This document shows, in pieces, positions 1 to 59,276 of a stretch of DNA of 59,276 nt (position 1 is its first letter; each line of letters opens with the position of its first letter). The stretch is from Syntrophorhabdus sp. (GTDB lineage Bacteria; Desulfobacterota; Syntrophorhabdia; Syntrophorhabdales; Syntrophorhabdaceae): positions 1-59,276 of the forward strand of contig JAAYAK010000043.1 in the NCBI GenBank assembly GCA_012719415.1, in the 5' to 3' direction. Under the pieces are notes generated by a model. It worked only from the letters and a program-made list of their open reading frames with translations. It did not search any database and was not told the DNA's origin. The translations under genes were made by a program, and so were the position numbers.

Positions 1-2
1 TC

Positions 3-158
3 TTCAACATCTATCTTTCCCCCGATGTGGCCGACCTGATGTACGAGGAGGAAAAGACCTCTCTTGAACACCTGGAAACCACCTACGGGACAAAGGTGAA
101 CCTCATAGCCAATCCCGAGTTCACCATCGACAAGTTCCAGATAGAAGGGATAATGTAG
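3..158 (+). CDS. Ribonuclease E/G family protein, C-terminal end (5' truncated by the window)
   Basis: An open frame runs in from the window edge and encodes about 51 residues before a TAG stop. The visible tail (PDVADLMYEEEKTSLEHLE, later ending DKFQIEGIM) matches the end of RNase G/CafA and short RNase E proteins, which cut single-stranded RNA during 5S/16S rRNA processing and mRNA decay. Catalytic and S1 parts lie outside the window, so this rests on the tail alone. The stop is 5 bp before ispE, consistent with co-transcription. No start can be given. Confidence 0.7.
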   Translation, partial: FNIYLSPDVADLMYEEEKTSLEHLETTYGTKVNLIANPEFTIDKFQIEGIM

Positions 159-163
159 CAGCC

Positions 164-1021
164 GTGAAGACCACAGTTCTCTCTCCCGCCAAGGTCAATC
201 TCTACCTCAAGGTCCTTTCCCGAAGACCGGACGGCTATCACGATCTTCAGAGCCTTGTCGACCTTGTCTCCGTGTACGATACGATACACATCGAGGACAT
301 CTCCGGTGACGAGATCGTCATTGACGACGACAGGGGTATCCTTCCCCGGGGCGAGGAGAACACGGTCTACCGCGCCGTTCGGATGCTGCGAGAGGCGGCG
401 GGTGTGAGGAAGGGCGTGCGCGTTTTCATCGAGAAGCGGATACCCATCGGCAGCGGCCTTGGCGGGCCGAGCAGCAATGCCGCGACGGTTCTGAAAGCGC
501 TTTCCGCACGCTGGGAACCGGGGCTAAGTAATGAAGATCTCAACGGTATCGGCAGCCGGGTGGGTGCGGACGTCCCCCTCTTTCTCCATGGAGGGTCCTG
601 CATCATGGAGGGGATAGGGGACGTGATCACACCGGTCCGTCTTCCCCGCGTATGGTACGTCATAGTTTACCCGAATGTCAGTGTATCGACGAAGGCCGTG
701 TACGAGGGCCTGAGAATCGTGTTGACAAAGAAGCAAAACGATATTAAATTGATGGAAAATTTTAGTACTCCAAGACAAATTGCGGGCATTCTGGAAAACG
801 ATCTGGAATACGTCGCCCTAACGCTATGTCCGCAGATCCAGGGAATAAAGGATGCATTGAAAGGGACAAAGACCCTCGGTTCGCTGATGAGCGGAAGCGG
901 TTCATCGGTGTTCGCTGTCTTCGAAAATGAACACGATGCGACTCAGGCATCGTTGGTATCGGCAATAAGGAAGATGGGTACTGTTTTTGTTGCGCACAGC
1001 GTGCAGGGAGGGGTAAACTAA
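164..1021 (+). CDS. ispE: 4-diphosphocytidyl-2-C-methyl-D-erythritol kinase (IspE)
   Basis: Cytosolic GHMP kinase of the MEP isoprenoid pathway; it phosphorylates CDP-methylerythritol at the 2-hydroxyl. The N-terminal SPAKVNLYLKVLSRRPDGYH motif is diagnostic of IspE. The glycine-rich ATP loop (PIGSGLGGPSSNAA) lies near residues 90-103, and a C-terminal GHMP motif (GSLMSGSGSSVFAVF) near 240-254. The length of 285 aa is normal. The start is GTG with only a weak ribosome site. The TAA stop overlaps the ATG of spoVG by one base, so the two are probably translationally coupled. Confidence 0.95.
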   Translation: MKTTVLSPAKVNLYLKVLSRRPDGYHDLQSLVDLVSVYDTIHIEDISGDEIVIDDDRGILPRGEENTVYRAVRMLREAAGVRKGVRVFIEKRIPIGSGLGGPSSNAATVLKALSARWEPGLSNEDLNGIGSRVGADVPLFLHGGSCIMEGIGDVITPVRLPRVWYVIVYPNVSVSTKAVYEGLRIVLTKKQNDIKLMENFSTPRQIAGILENDLEYVALTLCPQIQGIKDALKGTKTLGSLMSGSGSSVFAVFENEHDATQASLVSAIRKMGTVFVAHSVQGGVN

Positions 1022-1293
1022 TGGAGATTACGGATGTAAGGATATTCCCCGTGGACGAGAAGCGAGTGAAGGCTTACGCATCGATCGTTTTTGACGATTG
1101 CTTCATCGTCCGCGATCTCAAGGTGATCCAGGGTGACAGCAAGTTCTTCGTCGCCATGCCGAGCAAGAAGATGAAGGACGGCTCATTTCGGGATACGGTG
1201 CATCCTCTGAACAACGCCACCCGACAGATGATCGAGGAGAGCGTTCTCGGCGCCTACGAACTGGAGTTGAACAGGGCTCAAGAAGCACTGTGA
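1021..1293 (+). CDS. spoVG: SpoVG family RNA/DNA-binding regulator
   Basis: A 90-residue protein matching SpoVG along its length (MEITDVRIFPV at the start, FVAMPSKKMKDGSFRD centrally, then HPLNNATRQMIE). SpoVG is a small nucleic-acid-binding regulator named for Bacillus sporulation, but it is common in non-sporulating bacteria including deltaproteobacteria, where it often lies between ispE and prs as here. It overlaps the ispE stop by one base and is followed 8 bp later by tRNA-Gln. Nothing here implies sporulation. Confidence 0.93.
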   Translation: MEITDVRIFPVDEKRVKAYASIVFDDCFIVRDLKVIQGDSKFFVAMPSKKMKDGSFRDTVHPLNNATRQMIEESVLGAYELELNRAQEAL

Positions 1294-1301
1294 CAATCAT
1301 T

Positions 1302-1373
1302 TGGGGTGTCGTCAAGCGGTAAGACACAGGCCTTTGGAGCCTGCATTCGGAGGTTCGAATCCTCCCGCCCCAG
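1302..1373 (+). tRNA. tRNA-Gln (anticodon TTG)
   Basis: A 72-nt cloverleaf. Acceptor arm TGGGGTG pairs with CGCCCCA, with one G-T pair. The anticodon stem CAGGC/GCCTG encloses loop CTTTGGA, giving anticodon TTG, which reads CAA. The T-arm is GGAGG-TTCGAAT-CCTCC and the discriminator is G at 1373. The 3' CCA is not encoded (GTA follows), so it must be added after transcription. It sits between spoVG and prs and is probably cut out of the same transcript. Confidence 0.96.
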
Positions 1374-1404
1374 TATACGCATATAACTCTCAGGAGGGTT
1401 TTGA

Positions 1405-2340
1405 TTGGATAAACTCAGAATATTGACAGGCAACGCAAACCCGGAACTAGCAGAAAGGATCGGAAAGTATCTAGGCGTCAAGCTGGCGAAGGCCAGGGTG
1501 AACCAGTTCAGCGACGGAGAGGTCCAGGTTTCCATCGACGAGAGCGTGCGCGGTATGGATACCTTTGTCGTCCAGTCCACATGCCCGCCGGTGAACCACA
1601 ACGTGATGGAGCTTCTCGTCATGCTGGACGCGCTGAAGAGGGCGTCCGCGGGCAGGATAACCGTGGTGATACCCTACTACGGATACGCCAGGCAGGACCG
1701 CAAGGTCCTCCCCCGCACATCGATCTCGGCACGGCTCGTGGCGAATCTCATAACCGTGGCCGGAGCTTCGAGGATACTGGCCATGGACCTTCACGCGGGC
1801 CAGATTCAGGGATTTTTCGACATCCCCGTTGACCATCTCTACGCGCTTCCCGTTCAGTTCGAGTATATAAAGAAGATAAAGGGGGACATCGTGGTCGTTT
1901 CCCCCGATGCCGGAGGTGTGGAGCGTGCCCGGGAACTGGGCAAGAGGATCAATGCCACGATCGCCATCATCGACAAGAGAAGGGAAAAGGCCAACGAATC
2001 GAAAGTGATGCATGTCATCGGCGACGTGAAGGGCAGGACGGCCATCCTCATCGATGACATGATCGATACGGGCGGGACCATCGTTCAGGCGGCCCAGGCC
2101 CTCGTGGACAACGGGGCAAAGGTCGTGTACGCGTGCTGTACGCACGCGGTGCTCTCGGGAGAGGCCATCCAGAAGATCAACAACTCGGCCCTCAAGGAAA
2201 TGATAGCGACGAATACGATCCCGCTTTCCGAAAGCGGAAGGAAATCGAAGAAGATAAAAGTGCTGGACGTATCGCCCATTCTCGGAGAAGCCATAAAGAG
2301 AATACACAGCGGCGCGTCCGTAAGTTCGTTGTTCATATAG
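1405..2340 (+). CDS. prs: Ribose-phosphate pyrophosphokinase (PRPP synthetase)
   Basis: Makes 5-phosphoribosyl-1-pyrophosphate from ribose 5-phosphate and ATP for purine, pyrimidine, His and Trp synthesis. At 311 aa it has the usual length. Visible motifs are the flexible loop [10 protein letters not shown], the metal/active-site part [20 protein letters not shown], and the PRPP-binding loop [12 protein letters not shown]. The start is TTG at 1405, chosen because CAGGAGGG (1391-1398) lies 6 bp upstream. It follows tRNA-Gln and precedes rplY by 14 bp. Confidence 0.97.
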
Positions 2341-2354
2341 TTGGGAGGAACATC

Positions 2355-2984
2355 ATGGAACAGGTTTTGATCAAGGCAGACAGAAGGAGCGCAACAGGAA
2401 AAGGTGTTGCGCGAAAGGCGAGGGCGGCGGGGAAGATTCCGGCGGTGCTCTACGGGGGCGGTGTTGATTCCGTTTCAATAACGATCTCATCGAAGGACTG
2501 GGACACTATCACGAGGCGCATGAAGAGGAACGTCATTCTCGACATGGAGATCCATGGCGGCGCAAGTGTCGAGAACAGGCCTGTTATGGTCAAAGAGGTG
2601 CAGAGGAACGGTGTGGGTACCGAGATCATGCACATCGATTTTCTCCAGGTCTCCATGGAGAAGACGGTCGAGGTGGAAGTCCCCATCCATCTTTCGGGCA
2701 AGTCCAAGGGCGAGGTCCTGGGCGGTGTCATCGACATCCATCTGAGGTCCATCAAGGTGGAGTGCCTCCCCGGCCAGATACCGGAAGAGATCGTCGTAGA
2801 CTTGACGGAGCTCGATATCGGGGATTCCGTCCACGTGAGCGATATCTCCCTGCCCGGCGTCAAGCTCATCGAGCATGGGGATGTGGCGATCCTGAGCGTC
2901 GTGCCTCCAACGGTGGAAGAAAAGAAGGTGGCGACAGAGGAAGCGGCAGCTGAGGTTCCCGAGACAAAGGAGAAAGAGGAGTAA
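2355..2984 (+). CDS. rplY: 50S ribosomal protein L25 (general stress protein Ctc type)
   Basis: 5S rRNA-binding ribosomal protein of the long bL25/Ctc type: N-terminal L25 domain (about residues 1-95, with ADRRSATGKGVARKARAAG) plus a C-terminal TL5-type beta domain (about 100-190), ending in an acidic low-complexity tail rich in E, A and K. The length is 209 aa. A longer open frame extends upstream into prs, but the start is placed at ATG 2355 because GGAGG lies at 2344-2348 and the family begins there. Gene order prs-rplY-pth is conserved in deltaproteobacteria. Confidence 0.95.
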   Translation: MEQVLIKADRRSATGKGVARKARAAGKIPAVLYGGGVDSVSITISSKDWDTITRRMKRNVILDMEIHGGASVENRPVMVKEVQRNGVGTEIMHIDFLQVSMEKTVEVEVPIHLSGKSKGEVLGGVIDIHLRSIKVECLPGQIPEEIVVDLTELDIGDSVHVSDISLPGVKLIEHGDVAILSVVPPTVEEKKVATEEAAAEVPETKEKEE

Positions 2985-2990
2985 GGGTCC

Positions 2991-3548
2991 TTGCATTTAT
3001 TGTGCGGACTTGGCAACAAAGGCTCCGAGTACTCTTTCACGCGGCATAACGTCGGGTATCTTGTCATCGACCGTTTTTCGGAACGTTTCAAGATACCCGT
3101 CAGAAAGAAAGATTCGGGTTGCAGGGTCGGGTTGAAGGATGACCTGGTCCTGGCAAAGCCCGACACCTACATGAATCTTTCCGGCGGCCCCATCGCCAGG
3201 CTGGCAGGAAAACTGAAAGTGCCGCCGGACCGCATGATCGTCATTCACGACGATATGGACATGGTTTTCGGCAGGATGCGGATTCGCCTCGGCGGCAGGG
3301 ACGGCGGCCACAAGGGCGTGCGGTCTGTGATAGAGAGTCTGGGGGGCAGGGAGTTCTGGCGCCTCAAGATAGGCATAGGGAGGAACCCCTCCATGCCTGG
3401 CGAAGAATACGTGCTGTCACGGTTCGACGGGGATGAGGCCGGCGAGCTTGCGGAGATCATCGACATTGCCTGCGACGCCCTGAAGGTCTTCGTCTTTGAA
3501 GGCGGGTCAAAGGCAATGAGCCTCTTCAACAAGCGCGGACCGGAGTGA
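2991..3548 (+). CDS. pth: Peptidyl-tRNA hydrolase
   Basis: Releases peptides from peptidyl-tRNA dropped by stalled ribosomes. It is 185 aa, normal for bacterial Pth. Conserved residues visible are N9 and catalytic H19 in the FTRHNVGY stretch, the KPDTYMNLSGG substrate loop and the VIHDDMDM motif carrying the catalytic Asp. The start is TTG at 2991, six bases after the rplY stop, with GGAG/AAGG just upstream. It is followed 10 bp later by ychF. Confidence 0.96.
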   Translation: MHLLCGLGNKGSEYSFTRHNVGYLVIDRFSERFKIPVRKKDSGCRVGLKDDLVLAKPDTYMNLSGGPIARLAGKLKVPPDRMIVIHDDMDMVFGRMRIRLGGRDGGHKGVRSVIESLGGREFWRLKIGIGRNPSMPGEEYVLSRFDGDEAGELAEIIDIACDALKVFVFEGGSKAMSLFNKRGPE

Positions 3549-3558
3549 GTAAAGGGAC

Positions 3559-4647
3559 ATGAGCTTTTCGTGCGGTTTCATAGGTCTTCCCAATTCAGGG
3601 AAATCGACCATATTTAACGCACTTACCGCGCTGGCAGTGCCGTGTCAGCCCTATCCTTTCTGCACCATCGATCCCAACGTGGGTGTTGTCCCCGTTCCCG
3701 ACGCGAGACTTTTCAAGCTGGCCGACCTCCTGAAGCCCGAAAAGGTCACGGAGACAACCATCGAGTTCGTCGATATCGCGGGTCTCATCAAGGACGCCCA
3801 CAAGGGGGAAGGCCTGGGGAACAGGTTCCTTTCCCACATCAGGAACGTGGATGCCGTCGCCCACGTTATCCGGGCCTTCAACTCCGGACAGGTTCCTCAC
3901 GTCTATGCCGATATCGATCCCGCCCGGGACATGGATATCGTGGAGACGGAGATCATCATCTCCGACCTCGAGATCGTCGAAGACCGGATAAGGAAGATAG
4001 AACGGCTCGCGAAGATCTCGAAGGACAAGGGTGAGGCGGAGATGGAGCTGCTCCTCAGGGTGAGGCGCTATCTTGAGGCGGGCCGCTTCGTGACCACCGA
4101 CGATTTCGACGAGAGCGAAAGGCAGGCCCTGCGTTCCTTCGATCTCATCACCACGAAACCTCTCTTTTACATTGCCAACGTCGATGAAGAAGGGTTGGCG
4201 GTGTCCCCGCAACCCGCGATCGAGGAGGCCGCCGCGAAGAGAGGCCGGGAGGTTGTCTATATTTGCGGCAAGCTGGAGCAGGACCTGAGCGCCCTGCCGG
4301 AGGATGAGCGGGTCTCTTTCATGGAGCTTTACGACATGAAGGAGTTCTCCATAGACAAGATCATCCATGTCGGTTACCGAATCCTCGGACTCATCACCTT
4401 CTACACCGTTGTGGGCAAGGAGATGCGCGCCTGGACGATCCCCCGGGGAACGACGTGCGCGAAGGCGGCGGGCAAGATCCACACGGACATGGAGAAGGGC
4501 TTCATACGGGCCGAGGTCATAAACATCGACGATCTCATCACCTGCGGCAGCGAACACGCAGCCCGCGAAAAGGGCCTCCTAAGCCTCGAAGGCCGCGACT
4601 ACGTCGTGCAGGATGGCGACATACTCCACATACGCTTCAACGTTTGA
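3559..4647 (+). CDS. ychF: Redox-regulated ATPase YchF (Ola1/Obg family)
   Basis: P-loop NTPase of the Obg superfamily that binds ribosomes and prefers ATP. It is 362 aa. The G1 loop GLPNSGKST lies at residues 9-17, the switch region includes DIAGLIKDAHKGEGLGN, a coiled-coil insertion falls around 130-200, and a TGS domain ends the protein (residues ~280-362, with FYTVVGKEMRAWTIPRGTT). The ATG follows AAAGGGA. Oddly, the last codons and the stop lie inside a perfect 15-bp inverted repeat (4635-4667). It is the last gene of the + strand housekeeping run. Confidence 0.96.
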   Translation: MSFSCGFIGLPNSGKSTIFNALTALAVPCQPYPFCTIDPNVGVVPVPDARLFKLADLLKPEKVTETTIEFVDIAGLIKDAHKGEGLGNRFLSHIRNVDAVAHVIRAFNSGQVPHVYADIDPARDMDIVETEIIISDLEIVEDRIRKIERLAKISKDKGEAEMELLLRVRRYLEAGRFVTTDDFDESERQALRSFDLITTKPLFYIANVDEEGLAVSPQPAIEEAAAKRGREVVYICGKLEQDLSALPEDERVSFMELYDMKEFSIDKIIHVGYRILGLITFYTVVGKEMRAWTIPRGTTCAKAAGKIHTDMEKGFIRAEVINIDDLITCGSEHAAREKGLLSLEGRDYVVQDGDILHIRFNV

Positions 4648-4667
4648 CCGGGGGTCAAACGTTGAAG
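4635..4667. terminator. Perfect 15-bp hairpin spanning the ychF stop codon
   Basis: CTTCAACGTTTGACC (4635-4649) is followed by loop GGG and its exact reverse complement at 4653-4667. The TGA stop (4645-4647) is inside the left arm. No T-run follows on either strand, so this is not a classical intrinsic terminator, though it may protect or end the transcript. It lies between convergent genes. Confidence 0.5.
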
Positions 4668-4670
4668 CCG

Positions 4671-4811
4671 TCTCAGGTCTCAGGTCTCAGGTCTCAGGTC
4701 TCAGGCTAAAGGCCAAAACACACAGAGAATCCCGCTGGTCCCTAACCCGGAACCTGAAACCCGGAGCGGCCTCTAAGGTTTTTTACGTGAAACCTGAGAC
4801 CTGAGACGGTC
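4671..4811. repeat. Heptanucleotide TCTCAGG array with inverted partner
   Basis: Five exact tandem copies of TCTCAGG occupy 4671-4705. After ~80 bp an inverted version follows (CCTGAGACCTGAGAC near 4793-4807, running into GGTC). The whole fills the gap between convergent ychF and the zinc-ribbon gene. Related arrays occur at 27437-27577 and 30748-30786. No coding function is seen. Confidence 0.7.
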
Positions 4812-4812
4812 T

Positions 4813-6129
4813 TTATATGTTCTTCCCCTGTTCCAGCGCATTCTTCAGGAAGCTGCATCTGATGTCGGGCTGGACGTATTCGTGGTCGGTTTCGCTGACG
4901 GGGAAGAATACGAGAAGCGCCTCGCGCAGAGCGATCTTGATGCCGGGAAGAAGAGGCAGGACCTTCCTCTTGTTGATGGCGAGGTCGGCTATGATCGTTG
5001 TCAGGCTGTCGAGCGCGTCCTGAGCGGTGAGGTTGATGGACTGAATGGGGGCGGAAGGCAACCTGTCGTCGAATTCACCGGAGAAGTTGGCAATGGTGAA
5101 CTGTTTCGACATCCGCCGATAGACCGCCGGGGTTATCCTGAACGCGGGCGTCCAGAAGAAGAGGGGAGGTTCTTCCCAGCCCGGCTGTATGACCCTGGGA
5201 AGGTTTCCGAGACGGACCACGTCCGCGTAACAGTCGAGTTTCAAACCCTCGACCTCAACCTTCAGTCGCCAGAAGGGCAGGTATTGCCGCACCGACCCCT
5301 CGGCGGCCTTCGTCGACAGGGCCGTCCTGAAGCCGACGCGCTTGAGGCCTTGACCGCCCGTTTCCCAGGCGGAATTACACGTGTTGCATAAGAGGACGCA
5401 GCTGTCCCTTTCGGCCAGCGTGTTCCAGCCGCACTCGGGACACAGCGTCGGCAAAAAGTTTACCGCCCAGCCGCCGGAGAAGATCTCGTAGGGAAATGAC
5501 TCGTATACGGGGGGTCCGTCGAAGAGCACCTCGTTGAGTATGGCATCATGGAAACGGCCGTTGCGGACGAACATGGGGGTGTAGATGAGGCTCATTGTGT
5601 CGGCGACGAAGGCTTCATGGTAGATCCTTTCCTCTCTCAGCTCCTTTCTCGTTATGGGGATCTCGGCGTAATCCCCCTGCGTGCCGCGGCGGACGAAACG
5701 GGTCTCGTGAACCGTAACCGTTTCGTAGGTCACGTCGCGTTTGGCTTCCACGAAGGACTTTTCAAAAGGGATGCCCGGCGGGATGAATCTGGCATTGTCC
5801 GCGGGCTGTACGAAGCGCAGCTTTAGTGTTTGCGGCCGGAGGCCCAGTGTTTGCGTGAAGTGTTCACTTTCGACGGCAAGGAAGGTCTTGTCCACGATCC
5901 CGTTCGCTATCCCGCTTGTCCTGCACGTGTAATGCACGCCCCTGAAGCGCCAGTAGGGCACGTAGATGACCTCTTCGAGGAAGGGGTCCGAGGGGGTAAA
6001 GCAGTACCGAAAATAATCCCGGGGCTGCATGCAGAGCTTTGTCTTGCAGAAATCACAGGTGAGGAGCCTGTCGGTCTCTTCGAGAACGACCGGGGCGCCG
6101 CACTGGGGACATTGATGCTCTATGCGCAT
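4813..6129 (-). CDS. Zinc-ribbon protein, partner of the SPFH protein
   Basis: A 438-aa protein of unknown function. A zinc ribbon opens it (C7, C10, C25, C28), and a second sits near the middle (C230, C233, C248, C251). Between and after them are soluble alpha/beta segments with no transmembrane helix or catalytic motif I recognise. It starts 5 bp after the stop of the SPFH gene, so the two form an operon. In Bacillus an SPFH protein (YdjI) is likewise coupled to a zinc-ribbon protein (YdjG) in a membrane-stress operon, which is an analogy and not proven homology. An assembly or adaptor role at membranes is an inference. Confidence 0.75.
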   Translation of the reverse strand: MRIEHQCPQCGAPVVLEETDRLLTCDFCKTKLCMQPRDYFRYCFTPSDPFLEEVIYVPYWRFRGVHYTCRTSGIANGIVDKTFLAVESEHFTQTLGLRPQTLKLRFVQPADNARFIPPGIPFEKSFVEAKRDVTYETVTVHETRFVRRGTQGDYAEIPITRKELREERIYHEAFVADTMSLIYTPMFVRNGRFHDAILNEVLFDGPPVYESFPYEIFSGGWAVNFLPTLCPECGWNTLAERDSCVLLCNTCNSAWETGGQGLKRVGFRTALSTKAAEGSVRQYLPFWRLKVEVEGLKLDCYADVVRLGNLPRVIQPGWEEPPLFFWTPAFRITPAVYRRMSKQFTIANFSGEFDDRLPSAPIQSINLTAQDALDSLTTIIADLAINKRKVLPLLPGIKIALREALLVFFPVSETDHEYVQPDIRCSFLKNALEQGKNI

Positions 6130-6134
6130 GACCG

Positions 6135-7235
6135 TCAGATCTTTTCGCCGCAGGAATTACAGTAAACGGATCCCCTCAGGTTTTCCGCCCCGCAGTGAGG
6201 GCATTTCACGGGTCCCTCGTTCGCGGTGACGGTCTGGCCGCAGGAAGGACAGAACCTTGCCCGCGCGGGGAGGTTCTTGTGACACTTCGGGCACTGGGAG
6301 ATCACGAGGAGGTGGTGGCCGCAGGATGGGCAGAACCGGGCATCCTCGTTGACAGGGTTCTGGCACTCGGGGCATTTCATCGTGCCGGCGGATTGCGGAG
6401 CTCCCTTGATGGTCTCGGCGTACATGGCCGGCATCATGAAACCGAGCCCCATGCCCATACCCGCGCCCGCTTCGCCGGGATTCTGTGCGGCGCTTTCCAT
6501 TGCCATGGCGGCTTTCATCTTGACAAGCTTGTTGAGGTCGTCGAACATGGCCAGCCTGCTCTTGTCATCGATGGCCTTCTGGACCTCCTGGGGAGGGGTG
6601 ATGGAATTGATGTAGAGGCCGGAGAGCTGGATGCCGAAATGAGAAAAGTCCTTCTCCAGCATCCGGGTCAGTCCCGCCGACATTGCGTCGTACTGCCCCG
6701 GCAGGTCGAGAAGGGTGTCGAGGTTGCCGCCGAGATAATCGTTGAAACGGGAGAGTATGACCTTGCCCAGGTAGTCCTCGATGTCCGCGACGGTGTAGGA
6801 CGCCTTCGTTCCCACGAGGGTGTTGATGAAGAGCGACGGCTGGATGACCCTGATATTGAACATACCGAAGGCGCGGAGCCGCACAAGCCCCAGCTTTGAA
6901 TCCTTGAAGGCGACGGGGTCCCGCGTTCCCCAGGGAAGGTTCGTGAAGACCTTCGTATTGACGAAATAGACCTCCGCCCTTAAGGGGCTCGTGAATCCCC
7001 AGGGAAGGCTCAGGAGCTTCGTGACGATCGGTATGTTGAGGGTGGAAAGCGTGTAGCGACCGGCCCCCAGGGCATCGTACGCCTTTCCCTGGTAGAAGAA
7101 TATCGCCGCCTGGCTCTCACGCACGGTGAGCTGCGCGCCGTACTTGATGTCGCCCGATCCCTCCTCGGGTAATCTGTGCGCTATCTCCTTGCCCGTATCG
7201 TCAAACCATTCGAGTACTTCCAGAAAATTTCCCAT
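6135..7235 (-). CDS. SPFH/band-7 domain protein with three C-terminal zinc ribbons
   Basis: A 366-aa protein. Residues ~1-230 match the soluble SPFH protein class sometimes annotated 'virion core protein' (YdjI-like), with VRESQAAIFFYQGKAYDALG and YINSITPPQEVQKAIDDKS typical of it. A Met/Gly/Ala-rich linker (~240-285) leads to three zinc ribbons: C288/C291/C302/C305, C315/C318/C329/C332 and C345/C348/C359/C362. There is no N-terminal membrane anchor. The family makes oligomeric scaffolds at membranes; the zinc ribbons may recruit partners. It is the first gene of a two-gene operon. Confidence 0.85.
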   Translation of the reverse strand: MGNFLEVLEWFDDTGKEIAHRLPEEGSGDIKYGAQLTVRESQAAIFFYQGKAYDALGAGRYTLSTLNIPIVTKLLSLPWGFTSPLRAEVYFVNTKVFTNLPWGTRDPVAFKDSKLGLVRLRAFGMFNIRVIQPSLFINTLVGTKASYTVADIEDYLGKVILSRFNDYLGGNLDTLLDLPGQYDAMSAGLTRMLEKDFSHFGIQLSGLYINSITPPQEVQKAIDDKSRLAMFDDLNKLVKMKAAMAMESAAQNPGEAGAGMGMGLGFMMPAMYAETIKGAPQSAGTMKCPECQNPVNEDARFCPSCGHHLLVISQCPKCHKNLPARARFCPSCGQTVTANEGPVKCPHCGAENLRGSVYCNSCGEKI

Positions 7236-7360
7236 GCCATCCCCCTGCGTATTTTTTTTTCGACACCTTACTATGAGAAAGGACGGAAGTCAATGACGGA
7301 GAGCACGGAGAAGAGAGGTTATGGGTCATAGGCCATAGGTTATGGGAGAGATTCTTTCCA

Positions 7361-7388
7361 ATCACCCATCACCTATCACCCATCACCT
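7361..7388. repeat. Tandem 14-bp repeat, two copies
   Basis: ATCACCCATCACCT is present twice back to back (7361-7388), just 3' of pstB2. A partly inverted GGTTATGGGTCATAGG-like stretch lies just before it (about 7318-7346). This occupies most of the 158-bp gap between the SPFH gene start and the end of the pst operon; I see nothing else in it. Confidence 0.6.
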
Positions 7389-7393
7389 ATCTT

Positions 7394-8146
7394 CTACCCG
7401 TATCTTCCCGTGATGTAGCCCTCAGTCCTTTCGTCCCGGGGGGAGGTGAAGATCTGGGATGTTTCGCCGAATTCGACGAGGTCGCCGAGGAGCATGAAGC
7501 CCGTGTAGTCGGAGACGCGGGCGGCCTGCTGCATGTTGTGGGTGACGATGAGGATGGTGTAGCGCTCCTTCAACTCGATCATGAGCTCTTCTATCCTCAT
7601 GGTGGCGATAGGGTCGAGGGCGGAGCAGGGCTCGTCGAGGAGAATTATCTCCGGCTCGACCGTCAGGAGACGGGCGACGCAGAGCCGCTGTTTTATCTCC
7701 TCCGAGAGTTCGAGGGCGGGGGTGTGGAGCTTGTCCTTGAGCTCGTCGAGGAGACCGACGGAGTGAAGGCAGCGGTCGACGATCTCTCTCCACCCACGCC
7801 TGTGTCCCATTCCATGGACCTTGAGGCCATAGACCATGTTCTCGTAGACGGTGAAGGGAAAGGGGTTGGGGCGCTGAAAGACCATGCCCACCTTCTTCCT
7901 GAGGTTGATGATGTCGATGTCTTCCAGTCTCTCGTCGTGGACGTATATGTCGCCCTCGATGCGGACCTCCTCCAGGAGGTCGTTCATGCGGTTGAAACAG
8001 CGAAGGAGAGTTGACTTTCCGCACCCTGACGGGCCGATGAGGGCCGTTATGGCATTGGAATGGACCTGGAAATCGACATTCTTGAGGGCGTGGAAATCCC
8101 CGTAGTAGAGGTTGAGCCTGTTCGTTTTCAGGGCGAATCTATCCAT
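7394..8146 (-). CDS. pstB: Phosphate ABC transporter ATPase PstB, degenerate-signature subunit
   Basis: A 250-aa ATPase of the high-affinity phosphate importer. Walker [10 protein letters not shown] is at 38-46, Q-loop Q91 in [10 protein letters not shown], Walker B IILLDEP with E172, D-loop SALDP, and switch H203 in [13 protein letters not shown]; all are canonical for PstB. The ABC signature is not: LSEEIKQRL replaces LSGGQQQRL (147-155). Its ATG overlaps the stop of the upstream pstB by one base (TAATG). The neighbouring PstB has the opposite pattern, suggesting a heterodimer in which this subunit gives the catalytic half-site. It is the last gene of the operon. Confidence 0.93.
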
Positions 8147-8901
8147 TATCCAAACTTTCCCTGTATGTAGTCTTCGGTCTTGGTCTCGGAGGGGGCGGTG
8201 AAGACCTTTTCCGTCGTGTCGTACTCGATGAGCTCGCCGAGGTAGAAGAAGGCCGAAAAGTCGCTGATCCGGGCGATCTGTTTCGTGTTGTTGGACACGA
8301 GTATGATGGTGTACTCCGACTTCAGCTCGCTCAGCGCGTCCTCGATCTTTGCCGTGGAAATGGGGTCGAGGCCGGAGCAGGGCTCATCGAGGAGAATGAT
8401 CTCCGGCTTGAGCGCGAGCGTACGCGCAAGACAGAGGCGCTGCTGCTGTCCCCCGGAGAGCTTGAGGGCCGACGTGCCGAGCCTGTCCTTCACCTCGTCC
8501 CAGAGGAATGCCTTCTTGAGACTGTCCTCAACGATGTGGTGCAGGGTGGTCCGGTCACTCGTGCCTTTGAGCCTCGGCCCATAGGCGACGTTCTCGAATA
8601 TGGAACGGGGCAGGGGGATGGGAACGGCGAAAACGGTGCCGACCCGTCTTCGAAGTTCTATGGGATTGATGCTCCCGTCAAGGATGCTCGTCCCGTCGAT
8701 GGTGGCATCGCCCTCGATCCTCACGTTGTTCTCGAAATCTATCATGCGGTTGATAACGGAGATGAGGGTGGATTTTCCGCTTCCCGAAGGCCCCATGAAA
8801 CCGGTGATGGTGTTCCTGTGAACCTTGATGCTGATGCTTTTCAGTACCTCTGTCTTGCCGAAGGATAACCGTAATCTGTCAGTCGCGATCTTTGTGTCCA
8901 T
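8146..8901 (-). CDS. pstB: Phosphate ABC transporter ATPase PstB, LSGGQ-intact but Q/H-deficient subunit
   Basis: A 251-aa ATPase. Walker [10 protein letters not shown] (37-45), signature LSGGQQQR (148-155) and Walker [12 protein letters not shown] (E173) are intact. The Q-loop glutamine is replaced by A92 (VFAVPIPLP against VFQKPNPFP), and the switch histidine by N204 (VSNNTKQ against VTHNMQQ), so its own site should hydrolyse ATP poorly. A TTG further upstream (8925) would add eight residues, but ATG 8901 is chosen because AGGA precedes it. It starts 7 bp after pstA ends. Together with the next PstB it probably forms an asymmetric pair. Confidence 0.92.
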
Positions 8902-8908
8902 CTCTGTC

Positions 8909-9745
8909 CTATGAGTAGCGTGCAATGGCCTTGTTCATGATATAGTACGCGAGTATGTTGATAAGAAGGATGCTCAGCACAAGCACCACGGCCGTGCCGT
9001 ACGCCTTCTCCATGGAGATCCCTTCGCGGGCGAGGATATAGAAGTGGACCGCCATGGTCCTGCCCGAATCCATGAGAGACAGGGGGAGCCTTAAGGAGCT
9101 GCCCATGGTGAAGATGATGGCCGCCGTCTCGCCCACGGCCCGCCCGATGCTGAGCATGATGCCGGTGAGTATCCCGGGGATCGCCGCCGGGATGACCACC
9201 TTCTTTATCGTTTCCCACTTGCTTGCGCTCAGGGAGTAACTGACTATCCTGAGCTGGCGGGGCACGGCCCTTATGGCCTCTTCCGAAGTCCTGATGATCG
9301 TCGGCAGGATCATAATGGTCATCGTGAGGACGCCCGCGAGGAGCGACCATCCCATCTTGAGCTTTATCACGAAGAATATGAAACCGAAGAGGCCGTAGAG
9401 GATGGACGGGATGCCCGCCAGAGACTCGACGCCGAAGCGGATGAATTTCGTGAAGAGCGATTCTTTCGTGTACTCGGTGAGGAATATCGCCGTCCCGAGG
9501 CCAAGCGGCGTGGCGAGCAGGATGGACAGCAGCGCGAGTTGGATCGTTCCCACGATGGAGGGAAAGATGCCGCCTTCCCTCCCCATGTCCTCGGGGAAGG
9601 AAAAGATGAAGGCGAAATTGACGTGAGGGAATCCTTTAAAGAAGATGATCGCCACGATGATGATGAGGATGCCGACGGTGAAGTATGCCTGGACGTTGAG
9701 CCCCATCCGTACGAAGCGGTTTATGAACCGGGGGTTGATTCTCAT
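8909..9745 (-). CDS. pstA: Phosphate ABC transporter permease PstA
   Basis: A 278-aa inner-membrane permease with about six transmembrane helices, the first at residues ~18-37. The BPD-transport fold is clear: the periplasmic/coupling stretch LATPLGLGTAIFLTEYTKES, the ESLAGIPSILYGLFG motif, and the EAA-like loop YSLSASKWETIKKVVIPAAIPG. The ATG overlaps the pstC stop by four bases (ATGA), indicating coupled translation. It forms the channel with PstC. Confidence 0.95.
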   Translation of the reverse strand: MRINPRFINRFVRMGLNVQAYFTVGILIIIVAIIFFKGFPHVNFAFIFSFPEDMGREGGIFPSIVGTIQLALLSILLATPLGLGTAIFLTEYTKESLFTKFIRFGVESLAGIPSILYGLFGFIFFVIKLKMGWSLLAGVLTMTIMILPTIIRTSEEAIRAVPRQLRIVSYSLSASKWETIKKVVIPAAIPGILTGIMLSIGRAVGETAAIIFTMGSSLRLPLSLMDSGRTMAVHFYILAREGISMEKAYGTAVVLVLSILLINILAYYIMNKAIARYS

Positions 9746-10605
9746 TTTGCGATCTTCCTCTTGATGCCGAAGTTAGCGACGTAATTGAGTATCATGATGA
9801 TGACCATGAGGACGACGCCCGTCGAGAAGAGCCCCAAACGGTGGTCGCCGGTGGCATACGCCAGTTCCAGGGCGATATTGCCCGTCAACGTCCTTAAGGG
9901 GTCAAGGATGCTTGTGGGTATCTTGAGGGCGTTGCCGGCGATCATGATAACCGCCATCGTCTCTCCTATCGCCCGTCCCATGCCGAGGATGAAGCTTGCC
10001 AGGATCCCCGACTTGGCGGAGGGTATGATGACCTTGTAGATGGTTTGCCACTTCGTCGCCCCCATGGCGGCGGAACCCTCCCGATATGTCCTGGGCACGC
10101 TTACCAGGGCGTCGAAGGAGATGCTGATGATCGTCGGCAGGATCATGACGCCAAGAACGAGGCAGGTGGACATGAGAGAGAACCCGGATCCCCCGAGATA
10201 GTTCCTGACGAGGGGCACGATGTAAATGACACCGAGAAACCCGAACACCACCGACGGGATGCCGGCAAGGAGCTCGATGGCGGGCTTGAGGAGCATTCTC
10301 GTTCTCTTGCCCGCGTATTCCGAGAGGTATATCGCGCAGGACAGACCCAACGGAGCGCCTATGATGAGGGCCCCGATGGTGACGAGAAATGACGATATGA
10401 TCATCGGGAATATGCCGAAGTAACCCTTGGTAGGGGCCCACTTCATCCCGAAGATGATCTTGTTGAGGCCTACCTTGAGGAAAAGGGGCAGTCCCTCCGC
10501 CAGGATGAAGATGAAGATGAGAAAGAGAAAGAGAAGCGATGAGAGCGCGAAGGCGACGAGCACCCACTTGACGAGATGCTCCTTCAATACCGTCCTGTCA
10601 ATCAT
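9742..10605 (-). CDS. pstC: Phosphate ABC transporter permease PstC
   Basis: A 287-aa permease with an N-terminal helix (~14-36) and about six membrane spans. PstC features include GAPLGLSCAIYLSEYAGKR, IELLAGIPSVVFGFLG and the EAA loop GATKWQTIYKVIIPSAKSG. An upstream ATG (10668) would overlap pstS by 71 bp. The start at 10605 is preferred: it gives the normal family N-terminus (MIDRTVLKEHLVKW) and an 8-bp overlap with the end of pstS. Confidence 0.94.
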   Translation of the reverse strand: MIDRTVLKEHLVKWVLVAFALSSLLFLFLIFIFILAEGLPLFLKVGLNKIIFGMKWAPTKGYFGIFPMIISSFLVTIGALIIGAPLGLSCAIYLSEYAGKRTRMLLKPAIELLAGIPSVVFGFLGVIYIVPLVRNYLGGSGFSLMSTCLVLGVMILPTIISISFDALVSVPRTYREGSAAMGATKWQTIYKVIIPSAKSGILASFILGMGRAIGETMAVIMIAGNALKIPTSILDPLRTLTGNIALELAYATGDHRLGLFSTGVVLMVIIMILNYVANFGIKRKIAK

Positions 10606-11410
10606 AGAACCCCACGAGTCCTTCGTTCTTGAGTATCTTCTGCCCTTCCTTTGAAAGGACGTAGTCAACGAACTGCCTCGATTTCAGGTCCAGTTCGCCG
10701 TTGGTCACGTAAAGAAAGGGACGCACCAGCTTGTAGCGGCCTGATTTGATGGTCTTTATGGAAGGTTTCACGCCACCGATGGCGACGGGCCGCACCTTCT
10801 TGTCGACAAGTCCCATGGATATGTACCCTATCGCGTAGGGATCGGTGGCGACGACCTCCTTCACGGAGCCGTTGGAATCCTGTACCATGGTGCCGTCGTC
10901 GATCTCCTTATCCTTCATGACCAGGCTTTCAAAGGCACCCCGCGTGCCAGACCCCTCCTCACGGGACACTGCGTCTATCCTCCTGTCGACCCACCCCAAC
11001 TGCCGCCAGTTGGAGATGCGGCCGGTGAATATCTTGCGTATGCTGTCGAGGTCCAGCTCTCCGACGGGGTTGTCGGGATGCACGACGACCGCTATCCCAT
11101 CATAGCAGATGGTTATCGTGTTGAGCTTCTTCTCTTCATCCTTCAGTTGCCGTGATGACATTCCGATCTCGACAGTGTTGTTGATCACGGCCTGGATGCC
11201 GGCGGTGGATCCCCCTCCCTGCACATCGACGATAAAGTTCTTGTGGTCCACCATGAAGTGCTCCGCCAGTTTCTCCGTGAAGGGCATGACGGACGTGGAA
11301 CCGGCGATCGTGATCGTGTGTTTCTTCCCGGGTTTGTCGCTGGACACGGCTGAACAGGAGAGAAGAGCGGCGATAAGAGGTAGAAGTATGACCCAGTGCC
11401 TGACACTCAT
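10598..11410 (-). CDS. pstS: Phosphate-binding lipoprotein PstS
   Basis: A 270-aa periplasmic phosphate-binding protein. A lipoprotein signal peptide ends in ALLSC, with C19 as the lipidation site, so it should be membrane-tethered. The phosphate-site motifs are visible: ITIAGSTSVMPF, VQGGGSTAGIQ, IGMSSR and SREEGSGTRGAFE. It lies 3 bp downstream of phoU and overlaps pstC. It is shorter than E. coli PstS and closer to the compact PstS-like type. Confidence 0.95.
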   Translation of the reverse strand: MSVRHWVILLPLIAALLSCSAVSSDKPGKKHTITIAGSTSVMPFTEKLAEHFMVDHKNFIVDVQGGGSTAGIQAVINNTVEIGMSSRQLKDEEKKLNTITICYDGIAVVVHPDNPVGELDLDSIRKIFTGRISNWRQLGWVDRRIDAVSREEGSGTRGAFESLVMKDKEIDDGTMVQDSNGSVKEVVATDPYAIGYISMGLVDKKVRPVAIGGVKPSIKTIKSGRYKLVRPFLYVTNGELDLKSRQFVDYVLSKEGQKILKNEGLVGFYD

Positions 11411-11413
11411 ATG

Positions 11414-12094
11414 CTATTCCTGGGGATCTCTGGAGTGTCGTATTATCTTTCCCTCCACGAGGAAGATGACTAGTTCGGCGATATTGACGGCATGATCGGC
11501 CATCCGTTCCAGGTACTTGGAGATGAAGAGCACACGCGTGGCCCGTGATATGGTCCGCATGTCCTGCATCATGTATGTCAGGAGCTCGCGGAAGATCTGG
11601 TCGAGGAGCTGGTCCACCTTCTGGTCGTCCTTGGTGACCTTCCGCGCCATGGCCACGTCCTCCTTGACGAAGGCATCGAGGCTTTCCTTGAGCATCAGCT
11701 GCACCGTGTCGGCCATCATGGGAAGGTCGATGTAGGGTTTCAACTGAGGTTCCTGGTTCAGTTCCTGGACCCTCTCGCAGATGTTGACGGCCATGTCGCC
11801 GATCCGTTCCAGGTCGTAGTTGATCTTGATGGCGGTGGTGATGAACCTCAAGTCACGGGCCGCGGGCTGTCTGAGCGCCAGGAGTTTGAGACAGAACTCA
11901 TCGATCTCCACTTCGAGGGCGTTGATGACCGGGTCATCCTCTATGACCTTCTCGGCAAGGTCCGAGTTGCGTTCAAGAAGGGCCCTGATGGCATTGCTGA
12001 TGGCCTTCTCGACGAGCCCGCCCTCATAAAGGAGCTTCTCCTTCAGCTCTTTCAGTTCAAGATCGAAGGTCTTGTAAATGTGTCCTTCAAGCAT
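11414..12094 (-). CDS. phoU: Phosphate-signalling regulator PhoU
   Basis: A 226-aa all-helical protein with two PhoU three-helix repeats. The metal-binding signatures are visible: DLERIGDMAVNICERV in the first repeat and KYLERMADHAVNIAELV in the second. PhoU restrains Pst transport and signalling when phosphate is high. Two ATGs stand in tandem; the second (12094) is chosen because AGGAGG (12101-12106) lies 6 bp upstream, against 3 bp for the first. Unusually, phoU is first in the operon, and no phoB/phoR is in the window. Confidence 0.95.
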   Translation of the reverse strand: MLEGHIYKTFDLELKELKEKLLYEGGLVEKAISNAIRALLERNSDLAEKVIEDDPVINALEVEIDEFCLKLLALRQPAARDLRFITTAIKINYDLERIGDMAVNICERVQELNQEPQLKPYIDLPMMADTVQLMLKESLDAFVKEDVAMARKVTKDDQKVDQLLDQIFRELLTYMMQDMRTISRATRVLFISKYLERMADHAVNIAELVIFLVEGKIIRHSRDPQE

Positions 12095-12122
12095 CATTCG
12101 CCTCCTGGTCTGGATGGCTAGA

Positions 12123-12151
12123 GTATAGTCAACTTTGCCATCGATTACAAT
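12123..12151 (-). promoter_or_regulatory. Probable sigma70-type promoter of the phoU-pst operon
   Basis: On the minus strand, TTGTAA (12146-12151) and TATACT (12123-12128) are separated by 17 bp, about 25 bp before the phoU start. No clear Pho-box repeat is seen, but I could not test this systematically. Confidence 0.5.
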
Positions 12152-12323
12152 CTGATTCTGAGGTGCCCGAGGCTCCGGATGGCACGTAGAACAAGGCTTA
12201 AGAACCCGTCGAATGTTTCTGCGTCCCTCGATCGGTGTAAGGCGGATGTGAAGCGATTAGACCGGTCCCGTGCTCACCGGACCGGAAACTGTCCTTCGAG
12301 ATCTTCGGGGTTTCGATAGGTGA

Positions 12324-12596
12324 TCAGACGATGATCACGGAATTGAAACCCCCGAACTCGTTCATCTCCTTATGACTGGAGGAGGGGTCTTCCATCCAGC
12401 TGCCGTCGACGATGAACCGATACTGGTAGACGCCCGGGGAAAGGGTGATGCTCGTTTTCCAGACCCCCTTCGCGTCCTTCTTCAGAGGGCGAACCGACGG
12501 GTCCCAGGAGTTGAAAGAACCTGCGATACAAACGTGGCCTGCCCCCGCGTCGCTGAATTTAAATGTTACACGTTTTTTCGCCTGCTTCTCTGCCAT
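12324..12596 (-). CDS. Stand-alone CBM48/AMPK-type glycogen-binding domain protein
   Basis: A 90-aa protein that is one early-set carbohydrate-binding domain of the AMPK beta/isoamylase N-terminal type. It shows CIAGSFNSWDP, then GVWKTSITLSPGVYQYRFIVDGSWMEDP. The conserved W and K/N positions that bind alpha-glucan are present. No enzyme domain is attached and no glycogen gene lies nearby, so partner and role are unknown; carbohydrate binding or protein docking are the likely options. AAGGAGGG precedes the ATG. It is transcribed alone, between phoU and the aminotransferase. Confidence 0.85.
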   Translation of the reverse strand: MAEKQAKKRVTFKFSDAGAGHVCIAGSFNSWDPSVRPLKKDAKGVWKTSITLSPGVYQYRFIVDGSWMEDPSSSHKEMNEFGGFNSVIIV

Positions 12597-12668
12597 TGCA
12601 CCCTCCTTAAACTTTACCCATCATAATAGCACAATCCCCTCGTTTTTTCATCCCGGCCTTGAGGGACC

Positions 12669-12707
12669 AAAAGGGGGAACCGCGCGCGAGTCCGCGTCGG
12701 TTCCCCC
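12669..12707 (-). terminator. Intrinsic terminator of the aminotransferase gene
   Basis: Read on the minus strand, GGGGGAACCG (12707-12698) pairs perfectly with CGGTTCCCCC (12682-12673) across a 15-nt loop, and TTTT follows (12672-12669). It lies 25 bp after the aminotransferase stop and before the CBM48 gene. Confidence 0.8.
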
Positions 12708-12731
12708 CTCGTGAGGTTCGTTCTGAAGTTT

Positions 12732-13919
12732 TCAGCTCATCGATGCCACCGCCCTCGCTATCCTCTCGACGCCCTTTTCGATGACGTCCATGGATGTGGC
12801 GAAGGAAAGCCTCAGGTACCCTTCCTTGCCGAACTCCACGCCGGGGACCACGGCGGTGTGGAAGTCGTCGAGGAGGATCTCCGTCAGGGCCGTTGAGGAA
12901 TCGACGATGCGGTCCTTATACTTCTTGCCCACGACGACATTGAGGTTGGGGAACACGTAGAAGGCGCCCCTGGGGTCATAGCAGGTCACGCCTTCTATGC
13001 TCCTTAAGCTCTTAACGAGAAAGTCTTTTCTCTTCTTGAACTCGGCGACCATGGTGCCGATGAAGTCCTGCTTGCCGGAAAGGGCCGCGAGGGCCGCCAT
13101 CTGCGACACAGAGGTCGGGTTGGACGTGCTCTGGCTCTGGATGTTCCCCATGGCCTTTATGATGGGGGCAGGGCCCGCGCTGTAGCCGATCCTCCAGCCT
13201 GTCATCGCGTAGGTCTTGGAAACGCCGTGGCATATGATCGTCCGCTCCTTGAACGCCGGGTCCATGGAGGCGATGCTGACGTGTTTGTAGTCGTAGACGA
13301 GTTTTTCATATATCTCGTCGGAGATGAGGTAGAAACCTTTCTCCACCGCGAGTTTGCCTATTGCCTCGAGGTTCTCGTGATAGAACACGGAGCCCACGGG
13401 ATTCGAGGGATAATTGAGTATGATCGCTTTCGTTCTGGGCGTGAGATATTTCTTGAGGAGGTCCGGGGTGATCTGGTAATCGTCTTCCTCCCTGGTTTCG
13501 AGGATGACGGGTTTGGCACCCGCGAGCTCGATCATGGGGGGGTAGGATACCCAGAAGGGGGCGGGGACAATGACCTCGTCGCCTTCCTGGAAGAGGGCCT
13601 GGAAAAGGTTGTAGAGTCCGTGTTTTCCGCCGCAGGAGACGATGATCTCCTCCCGTTTATAGGTGAGCCCGTTGTCGCGGGAGAACTTGTCTATTATGGC
13701 GTCCTTGAGAGGATCGATGCCGGTGACGGGGGTGTAGCGGGTGAAGTTGTCGTTAATGGCCTTTATCCCCGCTTCCTTGATATGGGCAGGGGTGTCGAAG
13801 TCAGGCTCGCCCGCGCCGAAGCCGGCGATATCGATCCCCTGTGCCTTGAGTGCTTTTTCCTTGGCCGAGATGGCGAGTGTGGGTGAGGGTTTCAGAGAGG
13901 CGGCCCTGGCAGATAACAT
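12732..13919 (-). CDS. Class I aminotransferase, aspartate aminotransferase type
   Basis: A 395-aa PLP enzyme of fold type I, subgroup I-gamma (Thermus/Bacillus AspC-like), transferring amino groups between aspartate and 2-oxoglutarate. Visible features are GFGAGEPDFDTP near the N-terminus, the NYPSNPVG segment with the pyridoxal-contacting Asn, SDEIYEKLVYD, and the PLP lysine in GVSKTYAMTGWRIGY. The C-terminal Arg that binds the substrate alpha-carboxylate is in YLRLSFA. AAGGAG lies 7 bp before the ATG. Substrate could also be an aromatic or prephenate-like amino acid. It is followed by a clear terminator. Confidence 0.9.
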   Translation of the reverse strand: MLSARAASLKPSPTLAISAKEKALKAQGIDIAGFGAGEPDFDTPAHIKEAGIKAINDNFTRYTPVTGIDPLKDAIIDKFSRDNGLTYKREEIIVSCGGKHGLYNLFQALFQEGDEVIVPAPFWVSYPPMIELAGAKPVILETREEDDYQITPDLLKKYLTPRTKAIILNYPSNPVGSVFYHENLEAIGKLAVEKGFYLISDEIYEKLVYDYKHVSIASMDPAFKERTIICHGVSKTYAMTGWRIGYSAGPAPIIKAMGNIQSQSTSNPTSVSQMAALAALSGKQDFIGTMVAEFKKRKDFLVKSLRSIEGVTCYDPRGAFYVFPNLNVVVGKKYKDRIVDSSTALTEILLDDFHTAVVPGVEFGKEGYLRLSFATSMDVIEKGVERIARAVASMS

Positions 13920-13980
13920 AGAGCAACTCCTTTCGCTTGTTTTTGGTGCCGTAACTTTTACACCATGAGGGAAGGCTCTG

Positions 13981-15438
13981 TCAATCAGAAATTGAGGGTG
14001 GTTGACAGGATTTCCTTACGGCGACCTTGAGGATCCTGCGGGTACTCTCGTCGATCTTGCACCGCTCATCGATCCTGTGGCCCACGACCCAGGCAATGGT
14101 ATCGCCTGCAAGGAGGAGGGGAACCTGTCTGCGGGACTCGAGGGGTATCTTCCGGGAGATGAAGAAATCCTTTAACTTTACGGGTTTGTCGATGCCCAGA
14201 GGATGAAACCTGTCACCCGCGCGGAACGTCCGGATCGCGAGGCTGTCCCGGGGTCCCAGCTTGTCGAGGTCAAAGTATGCCGTGAAGTTGTCCCTCGGAT
14301 AGGACGGAGGACGCCTCTTCACCACCGTGACGGTGGCGTCGATCCTGAGGGCGGCGATACTGGTCCTTCCCTCACCGAGGGAAAAGGTCTGCGTGATCGC
14401 CGGCTCCGGCCTCTTCGTGGTGAGTATGAGCGTGTCGTAGGTCTTTCTTGCCAGGACATGACCCGGGAGATCGAGGCGCAGGTTGGGTCTTCGGGAGGAC
14501 AGGACCTTTCTGACGAGCTCGATGTGCTCCCGCAAAGGGACGACGGGCGCCATGTCCGCCACGATGTCGCTCACGACCCGGAAAAAGGTCTCGTCATCGA
14601 GTTCCACGAGGGGCGCGACGGGCACGTGGACGTCCCCTTCCAGCCTTCGGACGTTCTTCTCCGTGAAGGAACGTTTCCTTTCGTCGAAGAGACTGTTTAT
14701 CTCTGTCAGGTCGCCGAGGAGGGAGACGACCTTTTCCCTGAACGCGGGGTTCAATTCGTCAAAGAGAGGGATGATCCTGTGACGGATGTAGTTGCGCTCG
14801 TATACCGTTTTGTCGTTGGAGGAATCGCTGACGAAGGGAATGGAGCGGGCGGCGGCGTAGGATTCTATTTCCGAACGGTAGGTCGTAAGAAAAGGCCGGA
14901 CTATCCTCTCGCGGGCGGGAGGTATGGAAGACAGGCCACGAATGCCCGTCCCTTTGGCGAGACGCAGGAGGAAGGTCTCGACCTGGTCGTCGAGATTGTG
15001 CGCGAGAGCGATCCTCGTGTAGCCTTCGCGATCGGCTGTTTCGTTGAAGAAACGATACCGGATGTCCCTGCCGGCGTGTTGTACGGAGAGCCCCGTCGAC
15101 CGGGAATACGCCTTCACGTCCGCCCTTTCGACGAAACAGGGAAGTCCATGGCGCTTTGCTGTCTCCCTCACAAAGGCCTCGTCCCTTTCCGATTCTTCCC
15201 GTCTCAGGAGGTGGTTCACGTGGGCAACGGCGAGACCGAATGGCATTTTCTCCCTGATCTCCCTGAGGACATAAAGGAGCGTTGCCGAATCGACGCCCCC
15301 GGAGAAACCGACGAGAACGCGGTCCCCCTCGTTCACCATCCCTTTCGTTCTGATGAGCCGGGATATCCTGCGGACAAGGTCTGCGGGGCGGGGCGTGGCC
15401 GGCGTGTCGACAATACCGGTGAAGCCGTTCCCTGTCAC
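13981..15438 (-). CDS. tilS: tRNA(Ile)-lysidine synthetase TilS
   Basis: Modifies C34 of the CAU-anticodon tRNA-Ile to lysidine using ATP and lysine. The PP-loop SGGVDS lies at residues 46-51, followed by VAHVNHLLR and the IALAHNLDDQVETFLLRL stretch; the C-terminal TilS domain includes RTFRAGDRFHPLG. Length is 485 aa. A longer frame exists upstream, but it would run across the zinc-ribbon gene. GTG 15438 is chosen because it overlaps that gene's stop as GTGA. It is downstream of ftsH in the same direction, the reverse of the common tilS-ftsH order. Confidence 0.92.
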   Translation of the reverse strand: MTGNGFTGIVDTPATPRPADLVRRISRLIRTKGMVNEGDRVLVGFSGGVDSATLLYVLREIREKMPFGLAVAHVNHLLRREESERDEAFVRETAKRHGLPCFVERADVKAYSRSTGLSVQHAGRDIRYRFFNETADREGYTRIALAHNLDDQVETFLLRLAKGTGIRGLSSIPPARERIVRPFLTTYRSEIESYAAARSIPFVSDSSNDKTVYERNYIRHRIIPLFDELNPAFREKVVSLLGDLTEINSLFDERKRSFTEKNVRRLEGDVHVPVAPLVELDDETFFRVVSDIVADMAPVVPLREHIELVRKVLSSRRPNLRLDLPGHVLARKTYDTLILTTKRPEPAITQTFSLGEGRTSIAALRIDATVTVVKRRPPSYPRDNFTAYFDLDKLGPRDSLAIRTFRAGDRFHPLGIDKPVKLKDFFISRKIPLESRRQVPLLLAGDTIAWVVGHRIDERCKIDESTRRILKVAVRKSCQPPSISD

Positions 15439-15653
15439 GAACAGCTCGAACAGTTGGGTGAGGAACACCCGGCGCAGGAGCCGCCCGACCGACCCGACGA
15501 CTTGAATCCCGAGCCCGCGGAGAACCCGAAGGAGGACATGTTCCTCTGCAGGTCCTTGTCCCCGCACCTGGGGCATTCGGGTACGTCGTCACCGAAGACT
15601 ATCACTTCGAATTCGTTGCCGCATTTCCGGCACGTATATTCATAAATGGGCAT
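15435..15653 (-). CDS. FmdB-type zinc-ribbon regulatory protein
   Basis: A 72-aa protein. The FmdB-type zinc ribbon (MPIYEYTCRKCGNEFEV, then PECPRCG) occupies residues 1-40, with cysteines at 8, 11, 28 and 31. A Gly/Ser-rich linker leads to a Cys-rich end (CAGCSSPNCSSCS), as in many family members. It is often annotated as a putative regulatory protein, with no firmly known function. GGAGG precedes the ATG, and its stop overlaps the tilS start. Confidence 0.88.
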   Translation of the reverse strand: MPIYEYTCRKCGNEFEVIVFGDDVPECPRCGDKDLQRNMSSFGFSAGSGFKSSGRSGGSCAGCSSPNCSSCS

Positions 15654-15655
15654 GG

Positions 15656-16549
15656 TTACCTCCGCTCGTCCCTCTTCTTCTTTATTTCCCTCGACAGGTC
15701 GGCGATGAGCCGTGTCAGGAGGGGACGATATTTCTCCCTGATGCCCGCGTCGACGGTCATGCCCTCCGCCCTTTTTGCGAGCCCCAGGGCCCGTGTGAAC
15801 ATGTTCTTGAAGTAGAAATGGTTGGCAGAGGCAAAGAGGTAAAGAAAGAGGGCGACCGTGTTGGATGTGTCCGTTCCGATGAGGCGCTTGAAGAGCTTCC
15901 TGGCCGTGTCGAAGTATTCACTTTCAAGGTAGCTGTTGGCCGTCTTGAAGAGAAGGAGCTTTTTGCCGTCCGCGTACGCCGTGACCAGGATATCCTCGAA
16001 GCCCTTGCGTCCATACATCTTTGTAAGGGTCTTTTCGTATTCATACAGGAAGCGGGGGAGAAGGTAGTTTCCCCGATAGAGAAGGATGAGGTCCTTAAGC
16101 TGTGTCACCAGTTCGTCAGCAAGGACGGTGACCTCCTTGAGCTCTTCCTTCAGGCGCCCCCGCGCCTTCCGCACCAGTACGCTTATTTCGTTGACGATCT
16201 TCTTTTCCTGTTCCGTCAGGTCCTCAAGGGCTATCTCGCACTGAGGCTGATAGTATTCGAGAAGGTAGAGGTTCTCGCGGAGTTTCATCGCGCCGTGAAA
16301 GGTGTAGCCGACGGTCATATCGAAGAGCTTCTCCTTGTAGCTCGCCTCCGACGAATTGCGGAAGAGGTCGTGACACATCTCCTTGAGCCTGAAAAGACAG
16401 CTCCTGCCCCTGTCGTCCACGAAGTCCTCGATGTTGGCAAAGAAAAGTTGTCCCTGTCGGAGCAGGGATTTAAACTCCCGCGCCTTCTCGTAAACGCACA
16501 GCGATTCCTTGATGAGGTCGATCTGTTTCTTATCGAGATTCGTTACCAT
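15656..16549 (-). CDS. Unknown helical protein in the ftsH-tilS operon
   Basis: A 297-aa protein I do not recognise. It is almost entirely predicted helical, charged and soluble. Residues ~105-155 could form coiled coil, and residues ~195-275 look like two or three TPR-type helical hairpins (SYLESEYFDTARKLFKRLIG and MFTRALGLAKRAEGM). No signal peptide, membrane helix or catalytic motif is visible. It starts inside the end of ftsH (20-bp overlap), with GGAGGGG before its ATG, and ends 2 bp before the zinc-ribbon gene. Tight coupling suggests work linked to FtsH or translation quality control; this is inference. Confidence 0.7.
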   Translation of the reverse strand: MVTNLDKKQIDLIKESLCVYEKAREFKSLLRQGQLFFANIEDFVDDRGRSCLFRLKEMCHDLFRNSSEASYKEKLFDMTVGYTFHGAMKLRENLYLLEYYQPQCEIALEDLTEQEKKIVNEISVLVRKARGRLKEELKEVTVLADELVTQLKDLILLYRGNYLLPRFLYEYEKTLTKMYGRKGFEDILVTAYADGKKLLLFKTANSYLESEYFDTARKLFKRLIGTDTSNTVALFLYLFASANHFYFKNMFTRALGLAKRAEGMTVDAGIREKYRPLLTRLIADLSREIKKKRDERR

Positions 16550-18446
16550 GATCCCCCTCCCCGTGCTCTTTCAGCATGTTCCTCAGTTCTTCACCGTCTA
16601 TGGATTCCTTTTCGAGGAGAGTCCTGGCGACCAGTTCCAGGAGGTCGCGTTTCTTCGTGAGGGTGTCCTTGACCTTTGTGTAGGAATGCTCGATGATGGC
16701 CTTCACCTCGTTATCGATCTCCCTGGCTGTCTCCTCGCTGTACTCCTTCGTGCCCGAGCCGGGGGCGATATCGAGGAAGAGAGGCTTGCGTTCCTGTTCG
16801 AAGGTCATGTGGCCGAGCTTCTCGCTCATGCCGTACTGCTTCACCATGGATCGCGCTATGTCCGTTGCCCGCGCGAGGTCATTCTGGGCACCTGTCGAGA
16901 TCTCGCAGAAGATGATCTCTTCGGCTATCCTTCCCCCGAGGAGGACGCACATGCGGTCGATGAGCTCGCTCTTCGTCATGAGGTAGCGGTCTTCCGTGGG
17001 AAGCTGCATCGTGTATCCCAGGGCGGAAATGCCGCGGGGGATTATGGATATCTTGTGGACGGGGTCCGCGCTCTCCAGGGATTCCGCCATGAGGGCATGG
17101 CCCGTTTCGTGGTAGGCGACGATCTCCTTTTCCTTCTTGCTCATCACCCTTTTTCTCTTTTCAAGGCCTGCCACAACGCGGTCGATGGCCTCTTCGAACT
17201 CCTCCATCGTCACGGACGACTTTCCTTTTCGGGCGGCGAGAAGAGCGGCTTCGTTGATGAGGTTTGCCAGGTCGGCGCCAACAAAGCCGGGGGTCCTGGC
17301 GGCAATGACGGAAAGATCGATATTGCGTGCCAGTTTGACCTCTCTCACGTGCACCTTCAATATCTCTTCGCGGCCCTTGATATCGGGTCTGTCGACAAGG
17401 ACGTGCCTGTCGAACCTGCCGGGCCTCAAGAGTGCGGGGTCGAGTATCTCGGGCCTGTTCGTCGCGCCTACGATGATGACCCCTGTCTTGGTGTCGAAAC
17501 CGTCCATTTCGGCGAGAAGCTGGTTCAGGGTCTGCTCGCGTTCGTCGTGCGACGAGAGGGGGTTCATGCCCCGTGCCTTACCCAGGGCGTCCAGTTCATC
17601 GATGAAGATGATGCAGGGGGCCTTCTGCTGGGCCTGGGAAAAAAGGTCTCTCACCCGCGAGGCGCCGACCCCGACGAACATCTCGACGAAATCGGATCCG
17701 CTCATGCTGAAAAAGGGCACCTTCGCCTCGCCGGCGACTGCTTTGGCGAGAAGGGTCTTGCCCGTGCCCGGCGGACCGACGAGAAGAATGCCCTTGGGTA
17801 TCTTTCCGCCGAGATCGAGGAACTTCTGCGGGTAGCGAAGATATTCGATTATCTCCTGGAGCTCCTCTTTTGCCTCGTCGACCCCGGCGACGTCATCGAA
17901 GGTTATCTTTATCTCGTCCTCTCCGTAGATCTTGCCCCGACTCTTGCCGAAATTGAGCACGCTCGAGGGCGCCCCGCCCATCCTCCGCATAAGGAGGTTC
18001 CAGATGAGTATTATGATGGCGAAGGGGAGTATCCATTCGATGATGACCCTGAGGATCTTGTTCTCGAAGGAGCCGGAGAACTGGACGTTGCTCTTCTGAA
18101 GGTCCTTGACGAGGTCAGGGTCTTCGACCCTGCTTGTCACGAACTTCACCTTCTTTCCGTCTTGCTGTGCCATCGTTCCCTGGATCTTTTCGGTGTCGAT
18201 GATGAGGTCCGAGACCTTCATCTGGGCGATGAGGCCCTTGAATTCGCTGTAGGGAATGGTCTTTATCTCGGAACGGAAGGAGAGGTAGCTGTGGATCACG
18301 AATATGGCGATGATTGCGATGATGAAATAGAGGAAGGTAAAGCTCTTGGTCTTCTTCTCCTTGTCCTTGTTGCCGCTCTTGATCTCCAGTATTATATCTT
18401 TGCGTTTTTTCAGGTCTTTTTTTGGTTTGGGCTTTTCTTTCGGCAT
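16530..18446 (-). CDS. ftsH: ATP-dependent zinc metalloprotease FtsH
   Basis: A 638-aa membrane-anchored AAA+ protease. A Lys-rich cytoplasmic start precedes TM1 (~38-56); the periplasmic domain and TM2 (~132-152) follow. Walker A GPPGTGKT is at 224-231, Walker [12 protein letters not shown] near 279-289, the pore loop is in [13 protein letters not shown], the second region of homology is in [19 protein letters not shown], and the zinc site HETGH is at 446-450. It degrades unassembled membrane proteins and regulators such as LpxC. It is the first gene of the block ftsH - unknown - zinc ribbon - tilS. Confidence 0.97.
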
Positions 18447-18491
18447 AGGTAAAGCATATCAGAAAACCATAAGCTTTGAAATATGTTTTCT

Positions 18492-18559
18492 CGGCGCCCT
18501 GCCGGGGCTGACGGGCCTGTGGTCGTGGCATTGCCGTTACCGGCACGGCGCCCTGCCGG
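18492..18559. repeat. Pair of 14-bp direct repeats in the ftsH/kinase intergenic region
   Basis: CGGCGCCCTGCCGG occurs at 18492-18505 and again at 18546-18559. The second copy runs into an inverted repeat (CCCTGCCGGCACGGGCAGGG). Both are just upstream of the promoter proposed for the PAS kinase, between divergent genes. They could be regulator sites or a small mobile repeat. Confidence 0.5.
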
Positions 18560-18574
18560 CACGGGCAGGGCCGG

Positions 18575-18602
18575 TTTACAAAACGAAGTCAGGTGCTATA
18601 AT
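18575..18602 (+). promoter_or_regulatory. Sigma70-type promoter of the PAS hybrid kinase
   Basis: TTTACA (18575-18580), a 16-bp spacer, and a perfect TATAAT (18597-18602) lie about 56 bp before the GTG start, leaving a leader of about 50 nt that holds AAGGAGG at 18645-18651. Confidence 0.65.
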
Positions 18603-18658
18603 ACACTTATGGCGGACCCGCTGCCCGGTTACGCTGTCCGCTGCAAGGAGGGTGGCAG

Positions 18659-21004
18659 GTGACGGAAAAAGACGGATCCATCAGCGAGTTTGACCGCCTG
18701 TTCGGTTGGCCGGATGTCTGCCGCAGCCTGTTCCGCGTCCTCATAACCTCCATTCGGGAGGGTTTCTTCATAACAGATGGAGAGGGAGCTTTTCTTTACG
18801 CAAGCCCATCCCTCGGCATGATGCTTGACCACGATCCCGGCCAGCTTCTGCGGATGTCCATCGATGACGTCGATCCGGAAAAGAGGTTCAGGGGAGCTTT
18901 CGGGGCCATGGGGGCGGAAAGCTACGGTGTTTCCACGTACGAGGCCACGTTGAAGAGAAAGGGCGGCGAGCCGGTGGATGTGGAGGTGACCCTCGCCCGG
19001 TACAGCGTTCCGGCGGAGGGGCAAAGGTGCGTTGGTCTCGTAAGGCACATAGGCGACCGCAAAAGGGCCGAGACGGCGCTCCGGGAGAGTGAGGAGAGGT
19101 TCAAGCTTTTCAGTCACGCGAGTCAGGAGGCGCTCGTGCTCCTCAACGACGCGGGCAAGGTCCTCTACGCGAACCCGGCTGCCCTTAAGATCACGGGACG
19201 TGAGGATCGACGGGTTTCCGATATGGAGATCGGTGAGTTCCTCAGGCCTTATCAGTTCTCCGACGAACAGAAGCTGCAGATGGCGATAGCCGAGGTGATG
19301 CCCGTATCGACGATAGCGGAAGAGGTGGTGGGCTCCGACAGGCTGCTCGACCTTTCGGTCATGGGAGCGGAGGGTGTCGAGACCAACATCGAATTGTGTC
19401 TCCTGTCCGAGAAGGTGGGCGACAAGTGGCACATGATCGCGCTGTTCAGGGATGTGACGGAGAAGAAGAGCGCGCTGGAACGTCTGCGGAAGTCGGAAGA
19501 GAAGTTCCGCCGTCTCTTCGAAGAGACGAAGGACGCCGTCTTCATGTCGACGCCGGAGGGAAGGATCGTCGACATCAACAGGGCCGGTCTCGATCTCTTC
19601 GGTTTCAGGAAGAAGGAGGAGATGCTTGACCTCGACCTGGCGCAGGACCTTTACTGCAACCCCGAGGACCGGACCAGCTTCAGGGCTGCCATAGAAAAGT
19701 ACGGCAGCGCCAGCATGCATGACCTTGCCCTGAAGCGCAGTGACGGTACTGTGATCGTCGTTTCCATCACGGTGAATGCCGTCTATGACGAGGTGGGCAA
19801 CGTCGTCATATTCCACGGCATCATCCGGGACCTGACGGGTATAAGGCAACTCGAGCAGCAGGTCAGGGCGTTTCAAAAGATCGACGCGGTCCGGGAACTG
19901 ATCGGGGACATGGCGCACCACTTCAACAACATCCTCAATATAATCGTGGGCAACGCCCAACTCGCGAAGATATCCCCGGACTGCACGGACGAAATGGGCT
20001 CATACCTTTCGGCCATCGAGGAAGAGGTTTTCAGGGCGGCGGACATGGTGGACGCCCTTCTGGCATCGGGGAGCCGCCACCCCATGCATATGAAGACGGT
20101 GGATGTCGGGTCCGTGGTGCGGGATTTCGAGAAGATGGTGCGGAGGATCATCGGCGATGGGATCACCATCGTCCTGTCGGTGCCTTCGACGCCTATATTC
20201 GCGAAGATCGATGTGGCAAGGATAGCCCAGGCCTTCCTCAATCTGGTGGTGAACGCGCGGGAGGCCATGGATGGGGCAGGGACGCTGACCATCCGGGTCT
20301 ACACGGAGAACATGACGGATGTGACGACCACTCTCGACGGAAAGATAGTGCCCGGCTCCTATGCCGTGATCTCCGTTTCCGATACCGGGCGCGGCATGGA
20401 TGCGGGCCTCAGGGAGAAGATATTCGAACCCTTCTACACGACGGACGCGTCGGGCGAGAAGAAAGGACTTGGTCTGAGCGTCGTTCTGGGGATCGTCAAA
20501 CAGCACGGCGGCTTCGTCATCTGCGACAGCGAGGAAGGCAGGGGAGCGACCTTCAAGTTCTATCTGCCTGTCTCTGAGGAAAAGACGAAGGTACAGAGGT
20601 TGATGGAACAGGGCGTCGGCGGCGGGACCGAGACGGTCCTCATCGGTGAGGACGAGGATGCCCTGAGGAAGATCGCCGCCGACTTCTTGCGGACACTGGG
20701 ATACAGGGTCGTCGCCGCCAGGAACGGCGATGATGCCCTTGCCCTGTTTCGCGAGAAGCCAGGGGAGATAGACATGGCCCTTCTGGACATAGCCATGCCT
20801 GGCATGAACGGGCTCGACGTGTACCACGAGATAAAAAAGGTGAGGCCCGACATCGACGTCCTTTTCATGACGGGCTACAGCCTCGATGCCGCGAACATAA
20901 GCACCATCCAGAACCAGGGCATAAGCATCATCCGAAAACCCTTCACAATGACAGCCCTCGCCAGGAGGATACGGGAGATACTGGATAAAGAAAAGACGGT
21001 TTGA
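18659..21004 (+). CDS. Multi-PAS hybrid sensor histidine kinase with C-terminal receiver
   Basis: A 781-aa soluble signalling kinase. Three PAS domains lie at about 25-135, 145-270 and 280-400. The dimerisation/phosphoacceptor region has H420 in GDMAHHFNNILN (family type AHDFNN). The HATPase domain follows, with N box LNLVVNAREAMDG, G1 DTGRGMD and G2 EKKGLGLSVV. The receiver domain spans ~658-775, with phosphoacceptor D710 and switch residues in MTGYS. No membrane segment is present, so it senses an internal cue such as redox or a small ligand. The start is GTG with AAGGAGG 7 bp upstream. No partner regulator is adjacent. Confidence 0.92.
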   Translation: MTEKDGSISEFDRLFGWPDVCRSLFRVLITSIREGFFITDGEGAFLYASPSLGMMLDHDPGQLLRMSIDDVDPEKRFRGAFGAMGAESYGVSTYEATLKRKGGEPVDVEVTLARYSVPAEGQRCVGLVRHIGDRKRAETALRESEERFKLFSHASQEALVLLNDAGKVLYANPAALKITGREDRRVSDMEIGEFLRPYQFSDEQKLQMAIAEVMPVSTIAEEVVGSDRLLDLSVMGAEGVETNIELCLLSEKVGDKWHMIALFRDVTEKKSALERLRKSEEKFRRLFEETKDAVFMSTPEGRIVDINRAGLDLFGFRKKEEMLDLDLAQDLYCNPEDRTSFRAAIEKYGSASMHDLALKRSDGTVIVVSITVNAVYDEVGNVVIFHGIIRDLTGIRQLEQQVRAFQKIDAVRELIGDMAHHFNNILNIIVGNAQLAKISPDCTDEMGSYLSAIEEEVFRAADMVDALLASGSRHPMHMKTVDVGSVVRDFEKMVRRIIGDGITIVLSVPSTPIFAKIDVARIAQAFLNLVVNAREAMDGAGTLTIRVYTENMTDVTTTLDGKIVPGSYAVISVSDTGRGMDAGLREKIFEPFYTTDASGEKKGLGLSVVLGIVKQHGGFVICDSEEGRGATFKFYLPVSEEKTKVQRLMEQGVGGGTETVLIGEDEDALRKIAADFLRTLGYRVVAARNGDDALALFREKPGEIDMALLDIAMPGMNGLDVYHEIKKVRPDIDVLFMTGYSLDAANISTIQNQGISIIRKPFTMTALARRIREILDKEKTV

Positions 21005-21117
21005 ACCGCTCGAACAGCTTGAGCCGCTTGAACGGGAAAGACTCTCTCCCATCATTCGTTCTAGGCGCTCAACGGGCTGTTGATCAAGCGGGTTTTCGAA
21101 CTGAGGTTACGGTCTGT

Positions 21118-21199
21118 CGTCATTCCGGCGAAGGCCGGAATCCAGGAAAAACGATGTGTTAGAGAGACCTCTGGATCCCGGATCAGGTCCGGGATGACG
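21118..21199. repeat. REP-like palindromic intergenic element
   Basis: A paired palindromic unit: TTCCGGC-GAAG-GCCGGAA (21123-21140) and TCCCGGA-TCAGG-TCCGGGA (21176-21194), enclosed by outer arms CGTCAT and ATGACG. The CATTCCGGCGAAGGCCGGAAT form is a widespread extragenic repeat type. It lies between convergent kinase and serA. Degenerate CTTGAAC/AGCTTGA units flank it on both sides (21001-21032 and about 21215-21245). Confidence 0.7.
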
Positions 21200-21249
21200 A
21201 AAAGAGGAGTCAGCAGCCTGTCAAGCTGTTCAAGCGATTCAAGCTGCCT

Positions 21250-22872
21250 CTAGAGGCTTATCTCTATCGCTTCTATCATTCCGTCTATGGCCCTTATGTG
21301 CTTGAGGACGTCCTTGCCGATGGGGCAGTCCACGGAAACGAAGGCGACCTCCTCGCCCTGGACCATGCGGGAGACGGTGAAGCTCGCTATGTTGATGCCG
21401 TGATCGCCCAGAATGGTGCCGACCTTGCCGATAACGCCGGGGCGGTCCATGATCTTGAAGGCAAGGAATGTCCCCTCGGGGATAACGTCGAGATGGAAGC
21501 GATCGAGAAGGACGATCCTGCCCAGTTTATCGGGGAAGACGGTACCCGCTATGGTGGTCTCCTCGACGTCGGTCTTGAGGCTGAAGATGATGAGATCGTT
21601 GAACTTGTCGAACTGCTCCGTTTTTGATTCCTCAACGATGATGTTGCGGTCCTTGGCCAGATAAGGCGCGTTGATATAGGTGACGGAACCCTGGAGGGAG
21701 ATATCGAGAAAACCGTTGATCCCCGCTATGGTGAAGGGCTGGTAGCTGAAAGGGACGTCGAACTTGCGCTCGCAGAGGTCTTCCTCGAAGTTCTTTCCCA
21801 CCATGATGACCGATATCTTCTCGGGCCGGCCCTTGCTGATCTGCGCCGCAAGCTTGCCCATCTTCTCGGCGAGGTTGAAATACAGTTGGAGGTGGTCGGG
21901 AAGGAGTGACTTCATGAAAGGTATGTTGACGCCATGCTGGTAGGGCCTGCCATGGAGCGCGTTGAGGACCTGCTCGGCGACGATGGCCGAGACCGCCTTC
22001 TGCCCCTCGGCGGTGTTGGCGCCGATGTGCGGAGTCGCGAAGACATTCTCCAGGGTGAGGAGTTTGTTGTTCTTCGGAGGTTCCTCCACCCAGACGTCCA
22101 CGCCGGCGGCGAATATCTTGCCCGACACGAGGGCCTCATAGAGATCGTTCTCGTTCACGATACCGCCCCGGGCGCAGTTGACGAGGATGACATTGTCCTT
22201 CATGATGGCCAGCTTGTCGGCCGTTATCATGTTCCTCGTCGTGCCGGTGAGCGGCGTGTGGAAGGTGATGACGTCGGAGACCTTGAGGAGGTCGTCAAGC
22301 TCATCGTAGAGGGCGACGCCGAGGGACTCGGCCTTGCTCTTCTTGATGTACGGGTCGTAGGCGATGACCTTCATGCCGAAGCTTTTCGCGCGGATGGCGA
22401 CATTGCTCCCGATGCGGCCGAGACCGATGATGCCGAGGGTCTTGTTATGGAGTTCGATGCCCATGAATTTCTTCCGGTCCCACTTGCCCTGTTTCAGAGA
22501 TTCGTTGGCAAGGGGTATCTTGCGGGCGGCGGCGAGCATGATGCCCATGGTGAGCTCAGTGGCGGCGAGGGTGTTGCCCGTGGGGGCGTTGAGGACGATG
22601 AGGCCTTTTTTGCTTGCCGCCTCTATGTCGATATTGTCCACGCCGACACCGGCGCGTCCGATTATCTTGAGCCGGCCCGGGTTCTCGATGAGACCTTCCT
22701 TGACCGTCGTGCCGCTGCGGGTGATGATGGCATCGTAATTGCCGATGATGGTCTTCAGCTCTTCGACCTTTATGCCTGCCTTGACTTCGACTTCCACCGC
22801 CTTGTCCGCCGCGAGTATCTTCAAACCTTCTTCGGCGAGATGATCTGTGACGAGGATCTTGAATTTTTTCAT
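21250..22872 (-). CDS. serA: D-3-phosphoglycerate dehydrogenase
   Basis: First enzyme of serine synthesis, oxidising 3-phosphoglycerate with NAD. The 540-aa long form carries a catalytic/NAD domain (residues ~1-310), an intervening ASB domain (~320-450) and a C-terminal ACT domain (~465-540) for serine feedback. Motifs are the dinucleotide fold GIIGLGRIGSNVA, NCARGGIVNE, and the catalytic His in FATPHIGANTAEGQ. The ACT part shows DRPGVIGKVGTILGDHGINI. AGGCGG precedes the ATG. It is transcribed alone, divergent from the methyltransferase-like gene. Confidence 0.96.
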   Translation of the reverse strand: MKKFKILVTDHLAEEGLKILAADKAVEVEVKAGIKVEELKTIIGNYDAIITRSGTTVKEGLIENPGRLKIIGRAGVGVDNIDIEAASKKGLIVLNAPTGNTLAATELTMGIMLAAARKIPLANESLKQGKWDRKKFMGIELHNKTLGIIGLGRIGSNVAIRAKSFGMKVIAYDPYIKKSKAESLGVALYDELDDLLKVSDVITFHTPLTGTTRNMITADKLAIMKDNVILVNCARGGIVNENDLYEALVSGKIFAAGVDVWVEEPPKNNKLLTLENVFATPHIGANTAEGQKAVSAIVAEQVLNALHGRPYQHGVNIPFMKSLLPDHLQLYFNLAEKMGKLAAQISKGRPEKISVIMVGKNFEEDLCERKFDVPFSYQPFTIAGINGFLDISLQGSVTYINAPYLAKDRNIIVEESKTEQFDKFNDLIIFSLKTDVEETTIAGTVFPDKLGRIVLLDRFHLDVIPEGTFLAFKIMDRPGVIGKVGTILGDHGINIASFTVSRMVQGEEVAFVSVDCPIGKDVLKHIRAIDGMIEAIEISL

Positions 22873-22983
22873 TGGAATCCGCCTAAGTTATTATTTCTTG
22901 TAATATTTCTGTGCTCGTGATATAGGTAACGACAGTAAAAGATACCACCGGCAAAGAGAAAAAGCAATACAGGACCAATACTT

Positions 22984-23751
22984 GTGGCGAACGAGGAACC
23001 TGCCGAAAAGAGAACACCCCGGGACTTGAACCGGGAAGACGAGAGGCGCTCCGGCGGCAGGCGACCGTTCATCAACCGCAGCAATCTCCGTGACATCATC
23101 ATCGTGGTCTGCCTCATCTCCGCCGTGCTTTACAACCTCGATTGGGTAAGGCTCTCGGTGGCGGGTGTGCTCCTTATCTTCGGCTGTTTCTTCCATTATA
23201 TGACAAAGGGGGTCCTCATCCGCAACGTGGTCCTGTGCCGGGAGGGGACATACAGCGTGGTCCGCCATCCTTACTACATGGCGAACTATCTCATAGATTC
23301 GAGCTTCTGCCTCGTGAGCGGGAACGTCTACCTTCTCCTGATATACCCCTTCCTGTTCTACTGGTCCTACGGCCCGACGATCAGAAAAGAGGAGGCCACA
23401 CTGGCTCGGCTCCACACTGGCGAGTACCTGCGGTACAGTCTCGATGTCCCCCAGATCTTCCCCGATGCTTACTCCGTCCGCAGCTTGAAGGGAGTGGGAA
23501 GGGGATTTTCGATGCAGAGGATCACCCGGAACGAGATATCCCGGTTCATGCGCTTCTGGGCGACGGGTTTCCTCATCATATTCATCCACACCCTGAAGGC
23601 GGCGGACCTGCAGAAGCTCTGGTCTTTCGATCCTGCCGTCATCAGCGACAACCCTCATGGCTTTGCGCTCCTGCTTTCGACCATAGTCCTCTTCGTTGCC
23701 AGCCTTCTCGTCCAGTGCAAGAAGGAAGAACCGGCCCTCAAAGCGCAATAG
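22984..23751 (+). CDS. Isoprenylcysteine/phospholipid methyltransferase-like membrane protein
   Basis: A 255-aa integral membrane protein with about five helices. The conserved ICMT/PEMT-type C-terminal motif is visible as TYSVVRHPYYMANYL followed by RKEEATLARLHTGEYLRY, the part that binds S-adenosylmethionine in this superfamily. The extra C-terminal half (residues ~175-255) has two more membrane helices. The N-terminal ~28 residues are charged. The true substrate is unknown. The start is GTG with a weak ribosome site and is uncertain. It ends 4 bp before the glycosyltransferase, so both may act in envelope lipid modification. Confidence 0.75.
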   Translation: MANEEPAEKRTPRDLNREDERRSGGRRPFINRSNLRDIIIVVCLISAVLYNLDWVRLSVAGVLLIFGCFFHYMTKGVLIRNVVLCREGTYSVVRHPYYMANYLIDSSFCLVSGNVYLLLIYPFLFYWSYGPTIRKEEATLARLHTGEYLRYSLDVPQIFPDAYSVRSLKGVGRGFSMQRITRNEISRFMRFWATGFLIIFIHTLKAADLQKLWSFDPAVISDNPHGFALLLSTIVLFVASLLVQCKKEEPALKAQ

Positions 23752-23755
23752 CCCC

Positions 23756-25456
23756 ATGGGACCCACCGTGAACCCCGCACCCGGTCAGAGATGGACCTTT
23801 GCTGAATACGCGGTGCTGGCCGTCCTTGTTGCCGCCGCCGGCGTCCTTTTCTTTTCCGGTCTTTCGTGGCGTTCGCTGTGGGGATCCGAAGGCCGGTGGG
23901 CGGTTATCGCCCGTGAGATGATGCTGAGCGGCGACTATTTTCTCCCCACCATCAACGGCGTTGTCTACTTCGACAAACCGCTGCTCAGTTACTGGGCGAT
24001 CATTCCCTTCTCGCTCTTTTCGGGGGTGACGGAAATGTCCGCCCGGCTCCCCGGTGCCCTTGCCGGAGTGGGCACGGTGGCCCTCATCTTCGCCATCGGC
24101 AGGGGCCTTTTCGGCCTCACCCCGGGGTTGTATGCCGGCCTTGTCCTCCTGACGACAGTCATGTTCGGCTTCTGGTCGAGGACGGCGTCGGCGGAGGTCT
24201 TGAACGTCCTTGCCATATGGTCGATGCTCTGGGTCCTGCAGGGCAGGGGTGCCGGGCGCCCGTTCCACCGGTATCTCTCCTTTTACCTCATAGCGGCCGT
24301 CTCTTCCTTCTGCAAGGGTCCGCTCGCGCCTGCCGTCGCCGTGACGGCGGTGATAGCGGTGAGCTGCGTGGAGACGATCTGGGACATCAGGCAGGACGGG
24401 TTTGGCAGGACCCGAATGAAGGCGGCGGAGCATTTTGACTGGATACTCTCTCGGAAAGGCATCCTGGGGGCGGTCTGCGGCCTTGCCCTCTTTGTCCTGC
24501 TTCTTTTCCTGCCGGTGATCATGACCGGGTCCTGGGAAGCCGTCGAGCTCATGTGGCGTGAGAACGTGGTGCGGTTCCTGGAACCCTTCGATCACGTGGA
24601 ACCCTTCTACATCTATTTCAAACACATTCCCGTGTTCCTGATCCCCTGGACGTTCCTTGCCGTCGGAGCCCTCATCCACATGAGAAGATGGGGAGGCGGG
24701 CCTGAGCGGCGGTGGCTTGCCACCGTGACGGTCGCCATATTCCTCTTTTTTACCCTTTCCGGTTCAAGGAGGAGCTATTACATACTGCCCCTTGTCCCCG
24801 CCTTCGCGCTCATCATCGGGAGGTCACTGGCAGGATTTCTGGAGCGCGAGAGGGAAAAGGGATCCCCGGCCATGAAGGCATCCCTTGTCGTCACGGCGTT
24901 CATCCCCGTCATCGCGGGAGTGGCGCTCGTCGCCGGGTATTTCGGTTTCGAGGCGTACCGTCATCTCTCGGAGGTCATAGCGGGACCGGTGATCGTCGCA
25001 GCCGGGGTCGCGGCGCTCTTCTTCATCGTGAGGAGGATGTTCGTGCCGGGTTCGGCCCTTCTTGTCCTTGTCTTCTTCGGGATCCTTCTGTGGACCTTTA
25101 CCGCCGGGACCTCGATAGGCGAAAGAGGCCGTGGTCTGAAGCCCTTCGCCCGTCAGGTCGCGTCAAGGATAGAGGGGGTATCGCGGGGGAACGTGGCGAT
25201 GTACGGGGTGGGCAATTCCTCTTTCCTTTTCTATCTCGACAGGAAGTCTCCCCTGAGGGCCTTGAGCGGCCTCCGGGAGGTCTGTTCCTTTGCAGGAGGC
25301 TCCGGCAGGCACCTCATCACGGAAGAGGCCTTTGTAGGGGGGATCGAAAGTGAATGTGGAGCGCGGACGTTTGAAAGGGCGCTCAGCGAATCGACCGGGG
25401 ACCGGAAGAGGAAACGCGACGACCTCGTTCTTCTCGTCTCTCCGAAAGGGCCCTGA
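23756..25456 (+). CDS. ArnT/PMT-like family 39 glycosyltransferase
   Basis: A 566-aa membrane glycosyltransferase using a polyprenyl-phosphate sugar donor. The N-terminal part carries the catalytic GT-C pattern: SLWGSEGRWAVIAREM, with an acidic residue in the first periplasmic loop, then NGVVYFDKPLLSYW and SARLPGALAG. About 11-12 membrane helices follow, with a C-terminal periplasmic domain (~450-566). In related proteins the acceptor is lipid A or a glycan; none can be assigned here. Start ATG 23756 lacks a clear ribosome site; an earlier in-frame ATG at 23696 overlaps the previous gene. Confidence 0.85.
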   Translation: MGPTVNPAPGQRWTFAEYAVLAVLVAAAGVLFFSGLSWRSLWGSEGRWAVIAREMMLSGDYFLPTINGVVYFDKPLLSYWAIIPFSLFSGVTEMSARLPGALAGVGTVALIFAIGRGLFGLTPGLYAGLVLLTTVMFGFWSRTASAEVLNVLAIWSMLWVLQGRGAGRPFHRYLSFYLIAAVSSFCKGPLAPAVAVTAVIAVSCVETIWDIRQDGFGRTRMKAAEHFDWILSRKGILGAVCGLALFVLLLFLPVIMTGSWEAVELMWRENVVRFLEPFDHVEPFYIYFKHIPVFLIPWTFLAVGALIHMRRWGGGPERRWLATVTVAIFLFFTLSGSRRSYYILPLVPAFALIIGRSLAGFLEREREKGSPAMKASLVVTAFIPVIAGVALVAGYFGFEAYRHLSEVIAGPVIVAAGVAALFFIVRRMFVPGSALLVLVFFGILLWTFTAGTSIGERGRGLKPFARQVASRIEGVSRGNVAMYGVGNSSFLFYLDRKSPLRALSGLREVCSFAGGSGRHLITEEAFVGGIESECGARTFERALSESTGDRKRKRDDLVLLVSPKGP

Positions 25457-25492
25457 AAGGCCTTCAAATGGGCGTAAATCTCAAAGTTTTGC

Positions 25493-25522
25493 TTGACTTA
25501 GCATACCAAATGTATTAATTTA
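25493..25522 (+). promoter_or_regulatory. Probable promoter of rplM-rpsI-argC
   Basis: TTGACT (25493-25498) is followed by an AT-rich block, TATTAATTTA, at 25513-25522 that can supply a -10 element at 14-18 bp spacing. It lies about 30 bp upstream of the rplM start. The exact -10 is ambiguous. Confidence 0.5.
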
Positions 25523-25551
25523 GACAAATTTTTTTAAGGGTGAAAACGGTT

Positions 25552-25998
25552 ATGAAGACATATTTTCCAAAAGAAGGCGAAGTTTCGAATGACTGGTACG
25601 TAATGAACGCCGACGGTGTGGTGCTGGGAAGGCTCGCCGCCAGGGTTGCCATGATCCTCCGGGGTAAGACGAAGCCGGTCTTCACGCCTCATGCCGACAC
25701 GGGTGACTTTGTCATCGTCGTCAATGCCGACAAGGTGAAGCTCACGGGAGCGAAGCTCCTGCAAAAGACCTATCAGAAGCACAGCAACTTTCCCGGCGGC
25801 CTGCGCGTGACGAACGCGAAGACCATGCTCGAGAAGAAGCCGGAAGAGGTGATCTATCAGGCTGTGAAGGGCATGCTCCCCAAGAACACGCTCGGCAGGA
25901 AGATCCTCAAGAAACTGAAAGTGTACAGGGGCAGCGAACATCCGCACAAGGCCCAGATGCCCAGGGAGATATCGTTGAAGGAGGTACAAGGTGCCTGA
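25552..25998 (+). CDS. rplM: 50S ribosomal protein L13
   Basis: A 148-aa ribosomal protein of normal length. L13 motifs are [40 protein letters not shown] and the HPHKAQMP end. A GTG at 25540 would add four residues, but ATG 25552 matches the usual MKTY start and has AAGGGTG 9 bp upstream. It overlaps rpsI by 8 bp and heads the operon rplM-rpsI-argC. Confidence 0.97.
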
Positions 25999-26383
25999 AA
26001 AGAGGTACTACGCAACTGGTAAGAGAAAGACCGCCGTGGCGCGGGTCTGGATAAGGCAGGGGTCCGGGGAATTCCTTATCAACGGCAGGCCGTTCGAGGA
26101 TTACTTTCCCGTTGAAGAACTCCGGCTTATGGTGAACAAGCCTTTGATGCTGACGAACAACATCGGCAAGTTCGATGTCGTCGCGAACATATACGGCGGC
26201 GGGATACCCGCACAGGCCTGGGCCCTCGGCCACGGCATCGCCAAGGCCCTCCTCGAAGTGAACGCCGGCCTCAGGGTCACCCTGAAGAAACAGGGCCTCA
26301 TCACGAGGGACCCGAGATCCAAGGAACGGAAGAAATACGGAAAGAAAGGCGCACGCGCCAGCTTCCAGTTCTCCAAGAGATAG
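25991..26383 (+). CDS. rpsI: 30S ribosomal protein S9
   Basis: A 130-aa ribosomal protein with the S9 signature [16 protein letters not shown] at the N-terminus, [19 protein letters not shown] centrally, and the basic tail [21 protein letters not shown] ending in KR, which reaches the P-site tRNA. The start is GTG with GAAGGAGG just upstream inside the end of rplM. The gap to argC is 4 bp. Confidence 0.97.
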
Positions 26384-26387
26384 ATCG

Positions 26388-27410
26388 ATGCTCAATATCG
26401 GAATCGTAGGAGCAACGGGCTATACAGGCGCCGTCCTGATGTCCTTGCTCCTTACTCATCCCGATGCGAAGATAAAGCTCATCACGTCCAATACGTATCG
26501 GGGCCGCAAGATATCGGATATCTTTCCCCTTTTCCGGGGCCGGCTGGAGGAGGTGCTTCAGCCGACGGACGGGGACCATCGCGGCTCCTGCGACGTCTAT
26601 TTCCTGTGTCTCCCCCACGGGACCGCAATGGACAAGGCCCGGGAGCTTTTCGACGGAAAGGCCCTCATCGTGGACCTCAGCGCCGACTTCCGTTTCGAGG
26701 ACCTTGCGATCTACGAGAGTGCCTACGTGCCCCACACGGCGAAAGAGCTTGCCGCACAGGCGGTCTTCGGCCTCCCCGAACTCTACAGGGAGAAGATCAA
26801 GGGGGTGAAGCTCGTCGGCAATCCGGGTTGCTATCCGACGTCGGCCATTCTCCCCCTGTATCCTCTCGTCAAACACGGAATGCTCGAAGGCGATATCTTC
26901 ATCGACTCAAAGTCGGGGGTCAGCGGAGCCGGCCGGGAGGGAAAGGTCGGCAGTCTCTTCTGCGAGGTCTCCGAGGGATTCCGCGCCTATAACGTCGGGG
27001 TCCACCGGCACGAGCCGGAGATACAGAAGGAAGTCAACAAGTACTCACCCCAGAGGATATCCTTTGTCCCCCACCTCGTTCCCATGTCGCGAGGTATCCT
27101 GACGACGGTCTACGGTAGACTGGCCAAGGCGGCAAAGACCGCCGAGGTCCTCGACGTCTTTCGGGAGACCTTCAAGGGCGAGCCTTTTGTCCGGATCATG
27201 GACGAGAACGTCTACCCCGACACCCGGTTCGTCAGGTTCTCCAATTACTGCGACATCGGTCTCAAGGTCCTCGACGACGGCCGCATCATCGTCATCTCCA
27301 CCATCGACAACCTCGTCAAGGGCGCCTCGGGCCAGGCCCTCCAGAACATGAACGTGGCCCTTGGCCTTCCCGAAACCGCAGGCCTTTCCGGGGTACCCCA
27401 GTATCCCTAG
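26388..27410 (+). CDS. argC: N-acetyl-gamma-glutamyl-phosphate reductase
   Basis: Third step of arginine synthesis: NADPH-dependent reduction of N-acetylglutamyl phosphate to the semialdehyde. It is 340 aa. The nucleotide loop GIVGATGYTG is at 5-14, and catalytic C148 lies in GNPGCYPTSA. The HRHEPEIQ and PHLVPMSRGILTT segments are also typical. It follows rpsI by 4 bp; the rplM-rpsI-argC linkage is seen in other deltaproteobacteria. Confidence 0.96.
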   Translation: MLNIGIVGATGYTGAVLMSLLLTHPDAKIKLITSNTYRGRKISDIFPLFRGRLEEVLQPTDGDHRGSCDVYFLCLPHGTAMDKARELFDGKALIVDLSADFRFEDLAIYESAYVPHTAKELAAQAVFGLPELYREKIKGVKLVGNPGCYPTSAILPLYPLVKHGMLEGDIFIDSKSGVSGAGREGKVGSLFCEVSEGFRAYNVGVHRHEPEIQKEVNKYSPQRISFVPHLVPMSRGILTTVYGRLAKAAKTAEVLDVFRETFKGEPFVRIMDENVYPDTRFVRFSNYCDIGLKVLDDGRIIVISTIDNLVKGASGQALQNMNVALGLPETAGLSGVPQYP

Positions 27411-27436
27411 TCTTTCTGCGCTTCCGCACAGAAAGA
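27411..27436 (+). terminator. Hairpin directly after argC
   Basis: TCTTTCTG(CG) pairs with (CG)CACAGAAAGA, leaving a two-base bulge and a CTTC tetraloop, immediately after the argC stop. There is no strong T-run, so it is a weak intrinsic terminator at best. Confidence 0.45.
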
Positions 27437-27577
27437 CCGTCTCAAGTCTCACGTCTCAGGTTTCAAGTTAAAGACCTTAGAAGACCGTTTCAGGTTTCAG
27501 GTTAACGACCGAAAGCCTTGGAGGGACGAAAAAGAAAGAGGCTCTCTCTGTCCTTTCTTCTGAAACCTGAAACCGCC
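27437..27577. repeat. TYTCARG heptanucleotide arrays, direct and inverted
   Basis: Between convergent argC and the UPF0104-type gene there are two short arrays of the 7-mer (variants TCTCAAG, TCTCAGG, TTTCAAG, TTTCAGG), each opened by GACCGT (27437-27473 and 27483-27503). An inverted copy (CTGAAACCTGAAACCG) sits at about 27560-27575. They are the same class as the arrays at 4671-4811 and 30748-30786. Confidence 0.65.
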
Positions 27578-27578
27578 T

Positions 27579-28547
27579 CTACCCCTCCATCTTCCGTATG
27601 TCCTTGATATGTACCTGTTCCTTAAGAATGAAGATGAAGCCCATGATGTTGTAGGGGATGTACCAGGAGGCGTGGAAGAAGAGGGATACGGCGAAGGATT
27701 GCGCCTTGGGGACGCCGAAGATGGCGAGGAGGTAGACGAGAAGGAACTGGTAGACGCCGATGTATCCCGGGGAAGAGGGTACGGCGAGGCCCATGTTCAG
27801 GAGGGCCGTGACAAAAGGGGCGTAGACGAAGGGCAGGGGAACACCGAGGGTCTTGAGGGAGAAGTACAGGGCTGAGCTCATGGAGAGCCAGTTGACGATG
27901 GACAGGACGATGAAGAGCGCGATATGCCCCGGTGTGCTGATGCGGCGGAGGTTCTCCTGTATCTCAAGCACTCTCACGGCGAGGCGCGCGAGGAAGGGAC
28001 GCTTGAACCCTTGGAGGAACCCGGCCATCCTGTGGGCCGTCTTCTCGCGGCTCACGGCAACGAGCACTATGACGCATACCACGAAAATGGCCACGAGAAC
28101 GTAGAGGGCCTTGGACACCGACGGGGGGAGGGCCTGGCGCGGGAAGAAGAGGAAGGTGATGGACAAAAGGCCCAGCAGGTCAAAGACCCTGTCGATGAAC
28201 ACCGTCGACACCGCGTACGTGAAAGGGATGCCCCTTCGCTTCGAGATGGCGTAGCCGCGTGCGACCTCCCCGATTCGGGCGGGAAGGACGTTGTTGATGA
28301 AAAGGCCGATCACGAGGGCGATGAATGCGTCGCGGAACCTGACCGCGTTCCCCGTTATCATGGACCATCTGAAGGAGCACAGGGTGAGGCAGAGGAAGAT
28401 GCAACATACGGGCAGGAAGGCGTACGTGAGATCGGCCCTGGCAATCGCCGCGGCGAGCTGTCTGTATTCTATCCCCCTCAGGGAGAAATAGAGAAGGACG
28501 ATGCTGATGACGAAACCGGCTGCCGTTATGATCCTGTGCTTGTTCAT
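27579..28547 (-). CDS. UPF0104 / lysylphosphatidylglycerol synthase-like membrane protein
   Basis: A 322-aa protein with about eight membrane helices. It carries the family motif LPARIGEVARGYAISKRRG followed by VSTVFIDRVFDLLG, typical of the flippase-like domain found in MprF and AglD. There is no soluble aminoacyltransferase domain, so it is not a full MprF. Lipid or lipid-linked sugar translocation is the likely role by family analogy. It overlaps the EamA gene by four bases (ATGA), so the two are co-transcribed. Confidence 0.85.
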   Translation of the reverse strand: MNKHRIITAAGFVISIVLLYFSLRGIEYRQLAAAIARADLTYAFLPVCCIFLCLTLCSFRWSMITGNAVRFRDAFIALVIGLFINNVLPARIGEVARGYAISKRRGIPFTYAVSTVFIDRVFDLLGLLSITFLFFPRQALPPSVSKALYVLVAIFVVCVIVLVAVSREKTAHRMAGFLQGFKRPFLARLAVRVLEIQENLRRISTPGHIALFIVLSIVNWLSMSSALYFSLKTLGVPLPFVYAPFVTALLNMGLAVPSSPGYIGVYQFLLVYLLAIFGVPKAQSFAVSLFFHASWYIPYNIMGFIFILKEQVHIKDIRKMEG

Positions 28548-29440
28548 TTCTTATAGTTCGTGACGTATATTCCCGCGCTCACCATGACAAGCCCGGCGAC
28601 GAGGCCCGTTGTCAGCTCCTCCCCGTGAAAGAGGACTCCGAACGCCACGCCGAAGATGGGCGTGAGAAAGGTGAAGACGGAGAGCTTTGCCACCGGGTAA
28701 TCGTGGATGAGCTTGAACCAGACCAGGTATGACGCGAAAGCGACGACCACGGACTGGAAGACGAGCGACGATATCGCCATTGTCCCCGGATCCTTGAGCC
28801 AGACCGGTTCAAGAAAAAAGGCGCAGAGGAAGAGGACGGGGATGGAGAAGACGAGCTGGTAGAGGAACGTGTTTATGGGATGCATTTTCTCTGCCAGGAA
28901 TTTCTTGATGTAGAGCGTCGTGGCGCCCCAGAGGAAGGCCGCCAGGATCTCAAGCATGTCGCCGACAAGCATCAGTTTGTTGTAAGTCGAGGGTTTGCCG
29001 TAGAAGACGCTGACCAGTCCCGCAAAGGCAAGGACAAGGCCCATCCACTTGAGGGGGTTCAGCCGTTCCCCCAGAAAGAGGTGTGCGCCTGCAGCCACCG
29101 CGAAAGGTGACAGATAAAGGAGGATGACGGCCCGCGCCGAGCCCGTGAAGAGCAGGCCCAAATACAGGCAGGCGAACTCGAGCCCGAAGAGGACCCCCAC
29201 AACGACGCCGTGCACGAGAAGCGGCCCCCGGTGGAGGAGTTTCTGCCTGATGGCCAGGCAATACCCGATCCCCAGCGCTGAAGCCAGAACGGAACGGGCG
29301 AAGGATGTAAAGATGGGCGAGAACCCCGTATTCGTGACTTTGATCGCCGAATAGTTGATACCCCACAAAAGGGCCAGGATCAGGATGGTGATGAATCCCC
29401 GCGTGTCGATATGGTCAGTTTTCATTGAGATATGACCCAT
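28544..29440 (-). CDS. EamA/DMT-family transporter
   Basis: A 298-aa protein with ten predicted membrane helices in two EamA repeats (about residues 15-145 and 160-297). It shows ALLWGINYSAIKVT at the start of repeat one and GATTLYIKKFLAEK at the start of repeat two. The substrate (amino acid, nucleotide sugar or metabolite) cannot be told from sequence. Starts at 29440 and 29425 are both possible; neither has a clear ribosome site. It is the first gene of a two-gene unit with the UPF0104-like gene. Confidence 0.88.
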   Translation of the reverse strand: MGHISMKTDHIDTRGFITILILALLWGINYSAIKVTNTGFSPIFTSFARSVLASALGIGYCLAIRQKLLHRGPLLVHGVVVGVLFGLEFACLYLGLLFTGSARAVILLYLSPFAVAAGAHLFLGERLNPLKWMGLVLAFAGLVSVFYGKPSTYNKLMLVGDMLEILAAFLWGATTLYIKKFLAEKMHPINTFLYQLVFSIPVLFLCAFFLEPVWLKDPGTMAISSLVFQSVVVAFASYLVWFKLIHDYPVAKLSVFTFLTPIFGVAFGVLFHGEELTTGLVAGLVMVSAGIYVTNYKK

Positions 29441-29528
29441 GTTTTATCGACATAGACGGTCTATGTCAAGGAAATTAAGCCCATTAGGAGCGCGGGGACC
29501 TGGGCTCCCGCACCTGCCGGGTTTTCCC

Positions 29529-29558
29529 TTGACAAGGTGCCGGAATTTTTGTTCTATT
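29529..29558 (+). promoter_or_regulatory. Probable promoter of fabH
   Basis: A perfect TTGACA (29529-29534) is followed after 18 bp by TCTATT (29553-29558), about 34 bp before the fabH start. The -10 is weak, so confidence is moderate. Confidence 0.5.
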
Positions 29559-29591
29559 TAACAGCAAAATCAAGAAAACACGGAGCTTTCC

Positions 29592-30578
29592 ATGAAAAAA
29601 ACTGCCATCGTCGGGACGGGTTCATACCTGCCCGATCACATCATGACGAATTTCGATATCGAAAAGTTCCTGGACACGTCAGACGAATGGATCTTCACCC
29701 GCACGGGCATCAAGGAACGCAGGATAGCCGAGAAGGACCAGGCCACGTCCGACCTGTGCAAGGTTGCCTGCGAGCGGGCGATGAAGGTTGCCGGTGTCAC
29801 GGCCTCCGACATCGACCTGATAGTCCTCGCCACGATCACCCCCGACACCCATTGTCCGGCCGGGTCGAACTGGCTCGAGGCGAAGCTCGGCTGCACAAAG
29901 GCCGTCTCCTTTGACGTGACGGCGGCATGCTCCGGTTTTCTCTTCGCCCTCCACGTGGCGGACAAGTTCATCAAGTCGGGGGCGAACAAGACGGTCCTTG
30001 TCGCCGCGGGCGAGATCATGACCAGGGTCGTGAACTGGAAGGAACGGGAAAGCTGCATCCTCTGGGGTGACGGCGCCGGCGCGGCGGTGGTCACCGAATC
30101 CGAGAACGGCGCGCAGATCCTCTCGACTCACATCCACACGGACGGGGCGGCGGGCGATACGCTGCTCATGCCCGGCGGCGGATCGAAGACGACGCCTATC
30201 TCATACGAAAGCGTGGACAACGGCCTTCACTACCTCAAGATGATCGAGGCCAACAGGTCCTTCAAGGTGGCCGTGAACCGCTTCGCCGAGGCGTGCGAGG
30301 AGGCGGCTTCGGTCAACGGTTACACCGTCCATGACGCGGACGTTATCATCCCCCACCAGGCGAATCTCAGGATACTCCAGGGCATGGCGAAGAAGCTCGG
30401 CGTACCCCTGGAAAAGGTGTACATGACGATAGAGAAGTACGCCAACATTTCCTCGGCAACGGTCCCCATCGCCCTCGACGAGGCGGTCCGCGACGGCACA
30501 ATAAAGAAGGACTCCCTCGTCCTTTTGACCGCCTTCGGCGGCGGACTCACCTGGGGAAGCAGCCTCATCCGGTGGTAA
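29592..30578 (+). CDS. fabH: 3-oxoacyl-ACP synthase III (KAS III)
   Basis: A 328-aa thiolase-fold enzyme that starts fatty acid synthesis by condensing an acyl-CoA with malonyl-ACP. The catalytic triad is present: C113 in TAACSGF, H255 in IPHQANLR and N285 in YANISSAT. The C-terminal GGGLTWGSSLIRW is typical. GGAG lies about 7 bp before the ATG. The gene stands alone; no plsX, fabD or acpP is adjacent, so housekeeping FabH and a secondary paralogue cannot be told apart. Confidence 0.95.
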   Translation: MKKTAIVGTGSYLPDHIMTNFDIEKFLDTSDEWIFTRTGIKERRIAEKDQATSDLCKVACERAMKVAGVTASDIDLIVLATITPDTHCPAGSNWLEAKLGCTKAVSFDVTAACSGFLFALHVADKFIKSGANKTVLVAAGEIMTRVVNWKERESCILWGDGAGAAVVTESENGAQILSTHIHTDGAAGDTLLMPGGGSKTTPISYESVDNGLHYLKMIEANRSFKVAVNRFAEACEEAASVNGYTVHDADVIIPHQANLRILQGMAKKLGVPLEKVYMTIEKYANISSATVPIALDEAVRDGTIKKDSLVLLTAFGGGLTWGSSLIRW

Positions 30579-30581
30579 CGG

Positions 30582-30610
30582 TTTACATTTGCCGGAAAAA
30601 TATTTAGAAT
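30582..30610 (+). promoter_or_regulatory. Promoter of tRNA-Ser
   Basis: TTTACA (30582-30587), a 17-bp spacer and TAGAAT (30605-30610) lie 11 bp upstream of the tRNA, an appropriate distance for a stable-RNA promoter. Confidence 0.65.
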
Positions 30611-30621
30611 AATCAATCCCC

Positions 30622-30711
30622 GGAGGGATGGCTGAGCGGCCGAAAGCGGCGGTCTTGAAAACCGTTGGGCATGCAAGTGCCCCGTGGGTTCGAATCCTAC
30701 TCCCTCCGCCA
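30622..30711 (+). tRNA. tRNA-Ser (anticodon TGA)
   Basis: A class II tRNA of 90 nt including an encoded CCA (30709-30711). Acceptor GGAGGGA pairs with TCCCTCC, the anticodon loop CTTGAAA gives TGA (reads TCA), a long variable arm (GGGCATGCAAGTGCCC) is present, and the T-arm contains GTTCGAATCC. A short hairpin CGCCCC-GGAA-GGGGCG (30719-30734) follows but has no T-run. Confidence 0.96.
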
Positions 30712-30747
30712 ATCTTTTCGCCCCGGAAGGGGCGGTTCCAGCAAAAG

Positions 30748-30786
30748 ACGGTCTCAGGTTTCAAGTCTCAGGTTTCAGGTGAGGTC
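30748..30786. repeat. TYTCARG heptanucleotide array
   Basis: GACGGT followed by TCTCAGG, TTTCAAG, TCTCAGG and TTTCAGG in tandem, just after tRNA-Ser. This is the same repeat class as at 4671-4811 and 27437-27577. Confidence 0.65.
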
Positions 30787-30790
30787 CGTG

Positions 30791-30915
30791 CGGGGTCCCT
30801 TTGCCGTGCAGCCGCGCTCAGCGGATGAGAGGACCGTTCAAAGAGCTTGAAGAAGAAGAAACAAAATTCATCTCCGTGCAATGGTGTTTCTGAGAATGTG
30901 AAAACGCAAGGAACG
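30791..30915 (+). repeat. ~125-bp direct repeat, copy 1 (upstream of mazE)
   Basis: Aligns without gaps to 31767-31891 with 16 mismatches in 125 positions (about 87% identity). The unit contains TTTGCCGTGCAGCC and AGCGGATGAGAGGACCGTTC. Similarity continues, with small gaps, into the TTGACA promoter that follows each copy. The repeats flank the mazEF-like module. Confidence 0.85.
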
Positions 30916-30943
30916 TCCCTATCGGTTTCCGAGGTGTTCGGTA

Positions 30944-30982
30944 TTGACAGGTGTAATACCCGAGTGTATCATACTGGTATGA
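30944..30982 (+). promoter_or_regulatory. mazE promoter with palindromic operator over the start codon
   Basis: A perfect TTGACA (30944-30949), 17 bp, and TATCAT (30967-30972). The palindrome TCATAC-TG-GTATGA (30969-30982) covers the -10 region and the ATG at 30979. It fits autoregulation by the ribbon-helix-helix antitoxin. The expected transcription start is at or next to the ATG. Confidence 0.65.
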
Positions 30983-31224
30983 AGGTGGCGATATCCATTC
31001 CAGAGGAAATACTCAACGAGGTTGAAGGGCTCACAAAGGAGTTCGGTTGTTCACGGAGCCGGGTGTTCGCTATTGCCGTGGAGGAGTTGCTCGAACGACG
31101 CAGGACCAGGGGCCTGCTCCAGGCGCTCAACGAAGCATACGAGGATGACACCCCGGAAGAGACCGAATTGAAACGGCGTTCCAAAGGCTATCATGCCAGG
31201 AAAGTGCAGAAGGAGCCCTGTTGA
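30979..31224 (+). CDS. Ribbon-helix-helix antitoxin of a MazEF-like module
   Basis: An 81-aa protein. Residues 1-45 (MKVAISIPEEILNEVEG, then CSRSRVFAIAVEELLERR) form a MetJ/Arc/CopG-type ribbon-helix-helix DNA-binding domain. The acidic and then basic tail (~50-81) should wrap and neutralise the toxin. A longer frame reaches back to 30847, but the ATG at 30979 matches the family start. No Shine-Dalgarno precedes it and the promoter -10 ends only 6 bp upstream, so the mRNA may be leaderless. The stop overlaps the toxin start as TTGA. Confidence 0.85.
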   Translation: MKVAISIPEEILNEVEGLTKEFGCSRSRVFAIAVEELLERRRTRGLLQALNEAYEDDTPEETELKRRSKGYHARKVQKEPC

Positions 31225-31574
31225 CCATACGGCAGGGGGATATCTTCTGGGTCGACCTGGGGGACCCTGCAGGTTCCGGGCCGGGGTATCGCCATCCCCA
31301 TGTGGTCATCCAGAACAACGTTTTCAATGAGAGCCGTTTGAATACGGTGGTGCTTTGCGTATTGACGTCCAACGTCAAGAGAGCCGCATCGCCGGGAAAT
31401 GTGCTGCTCCACAAGGGTGAGGGCAACCTCCCGAAGGCCAGTGTGGCCAATATCACGCAACTGATAACCGTTGACAGGAAGGACCTTGTCGAAAAGATAG
31501 GCTCCCTGCAGCCGGCACGGATAAATCAGATCCTGAACGGAGTACGCCTCCTGCTGGAACCAATGGAGCCCTGA
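31221..31574 (+). CDS. MazF/PemK-family endoribonuclease toxin
   Basis: A 117-aa toxin that cuts mRNA at short sequence motifs when its antitoxin is lost. MazF features are IRQGDIFWVDLGDPAGSGPGYRHPHVVIQN at residues 3-32 (conserved GDI(F/Y)W and RP/RHP loops), VLTSNVKRA, and the KASVANITQLITVDR segment carrying the conserved Thr/Ser region. The start is TTG, overlapping the antitoxin stop by four bases; AGGAG lies 6-10 bp upstream. The module is flanked by the direct repeats. Confidence 0.9.
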   Translation: MTIRQGDIFWVDLGDPAGSGPGYRHPHVVIQNNVFNESRLNTVVLCVLTSNVKRAASPGNVLLHKGEGNLPKASVANITQLITVDRKDLVEKIGSLQPARINQILNGVRLLLEPMEP

Positions 31575-31766
31575 CCTCTCTCAGGTCAACTTCCGCGACG
31601 CCCTTCGCATTGCCTGGGGGATCGAGTTAACGAGGCTGGGTCGGACAGGGACGCCCGTCAGAAAGCAAATAAATCTCATCTAATCCGTAATCCTTTTCTT
31701 TTCGATGATCTGGTAGGCCTCTTTCACCAAACTAGCTCCAACAACACAGAAGAGAAAGCGGGGGCG

Positions 31767-31891
31767 CTGGGTCTCTTTGCCGTGCAGCCACGCTCAGCGG
31801 ATGAGAGGACCGTTCAAACAGCTTGAAGGACAAGAAACAGAATTCAGTACCGTGCCATGGTGTTTCCGAGAATGTGAAAACGCGAAGAGCC
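31767..31891 (+). repeat. ~125-bp direct repeat, copy 2 (upstream of the beta-lactamase)
   Basis: Offset by exactly 976 bp from copy 1 and about 87% identical. The 31575-31997 interval holds no complete gene. Apart from this repeat and its promoter it contains only a short minus-strand stretch (31735-31680) that could be the end of a lost gene. Confidence 0.85.
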
Positions 31892-31907
31892 TGTCGGTTC
31901 ATGTCTA

Positions 31908-31936
31908 TTGACATGCTCGGGCGAGAGGGATAGCAT
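31908..31936 (+). promoter_or_regulatory. Promoter associated with repeat copy 2, serving the beta-lactamase
   Basis: TTGACA (31908-31913), 17 bp, then TAGCAT (31931-31936), about 60 bp upstream of the beta-lactamase start. It occupies the same position relative to repeat copy 2 as the mazE promoter does to copy 1. Confidence 0.55.
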
Positions 31937-31997
31937 CTTTCTAACACATCGACGATCATCGTTGCTCGCTCAGACCTGAAAAAAAGAGAGTGTGAAG

Positions 31998-32822
31998 ATG
32001 GCTTCCAGAGCTCCCCTTTTCTATAATCGGCACAGAATAGAACTAGCCTTTATTGTGTCGGTCTTTTTATTGGCTCCCGTTTTTTCGAGCGCTCAGGAGA
32101 TCAACAAGTCTTTATTTGGTGATTATGACACGGCGCTGGTAGTTTATGATCGCGCTTCAGGGAAGGCTGTGCACGCCGACCCTGCTCTTAGCGCTCGTCG
32201 TCTCACGCCCTGTTCGACTTTCAAGATATATAATACCTTGATCGGCCTTGAGCTTGGGTTGATCAAGGGAGCTGAGGAGCCGTGGTATAAATGGGACGGC
32301 GTTAAACGTGAGTTTGAAGAATGGGATAAGGATTTAACCCTTCGGGAAGCATTTGACGTATCGGCTGTGCCGGCGTACCAAATACTGGCGCGTCAGATCG
32401 GCGAAAGCCGTATGAAGGATTACATTGAAAGGATTGGCTATGGTTCAGGCGATATATCGGCCGGTGTTGACATATTTTGGCTTCCACGGCCTGGAGTGAC
32501 GTCTATTAAGATCAGCGCTCATGAACAGGTTGGGCTTTTAAAGAAGCTCCTGGATGGAACACTTCCTTTTTCCGAAAAGAATATAGCGATACTGCGTGAT
32601 ATTATGCAGGTAAAAAAGACCGAAAAAGGAACGCTTTACGGCAAGACCGGTTCGGGTATGGGATCTGATGGAAAATGGAATTTAGGCTGGTTTGTGGGTT
32701 TTCTTGAAAGCGGTGGGACAACATACGTTTTCGCCTGCAATATTACTAATGGGGATGCCCCGTCCGGAAAGGTTGCGCGGAAGATCGTTGAAGATGAGTT
32801 TCGGTCGATGGGGCTTTTATAG
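31998..32822 (+). CDS. Class D (OXA-type) beta-lactamase
   Basis: A 274-aa serine beta-lactamase. A signal peptide (hydrophobic ~15-31, cleavage near SSA-QE) sends it to the periplasm. Class D motifs are in order: S-T-F-K at 73-76 (nucleophile Ser73, Lys76 expected to be carboxylated), S-A-V at 122-124, Y-G-S at 148-150 (usually YGN) and K-T-G at 216-218. WYKWDG and DIFWLPRPG are also OXA-like. ATG 31998 is chosen; GTG 31992 is an alternative. It is visibly more AT-rich than the core genes, and with neighbouring toxin genes this suggests horizontal acquisition. Spectrum cannot be predicted. Confidence 0.92.
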   Translation: MASRAPLFYNRHRIELAFIVSVFLLAPVFSSAQEINKSLFGDYDTALVVYDRASGKAVHADPALSARRLTPCSTFKIYNTLIGLELGLIKGAEEPWYKWDGVKREFEEWDKDLTLREAFDVSAVPAYQILARQIGESRMKDYIERIGYGSGDISAGVDIFWLPRPGVTSIKISAHEQVGLLKKLLDGTLPFSEKNIAILRDIMQVKKTEKGTLYGKTGSGMGSDGKWNLGWFVGFLESGGTTYVFACNITNGDAPSGKVARKIVEDEFRSMGLL

Positions 32823-32868
32823 GTGTTGGGCCCGACAGGGGGACATCGTTAACAAGAAAACAACCTTC

Positions 32869-33024
32869 TCAGACGAGCCTCAATACCTTCCTCTCTGCAA
32901 TGTCTCTTGCCCTTCTCATGGCGAAACCTATTGCGTGTTGAGCACCTCCGTCGGTCATGGTGACTCCGGGGGCATCTCTGGCCTCCCCGATATTAAAGAA
33001 CGCCCCCTGGTTGTTCAACTGCGG
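32869..33024 (-). pseudogene. Possible C-terminal remnant of a flavoprotein oxidoreductase
   Basis: A minus-strand open stretch of ~51 codons with no start codon, bounded upstream by an in-frame TAA (33025-33027). It contains GAFFNIGEARDAPGVTM and then GGAQHAIGFAMRRARDIAER before its stop. The pattern resembles the C-terminal 'G(D/E)A...G...A' FAD-contact segment of FAD-dependent oxidoreductases. It looks like coding sequence cut off at its 5' side, between the beta-lactamase and the acetyltransferase. The family assignment is tentative. Confidence 0.3.
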
Positions 33025-33058
33025 TTATTGCGGGTCTTTAGCCCGTTGTTAGCAAGTT

Positions 33059-33604
33059 TTATTCTCTCCAATGCTGTGGTTCGTTAAGAGCTCTTGAGCA
33101 TTCTACCTGTCCCTTGATATTCCTTAGGGCATCACCACCTAGTGCCTGAACCATCCATGCCGCTGAATGCTCTTCAGGTATGGGATAGGGTGCTTCAAAC
33201 CCCTGTTTTCCTGCCGGCGCGAATCCGCAACGTGGATAATATGTAGGGTGTCCGAGAACAAATACCAACTCTGTTCCTGATGCCTTCAATCGCTTTAGCC
33301 CCTCGTTAATTAGCTTTTGCCCGATCCCGCGTTTTTGGACGTCTGGGAGTACTGCCAAAGGAGCCAGTATTTGAGCAGATACCGGGGATTCGGTTTGGGT
33401 TATTCTAACTTTTGTGTAAAGAATATGCCCGATCAGTTTGTCATCATTAACAGCGACCAAAGACAATATGGGTTTTGCCGTTTCATCATCCAATAGATCA
33501 TCGACGAGTTTGGAGATCACAGGGCCCTTTTCTTTGCCAAAAGCGCGCCTGTGTATGTTCAGAATTTCATTACGATCTGATTCCTTCGCGACTCTGATTA
33601 TCAA
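33059..33604 (-). CDS. GNAT-family N-acetyltransferase (YhbS-like)
   Basis: A 181-aa acetyltransferase. The acetyl-CoA-binding region is visible as LAPLAVLPDVQKRGIGQKLI (R/Q-x-x-G-x-G/A type), followed by VFVLGHPTYYPRCGFAPA, characteristic of the YhbS/COG3153 group. The substrate is unknown. The start is TTG, with AAAGGAG about 6 bp upstream. Codon use is more AT-rich than in core genes, and it sits in the accessory region. Confidence 0.85.
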   Translation of the reverse strand: MIIRVAKESDRNEILNIHRRAFGKEKGPVISKLVDDLLDDETAKPILSLVAVNDDKLIGHILYTKVRITQTESPVSAQILAPLAVLPDVQKRGIGQKLINEGLKRLKASGTELVFVLGHPTYYPRCGFAPAGKQGFEAPYPIPEEHSAAWMVQALGGDALRNIKGQVECSRALNEPQHWRE

Positions 33605-33649
33605 TGCTTTCTCCTTTTGGGTGTTGCCGACAATATTCGCTCGGGAGCG

Positions 33650-34171
33650 TTACTTGGTATTGAGCGGTACTATAGGGCCGCCATCCTTGCTTACGCCGAG
33701 CCTGATCGGTCGGGGAATACCTTTCGTTGGGACTGTCGCTTCAACCCAGAGTTGTTCGCCCTGATTCCGGCGGGATGGGTCGGGGATGTGTTCTGGGATA
33801 AAGAATGCCACAGGTTCATTCAGGACGGCCACTTTCTCGTGGCCGATCTTCGCGTATCGCAGCGAAAGGTCTGAGGGGTTGCGCGGGATACCTTTTGCGG
33901 CTACGGCAAGCAAGCGATCGTTTTCCACGCGAAGGCTGACCGGGTGAGATGTTTGGTCCGACCCTTTCTTGCTCTCATCAATTCCCCGAGGCTCTACGAT
34001 GAGCTGCAGGCTGACATATCGCCCGCGGACAGGAAGGTCAGGGTCGTAGGGTACCGCACTTACCCAGAGACGGGGAAGTGTCGCCCGGTCATAGAGTAGT
34101 TTCGCGCCAAGCGTTGCCACCAGGCACAGGTGAATTGCCAGGACCACCAATCCTTTGAAAAAGGGGCTCAT
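33650..34171 (-). CDS. GDYXXLXY-domain membrane-anchored protein
   Basis: A 173-aa protein with one N-terminal membrane helix (~8-26) and a soluble periplasmic domain. The signature appears as RGRYVSLQL (residues ~49-57), a variant of GDYxxLxY, preceded by VPYDPDLPV. The family typically follows DUF2157 proteins, as here: the two genes overlap by four bases. Function unknown; the pair probably forms a membrane complex. Confidence 0.85.
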   Translation of the reverse strand: MSPFFKGLVVLAIHLCLVATLGAKLLYDRATLPRLWVSAVPYDPDLPVRGRYVSLQLIVEPRGIDESKKGSDQTSHPVSLRVENDRLLAVAAKGIPRNPSDLSLRYAKIGHEKVAVLNEPVAFFIPEHIPDPSRRNQGEQLWVEATVPTKGIPRPIRLGVSKDGGPIVPLNTK

Positions 34172-35298
34172 GTCCCTCCTTTGCCGATTCGGGTCAGAAG
34201 CCGGCGGCGGGTCTTTTCAAGCAACCAGCCTCCGAGAAGAAAAAGAAATCCGAGTCCTATCAAGCTTGCCGAGCGCCCGAGTTTGTCCATAACGGTTGAA
34301 AAATAGAAAGCCAGAACGGTCAGGGCAAATCCCGCAATGCCCAGATTGACCCGTTCCTTGCGTGTCTCCTTCATGCCCCATCCAATGAGGCCAACCGAAC
34401 CCAATGCGCATAGAGCATAATGGACAAGGTTGTCGTCGGCCTCGAACAGGAATCCCGCCGCACTCAGGGCGGTAACCCAGATCGCTGCGATCGCATTCGG
34501 CCAGACGTGGCTGCCCCGAAGCCCCCAGGCGAACGCAAGAGGCAGGAGGAACGCCACGGCCCATCCAAGAATGTGATAGGCAAGGGGCAACGAAGGCCCA
34601 TGCACAGAGCCGAACGATCCCGATCCGATGACGACTCCTGTTGCCGGGATCAGAGCGATCCCTCCGATCCACGAAAGGGCCTTCCGCAGAGGCGAGGTTT
34701 TCTCCGGCGACACCGCCGTCAGGTAGGTGGTGGCCAGCAGCAGCACCCCGGCGCCAAGGACATTACCACTGAAGGCCCATCCGTGCGTTGCCACGGCCCA
34801 TTCGCCTGCAAGCCATACAGGTATCAGGATGGCTGCGAGACAGGCCTGTGTCCAATGGCGCAGCAATACCCACGCCGTAGAGGCGCCAAATGCCCACAGC
34901 ATGACCCCTCCCGGCCAATGCTCCTGAAGATGGAAGATCTGTCCTGTCAGGTAGATCCCTGCGCCCAGGCAGATCGTGCCAATGGCGTGTAATGTTGTTG
35001 AGAGGATGCTGAAGCGGGAGGCGGCTATTGCGCCGGCAAGGTGTGCGGCGGCAACGAGGGTCAGGACGAGACAGAAGCGTGTTCCCGGAGAGAGCCCATC
35101 CCAGTGTGCGGCTACGAAAAGCAAGATTCCAGCTGCGAACAGTAAACCGCCGAGGGCGATAGCTATCAGGATCGGCCATCGCAGTCCTTGAGCTTTCTCC
35201 CGATCCGCTTCGTAAGCGCGTATCATGTCCGCCGTGGGGGTGTCTATCAGTCCCGCTGTGGTCCATCGCTGAAGGTGCCGTTCCCAATTTGCCGCCAT
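34168..35298 (-). CDS. DUF2157 multispan membrane protein
   Basis: A 376-aa protein. A short cytoplasmic N-terminus (WERHLQRWTTAGLIDTPTADMI), typical of DUF2157, is followed by about ten membrane helices. Role unknown. GGGAG precedes the ATG. An IS21-family element is inserted only 38 bp upstream of the start, so the original promoter may have been displaced; the gene may now be silent or driven from the element. It is coupled to the GDYXXLXY gene by ATGA overlap. Confidence 0.85.
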   Translation of the reverse strand: MAANWERHLQRWTTAGLIDTPTADMIRAYEADREKAQGLRWPILIAIALGGLLFAAGILLFVAAHWDGLSPGTRFCLVLTLVAAAHLAGAIAASRFSILSTTLHAIGTICLGAGIYLTGQIFHLQEHWPGGVMLWAFGASTAWVLLRHWTQACLAAILIPVWLAGEWAVATHGWAFSGNVLGAGVLLLATTYLTAVSPEKTSPLRKALSWIGGIALIPATGVVIGSGSFGSVHGPSLPLAYHILGWAVAFLLPLAFAWGLRGSHVWPNAIAAIWVTALSAAGFLFEADDNLVHYALCALGSVGLIGWGMKETRKERVNLGIAGFALTVLAFYFSTVMDKLGRSASLIGLGFLFLLGGWLLEKTRRRLLTRIGKGGT

Positions 35299-35440
35299 AA
35301 CGGTCTCTCCCTGCCTCTTCCAGAAGAAATGAGCAGTTGTCTGTGACTTTTCAGGTTAATTCACCCACCCCCTTTTCATGTTAATTCACCCGGGGGCGGC
35401 GCAATATCCTCAGTCTTCTACCATGACCATTTCCTCATGT

Positions 35441-36199
35441 TCAATCCTTTTCCGTTGCCCTTTTCGATCTGCCCATCCTCTTCCGGTAGCTGTCCCCTTC
35501 GATGAAGATCTGGTGGGCGTTGTGGGCCAGCCTGTCAAGGAGGGAGTTGGCCAGGAGCGGATCGTCGAAGAGTCCCATCCATTCATCCAGGGGCCGTGAG
35601 CTCGTGATGACGGTCGAGGACCGCTGGTACCGTTCGATCATCACCTCGTACAGGTCCTGCGCCTCCGATCCCGTCAGCCTCTGCAGACCAAAGTCATCGA
35701 TGATAAGGACATGGGGGCGGATGAGCCCGATGACCTCCTTCCCGAACGAGTGGTCGGCCCTCGACTGGTGGAGCCTTTTAAAGAGAACCTGGGACCTCAG
35801 CATCAGCACATTGAGACCCCTTCTCACCGCACTGTGTCCCAGGGCATTGGCGAGGTGGGTCTTCCCCACGCCGACGGGGCCGCAGATGATGACATTCTCG
35901 TGCCTGTCGGCAAAGCCGAGTCGGAAGAGGTCCTTCACCTTCTCCCTGTCGACGGTGATCGGGGCGTCCCAGTCGAACCGCTCGAAGGTCTGCTCCTGGT
36001 CGAGATAAGCGCTTTTCATTTTTCTCACGGTCCTGCCCTGCTCGCGTCTTTCGATCTCGTCGTTGAGCACGAGCTCCAGGAACTCGCCGTGGGAGAGCTT
36101 CTGGGTCTTCGCATATGACCCTCTTTCCGGCAGGGTGGCAAGGATGCCCCCGAGCTTCAGTCTTTTGAGCGTCTGTTTCAGTTCCGTTGTGATCTCCAT
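35441..36199 (-). CDS. istB: IS21 transposition helper ATPase IstB
   Basis: A 252-aa AAA+ ATPase that activates IstA and selects targets. Walker A GPVGVGKTHLANAL lies near 110-123 and Walker B VLIIDDFGLQ near 169-178. The DnaC/IstB fold is clear, with the N-terminal LGGILATLPERGSYA segment. It starts one base after the istA stop, so translation is probably coupled. The length is normal and no frameshift is seen. Confidence 0.95.
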   Translation of the reverse strand: MEITTELKQTLKRLKLGGILATLPERGSYAKTQKLSHGEFLELVLNDEIERREQGRTVRKMKSAYLDQEQTFERFDWDAPITVDREKVKDLFRLGFADRHENVIICGPVGVGKTHLANALGHSAVRRGLNVLMLRSQVLFKRLHQSRADHSFGKEVIGLIRPHVLIIDDFGLQRLTGSEAQDLYEVMIERYQRSSTVITSSRPLDEWMGLFDDPLLANSLLDRLAHNAHQIFIEGDSYRKRMGRSKRATEKD

Positions 36200-36200
36200 C

Positions 36201-37745
36201 TCATTCCTCCTTTTTCACGAAGTACGCCGCCGGCCGGGCAAACCGGGACGGCAACGGCTCCCGCCTTCTTTCCTCGGTGTCCTCCCTGACGAGGCCCTGC
36301 TGTATGATCTCTTCGACCCTGCGCACGTCGACGAGTTCAAAGGCGAGGGACCGCTCACATGCCTTCTCCACCCTCTCTTTGCCGTACCGGTCGGGCAGCC
36401 TCACGAGCTTCTGCGCCTGGCGCAGCTTTGTCCAGGGGAAGGTCCCCGACAGGAGGATCTCCGCAAAGCGCCGCGCCGAGGGGCCGATCTGCCCCGCCCT
36501 GTCGACATAGTAGGTGCAGCTTCTCATCGCGTAGGGCGCCTTCTCCTTCGGATAGTCGTTGAAGTCCGTCGAACGCTTCCCTTGGGGCACGGCGGGATGG
36601 GTCTTGATGAGTTCTCCCTTGTAGTAGATGCGGAGAAGCCTCGTATCCCTTCTCACCGACACCTCCCGGCCGACATACCGGGTCGGGACGGAGTAGAGGC
36701 TGTTGCCGAAGCGTATGTGGTGGTCGGGATGAACCTTCACGGATCCCCAGCGGGGGACATCGAACCGCTCTCCCGTCAGGGGAAGGAGGGCACCCTTCTC
36801 CTCTTCGTTGAAGACGATGAGCGGCCTCTTGCGCGTGGTCCCGTGGATCCTCATTCCCGCGGTGTCGCGGCACCACCTGACCGCCTCCTCCTGGACATGG
36901 GCGAGGTCCCTGAAGGTCTCCCCGGCAAAGAAGTTCTTCCTCACGTAGGGAACCTCCCGCTCCACCTTCGGTTTGCCCGTCGGGTCATCGGGCCGGGCGG
37001 GATCGATGATAAAACCCCTGGACTGAGAGTACTCCAGGAAGGTCCTGTTGAAGACAGGGGCGTAGCGGTCGGATCTGACCACCGCCGCCTTCAGGTTGTC
37101 GATCACGACCTTTCTCGTCAACCCGCCGAAGAAGACCCAGGCATCCTCCATGCCCAAGATCAGGGACGGGAGGTCCTGGGTGAAGGTCACGTGCACGTAC
37201 TGGTGCCTGCTGGAACAGAGTGTGACCACAAGCCCGTAGACGGACCGTCTCCGTGCGCTGGCTTCGTCGTAGAGGAGGCCCAGTTTGCCGAAGTCCACTT
37301 CCGCCACCTCCCCCGGTGCGGTATCCGCCATGCGCACCGTGGTCCTCGATGGAATGCCGATGTGCACGGACACGAACCGGTACAGGCCCGGGTAGCTCAC
37401 CTCGACGCCCCGTCTTGAAAGCAGGATATGGACCTTCGTCAGGGTAAGATGATCGTCCTTTATCCACGATGCAATCGTTGCCTTGTGGGGAAGGAGGATC
37501 TGATCGAGAGACCTCTGCGGACCGGGCGGGCGGGACTGGATCTCCCTGACGACCTCCCCGGCTATCGTCTCGAGATCGCATGGCCCGTCCCTGCCAAATC
37601 CCTTCTTGTAAGCGAGGCGCAGGTACTTCCTCAGGGTGTTGCGGTCCATGCCCGTCGCCCTCGTGACCGCCCTGATCGAATAACCGTTCTGAAGCCTTCT
37701 CAAAATGTCGACAACATCAACCACCATGTACTCCTTTCTCGCCAT
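36201..37745 (-). CDS. istA: IS21 transposase IstA
   Basis: A 514-aa DDE transposase. The N-terminal helix-turn-helix is YSIRAVTRATGMDRNTLRKYL (residues ~22-41). The rve core supplies D in EVAEVDFGKLG, D in KVVIDNLKAAV, and E in KPKVEREVPYVRKNFF. The C-terminal Mu-type beta domain follows. It is complete and uninterrupted. Confidence 0.95.
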   Translation of the reverse strand: MARKEYMVVDVVDILRRLQNGYSIRAVTRATGMDRNTLRKYLRLAYKKGFGRDGPCDLETIAGEVVREIQSRPPGPQRSLDQILLPHKATIASWIKDDHLTLTKVHILLSRRGVEVSYPGLYRFVSVHIGIPSRTTVRMADTAPGEVAEVDFGKLGLLYDEASARRRSVYGLVVTLCSSRHQYVHVTFTQDLPSLILGMEDAWVFFGGLTRKVVIDNLKAAVVRSDRYAPVFNRTFLEYSQSRGFIIDPARPDDPTGKPKVEREVPYVRKNFFAGETFRDLAHVQEEAVRWCRDTAGMRIHGTTRKRPLIVFNEEEKGALLPLTGERFDVPRWGSVKVHPDHHIRFGNSLYSVPTRYVGREVSVRRDTRLLRIYYKGELIKTHPAVPQGKRSTDFNDYPKEKAPYAMRSCTYYVDRAGQIGPSARRFAEILLSGTFPWTKLRQAQKLVRLPDRYGKERVEKACERSLAFELVDVRRVEEIIQQGLVREDTEERRREPLPSRFARPAAYFVKKEE

Positions 37746-38171
37746 ACCGCCTCCCGTTCGACAAAGAGATAACGGGAGTAGTATGCCCTGATTTCGGCGC
37801 CGGCCGGGTGGGTGAATTAACTTGAAAAAGTGGGTGAGAGATCTTGAAAAAGGGGTGGGTGAACGATCTTGAAAAACAGACCGTCTAAATGGGTGAGCTA
37901 TCTAGAAAAATCACAGTTGTCTCGCGCGATCCCCCGACATCACAGTCGTGTCGGTCCAAAGCAACCGGTACCCTTAATACTGTGAGGATGCCTGAACCTT
38001 CGTCCGCCCCGGCGCTCAGGCGTCTAAATTGTCTCCGAATTGACAGGGCTAAGCAAGAGAAAAGTGGAGAACCGGTGCCTGCCTGCGGGAGAGAAGAATG
38101 AGGGCGCCGAAGAAACAGCGCGGGACAAAGTATCCGTTTTCTGGTAAGAAATTGGAAAGGAGAGCTTCATT

Positions 38172-38681
38172 ATGGATACGTCTCGAGTTAGTGGTGAAGA
38201 GCTTCGATCGTATGTTGAATTCTTGCTGAAGCAGTTCAGGAGGGCCGATGGGTTCTGGTTCTTGGGAGTAGAGAACACCTTCAGCTACGACGCGGCGATC
38301 AAGATGAACCAGGAAGTGTGGCACAGGATGGGGAAGATCATGACCAGGGAGATCAAAGAGAGGTTCTCCATCAAGGAAAAAGGTCTGGAAGCCCTTGCCA
38401 GGGTTCTCGGGTATTTCCCTTGGGCAATGATAAGTGGGTACGAGATCGAGACCAAAGACGATGAGATCATGATTGCGATCGCTCATTGTCCTTCCCAGGA
38501 AGCCCGACTGAGGAAAGGAGTGGGTGAATACAACTGCAAGGGTATGCACCTCGGGGAATTCATGAGTATAGCCGGGGAGGTTGACAGTGACATAAAGGTC
38601 GAATGCTTGTTTGCCCCTCCTGACCCCCACCCCAAAGAGCTATTCTGCAAATGGCGATTCAGCATGAATAAGAAGGCGTGA
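38172..38681 (+). CDS. DUF6125-like cytosolic protein
   Basis: A 169-aa soluble protein resembling what I recall as DUF6125 family members, which are common in anaerobes. Visible features are ADGFWFLGVENTFSYDAAIK near the start, the middle AIAHCPSQEARLRKGVGEY with a Cys, NCKGMHLGEF, and the end CLFAPPDPHPKELFCKWRF. The spaced cysteines could bind metal or a cofactor. AAAGGAG lies about 9 bp before the ATG. It is a single gene next to the IS21 right end; the 250 bp between them hold nothing recognisable. Confidence 0.65.
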   Translation: MDTSRVSGEELRSYVEFLLKQFRRADGFWFLGVENTFSYDAAIKMNQEVWHRMGKIMTREIKERFSIKEKGLEALARVLGYFPWAMISGYEIETKDDEIMIAIAHCPSQEARLRKGVGEYNCKGMHLGEFMSIAGEVDSDIKVECLFAPPDPHPKELFCKWRFSMNKKA

Positions 38682-38715
38682 ACCGTACCTTCTGAGTCGC
38701 CCGGCAATCCCCTCA

Positions 38716-39462
38716 TTACCGCTTCATCAGCGCGAAGACGCCCCAGCCCAGGTATTCACGCATGTAAGTGGCGTAGCGCTTGGGTTCCGAGGTCAGTTCG
38801 GCTCGAACATCTTTCGCGAACTCGTCGTCGGGGTTGGCTTCGAGCCATCGGCGCATGGTGAGCCATTTGGCTGCTTCGTATCTGTCCCAGCTGTCCTGGT
38901 CCGCCAGAACCATTTCCACGACGTCGTAGCCGAGGCGGCCGAAGGAGGCGATAAGGTCTGGAAGCAGGAGAAAGTCGGAGACCGAGTGGGCAAGACACCC
39001 CCTGGCGACATCGTCCGTCGGCGGTAATTGCCGCCAGCAGGGCTCGCCGATGAGGATGATCCCTCCGGGGAGGAGGCTCCGCGCCAGAAGCTCGATGGTT
39101 CCGGGGACTCCTCCGCCGATCCACGTGGCGCCGACACAGGCTGCCACACCGGCCTTCTCGTCAGATACGAAGCCGGCGGCATCGCCATGGATGAACCTGA
39201 CCTGATCGGCGACGCCGAGCTCCTGAGCGCGGAGTTGCGCTTGCTCGGTGAATAGCTGGCTCATGTCGATGCCGGTGCCGATGACTCCGTAATCGCGTGC
39301 CCAGGTGCACAGCATCTCCCCGGAACCGCTGCCGAGGTCGAGTACCCGGGTTCCCCTTTCCAGACGCAGTGCCGCGCCGAGGGTGGCGAGCTTTTCGGGT
39401 GTGAACGGGTTATGGATGCGGTGAGCACTTTCGGTGATGTTGAAGATCCGTGGAATATCCAT
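38716..39462 (-). CDS. Class I SAM-dependent methyltransferase
   Basis: A 248-aa Rossmann methyltransferase. Motif I is VLDLGSGSGEML (residues ~40-51), with an acidic motif II at GTGIDMS, and VRFIHGDAAGF further on. The C-terminal part (ARGCLAHSVSDFLLLPDLIA onward) probably shapes the substrate site. No substrate can be named. It is convergent with the DUF6125-like gene, and it lacks clear partners. Confidence 0.85.
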   Translation of the reverse strand: MDIPRIFNITESAHRIHNPFTPEKLATLGAALRLERGTRVLDLGSGSGEMLCTWARDYGVIGTGIDMSQLFTEQAQLRAQELGVADQVRFIHGDAAGFVSDEKAGVAACVGATWIGGGVPGTIELLARSLLPGGIILIGEPCWRQLPPTDDVARGCLAHSVSDFLLLPDLIASFGRLGYDVVEMVLADQDSWDRYEAAKWLTMRRWLEANPDDEFAKDVRAELTSEPKRYATYMREYLGWGVFALMKR

Positions 39463-39502
39463 TGCAGAAAATCTCCTTATGGTTGTTAATAGATCCGGTT
39501 AC

Positions 39503-39595
39503 GGCCTAACATGGCGCTGAGCGGCAGGCATGAAGACGCGGCCCTGTAAAGGGCATGCGGACGAGCGACTGTCCGTTCGAGCGACTTTGTTTGGC
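39503..39595 (-). other. Sequence resembling an integron attC recombination site
   Basis: On the minus strand, GCCAAAC (39595-39589) and GTTAGGC (39509-39503) bracket 93 bp. The second fits the GTTRRRY core consensus; the first departs at one position. Inner arms are partly complementary (GGCGCT near the left, AGCGAC near the right). No integrase or second site is seen, so this is only a candidate. The rest of the 39463-39833 gap holds only the promoter below. Confidence 0.25.
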
Positions 39596-39753
39596 GGCAA
39601 TGTCATTATAGACTTTCTTGATGCATTAGTCATTTGCTAACTCATCTGCTCGGCGTCGCTCAAAAGCGCGATGAGGCCAGACACGAGTAACGTAGAATGT
39701 CCCCTTCGATTACCGGTCTCAACGCGCTACTGCACATGGGTGCGGTCGGCCGG

Positions 39754-39782
39754 TTGAGAAACTTGCCGTATGATGCTATATG
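39754..39782 (+). promoter_or_regulatory. Probable promoter of the His/Cys-repeat protein gene
   Basis: TTGAGA (39754-39759), 17 bp, TATATG (39777-39782), about 50 bp before the ATG, which is preceded by AGGAGG. Confidence 0.5.
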
Positions 39783-39833
39783 TATAACGGACTGACACGG
39801 GTTAACGCCATACCACATAATTAGGAGGACACA

Positions 39834-40283
39834 ATGAAACGGTCGCTGGCCTTAAGTCTTTTTGCTGCAGTTTGCGCGGTATTCTATGTCGTATTATGCT
39901 CCACTGCTGTATACGCAGTATCAGCTCACACTCCTTATGGTCACACTCCCCATGGTCACACTCCCCATGGTCACACTCCCCATGGTCACAATCCCTATGC
40001 TGGGGGTAAGTGCAATGCGGGCTATACCTATACGACATATCAAGGCAAGCAGTTATGCATCAAATGCAACCCCGACTACAGGTACACAAAATATCAGGGC
40101 AAAGAGCTGTGCATCAAATGCAACCCCGGCTACAGTTACACAAAATATCAGGGCAAAGAACTGTGCATCAGATGCAACCCCGATTACAGGTACACAAGAT
40201 ATCAGGGCAAAGAGATGTGCATCAAATGCAACCCCGGGTACACCTATACAACGTATCAGGGCAAAGAGCTGTGCGTAAAATAG
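39834..40283 (+). CDS. Secreted His-rich, Cys-repeat protein
   Basis: A 149-aa protein of unknown function. A signal peptide (hydrophobic ~5-28, cleavage near VYA-VSA) is followed by a His array (residues 32-55) of five-residue units of the form GHTPH. Then five exact-length 18-residue repeats run from C60 to K149, consensus CNPxYxYTxYQGKELCIK, each with two cysteines and several tyrosines. The repeats are also obvious in DNA (54-bp period, 40011-40280). The mature protein therefore has ten cysteines, ten or so histidines and about 17 tyrosines. Metal binding or a disulfide-linked surface structure is an inference. It has a strong AGGAGG site. Confidence 0.85.
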   Translation: MKRSLALSLFAAVCAVFYVVLCSTAVYAVSAHTPYGHTPHGHTPHGHTPHGHNPYAGGKCNAGYTYTTYQGKQLCIKCNPDYRYTKYQGKELCIKCNPGYSYTKYQGKELCIRCNPDYRYTRYQGKEMCIKCNPGYTYTTYQGKELCVK

Positions 40284-40355
40284 TCCGGGAGGACGCTCTC
40301 AAAAAGTGAATGGAGCTTGAAAGACCAACACGGCGAATGCCTGTGAGGAGACACG

Positions 40356-40664
40356 ATGACAATATTCTTATGCACCCTGACAGCATTGGCCGTCGTCGTT
40401 CTCGTTGTCTACCTGGCCATTCCCATAGCTAAAATGATCAAGAACAAGGACAGGCAGCGTGATGTCGCGGAAGTGATGTATCCCGGGGACGGGGAGCGTC
40501 AGTCTGAGTTTAGAGACAAGGTCGCCTCTGAAATCCTTCGTAATAACCCGGGACTGACATACGAGTCCCCCGAGTTTCAGACTCTCTACCGGCAAGAGAT
40601 GGACAGACTGCTGAAGGAATACCAGAGTCAGGGAACTTTGGGGACGGACAGGGATGCTCGTTAG
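40356..40664 (+). CDS. Small single-span membrane protein
   Basis: A 102-aa protein of unknown function. One membrane helix (residues ~3-27) is followed by a charged cytoplasmic domain with helix-forming sequence (SEFRDKVASEILRNNPGLTY). GAGGAGA precedes the ATG. It lies 72 bp after the His/Cys-repeat gene on the same strand and may share its transcript. No family is recognised. Confidence 0.6.
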   Translation: MTIFLCTLTALAVVVLVVYLAIPIAKMIKNKDRQRDVAEVMYPGDGERQSEFRDKVASEILRNNPGLTYESPEFQTLYRQEMDRLLKEYQSQGTLGTDRDAR

Positions 40665-40743
40665 AAGGTAAATGAGTCTCCGATGGTTTCACATTTTTTC
40701 TATTCTCTTCGCGTCACGCGATCCTGTTTTCTTTCACGCCCTC

Positions 40744-41142
40744 TCAGGGCAGGGCTGTGAATCCGTACTCGCGAAAATGACGGTCGAAGGTGAATGCTGA
40801 GCGTATGCCCAGTTCACGCATCGTCTCGAAACTGACGCAGTCCACCAGGCTGAGCCCTCTCTTCGAAGCGGCGAGAAGGGCGGCCGTCCCCAGCCGATGT
40901 ATATCGGAGGTGACGAATTCAACAGACAGAACGGGGACGAGATCGTCGCAGAATCCCCGTGCTGCCTCAAGACCCAGTCTGCTCTGGATGAGCGCGCTAC
41001 TCTCCACAAGGACGTAGCTTGTTGTTACCAGGGCCTGCCCGGAGCCTATGAGTTCGCGCCATACACCGGCTGCCCTGGCGTGGTTGTTGTCGTCGGCGTC
41101 CATGATGGCGAAGAGGGCGGAAGTGTCTACGAAGACGCTCAT
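40744..41142 (-). CDS. vapC: PIN-domain toxin VapC
   Basis: A 132-aa PIN-domain ribonuclease toxin. The metal-binding acidic residues are visible: D7 in VFVDTSALFA, E48 in YVLVESSALI, D100 in SLVDCVSFE, and D119 in AFTFDRHF. VapC toxins usually cut initiator tRNA or rRNA. Its ATG overlaps the vapB stop (ATGA), giving coupled translation. Confidence 0.92.
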   Translation of the reverse strand: MSVFVDTSALFAIMDADDNNHARAAGVWRELIGSGQALVTTSYVLVESSALIQSRLGLEAARGFCDDLVPVLSVEFVTSDIHRLGTAALLAASKRGLSLVDCVSFETMRELGIRSAFTFDRHFREYGFTALP

Positions 41143-41387
41143 TGACCGAAAGCCTCGGTCAGGTAGGCGTCGTGTTTGCGGGATATATCTTTCTTACCGG
41201 ACCTGAACTTGCCGGCAATCGTGAGGGCCCGGTTGCGTCTTTCCTCGGAAGCCGGTCCCGTGCCGGCGGCAATGGCTGCTTCAACGGCTTCGCGTATGAC
41301 TTCCGCCATGGGCACCCCTCTTGACGACGCAAGTTGCTTGACTTTTAAGGCCTGTTCTTCGGTAAGCTGGATCTGGGTCCTTATCAT
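41139..41387 (-). CDS. vapB: Ribbon-helix-helix antitoxin VapB
   Basis: An 82-aa antitoxin. The N-terminal ribbon-helix-helix domain (MIRTQIQLTEEQALKVKQLA then VPMAEVIREAVEAAI) binds DNA; the C-terminal part (~45-82) should cover the VapC active site. It is preceded by a promoter overlapped by a perfect 12-bp palindrome, a fitting operator for autoregulation. Confidence 0.9.
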   Translation of the reverse strand: MIRTQIQLTEEQALKVKQLASSRGVPMAEVIREAVEAAIAAGTGPASEERRNRALTIAGKFRSGKKDISRKHDAYLTEAFGQ

Positions 41388-41404
41388 TCGTTCCCGTCCT
41401 CCTC

Positions 41405-41443
41405 CAATGATTACACGATAACACCATGTGTAATCATTGTCAA
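41405..41443 (-). promoter_or_regulatory. vapBC promoter and palindromic operator
   Basis: CAATGATTACAC (41405-41416) and its exact reverse complement GTGTAATCATTG (41428-41439) are separated by 11 bp. The minus-strand promoter TTGACA (41443-41438), 17 bp, TATCGT (41420-41415) is interleaved with it, so a bound VapBC complex would block RNA polymerase. Confidence 0.8.
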
Positions 41444-41734
41444 CACCACCTCAGTGCAATGCGATGGATGCGCGGCCTGGAAGAGGCGACTCCTTTCATT
41501 TCATTACTGATCGTGGCAACATGGACGGGGCCATTGCGGGTTTCCCATCGAGAAGGTGAAGATGCAGCCGCTGCATCACAACTATGGACAGAGTCCCGCA
41601 GAAAAGGGTATACTGAGCCGCGTTAGTCTTACCTTTCTTGTCCGCCGGCTGTTGGGGGCGGGCCGATACGAAGTACGATCATCGTTTGATCAGATCGACA
41701 ATGACCCAATTCGAAAGGAATAAGGATATCAAGA
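41444..41734. other. Intergenic region, nothing recognised
   Basis: Between the vapBC operator and the 113-aa coiled-coil gene. The short open frames here have no ribosome site or recognisable product, and no repeat or RNA was seen. Confidence 0.4.
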
Positions 41735-42076
41735 ATGACAAGCATTGAAGAATTCATCAAAATGAGAGAGGGTATCGAGGAACTTGCCGCAAAGATCGCT
41801 CTTCTTATAGAACGCAAGGATGTAAGGGAATTGGAGAAACACCTCGATACTGCAAATCGCCAGCTGGAAGTATTAAAGACCATGATCGCCAACGACACGC
41901 AGGAGATGGTCGGCAGGCGCCTCTCCGCACAGCTTGAGGGTTTTGGCGCCAGGATCAAAAAAATGAAACAGAAAACGCCCGTCAAAAGGAAGGCTGAGAG
42001 AAAAGAAAAGACGGTGGCGACGAACAAGCCTTCCAACACGGAGACACTGGAAATAGTGACGTTTGAGCGTCCTTAG
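41735..42076 (+). CDS. Small coiled-coil protein of unknown function
   Basis: A 113-aa protein. Residues ~5-75 are strongly helical and likely coiled coil (MREGIEELAAKIALLIERKD and LEKHLDTANRQLEVLKTMI); the rest is a Lys-rich, probably disordered tail. No family is recognised. AAGGAT precedes the ATG. It lies 34 bp before the helicase gene on the same strand and could be co-transcribed with it. Confidence 0.6.
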   Translation: MTSIEEFIKMREGIEELAAKIALLIERKDVRELEKHLDTANRQLEVLKTMIANDTQEMVGRRLSAQLEGFGARIKKMKQKTPVKRKAERKEKTVATNKPSNTETLEIVTFERP

Positions 42077-42110
42077 CATGTGCGATCGGGAATGATAGTG
42101 AAGGTTGGGC

Positions 42111-44054
42111 GTGAAGGATAGCAGGAAGCAGGATCTGAAGGCCGAGCTAAATACTTCTCAATATGACGCGGTGACCACCACGGAGGGACCCGTTCTTGTC
42201 ATCGCCGGTGCGGGGAGCGGGAAGACCAGGGTCATAGAATACCGCTCGCTTCACCTTATACAAAAGGATATTGAGCCGGAGTCGATCCTCCTTTTGACGT
42301 TTACCCGCAGAAGCGCTCAGGAGATGATCGAACGGGCTTCCCGGAACGATCCGAGATGTTCGAGGATAGACGGCGGCACCTTTCATTCATTTGCGAGCAA
42401 AGTCCTCCGGGTCTACAGCAAGAATCTGGGCCTGTCGAACTCCTTCACCATATATGACGAAGGTGACGCGGAGGAGGCGATCCGGCGCTGCTGCAACAAA
42501 ATGGGCTACGATCGCGACAAGGAGTTTCCCAAGAAGAATGAACTGAAGAATGTCTTCAGCCTCTGTGTCAATAAGGGAATGGACGTCGAAGACGCGGTCC
42601 TGAGGAAGTACGTTGACTACGAGGATCGCCTCGGCGAGATCAGGCATGTTCAGAAGGAGTATGCCGAGTATAAACTCAGGAACAACTGTGTCGATTATGA
42701 TGACCTCCTGGTCTATCTCAGGGTTGTCCTCGGGATCGACGAGGTCAGGGAGAGACTCTCATCGCGATACCGGTACATCATGGTCGATGAATTCCAGGAC
42801 ACGAACGGCATCCAGGCGGATATCGTCCGTCTTCTCGCGAAAAGACACAACAATGTGATGGTCGTGGGTGACGACGCGCAGAGCATCTATGGGTTCCGGG
42901 GAGCCAACCACACCAACATTCTGCGATTTCCCGGGGAGTTTGAAGGCTGCAGGGTGATCATGCTCGAGCAGAACTACCGAAGCACCCAGTCTATTCTGGA
43001 TGTGGGCAACGCCGTCCTCAACACCATGACGCGTAAATTCGAGAAGCGCCTCGTCGCGGCAAACGGCGAGATCGGGGAAAAGCCCGTGGTGCTGCGATTT
43101 GACGATATCTACGAGGAGGCGGCCTGGGTGGGTCGCAAAGTGCAAAGCCTCAGGGCGAAGGGCATCGCTTTGAGAGATATCGCCGTGCTGTTCAGAACGG
43201 CATTCACCTCGATGCCCCTTCAGTCGGAATTGGTAAGGCAGGGCATACGCTTCAAGCTCTTCGGCGGCCGCAAGTTCTATGAAATGGCCAACGTGCGGGA
43301 CGTCGTCTCGTACCTCCGGTTGATCGCGAACCCCGCGGACGAGCTGGCCTGGCACCGTGTCCTGCTCCTTTTGCCGGGTATCGGCGCGAGGACCGTGGAA
43401 AGGCTCCTCGAGATGATCACCCACTACACCGATCCGAAGGACATCATTGAAAGGGTTTTCGCCCCGCTATGCACGGGCCAGAAGAACTCGGACGTCTTCG
43501 CCTCGTTCGCGAGACTTCTCCAGACGCTCCTTACCCCATCCATGACGCCGTCGCGGCAGGTGGACGCCGTCATGGAACACTATGGTCCCATAATGGAGAG
43601 CAAATACAAAAAAGACCCCCTCAAGGTCAGGGAGTTGGCCATGTTGGGGCAGATGGCCCGAAGGTATACGAACTTGAAGGATTTTCTTGCCGATGTGTCC
43701 GTTGATCCCGACAAGGATACGAATGACGATGACGTCGAATACCTCACCCTCTCGACGGTGCATTCGGCAAAGGGTCTCGAATGGGGCAGGGTCTTTCTTA
43801 TCGGCCTCGTGGACGGCGTTTTCCCTTCGAGCAGGTCATTCGATGAAGGCGACGGTGGGGACATCGAGGAGGAGAAACGGCTTTTGTACGTGGCAGTTAC
43901 AAGGGCGAAGGAAGAGCTCTTCATGAGCTACTACACCAAAAAAGGCGTGAATGAACGGTCCAAGGCAGCGCTGTGCCGGTTCCTCGATCGTGCCAATGTT
44001 CAAAAAACGTTTGAGGCCAGGACGGTAAAGCCGTCAACCAGGACATCCCGCTGA
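42111..44054 (+). CDS. UvrD/Rep-type ATP-dependent DNA helicase
   Basis: A 647-aa superfamily 1A 3'-5' helicase. Motif I AGAGSGKT is at 32-39, motif II VDEFQDTN, motif III VVGDDAQSIYGFRGA, motif IV region LEQNYRST, motif V STVHSAKGLEWGRVFLIGL, and motif VI YVAVTRAKEELFM. It ends soon after motif VI, shorter than UvrD (~720 aa), so the C-terminal extension is missing. GTG 42111 is preferred over TTG 42105 because GAAGG lies 6 bp before it. Likely role is repair or replication restart; a plasmid- or phage-type paralogue is possible. Confidence 0.92.
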   Translation: MKDSRKQDLKAELNTSQYDAVTTTEGPVLVIAGAGSGKTRVIEYRSLHLIQKDIEPESILLLTFTRRSAQEMIERASRNDPRCSRIDGGTFHSFASKVLRVYSKNLGLSNSFTIYDEGDAEEAIRRCCNKMGYDRDKEFPKKNELKNVFSLCVNKGMDVEDAVLRKYVDYEDRLGEIRHVQKEYAEYKLRNNCVDYDDLLVYLRVVLGIDEVRERLSSRYRYIMVDEFQDTNGIQADIVRLLAKRHNNVMVVGDDAQSIYGFRGANHTNILRFPGEFEGCRVIMLEQNYRSTQSILDVGNAVLNTMTRKFEKRLVAANGEIGEKPVVLRFDDIYEEAAWVGRKVQSLRAKGIALRDIAVLFRTAFTSMPLQSELVRQGIRFKLFGGRKFYEMANVRDVVSYLRLIANPADELAWHRVLLLLPGIGARTVERLLEMITHYTDPKDIIERVFAPLCTGQKNSDVFASFARLLQTLLTPSMTPSRQVDAVMEHYGPIMESKYKKDPLKVRELAMLGQMARRYTNLKDFLADVSVDPDKDTNDDDVEYLTLSTVHSAKGLEWGRVFLIGLVDGVFPSSRSFDEGDGGDIEEEKRLLYVAVTRAKEELFMSYYTKKGVNERSKAALCRFLDRANVQKTFEARTVKPSTRTSR

Positions 44055-44104
44055 TCACATTACGTTTCCCCAGGGCCTCAAAGTCTGTCCCCTGAAGCTC
44101 CGAT

Positions 44105-45295
44105 CTAGGTCCGGTAGAGATGTTCCCGCGTCATTGGCAGGGAGTTGTTCAGTCCGTTGGTGAAGAGGATCTGATAGAGCCTTGTGTCTCCCCAGCGGAA
44201 GGCTGCCGCGCTGCCGTTGAGGTACATGCGCCACATGCGGACAAAACCGTCGTCGAACATCTCCCGTATCTCCCGCGCGTTCGCTTCGAACCGCTTGCTC
44301 CATTCGTCCAGGGTAATCGCGTAGTGGAGGCGAAGGTTTTCGATATCGACCGGGGAGAGGCCCCGTTCGCCCATGGTGCGGATAACATGGTCAAGGATGG
44401 GGAGGTAACCCCCGGGGAAGATGTATTTCATGGTCCAAGAATCCTCGGCGGTATCAAGCTCCTTGCCGATGGTGTGGATCAGGCCGATGCCGCCGGGTTT
44501 CAGCAATTCCTTTGCCTTGTCCATGAATTGAGGGATGAATCCTTTTCCCACGTGCTCGAACATGCCTATGGAGACGAACTTGTCGAAGCGGCCTTCCATG
44601 TCGCGATAGTCTTCGAGGGAAATGGTGATGTCTTTTTCAAGCCCTTCCGCTCCCGCCCTTTTCCTTGCGTACTCAGCCTGATGAGGGGACAGGGTACATC
44701 CCAGGCCCTTGACGCCGTAATGGCGCGCGGCATAGAGAAGCATGCCGCCCCAGCCGCACCCGATATCTATCAGCGTTTCCCCTTCCTTCAGTTGAAGCTT
44801 CCTGCAGATGTGTTCGTACTTTTGCTGCTGCGCCTGTTCCAGGGTGTCCTCTTCGCTCCTGAAATAGGCACAAGAATAGGTCATGCTCTCGTCAAGGTAA
44901 TACCGGTAGAACTCGTCTCCCAGGTCGTAGTGATGAGTAATGTTCCCGGGTGACCTTGTTGTGGTGTTGAGTGATCTGATGTGCTGCACGAGAATGGCCA
45001 ATCTCGCGCCGGGTGAGAGTTTCGCATTCCGGAAACGGGGGTCAACGCCGAGACGAACGAGCTGCTGCAGGCTGCCATCGACATCGATGTTGCCGGCGAC
45101 GTATTCTTCCCTGAACCCGAGCGTGCCGTTGCCAAGACAGCGTCTGGCCGCCGTTCCGGTCTTGAACGTGATAGTGAAGGCCGTCGGGCCATTCCCGTAG
45201 GTTTCGGTTTGACCATCCCAGAAGCGCACTGCAAAGGGAATATCGGGAGAATTACGACCCAGCGCTCCGAACAATTCTTGAAGCGTTTTTTTCAT
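44105..45295 (-). CDS. cfa: Cyclopropane-fatty-acyl-phospholipid synthase
   Basis: A 396-aa SAM-dependent enzyme that adds a methylene bridge to unsaturated acyl chains of membrane phospholipids. The N-terminal lipid-binding region precedes HHYDLGDEFYRYYLDESMTYSCAYF, the hallmark stretch. SAM motif I is LIDIGCGWGGMLLYAARHYG, followed by GCTLSPHQAEYARKRA. The FVSIGMFEHVG segment is also typical. TGGAGGAA precedes the ATG. It stands alone, convergent with the helicase gene. Confidence 0.95.
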   Translation of the reverse strand: MKKTLQELFGALGRNSPDIPFAVRFWDGQTETYGNGPTAFTITFKTGTAARRCLGNGTLGFREEYVAGNIDVDGSLQQLVRLGVDPRFRNAKLSPGARLAILVQHIRSLNTTTRSPGNITHHYDLGDEFYRYYLDESMTYSCAYFRSEEDTLEQAQQQKYEHICRKLQLKEGETLIDIGCGWGGMLLYAARHYGVKGLGCTLSPHQAEYARKRAGAEGLEKDITISLEDYRDMEGRFDKFVSIGMFEHVGKGFIPQFMDKAKELLKPGGIGLIHTIGKELDTAEDSWTMKYIFPGGYLPILDHVIRTMGERGLSPVDIENLRLHYAITLDEWSKRFEANAREIREMFDDGFVRMWRMYLNGSAAAFRWGDTRLYQILFTNGLNNSLPMTREHLYRT

Positions 45296-45535
45296 AGGTT
45301 CCTCCAGGGTGAGCCGCCGCCCCAGGTGCGGTTACTAAAGTCTATCAAATTCGGGAGGGGGAGGACAGAAACATACTCTCTTCGCGTCATTCTGCGGTGC
45401 GTCGAGCCGGGCAGCACATCGACTGCTTCTTCAGGCAGCGAGCGGACGCTCTTGCAATGTTGACATCTTTGCGGTATCAAGTGTTTGGATGAAAACAAGC
45501 GCAGGGGTTGCGCGACACAGAGAGACCTGACGGTG

Positions 45536-45826
45536 ATGATGATGGAGATCAAGCTGGAACCGAGTCTTACGCATTGCATCGAAACGACGGCAAAAAGGGA
45601 ATATGAGAGGGTGCTGGGTCAGCTTCTCAAGGGGAAGGAAGAAGATAGTCAACTGGCTGAGGAGTTGGAACTATTGAGGATCTTCCTGGAATCGGCAGAC
45701 TTCGGGCAGTTGAGGAGCCGTTGTGATGATTTTCTGACAGCAGGCAAAGGGGTCGAGGCCAGACTGACGTCCTCAAGCTCCGCACCGGGATATGAGATCG
45801 AGATCGTTGAGATCGACGGAGCGTAG
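45536..45826 (+). CDS. Small acidic protein of unknown function (intact member of a duplicated pair)
   Basis: A 96-aa acidic protein, not recognised. The helical first part (residues ~1-60) contains CIETTAKREYERVLGQLL and EELELLRIFLESADFGQLRS; a Ser-rich turn leads to the end (APGYEIEIVEIDGA). Three ATGs stand in a row at 45536; the first is chosen. A TTG at 45485 would extend it. A partly deleted copy of gene and upstream DNA lies at 49555-49790. An MreB-like gene follows 315 bp downstream. Confidence 0.55.
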   Translation: MMMEIKLEPSLTHCIETTAKREYERVLGQLLKGKEEDSQLAEELELLRIFLESADFGQLRSRCDDFLTAGKGVEARLTSSSSAPGYEIEIVEIDGA

Positions 45827-46140
45827 CACATGGCCTGGATAGCGGGTATTCCACAATGAGGGACAGGGAGACCTTATGAAAAGTGATGTCAGCCTCCGCC
45901 GCATCGATCCCCGGGGGAGGTGCCTGTCGTTGGCACGCTGATCCGGGATACCATGAGGGCGTCCTATCCGGTCTTCTATCCCCCGCGGGGTACTGGGAGG
46001 GCGTCAAGGCGCTCGGTGAGAAGCACGACGATTAGGCCCTATCCTGTTGATATCTCTTCCTTTTATTGAGGTTTTGTGGCATCATAATGGCAGGAGATCA
46101 AGACGTTCCCGTGACTCTGGGGGCGAAAGGAGAGAAGGGG
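45827..46140. other. Intergenic region before the first MreB-like gene
   Basis: Mostly featureless. A short open frame at 45886-46035 ends in a plausible-looking tail but has no ribosome site. The last ~40 bp (from about 46101) align with the sequence preceding the second MreB-like gene and include AAAGGAG at 46126-46132. Confidence 0.4.
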
Positions 46141-47172
46141 TTGTTTTCGATATTTCACTCGCCGTCAAAAGACATTGGCATTGACCTCGGAACTGCGAAT
46201 ACGCTGTTCTACCTGAGAAACAAAGGCATTGTGCTCAACGAGCCTTCCGTTCTCGCCGTGCGCAACGGTGCTCGGGGATTGAAGAAGGTCCTCGCCGCCG
46301 GAGGAAACGCCAAGGACATGCTGGGCAAGACGCCGGACCATATCAACGTCAGCCGGCCACTGCAACACGGAGTCATCTCCGATTTCGAGTCCGCGCAGTC
46401 CATGCTGAAGCAATTCTTGGAGCAGGTCGATTACAGCAGTTTTGGCGCGAGGCCAAGAATAGTCATATCCGTCCCCTGCGACGTGACACCCATAGAGAAG
46501 CGGGCCGCGAAAGAGGCGGCGGAGGCGGCGGGAAAGGGGGAGGTGTATCTTATCGAAGAACCCATGGCAGCGGCTATCGGAGCGGGTCTGCCCATCACGG
46601 AGCCGGCCGGGAGCATGATCGTCGATATCGGCTCAGGCCTGACGGAAGTGGCTGTCGTCAGTCTTTCCGGCATTGTCTACTGCAACGCGGTCCGTATCGC
46701 CGGGGAAGATATGGATGAAGCCATAGTCAATTATATACGGCGCAAATACAATCTCCTCATTGGTGACCAAACGGCGGAGAAGATAAAGATAGCCATAGGC
46801 TCGGCCTATCCTGATGCTGATGAGGAAACGAGGACGATGGCGATAAACGGCAGGAACCTCATGGACGGAATACCACAATCGCTTGAAGTATCATCACCCG
46901 AGATCAGGGAGGCGATAGCAGAGCCAGTTCATTCCATAACCGACGCCATACGCATTGCTCTCGAAAGAATGCCGCCGGAGCTTGCGTCGGATATCGTCGA
47001 CACGGGGATCGTCCTGAGTGGCGGGGGGAGCCTTCTCAAGAACCTTGACCGCCTGATACACAAGGTCACACAGGTTCCCGTTCATGTTGCCGACAACGCG
47101 ATGACGGTTGTGGCGAAAGGGGCAGGCAGGGTGCTTGATGAGCTTGCCCTTCTGAAAGAGATCTCTGTGTAA
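46141..47172 (+). CDS. MreB-like actin-family protein, paralogue 1
   Basis: A 343-aa bacterial actin. Phosphate-1 motif GIDLGTANTLFYL, phosphate-2 IVDIGSGLTEVAVVSLSGI and adenosine motif GIVLSGGGSLLKNLD are all present. It is close to MreB, but mreC, mreD, mrdA and rodA are not nearby. An upstream ATG (46087) is open, but TTG 46141 is preferred. It aligns exactly with the GTG start of the second paralogue (54025), has AAAGGAG 8 bp upstream at the same relative place, and gives the same length, 343 aa. It may act as an extra cell-shape or positioning filament. Confidence 0.88.
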   Translation: MFSIFHSPSKDIGIDLGTANTLFYLRNKGIVLNEPSVLAVRNGARGLKKVLAAGGNAKDMLGKTPDHINVSRPLQHGVISDFESAQSMLKQFLEQVDYSSFGARPRIVISVPCDVTPIEKRAAKEAAEAAGKGEVYLIEEPMAAAIGAGLPITEPAGSMIVDIGSGLTEVAVVSLSGIVYCNAVRIAGEDMDEAIVNYIRRKYNLLIGDQTAEKIKIAIGSAYPDADEETRTMAINGRNLMDGIPQSLEVSSPEIREAIAEPVHSITDAIRIALERMPPELASDIVDTGIVLSGGGSLLKNLDRLIHKVTQVPVHVADNAMTVVAKGAGRVLDELALLKEISV

Positions 47173-47212
47173 TGTTCCGGATACCGCAGTGATCCCTCTG
47201 TTGTGAGACCAC

Positions 47213-47734
47213 TTGACAAACTTTGGAGGAGCACGATACCAATGGTCGTCGTCAATGGAGTTCTCGCGCCGGGGGACGCTTCCCGGGAAACCGGAGCTGA
47301 TGATCTGGACGTCAGCCGTGATGGCGCAGACGGGCGGACCCGATTTCACCACACAGTCAAACAAGCAAAGTGCCCTGCAGTCAGGCAAGCTGAAGGTTCC
47401 CGACGCCATTGAAGCCCAGAAGAAGAACCCGGTGAAGCCAGCCGTCAATCCCTACCCCCCGAGACCGGGGTCCCCGCAGCAGTCTTCTCCGGCGAAGCTT
47501 CCCGCGTTCAAACCATCGACGCCACAGCAGACGAACAAGCCGAACTCGACGTATGTGGTGAAACAGAATCAGGACTCGCCTGCGAGATCTTCCTGCCTGG
47601 CTAAGTGCACGGAGGACATGAACAGGTACCGGGCGAAATGTAACAAAGGTCCGGATCCTGTCGCGGCGTCCAACTGTGTCAAAATGGGCGAGGGTACGTA
47701 TAGGTCCTGTGCAGGCAAGTGCCCGGCAAAGTAG
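47213..47734 (+). CDS. Pro/Gln-rich protein with a six-cysteine C-terminal domain
   Basis: A 173-aa frame, not recognised. Residues ~60-125 are low complexity, rich in P, S, Q, K and N. The C-terminal ~48 residues hold six cysteines (SCLAKCTEDMNRYRAKC, then NCVKMG and SCAGKCPAK), suggesting a small disulfide or metal-binding module for export. The N-terminus is uncertain: TTG 47213 has no good ribosome site, and residues ~30-40 (MIWTSAVMAQTGG) look like the end of a signal peptide whose start may be lost or frameshifted. It follows the first MreB-like gene by 40 bp. Confidence 0.5.
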   Translation: MTNFGGARYQWSSSMEFSRRGTLPGKPELMIWTSAVMAQTGGPDFTTQSNKQSALQSGKLKVPDAIEAQKKNPVKPAVNPYPPRPGSPQQSSPAKLPAFKPSTPQQTNKPNSTYVVKQNQDSPARSSCLAKCTEDMNRYRAKCNKGPDPVAASNCVKMGEGTYRSCAGKCPAK

Positions 47735-47859
47735 AGGAAACGCGGGTTATGAAGGTGGAGATATCAACATGTCCCTGCCTTGCGGAAGATGCTGAAGTAT
47801 GAGCCGAAGAGAGTCTTAAGGGGGCGAGTTATCGGAGATGGTACGCGTGTCCACTCTTG

Positions 47860-48222
47860 CTATTGGCCTTCGGTGAATGTTCTCAGCTTGTTCCTGAAGA
47901 ATGCTTCGGATTGCACGGTTGTGCCGTCCGCGAGCCTTATCAGGTAGGGCTCGCCTGTCATAGAGGACCTGGAGGCGCAGAATTTGATGAAGTCCTCTGC
48001 TGTCTGCACCTTGTTGCCCGCCGCCTTGAGCTTCAGGCGCAGATGGGCAGCGGCTGCCCTGGCACCATGCTCGCTTCCGTTCCTGATGAACGTCGCTCCC
48101 TCCAGTGCTTCGACGGAGGCTAACAGGTACTGGATCCTGGCCGTCTCTGAAGGATCCCCGGCACAAACACGCACCGCTGCCAGCAAGAGGACGGTCGCGA
48201 GAACCGCGAAGATCTTTTTCAT
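47860..48222 (-). CDS. DUF5329-like secreted protein
   Basis: A 120-aa protein. The signal peptide (MKKIFAVLATVLLLAAVRV, cleavage near VCA-GDP) is followed by a ~98-residue domain resembling DUF5329: RIQYLLASVEALEGATFIRNG, then AAAHLRLKL, EDFIKFCASRSSMTGEPYLI. Periplasmic, function unknown. ATG 48222 is chosen over a longer frame because it gives the signal peptide. It starts 19 bp after the metallo-beta-lactamase-fold gene, so the two probably form an operon. Confidence 0.75.
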   Translation of the reverse strand: MKKIFAVLATVLLLAAVRVCAGDPSETARIQYLLASVEALEGATFIRNGSEHGARAAAAHLRLKLKAAGNKVQTAEDFIKFCASRSSMTGEPYLIRLADGTTVQSEAFFRNKLRTFTEGQ

Positions 48223-48241
48223 GTCAAAGGCACCCCTGATC

Positions 48242-49468
48242 TCAGAATAGCGCCTCATGGCGTGGCGAAGGACCGGTTCCGATGAAACCCTGGATCTGGC
48301 CGATGGGATAATAGGTTTTGTCTGGCGGCGGCAGTGACGCGCCCAGCGCGGGAGGTATCCTGATGACCTGTCCTAAAACGGGCGCGACGAAGGCGTCGGG
48401 TGCCAGACCGTGTTCCTTTAATGATGCGGCAAGTACATCCGGGGCATCGGTAAATCCCTCGACTCCCAGCCGAAATACCTGGAAATGGGCGGCGATGCTG
48501 AGCGGCTCTCCCAGGTCCCTGTGTGCCATGACTGCTTCGGCCGGACCCATGTGGACAATGGAGCGATGTTGCCGGGTCGTCCCATCGGCCTCAGGGCGGA
48601 ATGGGGCTATCGGAAGGAGGGCCACTCTTATCGGAGAAAAGCGGCGTGCAATTTCACGGAAATGGGGACCATACCCCGTGTCTCCGGCATAGTAGACGTT
48701 CCCTGATGGACCGGAGATCACGAAACCTCCCCAAAGGGTCCGGTCCCGGTCCCAGAGGGTGCGCCCCGAGAAGTGCTGGGCAGGGACCAGGGTTACCGTC
48801 ACTCCTGAAGACAAAGGGACCGACTGCCACCAGTCAAGTTCATCCACCTCGGGCATTCCCGTGCTCCGCGCAAGACGATAATTGCCGAGCGGCACGACGG
48901 CGCGCGGTGTTCCTCTTTTTACAAGGCCCGTCAGGGTGGGGATATCAAAATGGTCGTAATGGTTGTGGGATACCAGCACGACATCGACAGGGGGAAGGTC
49001 TTCAAAGCGAATACCGGGTTTACTGTACCGTTCCGGACCCACCCATGATACCGGACTGCAGCGTTCCGACCATATGGGGTCAGTGAGAATATTGAGTCCG
49101 TCCATCTGTATGAGAAACGTGGCGTGACCGACGGGTGTTACATAGATCGAGCCCTCGGGGGCGCGGGTGACAGGCGCCGGTCCAGGCGAGAACTCCTTTT
49201 GCTCCGGCCACTCGGGCCAACCGGTGCGAAAGATCCACTTCCAGACCCACCATGTCGTGCCGCGTTTTGTTGTCTGACCCGACACGGAAGACTGGGCTTG
49301 AGGGACACCGGGATTGAAATACCGGATTCCATCAAAGTGGTCCGAGACCTGCTGTATCCTTTCACCGGGTATGTCCGATCTTGTCACACAGGCGGGAAGC
49401 GACAGCAAAGACGCCAGCACCAAAGACAAGATAAAGAGGCCCAGCACATTCCTTTTGTTTCTTTTCAT
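48242..49468 (-). CDS. Metallo-beta-lactamase-fold lipoprotein (NAPE-PLD/UlaG-like hydrolase)
   Basis: A 408-aa zinc hydrolase. A lipoprotein signal ends in SLPAC (Cys ~27), tethering it to the membrane on the periplasmic side. The metal site is HNHYDH (in VLVSHNHYDHFDI), with further ligands in LVPAQHFSGR, YYAGDTGYGP and AAHFQVF. The GHATFLIQMDGLNILTDPIWSER start of the domain and LWGGFVISG are typical of N-acyl-phosphatidylethanolamine-hydrolysing phospholipase D relatives. The lipid substrate is inferred only. ATG 49468 follows TTGGGAG; a TTG at 49483 is less likely. Confidence 0.85.
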   Translation of the reverse strand: MKRNKRNVLGLFILSLVLASLLSLPACVTRSDIPGERIQQVSDHFDGIRYFNPGVPQAQSSVSGQTTKRGTTWWVWKWIFRTGWPEWPEQKEFSPGPAPVTRAPEGSIYVTPVGHATFLIQMDGLNILTDPIWSERCSPVSWVGPERYSKPGIRFEDLPPVDVVLVSHNHYDHFDIPTLTGLVKRGTPRAVVPLGNYRLARSTGMPEVDELDWWQSVPLSSGVTVTLVPAQHFSGRTLWDRDRTLWGGFVISGPSGNVYYAGDTGYGPHFREIARRFSPIRVALLPIAPFRPEADGTTRQHRSIVHMGPAEAVMAHRDLGEPLSIAAHFQVFRLGVEGFTDAPDVLAASLKEHGLAPDAFVAPVLGQVIRIPPALGASLPPPDKTYYPIGQIQGFIGTGPSPRHEALF

Positions 49469-49554
49469 CTCAACTCCCAACAAACAACCGACTCTCAGAC
49501 GGCAACCCCCTGGTGCATCGGGGTCGGATAGTCTACTATATTCGTGGAGGTTCC

Positions 49555-49790
49555 TGCAATGTTGGCATCTTTACGGTATCAAGCATGACGAGAACATCCA
49601 ACGCATTCCAGAAGAAGACAGTCGACTGGCTGAGGAGTTGGAAGTATTGAGGATCTTTCTGGGATCAGCGGACTTCGGGCAGTTGAGGAGCCGTTGTGAT
49701 GATTCTCTGACAGCAGGCAAAGGGGTCGAGGCCAGACTGACGTCCTCAAGCTCCGCGCCCGGATATGAGATCGAGATCGTTGAGATCGAC
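49555..49790 (+). pseudogene. Deleted copy of the 96-aa gene at 45536
   Basis: The upstream segment (GCAATGTTGGCATCTTTACGG, near 49557-49577) matches 45454-45474, and 49609-49790 matches 45638-45818 closely, encoding EELEVLRIFLGSADFGQLRS through EIEIVEID. The ~160 bp encoding the start and first third of the protein are missing, replaced by ~25 bp of unrelated sequence. No usable start remains. It lies between the divergent lipoprotein gene and the convergent 80-aa gene. Confidence 0.7.
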
Positions 49791-49800
49791 CCGAAGACTC

Positions 49801-50043
49801 CTATTCCCGTCTTCCCGTCCCCCTGATCCCCAGGAGGCCCTTGATCCCCTGCTGGATCCGGTTGCGTTCGCTCAGGGTCGCCTCGCGGACCACCCGGTTG
49901 AACTCACCCTCGATGGTTTCGCCGAGGCTGTCCCTGGCACCTTCCGGCACGTCCCCGAAAGGCAGCCGCAGGGAGGAGCCGTTTTCCAGTGAGAGCTTCA
50001 GTACCGGGTGGCCGTTTTCATCAAGGATTATCTCAAAGGGCAT
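49801..50043 (-). CDS. Small protein of unknown function downstream of the FemAB-like gene
   Basis: An 80-aa protein, not recognised. The first half looks beta-rich (MPFEIILDENGHPVLKLSLE, LRLPFGDVPE), the second helical and basic (EGEFNRVVREATLSERNRIQ). AAGGAGG stands 6 bp before the ATG. It starts 32 bp after the FemAB-like gene and is probably co-transcribed. Confidence 0.6.
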   Translation of the reverse strand: MPFEIILDENGHPVLKLSLENGSSLRLPFGDVPEGARDSLGETIEGEFNRVVREATLSERNRIQQGIKGLLGIRGTGRRE

Positions 50044-50075
50044 GAATGACCTCCTTCGTCACCTGTCACATTCTC

Positions 50076-51158
50076 TCAGACCGTTCCCAGCATCTCGGAA
50101 TTGCGGAACGCCAGATACTCGTCGTTGACGAGTGGATAATCCCATGTGCCGCCCCTGTGGATGATCCTTCCGCCGAACCCTGTCTTGAACCGGTGCATAC
50201 CGAAGAAGGGATGCCCGGGGTTCGGGGATGACGCGACGGCTCCCATATCGTAGGTCAGGCAACCCCTCTCCCGGGCAAGGCGGATGGCGGCCCATTGCAC
50301 GGCGTAGGGCGCCATCAGGTTCCGGTTCCCGCTGGAGGACGCGCCGAACAGGTATGTTGCCGTCCTTCCCGAGATCGTCATGATCGCGCCTGCCAGGGCA
50401 TCCTTCCCGTGTTTTGCCAGCAGGAAATGGACCTCCGATGAGTCTGGTGTCGAAGCGAGAGCGGAATAGAGCGCGGAAAAATAGTCGTAGGTGCAGGTAT
50501 CGAACCTGTTGCGTTCCGAGGTCTGGCAATACAGGTCATAGAAGGCTGGGAGTTCGTTGATGCCGGAGCGCGCCACCTCTATGCCTTTTCTCCCGGCGAG
50601 GCGTATGTTATACCGGGTCTTTGGCTTCATATCCGCGAGGAGCTCTTCCTCGATCTTCTCAAGGTCGATCACCAGGGCGTCAGCCACGGTCATGTCAACG
50701 GCCGCCTTCCGAAGGTTCCATGACCGCGTGCCAAAGTTCATGCGGACCTCCTGAAGCCTCGGCTCGGGGCGGACCGAACCGTCCGGATATCGCTGCTGCC
50801 GGGTTTCGTTGTCGCCGTACTGCGACGGCCAGGGGAGGTCGTAGCGGATGAAGGCCAGATCCCTCCCGATGTACTTTACGAGTGCTTCAGACAGGTCCTC
50901 GAGGAAGGGGCCGTATCCTTCAGGACGGGGACCATTCTCCGGCCCCTGCTGGACGTACGCCGCGTTTATCCCTTTGCCGAGATGCCGGGTGAGGATGAGG
51001 ATGTCCCCGTCAACACCCAAAGCCCTGTAATCAAAGGCATGCGTCTTCCAGCCAAGCTGGAGCTTCACTTCGCTCCAGAACGGGGTCTGGAAGAGGATGT
51101 CCGTCGGGTAGAGGGACCATGCGTCCTTCGGTTCCACGTTCGTTGTGATTGTTTCCAT
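50076..51158 (-). CDS. FemAB-like peptidoglycan-bridge/GNAT acyltransferase
   Basis: A 360-aa protein of the FemAB/FemX class, which transfer amino acids from aminoacyl-tRNA to lipid II. Tandem GNAT folds are visible: TPFWSEVKLQLGWKTHAF in the first, and DMKPKTRYNIRLAGRKGIEV, then YLFGASSSGNRNLMAPYAVQ and GCLTYDMGAV in the second. Whether it truly builds a cross-bridge in this Gram-negative is open; related proteins in Spirochaetes and anaerobes exist. A longer frame begins at 51299, but ATG 51158 gives the usual N-terminus. Confidence 0.82.
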   Translation of the reverse strand: METITTNVEPKDAWSLYPTDILFQTPFWSEVKLQLGWKTHAFDYRALGVDGDILILTRHLGKGINAAYVQQGPENGPRPEGYGPFLEDLSEALVKYIGRDLAFIRYDLPWPSQYGDNETRQQRYPDGSVRPEPRLQEVRMNFGTRSWNLRKAAVDMTVADALVIDLEKIEEELLADMKPKTRYNIRLAGRKGIEVARSGINELPAFYDLYCQTSERNRFDTCTYDYFSALYSALASTPDSSEVHFLLAKHGKDALAGAIMTISGRTATYLFGASSSGNRNLMAPYAVQWAAIRLARERGCLTYDMGAVASSPNPGHPFFGMHRFKTGFGGRIIHRGGTWDYPLVNDEYLAFRNSEMLGTV

Positions 51159-51385
51159 CGCGCTGACACAACCTCCTGCCGGGGGCATTGGGCCGGGAAG
51201 GAAGGCGTGCTTCCCTCCCGGTAAGCGGACCGCGCTGCTGCCTTTCCGGAGGGATAAGACGACTGCGGTCCGCTTTCTCATATGCAAACCCGGGGCCATT
51301 TAGGAGTGGCACCGTTCTTGCCTGACAGGAGTGGCGAAGGGCTATCTGTGTTATAATGGAGCGGACTATTACTCGAGGTCATATC

Positions 51386-52366
51386 ATGGGTTCCAAGGGA
51401 GTCAAACCAAAGGTTGTTTCGGTGGTGCTGACAGGGGCCGCGGTTCCAATCGTCCTGTTCTCACTCGCCATGTATGTCATTGACTCGGCTCCAGGACGCC
51501 TCATGGCTACCGTGGTGTTCCTTTTCCTGGCGGCCGTGGGCAGTTATGTCGCGGCGCGCAAGGTGATCGACCTCCTCCGCAGGTCCTATGACCGTGAAAG
51601 GGACCTCGAGATGCAGATCATCCAGAAGGATAAGCTGGCGGCCATCGGACTTTTGACGGCCGGCATCGCGCACGAACTCAACACGCCTCTTGCAAGCGCC
51701 CTTCTCAACACCCAGATGCTGAAGGAAGACGCGAAGAAGGAATGGCCGGATCGAACACCGGTCCTCAATTCGATCGAGGAAGAGATAAAGAGGGCTGGAT
51801 CCGTCGTCAGAAACATCCTCGATTTCTCGCGTCAGACGCAGGTGCAGTCCGCTGTAACGGATGTCAACTCCGTGTTGACCAAGCTTCTCGACATATCCTC
51901 CAAGCTCTGTTCGGAGAAAGGTATCCTGATTCGGCGTGATCTCCATTCCGGCATTCCGCTTGCAAAGGGTAACGCGAGCATATTGCACCAGGTGTTTATG
52001 AATATCGTCTCGAACGCGATCGAAGCGATGGATAGCGGGGGCACGCTGAGTGTGCTCTCCCGTTTCCTGCCGGAGCAGCGAAAGGTGGTGGTCGACATAG
52101 AGGATACAGGTCCGGGCATATCACGGGAACACATAGACGGTGTCTTCGACCCCTTCTTCACCACCAAGGCCTCCGAGGACGGCACCGGGCTGGGACTTGC
52201 CATAAGCTACTCGATGGTAAGGAAGATGGGCGGTGACATAAAGGTGGTGAGCTCCTGTGATGAAAGGGTGAACTTCCCCGGCGGCAAGGGCACGATCTTC
52301 AGCATCGAGCTCCCGGCCTTTGAGCAAGAGAGTCCACACAGTGAAAGGGCAGGTGATCAGGATTGA
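51386..52366 (+). CDS. NtrB-like sensor histidine kinase
   Basis: A 326-aa membrane kinase. Two helices (~10-32 and ~40-57) enclose only a very short loop, so sensing is likely in the membrane or cytoplasm. The HisKA domain has H96 in GIAHELNTPLAS; the catalytic domain has N box HQVFMNIVSNAIEAM, G1 DTGPGISREH and G2 EDGTGLGLAISYS. ATG 51386 is chosen since CGAGG lies 7 bp upstream; a perfect TATAAT at 51352-51357, without a good -35, may be the promoter. It overlaps the regulator gene by TTGA, so the two form an operon. Confidence 0.92.
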   Translation: MGSKGVKPKVVSVVLTGAAVPIVLFSLAMYVIDSAPGRLMATVVFLFLAAVGSYVAARKVIDLLRRSYDRERDLEMQIIQKDKLAAIGLLTAGIAHELNTPLASALLNTQMLKEDAKKEWPDRTPVLNSIEEEIKRAGSVVRNILDFSRQTQVQSAVTDVNSVLTKLLDISSKLCSEKGILIRRDLHSGIPLAKGNASILHQVFMNIVSNAIEAMDSGGTLSVLSRFLPEQRKVVVDIEDTGPGISREHIDGVFDPFFTTKASEDGTGLGLAISYSMVRKMGGDIKVVSSCDERVNFPGGKGTIFSIELPAFEQESPHSERAGDQD

Positions 52367-53718
52367 ACCCGGCAAGCATTCTTATCGTTGAAGACGACAC
52401 TAAGCTGAGGGGTGCCCTCAAGGAGATCATGACCCGCGAAGGGTACGCGGTCGATGCGACCGAATCGGGCGATACGGCCGTATCGATGATACAGGACACG
52501 GCCTACGACCTCGTTATAACCGATCTCAAGCTTCCCGGAATAGACGGTATGGACGTCCTGCGGTCGGTCCAGAGACTGGCGCGGGACACGAGCGTCATCA
52601 TCGTCACCGCCTATGCCACCGTGGATACGGCGGTCGAAGCGATGAAGGAAGGGGCGGAGGATTACATAGCAAAGCCCTTCAACCTCGACGAGATCCGCCT
52701 TGTCGTGCGGAAGGTCCTCGACAAGAAGGCCCTTGTCGACGACAACCGCTTCTTAAGGAGCCAGCTTAAGAAGAAATACAGTTTCGGCAACCTTGTGGGC
52801 AACAGCGAAGCGATGGTCGAGGTCTACAAGACCATAGAGAAGATCAAGGACTCGCGGGCAACCATACTCATCCTGGGCGAGACGGGAACCGGGAAGGAGC
52901 TTGTCGCCCGGGCGATACACTTCAACAGCGTGAGGTCAGAGAAGCCCTTCCTGCCCGTCAACTGCGCGGCGCTGGCGGAGACGCTCCTGGAAAGTGAGCT
53001 TTTCGGGTATGTGAAGGGTGCTTTCACGGGGGCTGTCCGGGACAAAGAGGGTGTCTTCGAGGTGGCCCACGGCGGTACGGTCTTCCTCGATGAGATAGGC
53101 GATGTCAGTCCCCGTCTCCAGCAGATCCTCTTGAGGGTGCTCGAGAACGGGGAGATCCAGCCCGTGGGATCGACAGCGCGCAGGAAGGTGGATGTGCGCG
53201 TGGTCGCGGCGACGAACAGGGAGCTGGAGGGCATGGTGAAGCAGGGTACCTTCCGGGCGGACCTCTATTATCGCCTCAATGTGATCTCTCTCGAGCTTCC
53301 TCCGCTGAGGATCAGGACAGAGGACATCGCCACGCTCGCGGGCCACTTTCTCAGGAAGTACGCCGGGGAGAACGGGAAGACCATACACGACATATCGCGG
53401 GACGCCCTGCATTCGCTCGAGAGGTATGAGTGGCCGGGGAATGTGAGGGAACTCGAGAACGTGATAGAGCGTGCGACACTCCTTGAAGCATCGACGGAGA
53501 TCACCCCGGAGAGCCTGCCGGAGAGCATCCGCAATGCCTCCGGGGCACCGCCCGTCAATCCCGATGAGGACCTCAAGACCCTCGAGGAGGTCGGCAGGAC
53601 ATACATCGAGACCGTCCTCAAGAAGACGGGCGGCAACAAGGCACGCGCGTCCGAGATACTGGGGATCAACCGCACGTCGCTGTGGCGCATGATACAGAGG
53701 CTTAAGATAGCACAGTAG
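52363..53718 (+). CDS. Sigma54-dependent response regulator (NtrC family)
   Basis: A 451-aa regulator. Receiver domain (1-120) with D54 in VITDLKLPGIDG; AAA+ domain (~140-380) with Walker A GETGTGKE at 172-179, the sigma54-contact loop GAFTGA at 219-224, and Walker B TVFLDEIGDV; C-terminal Fis-type helix-turn-helix (KKTGGNKARASEILGINRTSL). It activates sigma54 promoters when phosphorylated by the adjacent kinase. The start is TTG, overlapping the kinase stop. The target genes are unknown. Confidence 0.95.
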   Translation: MNPASILIVEDDTKLRGALKEIMTREGYAVDATESGDTAVSMIQDTAYDLVITDLKLPGIDGMDVLRSVQRLARDTSVIIVTAYATVDTAVEAMKEGAEDYIAKPFNLDEIRLVVRKVLDKKALVDDNRFLRSQLKKKYSFGNLVGNSEAMVEVYKTIEKIKDSRATILILGETGTGKELVARAIHFNSVRSEKPFLPVNCAALAETLLESELFGYVKGAFTGAVRDKEGVFEVAHGGTVFLDEIGDVSPRLQQILLRVLENGEIQPVGSTARRKVDVRVVAATNRELEGMVKQGTFRADLYYRLNVISLELPPLRIRTEDIATLAGHFLRKYAGENGKTIHDISRDALHSLERYEWPGNVRELENVIERATLLEASTEITPESLPESIRNASGAPPVNPDEDLKTLEEVGRTYIETVLKKTGGNKARASEILGINRTSLWRMIQRLKIAQ

Positions 53719-53719
53719 A

Positions 53720-53748
53720 ACACACAGTTGCAAAATGCAACTGTGTGT
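53720..53748. terminator. Perfect 13-bp hairpin after the sigma54 regulator
   Basis: ACACACAGTTGCA (53720-53732), loop AAA, TGCAACTGTGTGT (53736-53748), directly after the stop at 53718. No T-run follows. It is similar in style to the hairpin at ychF. Confidence 0.5.
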
Positions 53749-54024
53749 CGAAGAATGCAACGGTCATTGCTTCAAATACAGCCGCGTTTGCCGGAGAGAC
53801 CGGCCTGATAGATGGTGGCACGCGCTTTGCTCTCGTATGTCCGAACCCCCGGAAAGGACTCTGCCCTCAAGAACTTCCACCTCATGCCGGGAGAGAGTGC
53901 TTCATGACGCATTCACCGGAACCATCGAAGTCACGGACCGCAGGATACAGGAGTGCTCCAGGACATACGCTGTGAGGGTTTGATGGTGATATTCCCGTGA
54001 CCCTGCGGTAAAAGGAGACAAGAG
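53749..54024. other. Intergenic region before the second MreB-like gene
   Basis: No gene recognised. The last ~40 bp (from about 53988) align with the region before the first MreB-like gene, including AAAGGAGA at 54011-54018. Confidence 0.4.
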
Positions 54025-55056
54025 GTGCTTTCAATACTCCACTCGCCGTCAAAAGACATCGGCATTGACCTCGGAACAGCGAATACTCTCTTCTATCTGA
54101 GGAACAAAGGCATTCTCCTCAATGAGCCTTCCGTTCTCGCCATGCGCAATGGCGGTCGGGGCTTGAAAAAGATCCTTGCTGCCGGCGGAAAGGCGAAGGA
54201 AATGCTAGGCAAGACGCCGGACAATATCAATGTGAGCCGGCCACTGCAACACGGTGTTATCTCTGATTTCGAGTCCGCGCACTTCATGCTGAAGCATTTT
54301 CTCGCGCAGATCGATTACGGCACCTTTGGGGCAAGGCCAAGGATCGTTATCTCCGTCCCTTACGATGTGACGCCCATAGAGAAGCGGGCCGCGAAAGAGG
54401 CCGCGGAGTCGGCGGGAAGAGGGGAGGTATATCTTATCGAAGAGCCCATGGCCGCGGCTATCGGAGCGGGCCTGCCCATCACGGAGCCGGCCGGGAACAT
54501 GATCGTCGATATCGGCTCAGGCCTGACCGAAGTGGCTGTCATCAGTCTTTCCGGCATCGTATACTGCAACTCTGTCCGCATAGCAGGTGAAGAAATAGAC
54601 GAGGCCATCGTGAGTCACATCAGACGCAAGTACAATCTCCTCATTGGCGATCAAACGGCGGAAAAGGTGAAGATAGCCATCGGCTCAGCCCATCCCGGCG
54701 CTGAAGAGGAAACGAAAACCATGGAGATAAACGGTAGGAACCTCGTCGACGGGATCCCGCGCTCGCTGACACTATCATCACCCGAGATCAGGGAGGCGAT
54801 AGCAGAGCCGGTACATTCCATAACCGACGCCATACGCATTGCTCTCGAAAGAATGCCGCCGGAGCTTGCGTCGGATATCGTCGACACGGGGATCGTCCTG
54901 AGTGGCGGGGGGAGCCTTCTCAGGAACATAGACCTCTTGATCGAAAAGGTCACACAGGTTCCCGTCCACGTTGCCGAGAATCCGATGACCGTAGTGGCCG
55001 AAGGGGCAGGCAGGGTGCTTGATGAGCTGGCTCTTCTCAAGGAGGTCTCCATGTGA
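54025..55056 (+). CDS. MreB-like actin-family protein, paralogue 2
   Basis: A 343-aa bacterial actin, about 85% identical by eye to the protein at 46141-47172 and equal in length. It has the same nucleotide motifs: GIDLGTANTLFYL, IVDIGSGLTEVAVISLSGI and GIVLSGGGSLLRNID. Differences cluster in surface regions (for example AHFMLKHFLAQIDYGT, HPGAEEETKTMEINGR). The start is GTG with AAAGGAGA 6 bp upstream. No mreCD follows; a chemoreceptor gene does, 185 bp downstream. The pair arose by recent duplication and may co-polymerise. Confidence 0.9.
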   Translation: MLSILHSPSKDIGIDLGTANTLFYLRNKGILLNEPSVLAMRNGGRGLKKILAAGGKAKEMLGKTPDNINVSRPLQHGVISDFESAHFMLKHFLAQIDYGTFGARPRIVISVPYDVTPIEKRAAKEAAESAGRGEVYLIEEPMAAAIGAGLPITEPAGNMIVDIGSGLTEVAVISLSGIVYCNSVRIAGEEIDEAIVSHIRRKYNLLIGDQTAEKVKIAIGSAHPGAEEETKTMEINGRNLVDGIPRSLTLSSPEIREAIAEPVHSITDAIRIALERMPPELASDIVDTGIVLSGGGSLLRNIDLLIEKVTQVPVHVAENPMTVVAEGAGRVLDELALLKEVSM

Positions 55057-55099
55057 CGTTCTGGAGAGAGTCGGACAGGTTGCGTAAGGGGGGTGGATT

Positions 55100-55125
55100 T
55101 AAGATTCCGTCATATCAGACGATAT
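55100..55125 (+). promoter_or_regulatory. Sigma28-like promoter upstream of the chemoreceptor gene
   Basis: TAAGATTC (55100-55107), 10 bp, GACGATAT (55118-55125) resembles the flagellar sigma28 pattern TAAAGTTT-N11-GCCGATAA, with six of eight matches in the -10 half but a spacer one base short. It lies 116 bp before the chemoreceptor start. Confidence 0.3.
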
Positions 55126-55241
55126 TGTAGGTGAGTGCTGTTGCTGCATCATGGTGAAATGCGAGGAGGAGTTCTATGAAGCAGCACGTCCTCCGGGGAA
55201 TTACAGCTTTGGTTTGAGCAACATCATCAAAGGAGGCGACG

Positions 55242-56855
55242 ATGAAGCTGCAGAATATTCGGATAGGAAAACGGCTGTTGGGAGGATACGCGCTGCTCAT
55301 TGTCATCCTTATCATCCTGTGCGTTCTCGCCTTCAGAAACATGGCCCAGACAGACCGCAGGGCGGACGAGATAACCAACCTCAATTTCGCGAAGACAACG
55401 CTGGCCAATACGGTCCTTATCAACCTTCAGTTCATCATCATGGAGTTGGGCTCGGCCGTATACACAAAGGACAAGGCCCACTTCCAGGTCGTTGCGGAGA
55501 AGCGGAAGATCTACTCCGCCGCGCTGGAATCCCTGGAGAAGATGGAAACGGACCAGGCGGGGAAGGACCTCATAAACAAGTTCAAGACAACCATCGCCGG
55601 CGGAAAGGAAGGCAGCATGGCCATGATGAAGGCGGTGGAGGCGGGAAACTTCGAGGAGGCGGCAGGCATTTTCAAGAATGTGATGACGCCGGCCAACAAG
55701 AAGACCATCGAAGCCATCACGGAACTGGTCAAATACCAGGAGAACGGCGTTCATGCGAAGTACAGGGACATCCTGACGGGAAACAAGACCATGCGCCTTG
55801 CATTGCTGGTATTCGGCATCATCGCCATTTTGGCCAGCGCCCTGGTCAGTGTGGTCCTTACCCGCAGCATCACCGTGCCCATTCAGAAGAACATCGATGT
55901 TGCGCGAACACTCGCCGAGGGCGATCTGACACGCGACATCGAGTTGAACAGGAAAGATGAATTCGGTGACGAGATGCAGGCATTCAAGGCACTGGTCGAG
56001 AAATGGCAGAAGCTCATCTCCGAGGTCAAGATGTCTGCCGCCAGTGTTGCTTCAGCCAGTCATCAGCTGAGCGCCGGTGCCGAGCAATTGGCGAGGGGAG
56101 GAACCGCCCAGGTGGAGAGGACCATCCAGGTGTCGACAGCCTCCGAGGAAATGTCCCAGGCCTCCCTTGACATAGCCAGGAATACAAGCGACATATCCGA
56201 CTCCGCGAAGGAGATGCTTTCCACGGCTGAAAAAGGGAGCACGATCGTGAACAGGTCCGTGCATGAGGTGAGGGAGATCGAGGAGACGGTTCGGAAGTCA
56301 TCGGAATTCGTGAAAGACCTCGGAGATCAGTCGGAGGAGATAGGGAAGATCATAAACGTGATCAATGAGATAGCGGACCAGACCAACCTGCTTGCCCTGA
56401 ACGCGGCCATAGAGGCCGCCCGTGCGGGTGAGGCAGGCAGGGGGTTTGCCGTGGTGGCCGATGAGGTCAAGAAACTGGCCGAGAGAACGAGCAAGTCCAC
56501 GCAGGAGATAGGCGGCATGGTGACTTCCATACGGATGGGTGTCGACAGGGCGGTGAACTCCATGGGCGAGGTCACCGAAAAGGTGACAACAGGTGTTGAG
56601 CTCTCAAACGAGGCAGGCGCTTCGTTGAACGAGATCGTCGGGAGCGCATCCAACCTCCAATCCATGCTTCAGCAGATCGCGGCCGCCATCGAGGAGATGA
56701 ATTCCACCACCAACGAGATCGCGAAGGATATCGAACAAGTGGCGGTGGTGACAAAAGAATCGTCGGGCACAGCGGAACAGGTGACCCAGGCTGCCCTGGA
56801 GTTGAGCCAGCTCTCCGTCAAACTGGAACAATCAGTGACCGAGTTCAAGGTGTGA
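55242..56855 (+). CDS. Methyl-accepting chemotaxis protein
   Basis: A 537-aa receptor. TM1 (~12-30), a periplasmic four-helix-bundle sensor (~31-185), TM2 (~187-207), HAMP (~208-260) and a cytoplasmic signalling domain (~280-537). The hairpin tip is conserved as [20 protein letters not shown] through [18 protein letters not shown]. No C-terminal CheR-tethering pentapeptide is seen (it ends in SVTEFKV). GGAGG precedes the ATG. It needs CheW/CheA encoded elsewhere. The ligand is unknown. Confidence 0.95.
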
Positions 56856-56870
56856 TCGACGGTCTTCCGG

Positions 56871-58091
56871 TCAGGGGTCCCTCGGGGCCCTGTCCACGAT
56901 CGGAGCGGAGCCGAAGAGCAGGATAAGGCCGATGCATGTGGTCCCGGCCATTATCGATATCACGGGGATGATCGTTCCATTGTGCAGCCAGGTCAGCAGT
57001 CCCGATGACAGGGCGCCTGCCACCATCTGGAGACTTCCGATAAGCGCCGAGGCGCTACCGGCGTTCCTTGTGAAGGGCTGGAGGGCGAGCGCTATGGCAT
57101 TCGACGTGATGCATCCGAAACCGAAGAGGTAGCAGAAGATGAGACAGAGGATCGCCGCTTTTCCGGCGAAGCCTGCCAGTCCTCCTATCAGCAGGAATAG
57201 TATGAGAAGGAACTGGACGACCGTCACTGTCCGTAACACTTTCACGATGCCGTGTCTTCTGAGCAGGATCCTGTTGACCTGGTTTGACAGCACGAGGCCG
57301 ACCACATTCCCTCCGTATATGAAGCCGAATCCCGTTTCCGTAAAACCGAGAAGGCTCATGTAGACAAAGGCCGACCCGGCGATGTAGGCGAAGAACCCGG
57401 CCGTCGCGGCAGCCGTCACCAGCCCGTACGTGAGGAATACCCTGTTCCTGAACACATCGATGTACTCCAGCATCACGTCCTTCGGGTGCAGGGAGATGGA
57501 GGCATCACGCCCCTTTGTCTCGTGGAGGAACCTGCCCATGGCCAAAAACACGAGAAAGCCGATGGCGGCGAGGACCACAAAGATATACTGCCAGCCGGAC
57601 ACGGACACCACGAGGCTTCCTATGGTGGGAGCAACGATCGGGGCAATGCCGAAGACCATCATCAGCAGGGACAGCATCCGGGCCATCTCGGTCCCCGAAA
57701 AGAGGTCGCGTACGACCGCCCGGCTGCCCACGATCCCGACGCACGCGCCGACGCCCGCGAGAAAACGCATCGCCACGAAAACGGGTATGGTCGGTGAGAA
57801 GGCGCAGCCAACGGAGGCCGCGGTGTAGGCAAGGAAGCCGAGCATGAGCGGTTTCTTCCGTCCATACCGGTCGAGCAGGGGGCCGTAGACGATCTGGCCG
57901 ATGGAGACCCCGACGAAGAAGCTGGTGAGTGAAAGCCCCACGTGGGCAATATCAGTCTTGAGACCCCTGGCGATGGCAAGAAAGGCCGGAAGATACATGT
58001 CTGTAGAGAACGGCCCGATGGCCATTATGCTGGCGAGAACGATTATCAGGGCAGCAGGTTGTTTCCGCTCGAGGGTTCGTCCAGGGTCCAT
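56871..58091 (-). CDS. Bcr/CflA-family multidrug efflux transporter (MFS)
   Basis: A 406-aa major facilitator with 12 predicted helices. Drug:H+ antiporter features include FSTDMYLPAFLAIA in the first helix, the A-type loop GPLLDRYGRKKPLMLG, and the motif C-like GIAPIVAPTIGSLV in helix 5. Bcr/CflA members export bicyclomycin, chloramphenicol and related compounds; the real substrate is unknown. Convergent with the chemoreceptor gene (15-bp gap). The 58092-58357 region upstream holds nothing recognisable. Confidence 0.92.
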   Translation of the reverse strand: MDPGRTLERKQPAALIIVLASIMAIGPFSTDMYLPAFLAIARGLKTDIAHVGLSLTSFFVGVSIGQIVYGPLLDRYGRKKPLMLGFLAYTAASVGCAFSPTIPVFVAMRFLAGVGACVGIVGSRAVVRDLFSGTEMARMLSLLMMVFGIAPIVAPTIGSLVVSVSGWQYIFVVLAAIGFLVFLAMGRFLHETKGRDASISLHPKDVMLEYIDVFRNRVFLTYGLVTAAATAGFFAYIAGSAFVYMSLLGFTETGFGFIYGGNVVGLVLSNQVNRILLRRHGIVKVLRTVTVVQFLLILFLLIGGLAGFAGKAAILCLIFCYLFGFGCITSNAIALALQPFTRNAGSASALIGSLQMVAGALSSGLLTWLHNGTIIPVISIMAGTTCIGLILLFGSAPIVDRAPRDP

Positions 58092-58357
58092 TGGTGCGGC
58101 AGATACCGCCCTCGACCCTTCGCGGTCCTCCTGGTTCTCTTCGGACGTAGAATGCAGCGTGAACTCCTTCCAACCTCTATTGTCTTCACCGGCCGGGACA
58201 CCATGAGCGCGCCCCGGGCAACATCAGGAACCTGCCGCCTGGTGGCACAAAAGCCTTGTCTCTCGGGGCATGAAACTGTTACCACAAGTCAACCGGCCTG
58301 TAAATGAAGAAATCAAGAAGACAGGAGGGCGAGAAAGAGTCGGGGGATACATGAGTA

Positions 58358-58579
58358 TCACTTGATCAGTCTGAGCCTTTGAGACTGCGGGTTTTCCTGG
58401 ACTTTGGTCTCTTCTTCCGTTTCTATGTCATCAATGTAGCTCTGGCTCGTGACTATGCGTATCAGGTCGGGCACCACAAGACAATACCGTGAAGGCAATT
58501 CTCTCCTGTGTTGCTCGATCACCTTGATGAGTCGTGATCCTTCTATCCGAATGTGTTCCAATACCGCGGGGTCTACCAT
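58358..58579 (-). CDS. Small helical protein of unknown function
   Basis: A 73-aa protein, not recognised: a helical N-terminal half (PAVLEHIRIEGSRLIKVIEQ), a short hydrophobic segment (YCLVVPDLIRIVTSQ) and an acidic, Gln-rich tail. ATG 58579 is chosen because AGAGGAAAG lies just upstream; ATG 58663 would give 101 aa but has no ribosome site, and the much longer open frame is an overlap artefact. Confidence 0.5.
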   Translation of the reverse strand: MVDPAVLEHIRIEGSRLIKVIEQHRRELPSRYCLVVPDLIRIVTSQSYIDDIETEEETKVQENPQSQRLRLIK

Positions 58580-58831
58580 GGGTCTTTCCTCTGCCGATCG
58601 AAGAGTCTTAGCAACTGAGAGTATTATCGTCCGATCCAGCCGGGAGTTAAGATTGGAGCTCATTTTGCGGCGGCCCGTCCCACGCGGCTCGCGCCGGTAA
58701 GGGAACTGGGCTTGATGTTTCGCGGGCAGATACTTGCTTACTGGGGAAAAGCGTGTGAGAATGTAGGGCACGCGCCTTTCGCCCCCACGCGGGGGGCGGC
58801 GCGGCAGGCAGATGACATCAAGGAGATGACG

Positions 58832-59257
58832 ATGTGGGGAAAGATATCGGTCGTGATCGTGGTGGCGTTTCTCGTGTGCGCGGGTGGGATTCCCGACCCG
58901 GCAGGAGCGACGGGCAAGAACAGGGAGATCGCAAAGGAAGGCCGGTACCGAGGCACCGTTACGAGATTGCAGACGGTCCGCTACTCTTCGGACCCGGGTG
59001 ACAAGAGGTACTGCAAAAGGGTATACCTTGCTGTCGGTCCCGGAGCGCCGCTGACGTCCAGGCTGCACCTTTACACCGAGATCGCGAGGAAGGGGAAGGT
59101 CATTTATCCGGGCCCCAATGAGGATAAGAGCCTGGTGGACCAGATCAACAGCATGGATAGACTGGTGGGCAAGGCCATCAAACCCAACACCAAAGCGTCC
59201 CTGTCGGTATCCTGCGACGACGGAGGATGCCTGATCGACCGCATCGATCTGAACTGA
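58832..59257 (+). CDS. Secreted protein of unknown function
   Basis: A 141-aa protein. The signal peptide (WGKISVVIVVAFLVCAGG, cleavage probably near AGA-TGK) is followed by a ~110-residue domain beginning KEGRYRGTVTRLQTVRYSS, with cysteines in YCKRVYL and SVSCDDGGCLI that may form a disulfide. The beta-rich pattern suggests a small periplasmic domain; no family is recognised. ATG 58832 is chosen since AAGGAG lies 6 bp upstream; an ATG two codons earlier is too close to that site. Confidence 0.65.
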   Translation: MWGKISVVIVVAFLVCAGGIPDPAGATGKNREIAKEGRYRGTVTRLQTVRYSSDPGDKRYCKRVYLAVGPGAPLTSRLHLYTEIARKGKVIYPGPNEDKSLVDQINSMDRLVGKAIKPNTKASLSVSCDDGGCLIDRIDLN

Positions 59258-59276
59258 ACCGCCTCCCGGAAGAAGA

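Follow-up and report, generated by a model that had tools for sequence, protein, structure and literature searches.

In PMC4471590, the choline-binding repeat is described as a unit of about 20 residues made up of a beta-hairpin plus a short linker. The gene presented here lies in a window of 59,276 nucleotides from Syntrophorhabdus sp., the whole stretch of DNA that was analysed, and encodes 18-residue repeats which resemble the choline-binding (cell-wall-binding) repeats (CW_binding_1, a beta-beta solenoid) as hairpin units of about 20 residues with aromatic residues, but which differ from them by two invariant cysteines per unit and the lack of tryptophan. This likeness is one of anatomy, with hairpins predicted here, and came neither from sequence nor from fold searches; the window's Pfam matches up to E 10 included no choline-binding repeat. 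Cysteine-rich repeats of the TNFR, ephrin-receptor-like, NCD3G and furin-like kinds share the spacing C-x-x-G-[YF]-x(n)-C-x-x-C with the 18-mer, a likeness that includes weak profile and structure matches below the cut-offs, while the 18-mer is set apart from TNFR-type repeats by its regular 18-residue spacing with two cysteines only. By analogy, the 18-mer may work like a choline-binding repeat or like a minimal TNFR-type cysteine loop. A second array, of the pattern x-[Q/H]-x-P-x, has its five-residue period in common with the pentapeptide repeat proteins (PF00805); it gave no Pfam match to them, and their A(D/N)LxX consensus is absent. In the PF00805 fold, 25 residues make up barely more than one coil. 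We know of no second matched array in choline-binding modules, and compared with the known kinds of repeats the novel element is the matched arrays.

The gene (39834-40283, forward strand, ATG to TAG) encodes 149 amino acids, and its contig belongs to a draft genome of 3.7 Mb. The product consists, in this order, of a signal peptide, five pentapeptides, a short linker and five 18-residue two-cysteine repeats, followed by the stop codon. The features of the locus are:

39752-39833, forward strand: conserved upstream region with the promoter-like pair TTGAGA-17-TATATG (39754-39782) and the strong Shine-Dalgarno sequence AGGAGG, from three orthologous loci
39834-39917, forward strand: signal peptide of residues 1-28, with the cleavage site placed after A28 by eye
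39924-39998, forward strand: pentapeptide array, residues 31-55, AHTPY, three GHTPH and GHNPY, of the x-[Q/H]-x-P-x pattern (Tandem Repeats Finder)
40011-40064, forward strand: 18-mer unit 1, residues 60-77
40065-40226, forward strand: 18-mer units 2-4, residues 78-131, C-N-P-[GD]-Y-x-Y-T-x-Y-Q-G-K-E-x-C-I-[KR], one predicted beta-hairpin per unit
40227-40283, forward strand: 18-mer unit 5, residues 132-149, ending in CVK, plus the stop codon
40356-40664, forward strand: protein of 102 amino acids with one hydrophobic stretch, at the orthologous locus only (also L003, L040), not part of the family

Inspection puts an A-x-A-like motif (VYA|VSA) at the end of the signal peptide, around residue 28, and A28 was invariant among the aligned relatives. 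The gene product is thus likely a small exported protein, as an earlier sequence-only reading of this DNA had proposed. The signal-peptide cysteine argues against a lipoprotein, as its context (VVLC) is not that of a usual lipobox and family member L009 does not have it. The linker AGGK of four residues separates the pentapeptides from the first cysteine of the 18-mer array, whose units start at residues 60, 78, 96, 114 and 132. Five tandem 18-residue units with two cysteines each, with the frame ending at the fifth, had been described before and were confirmed from the open reading frame. Tyrosine accounts for 17 of the 121 mature residues, and the putative rod formed by the repeats is basic with a pI of about 9.

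Using Tandem Repeats Finder, a 15-bp array was detected at 39926-39999 (4.9 copies, 93% matches, score 120) and a 54-bp array at 40037-40281 (4.5 copies, 86%, score 343). Both periods had been reported by the sequence-only reading; its bounds for the histidine array were corrected from residues 32-55 to 31-55. Its further proposal of near-exact DNA repeats and a recent expansion fits the three central 15-bp units, the only identical ones, but fails for the 54-bp array. The 54-bp units are not near-exact, with third positions varying in 13 of the 18 codons, first positions in four and second positions in four. Among the five 18-mer units of the window gene dS was 1.09, dN 0.11 and omega 0.10; most relatives with finite estimates showed within-gene values of omega between 0.07 and 0.38, the paralogues of genome G389 of 0.5-0.7, figures which are descriptive because unit pairs are non-independent. 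As synonymous sites are near saturation while the protein is conserved, the 54-bp array is old and under purifying selection, and a recent expansion of it was ruled out by the synonymous divergence between units.

Searches of Pfam, NCBIfam, PHROGs and PDB sequences yielded no convincing curated match, in line with the earlier failure to recognise a family. For the window protein, IBR_1 (PF22191) scored 20.2 bits at a cut-off of 27 and NCD3G 13.4 bits at a cut-off of 38.9. Ephrin_rec_like had a best E of 4e-4 in three of eight members, with scores short of the Pfam cut-off. One relative reached 35.1 for IBR_1, but solely by adding up its repeats; the profile was covered in part, and matches to other families conflicted with this one. 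No convincing relative was found in the phages, plasmids and viral contigs searched; one plasmid row, an SdrD-B-like repeat protein, was a weak match and not counted as a relative. A match in Mycobacteriaceae (L005) was limited to query residues 31-55, which form the histidine array, and was left out of the family as a low-complexity match. Literature searches on such a repeat family found nothing. Relatives of the gene were found only among uncultured Deltaproteobacteria of its own genus and family, and in one other family of the phylum. At the level of the whole window, the nearest named relatives are MAGs labelled Syntrophobacterales bacterium Delta_02 and Deltaproteobacteria bacterium UBA1386. 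Of 46 genomes of the class covered by the genome search, about nine contained members, and these belong to a single family; three tandem paralogues were found in one genome (G389) of another family of the phylum. These three genes lie at L035:994-2448, and their pentapeptide arrays carry glutamine in one case and histidine in two. Fourteen genes share the layout; they come from about 10 genomes spread over the genus, the family and a further family. Distant relatives in G434 and G427 possess C-x-x-G-[YF]...G-x-x-x-C units without the pentapeptide array, and a fainter one was seen in G376. Judged by these searches, none of the databases consulted includes the family, which has so far been seen in just one group of uncultured bacteria.

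About eighty bases upstream of the gene were almost invariant in three orthologous loci, and DNA farther upstream was about 80% conserved. Most paralogues have a pair resembling TTGAC-16/18-TATA 29-51 bp before the ATG. Only four upstream regions beat about 99% of shuffles, and the best-scoring pair of the window was a different one. A GC-rich hairpin (GGTGGGCRGG...CCTGCCCACC) without a T-run is found 40-50 nt past the stop codon in several family members (L003 at 868-902, and downstream of the genes in L036, L037 and L038); a hairpin about 45 nt past the stop recurs in L003, L007, L015 and L016. It is missing in the window, which has lost it. The conserved region, the promoter-like pairs and the hairpin are at most suggestive of expression signals. 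The 102-residue neighbour is absent beside the paralogues and gave no family match. An operon partner was rejected, as neighbouring genes differ among the paralogues, and the family protein therefore probably acts alone. Upstream of the gene, at 35441-37745, lies an IstB/IstA-like pair, IS21-type by resemblance, with three copies of a 25-bp direct repeat beside it (37806-37876). In L004 no more than about 0.3 kb separates the flanking genes, so the window carries extra DNA at the IS21-like pair. An open reading frame at 31992-32822 resembles class D beta-lactamases by sequence (STFK motif). Downstream, on the reverse strand (40744-41387), an antitoxin-like gene is paired with a PIN-domain toxin-like one, an arrangement that resembles VapBC. 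The family member of G029 (L041:5150-7546) lies near a tyrosine-recombinase-like gene and may thus be located where a mobile element ends.

In every family gene read to its start, the pentapeptide array begins at residue 31. What the relatives keep is the layout and not the histidines, with x-[Q/H]-x-P-x as the general pentapeptide and a nearly invariant proline. Two orthologues of the window gene carry QNPY, and QSPF, QAPY, QSPY, QSPS, QTPS, QGPF, HGPI, HGPY and HAPS occur in other family genes. Besides the window gene, G031 and two G389 genes carry histidine in the pentapeptide, and the mature chain of several relatives is free of histidine. The earlier suggestion of metal binding as the purpose of the histidine array is not supported, given these glutamine-bearing and histidine-free relatives. 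Pentapeptides are nearly uniform inside each gene and different from gene to gene, a pattern which looks like concerted evolution. The change from glutamine to histidine at position 2 apparently happened more than once, even between the neighbouring G389 paralogues, and the histidine array of the window is therefore a lineage variant and not a defining feature.

The number of 18-mers ranges from 3 to 6 among the relatives, which bears out the earlier expectation of a variable copy number. For the 11 complete genes, pentapeptides and 18-mers were counted as 5:5 (five genes), 6:6 (three genes), 4:4, 3:3 and 5:3 (L003). Equal counts were thus obtained in 10 of 11 genes (permutation p about 2-3e-4) when the degenerate last pentapeptides of the G389 genes (THAVG, THGVY, TQTVN) were taken in, a way of counting chosen after seeing the data. 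Strict counting, with degenerate last pentapeptides excluded, left seven equal genes out of 11 (p 0.04). The pattern itself was noticed post hoc, and as the family genes are related, both p-values overstate the evidence. On a short tree of the non-array parts and the cap region, about four coupled changes stand against one uncoupled change. A single tandem duplication cannot add a unit to each array, because the arrays are separate blocks. The match of copy numbers suggests that the short repeats are aligned on the cysteine-bearing ones in a rigid, self-locking rod.

Cysteines 1 and 16 were present in all 57 units read; as units were recognised by these two cysteines, the weight of this count lies in the unbroken arrays. 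Strongly conserved are also G4, Y/F5, Y7, T8, Y/F10, G/N12 and K/R18. Leucine at position 7 was found in 7 of 14 first units and in none of the 43 others (p 1.3e-5), which defines a cap class; the first unit of the window gene is without this cap-type leucine. The genome encodes a DsbC-like protein and, next to a thioredoxin-fold CPPC protein, a VKOR-like one, whose VKOR match is below the curated cut-off; together they make disulphide formation plausible; DsbB was looked for in this genome and not found. AlphaFold2 was run on an alignment of three close sequences, taken from the window and its related loci. For the mature chain, where removal of the signal peptide raised the mean pLDDT to 72.7 in one of five models (the other four 59-62; pTM 0.50), it predicted at modest confidence five hairpins with a period of 18 and, at a period of 5, a short strand for every pentapeptide. 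A hairpin per 18-mer was also predicted for the full-length protein, with the pentapeptides mostly disordered. Foldseek (E <= 0.001) and VIA (Z >= 2) gave no significant match for either model, which weighs little at such model confidence. The rows for R-spondin, TNFR and EGFR had E values of 0.3 or worse, TM below 0.3 and VIA Z under 2, for models of medium to low confidence.

The reading which we tentatively prefer, at somewhat less than an even chance, is that of an exported structural or binding protein with two co-folding arrays, a disulphide-stapled hairpin rod with a pentapeptide strand zipped along it and a probable anionic or glycan partner. Each 18-mer would form a beta-hairpin from a strand YxYTxY, a turn QGK and a strand KELCIK, and a disulphide between its C1 and its C16 would staple it. 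This pairing is preferred because it leaves no cysteine over, while pairing of C16 with C1' of the next unit would free the first and the last one. Stacking of successive hairpins would give a short rod, in which the first unit is often a distinct cap. By way of the short linker, the pentapeptide array would fold back and lie along this rod with one x-[Q/H]-x-P-x strand per hairpin, and both arrays would therefore have to keep equal copy numbers. With its regular ladder of tyrosines, the basic rod would probably bind a partner beyond the inner membrane, one that is anionic or a glycan. That two unlike tandem arrays of one chain, with units of 5 and 18 residues, are zipped one to one, with slippage in one matched in the other as a built-in bookkeeping of copy number, is a possible but rather doubtful part of this proposal.

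Alternatively, the pentapeptides could be a flexible proline-rich spacer between the export signal and the cysteine-hairpin array, with equal counts due to common ancestry and chance. The prevalence of 5:5 genes, the 5:3 gene L003, the strict equality in just seven genes and the disorder in the full-length model speak for such a spacer, which we nevertheless consider rather unlikely, given that 6:6, 4:4 and 3:3 are found on separate branches although the arrays are separate blocks, and that the proline and the start at residue 31 are so well kept. A metal-binding protein, in which CxxC pairs across unit boundaries (C16-x-x-C1') hold zinc or another metal with help from the histidine array in some members, is less probable still. 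It would explain C-[ILV]-[KR]-C at almost every 18-mer boundary, the weak Pfam resemblance to the zinc-binding CxxC families IBR_1, zf-LYAR and Zn_ribbon, and the pentapeptide histidines that the window gene has in common with G031 and with two genes of G389. However, the mature chains of most members are without histidine, the Pfam matches are incomplete and exclude one another, which is what cysteine periodicity would give, and the first C1 and last C16 would stay unpaired, yet are retained in all complete family genes.

Those same end cysteines, of which C16-C1' pairing always leaves one C1 and one C16, might join each molecule to the next, head to tail, in a fibre while the interior CxxC pairs close within the chain. 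The high tyrosine content would suit such a polymer; unit-wise C1-C16 pairing, however, accounts for the same cysteines without leftovers, and no partner or surface-assembly genes recur next to the paralogues, which makes a polymer improbable. A modified-peptide precursor that carries repeated cores would agree with the leader-like N-terminus and the near uniformity of the pentapeptides in each gene, but is very improbable in view of the Sec-type signal peptide, the joint conservation of both arrays and the lack of a modification enzyme recurring next to the paralogues.

Two points are new relative to the sequence-only reading: the copy numbers of the two arrays usually match, and the 18-mer is predicted to be a hairpin. 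A striking histidine array can, as this family shows, be one lineage's variant of a conserved pattern. If the arrays of the preferred hairpin rod are locked one to one, the family would offer a natural modular rod with a length set by matched repeats, a useful scaffold for design, and a test case for the way in which distinct tandem arrays are kept in step.
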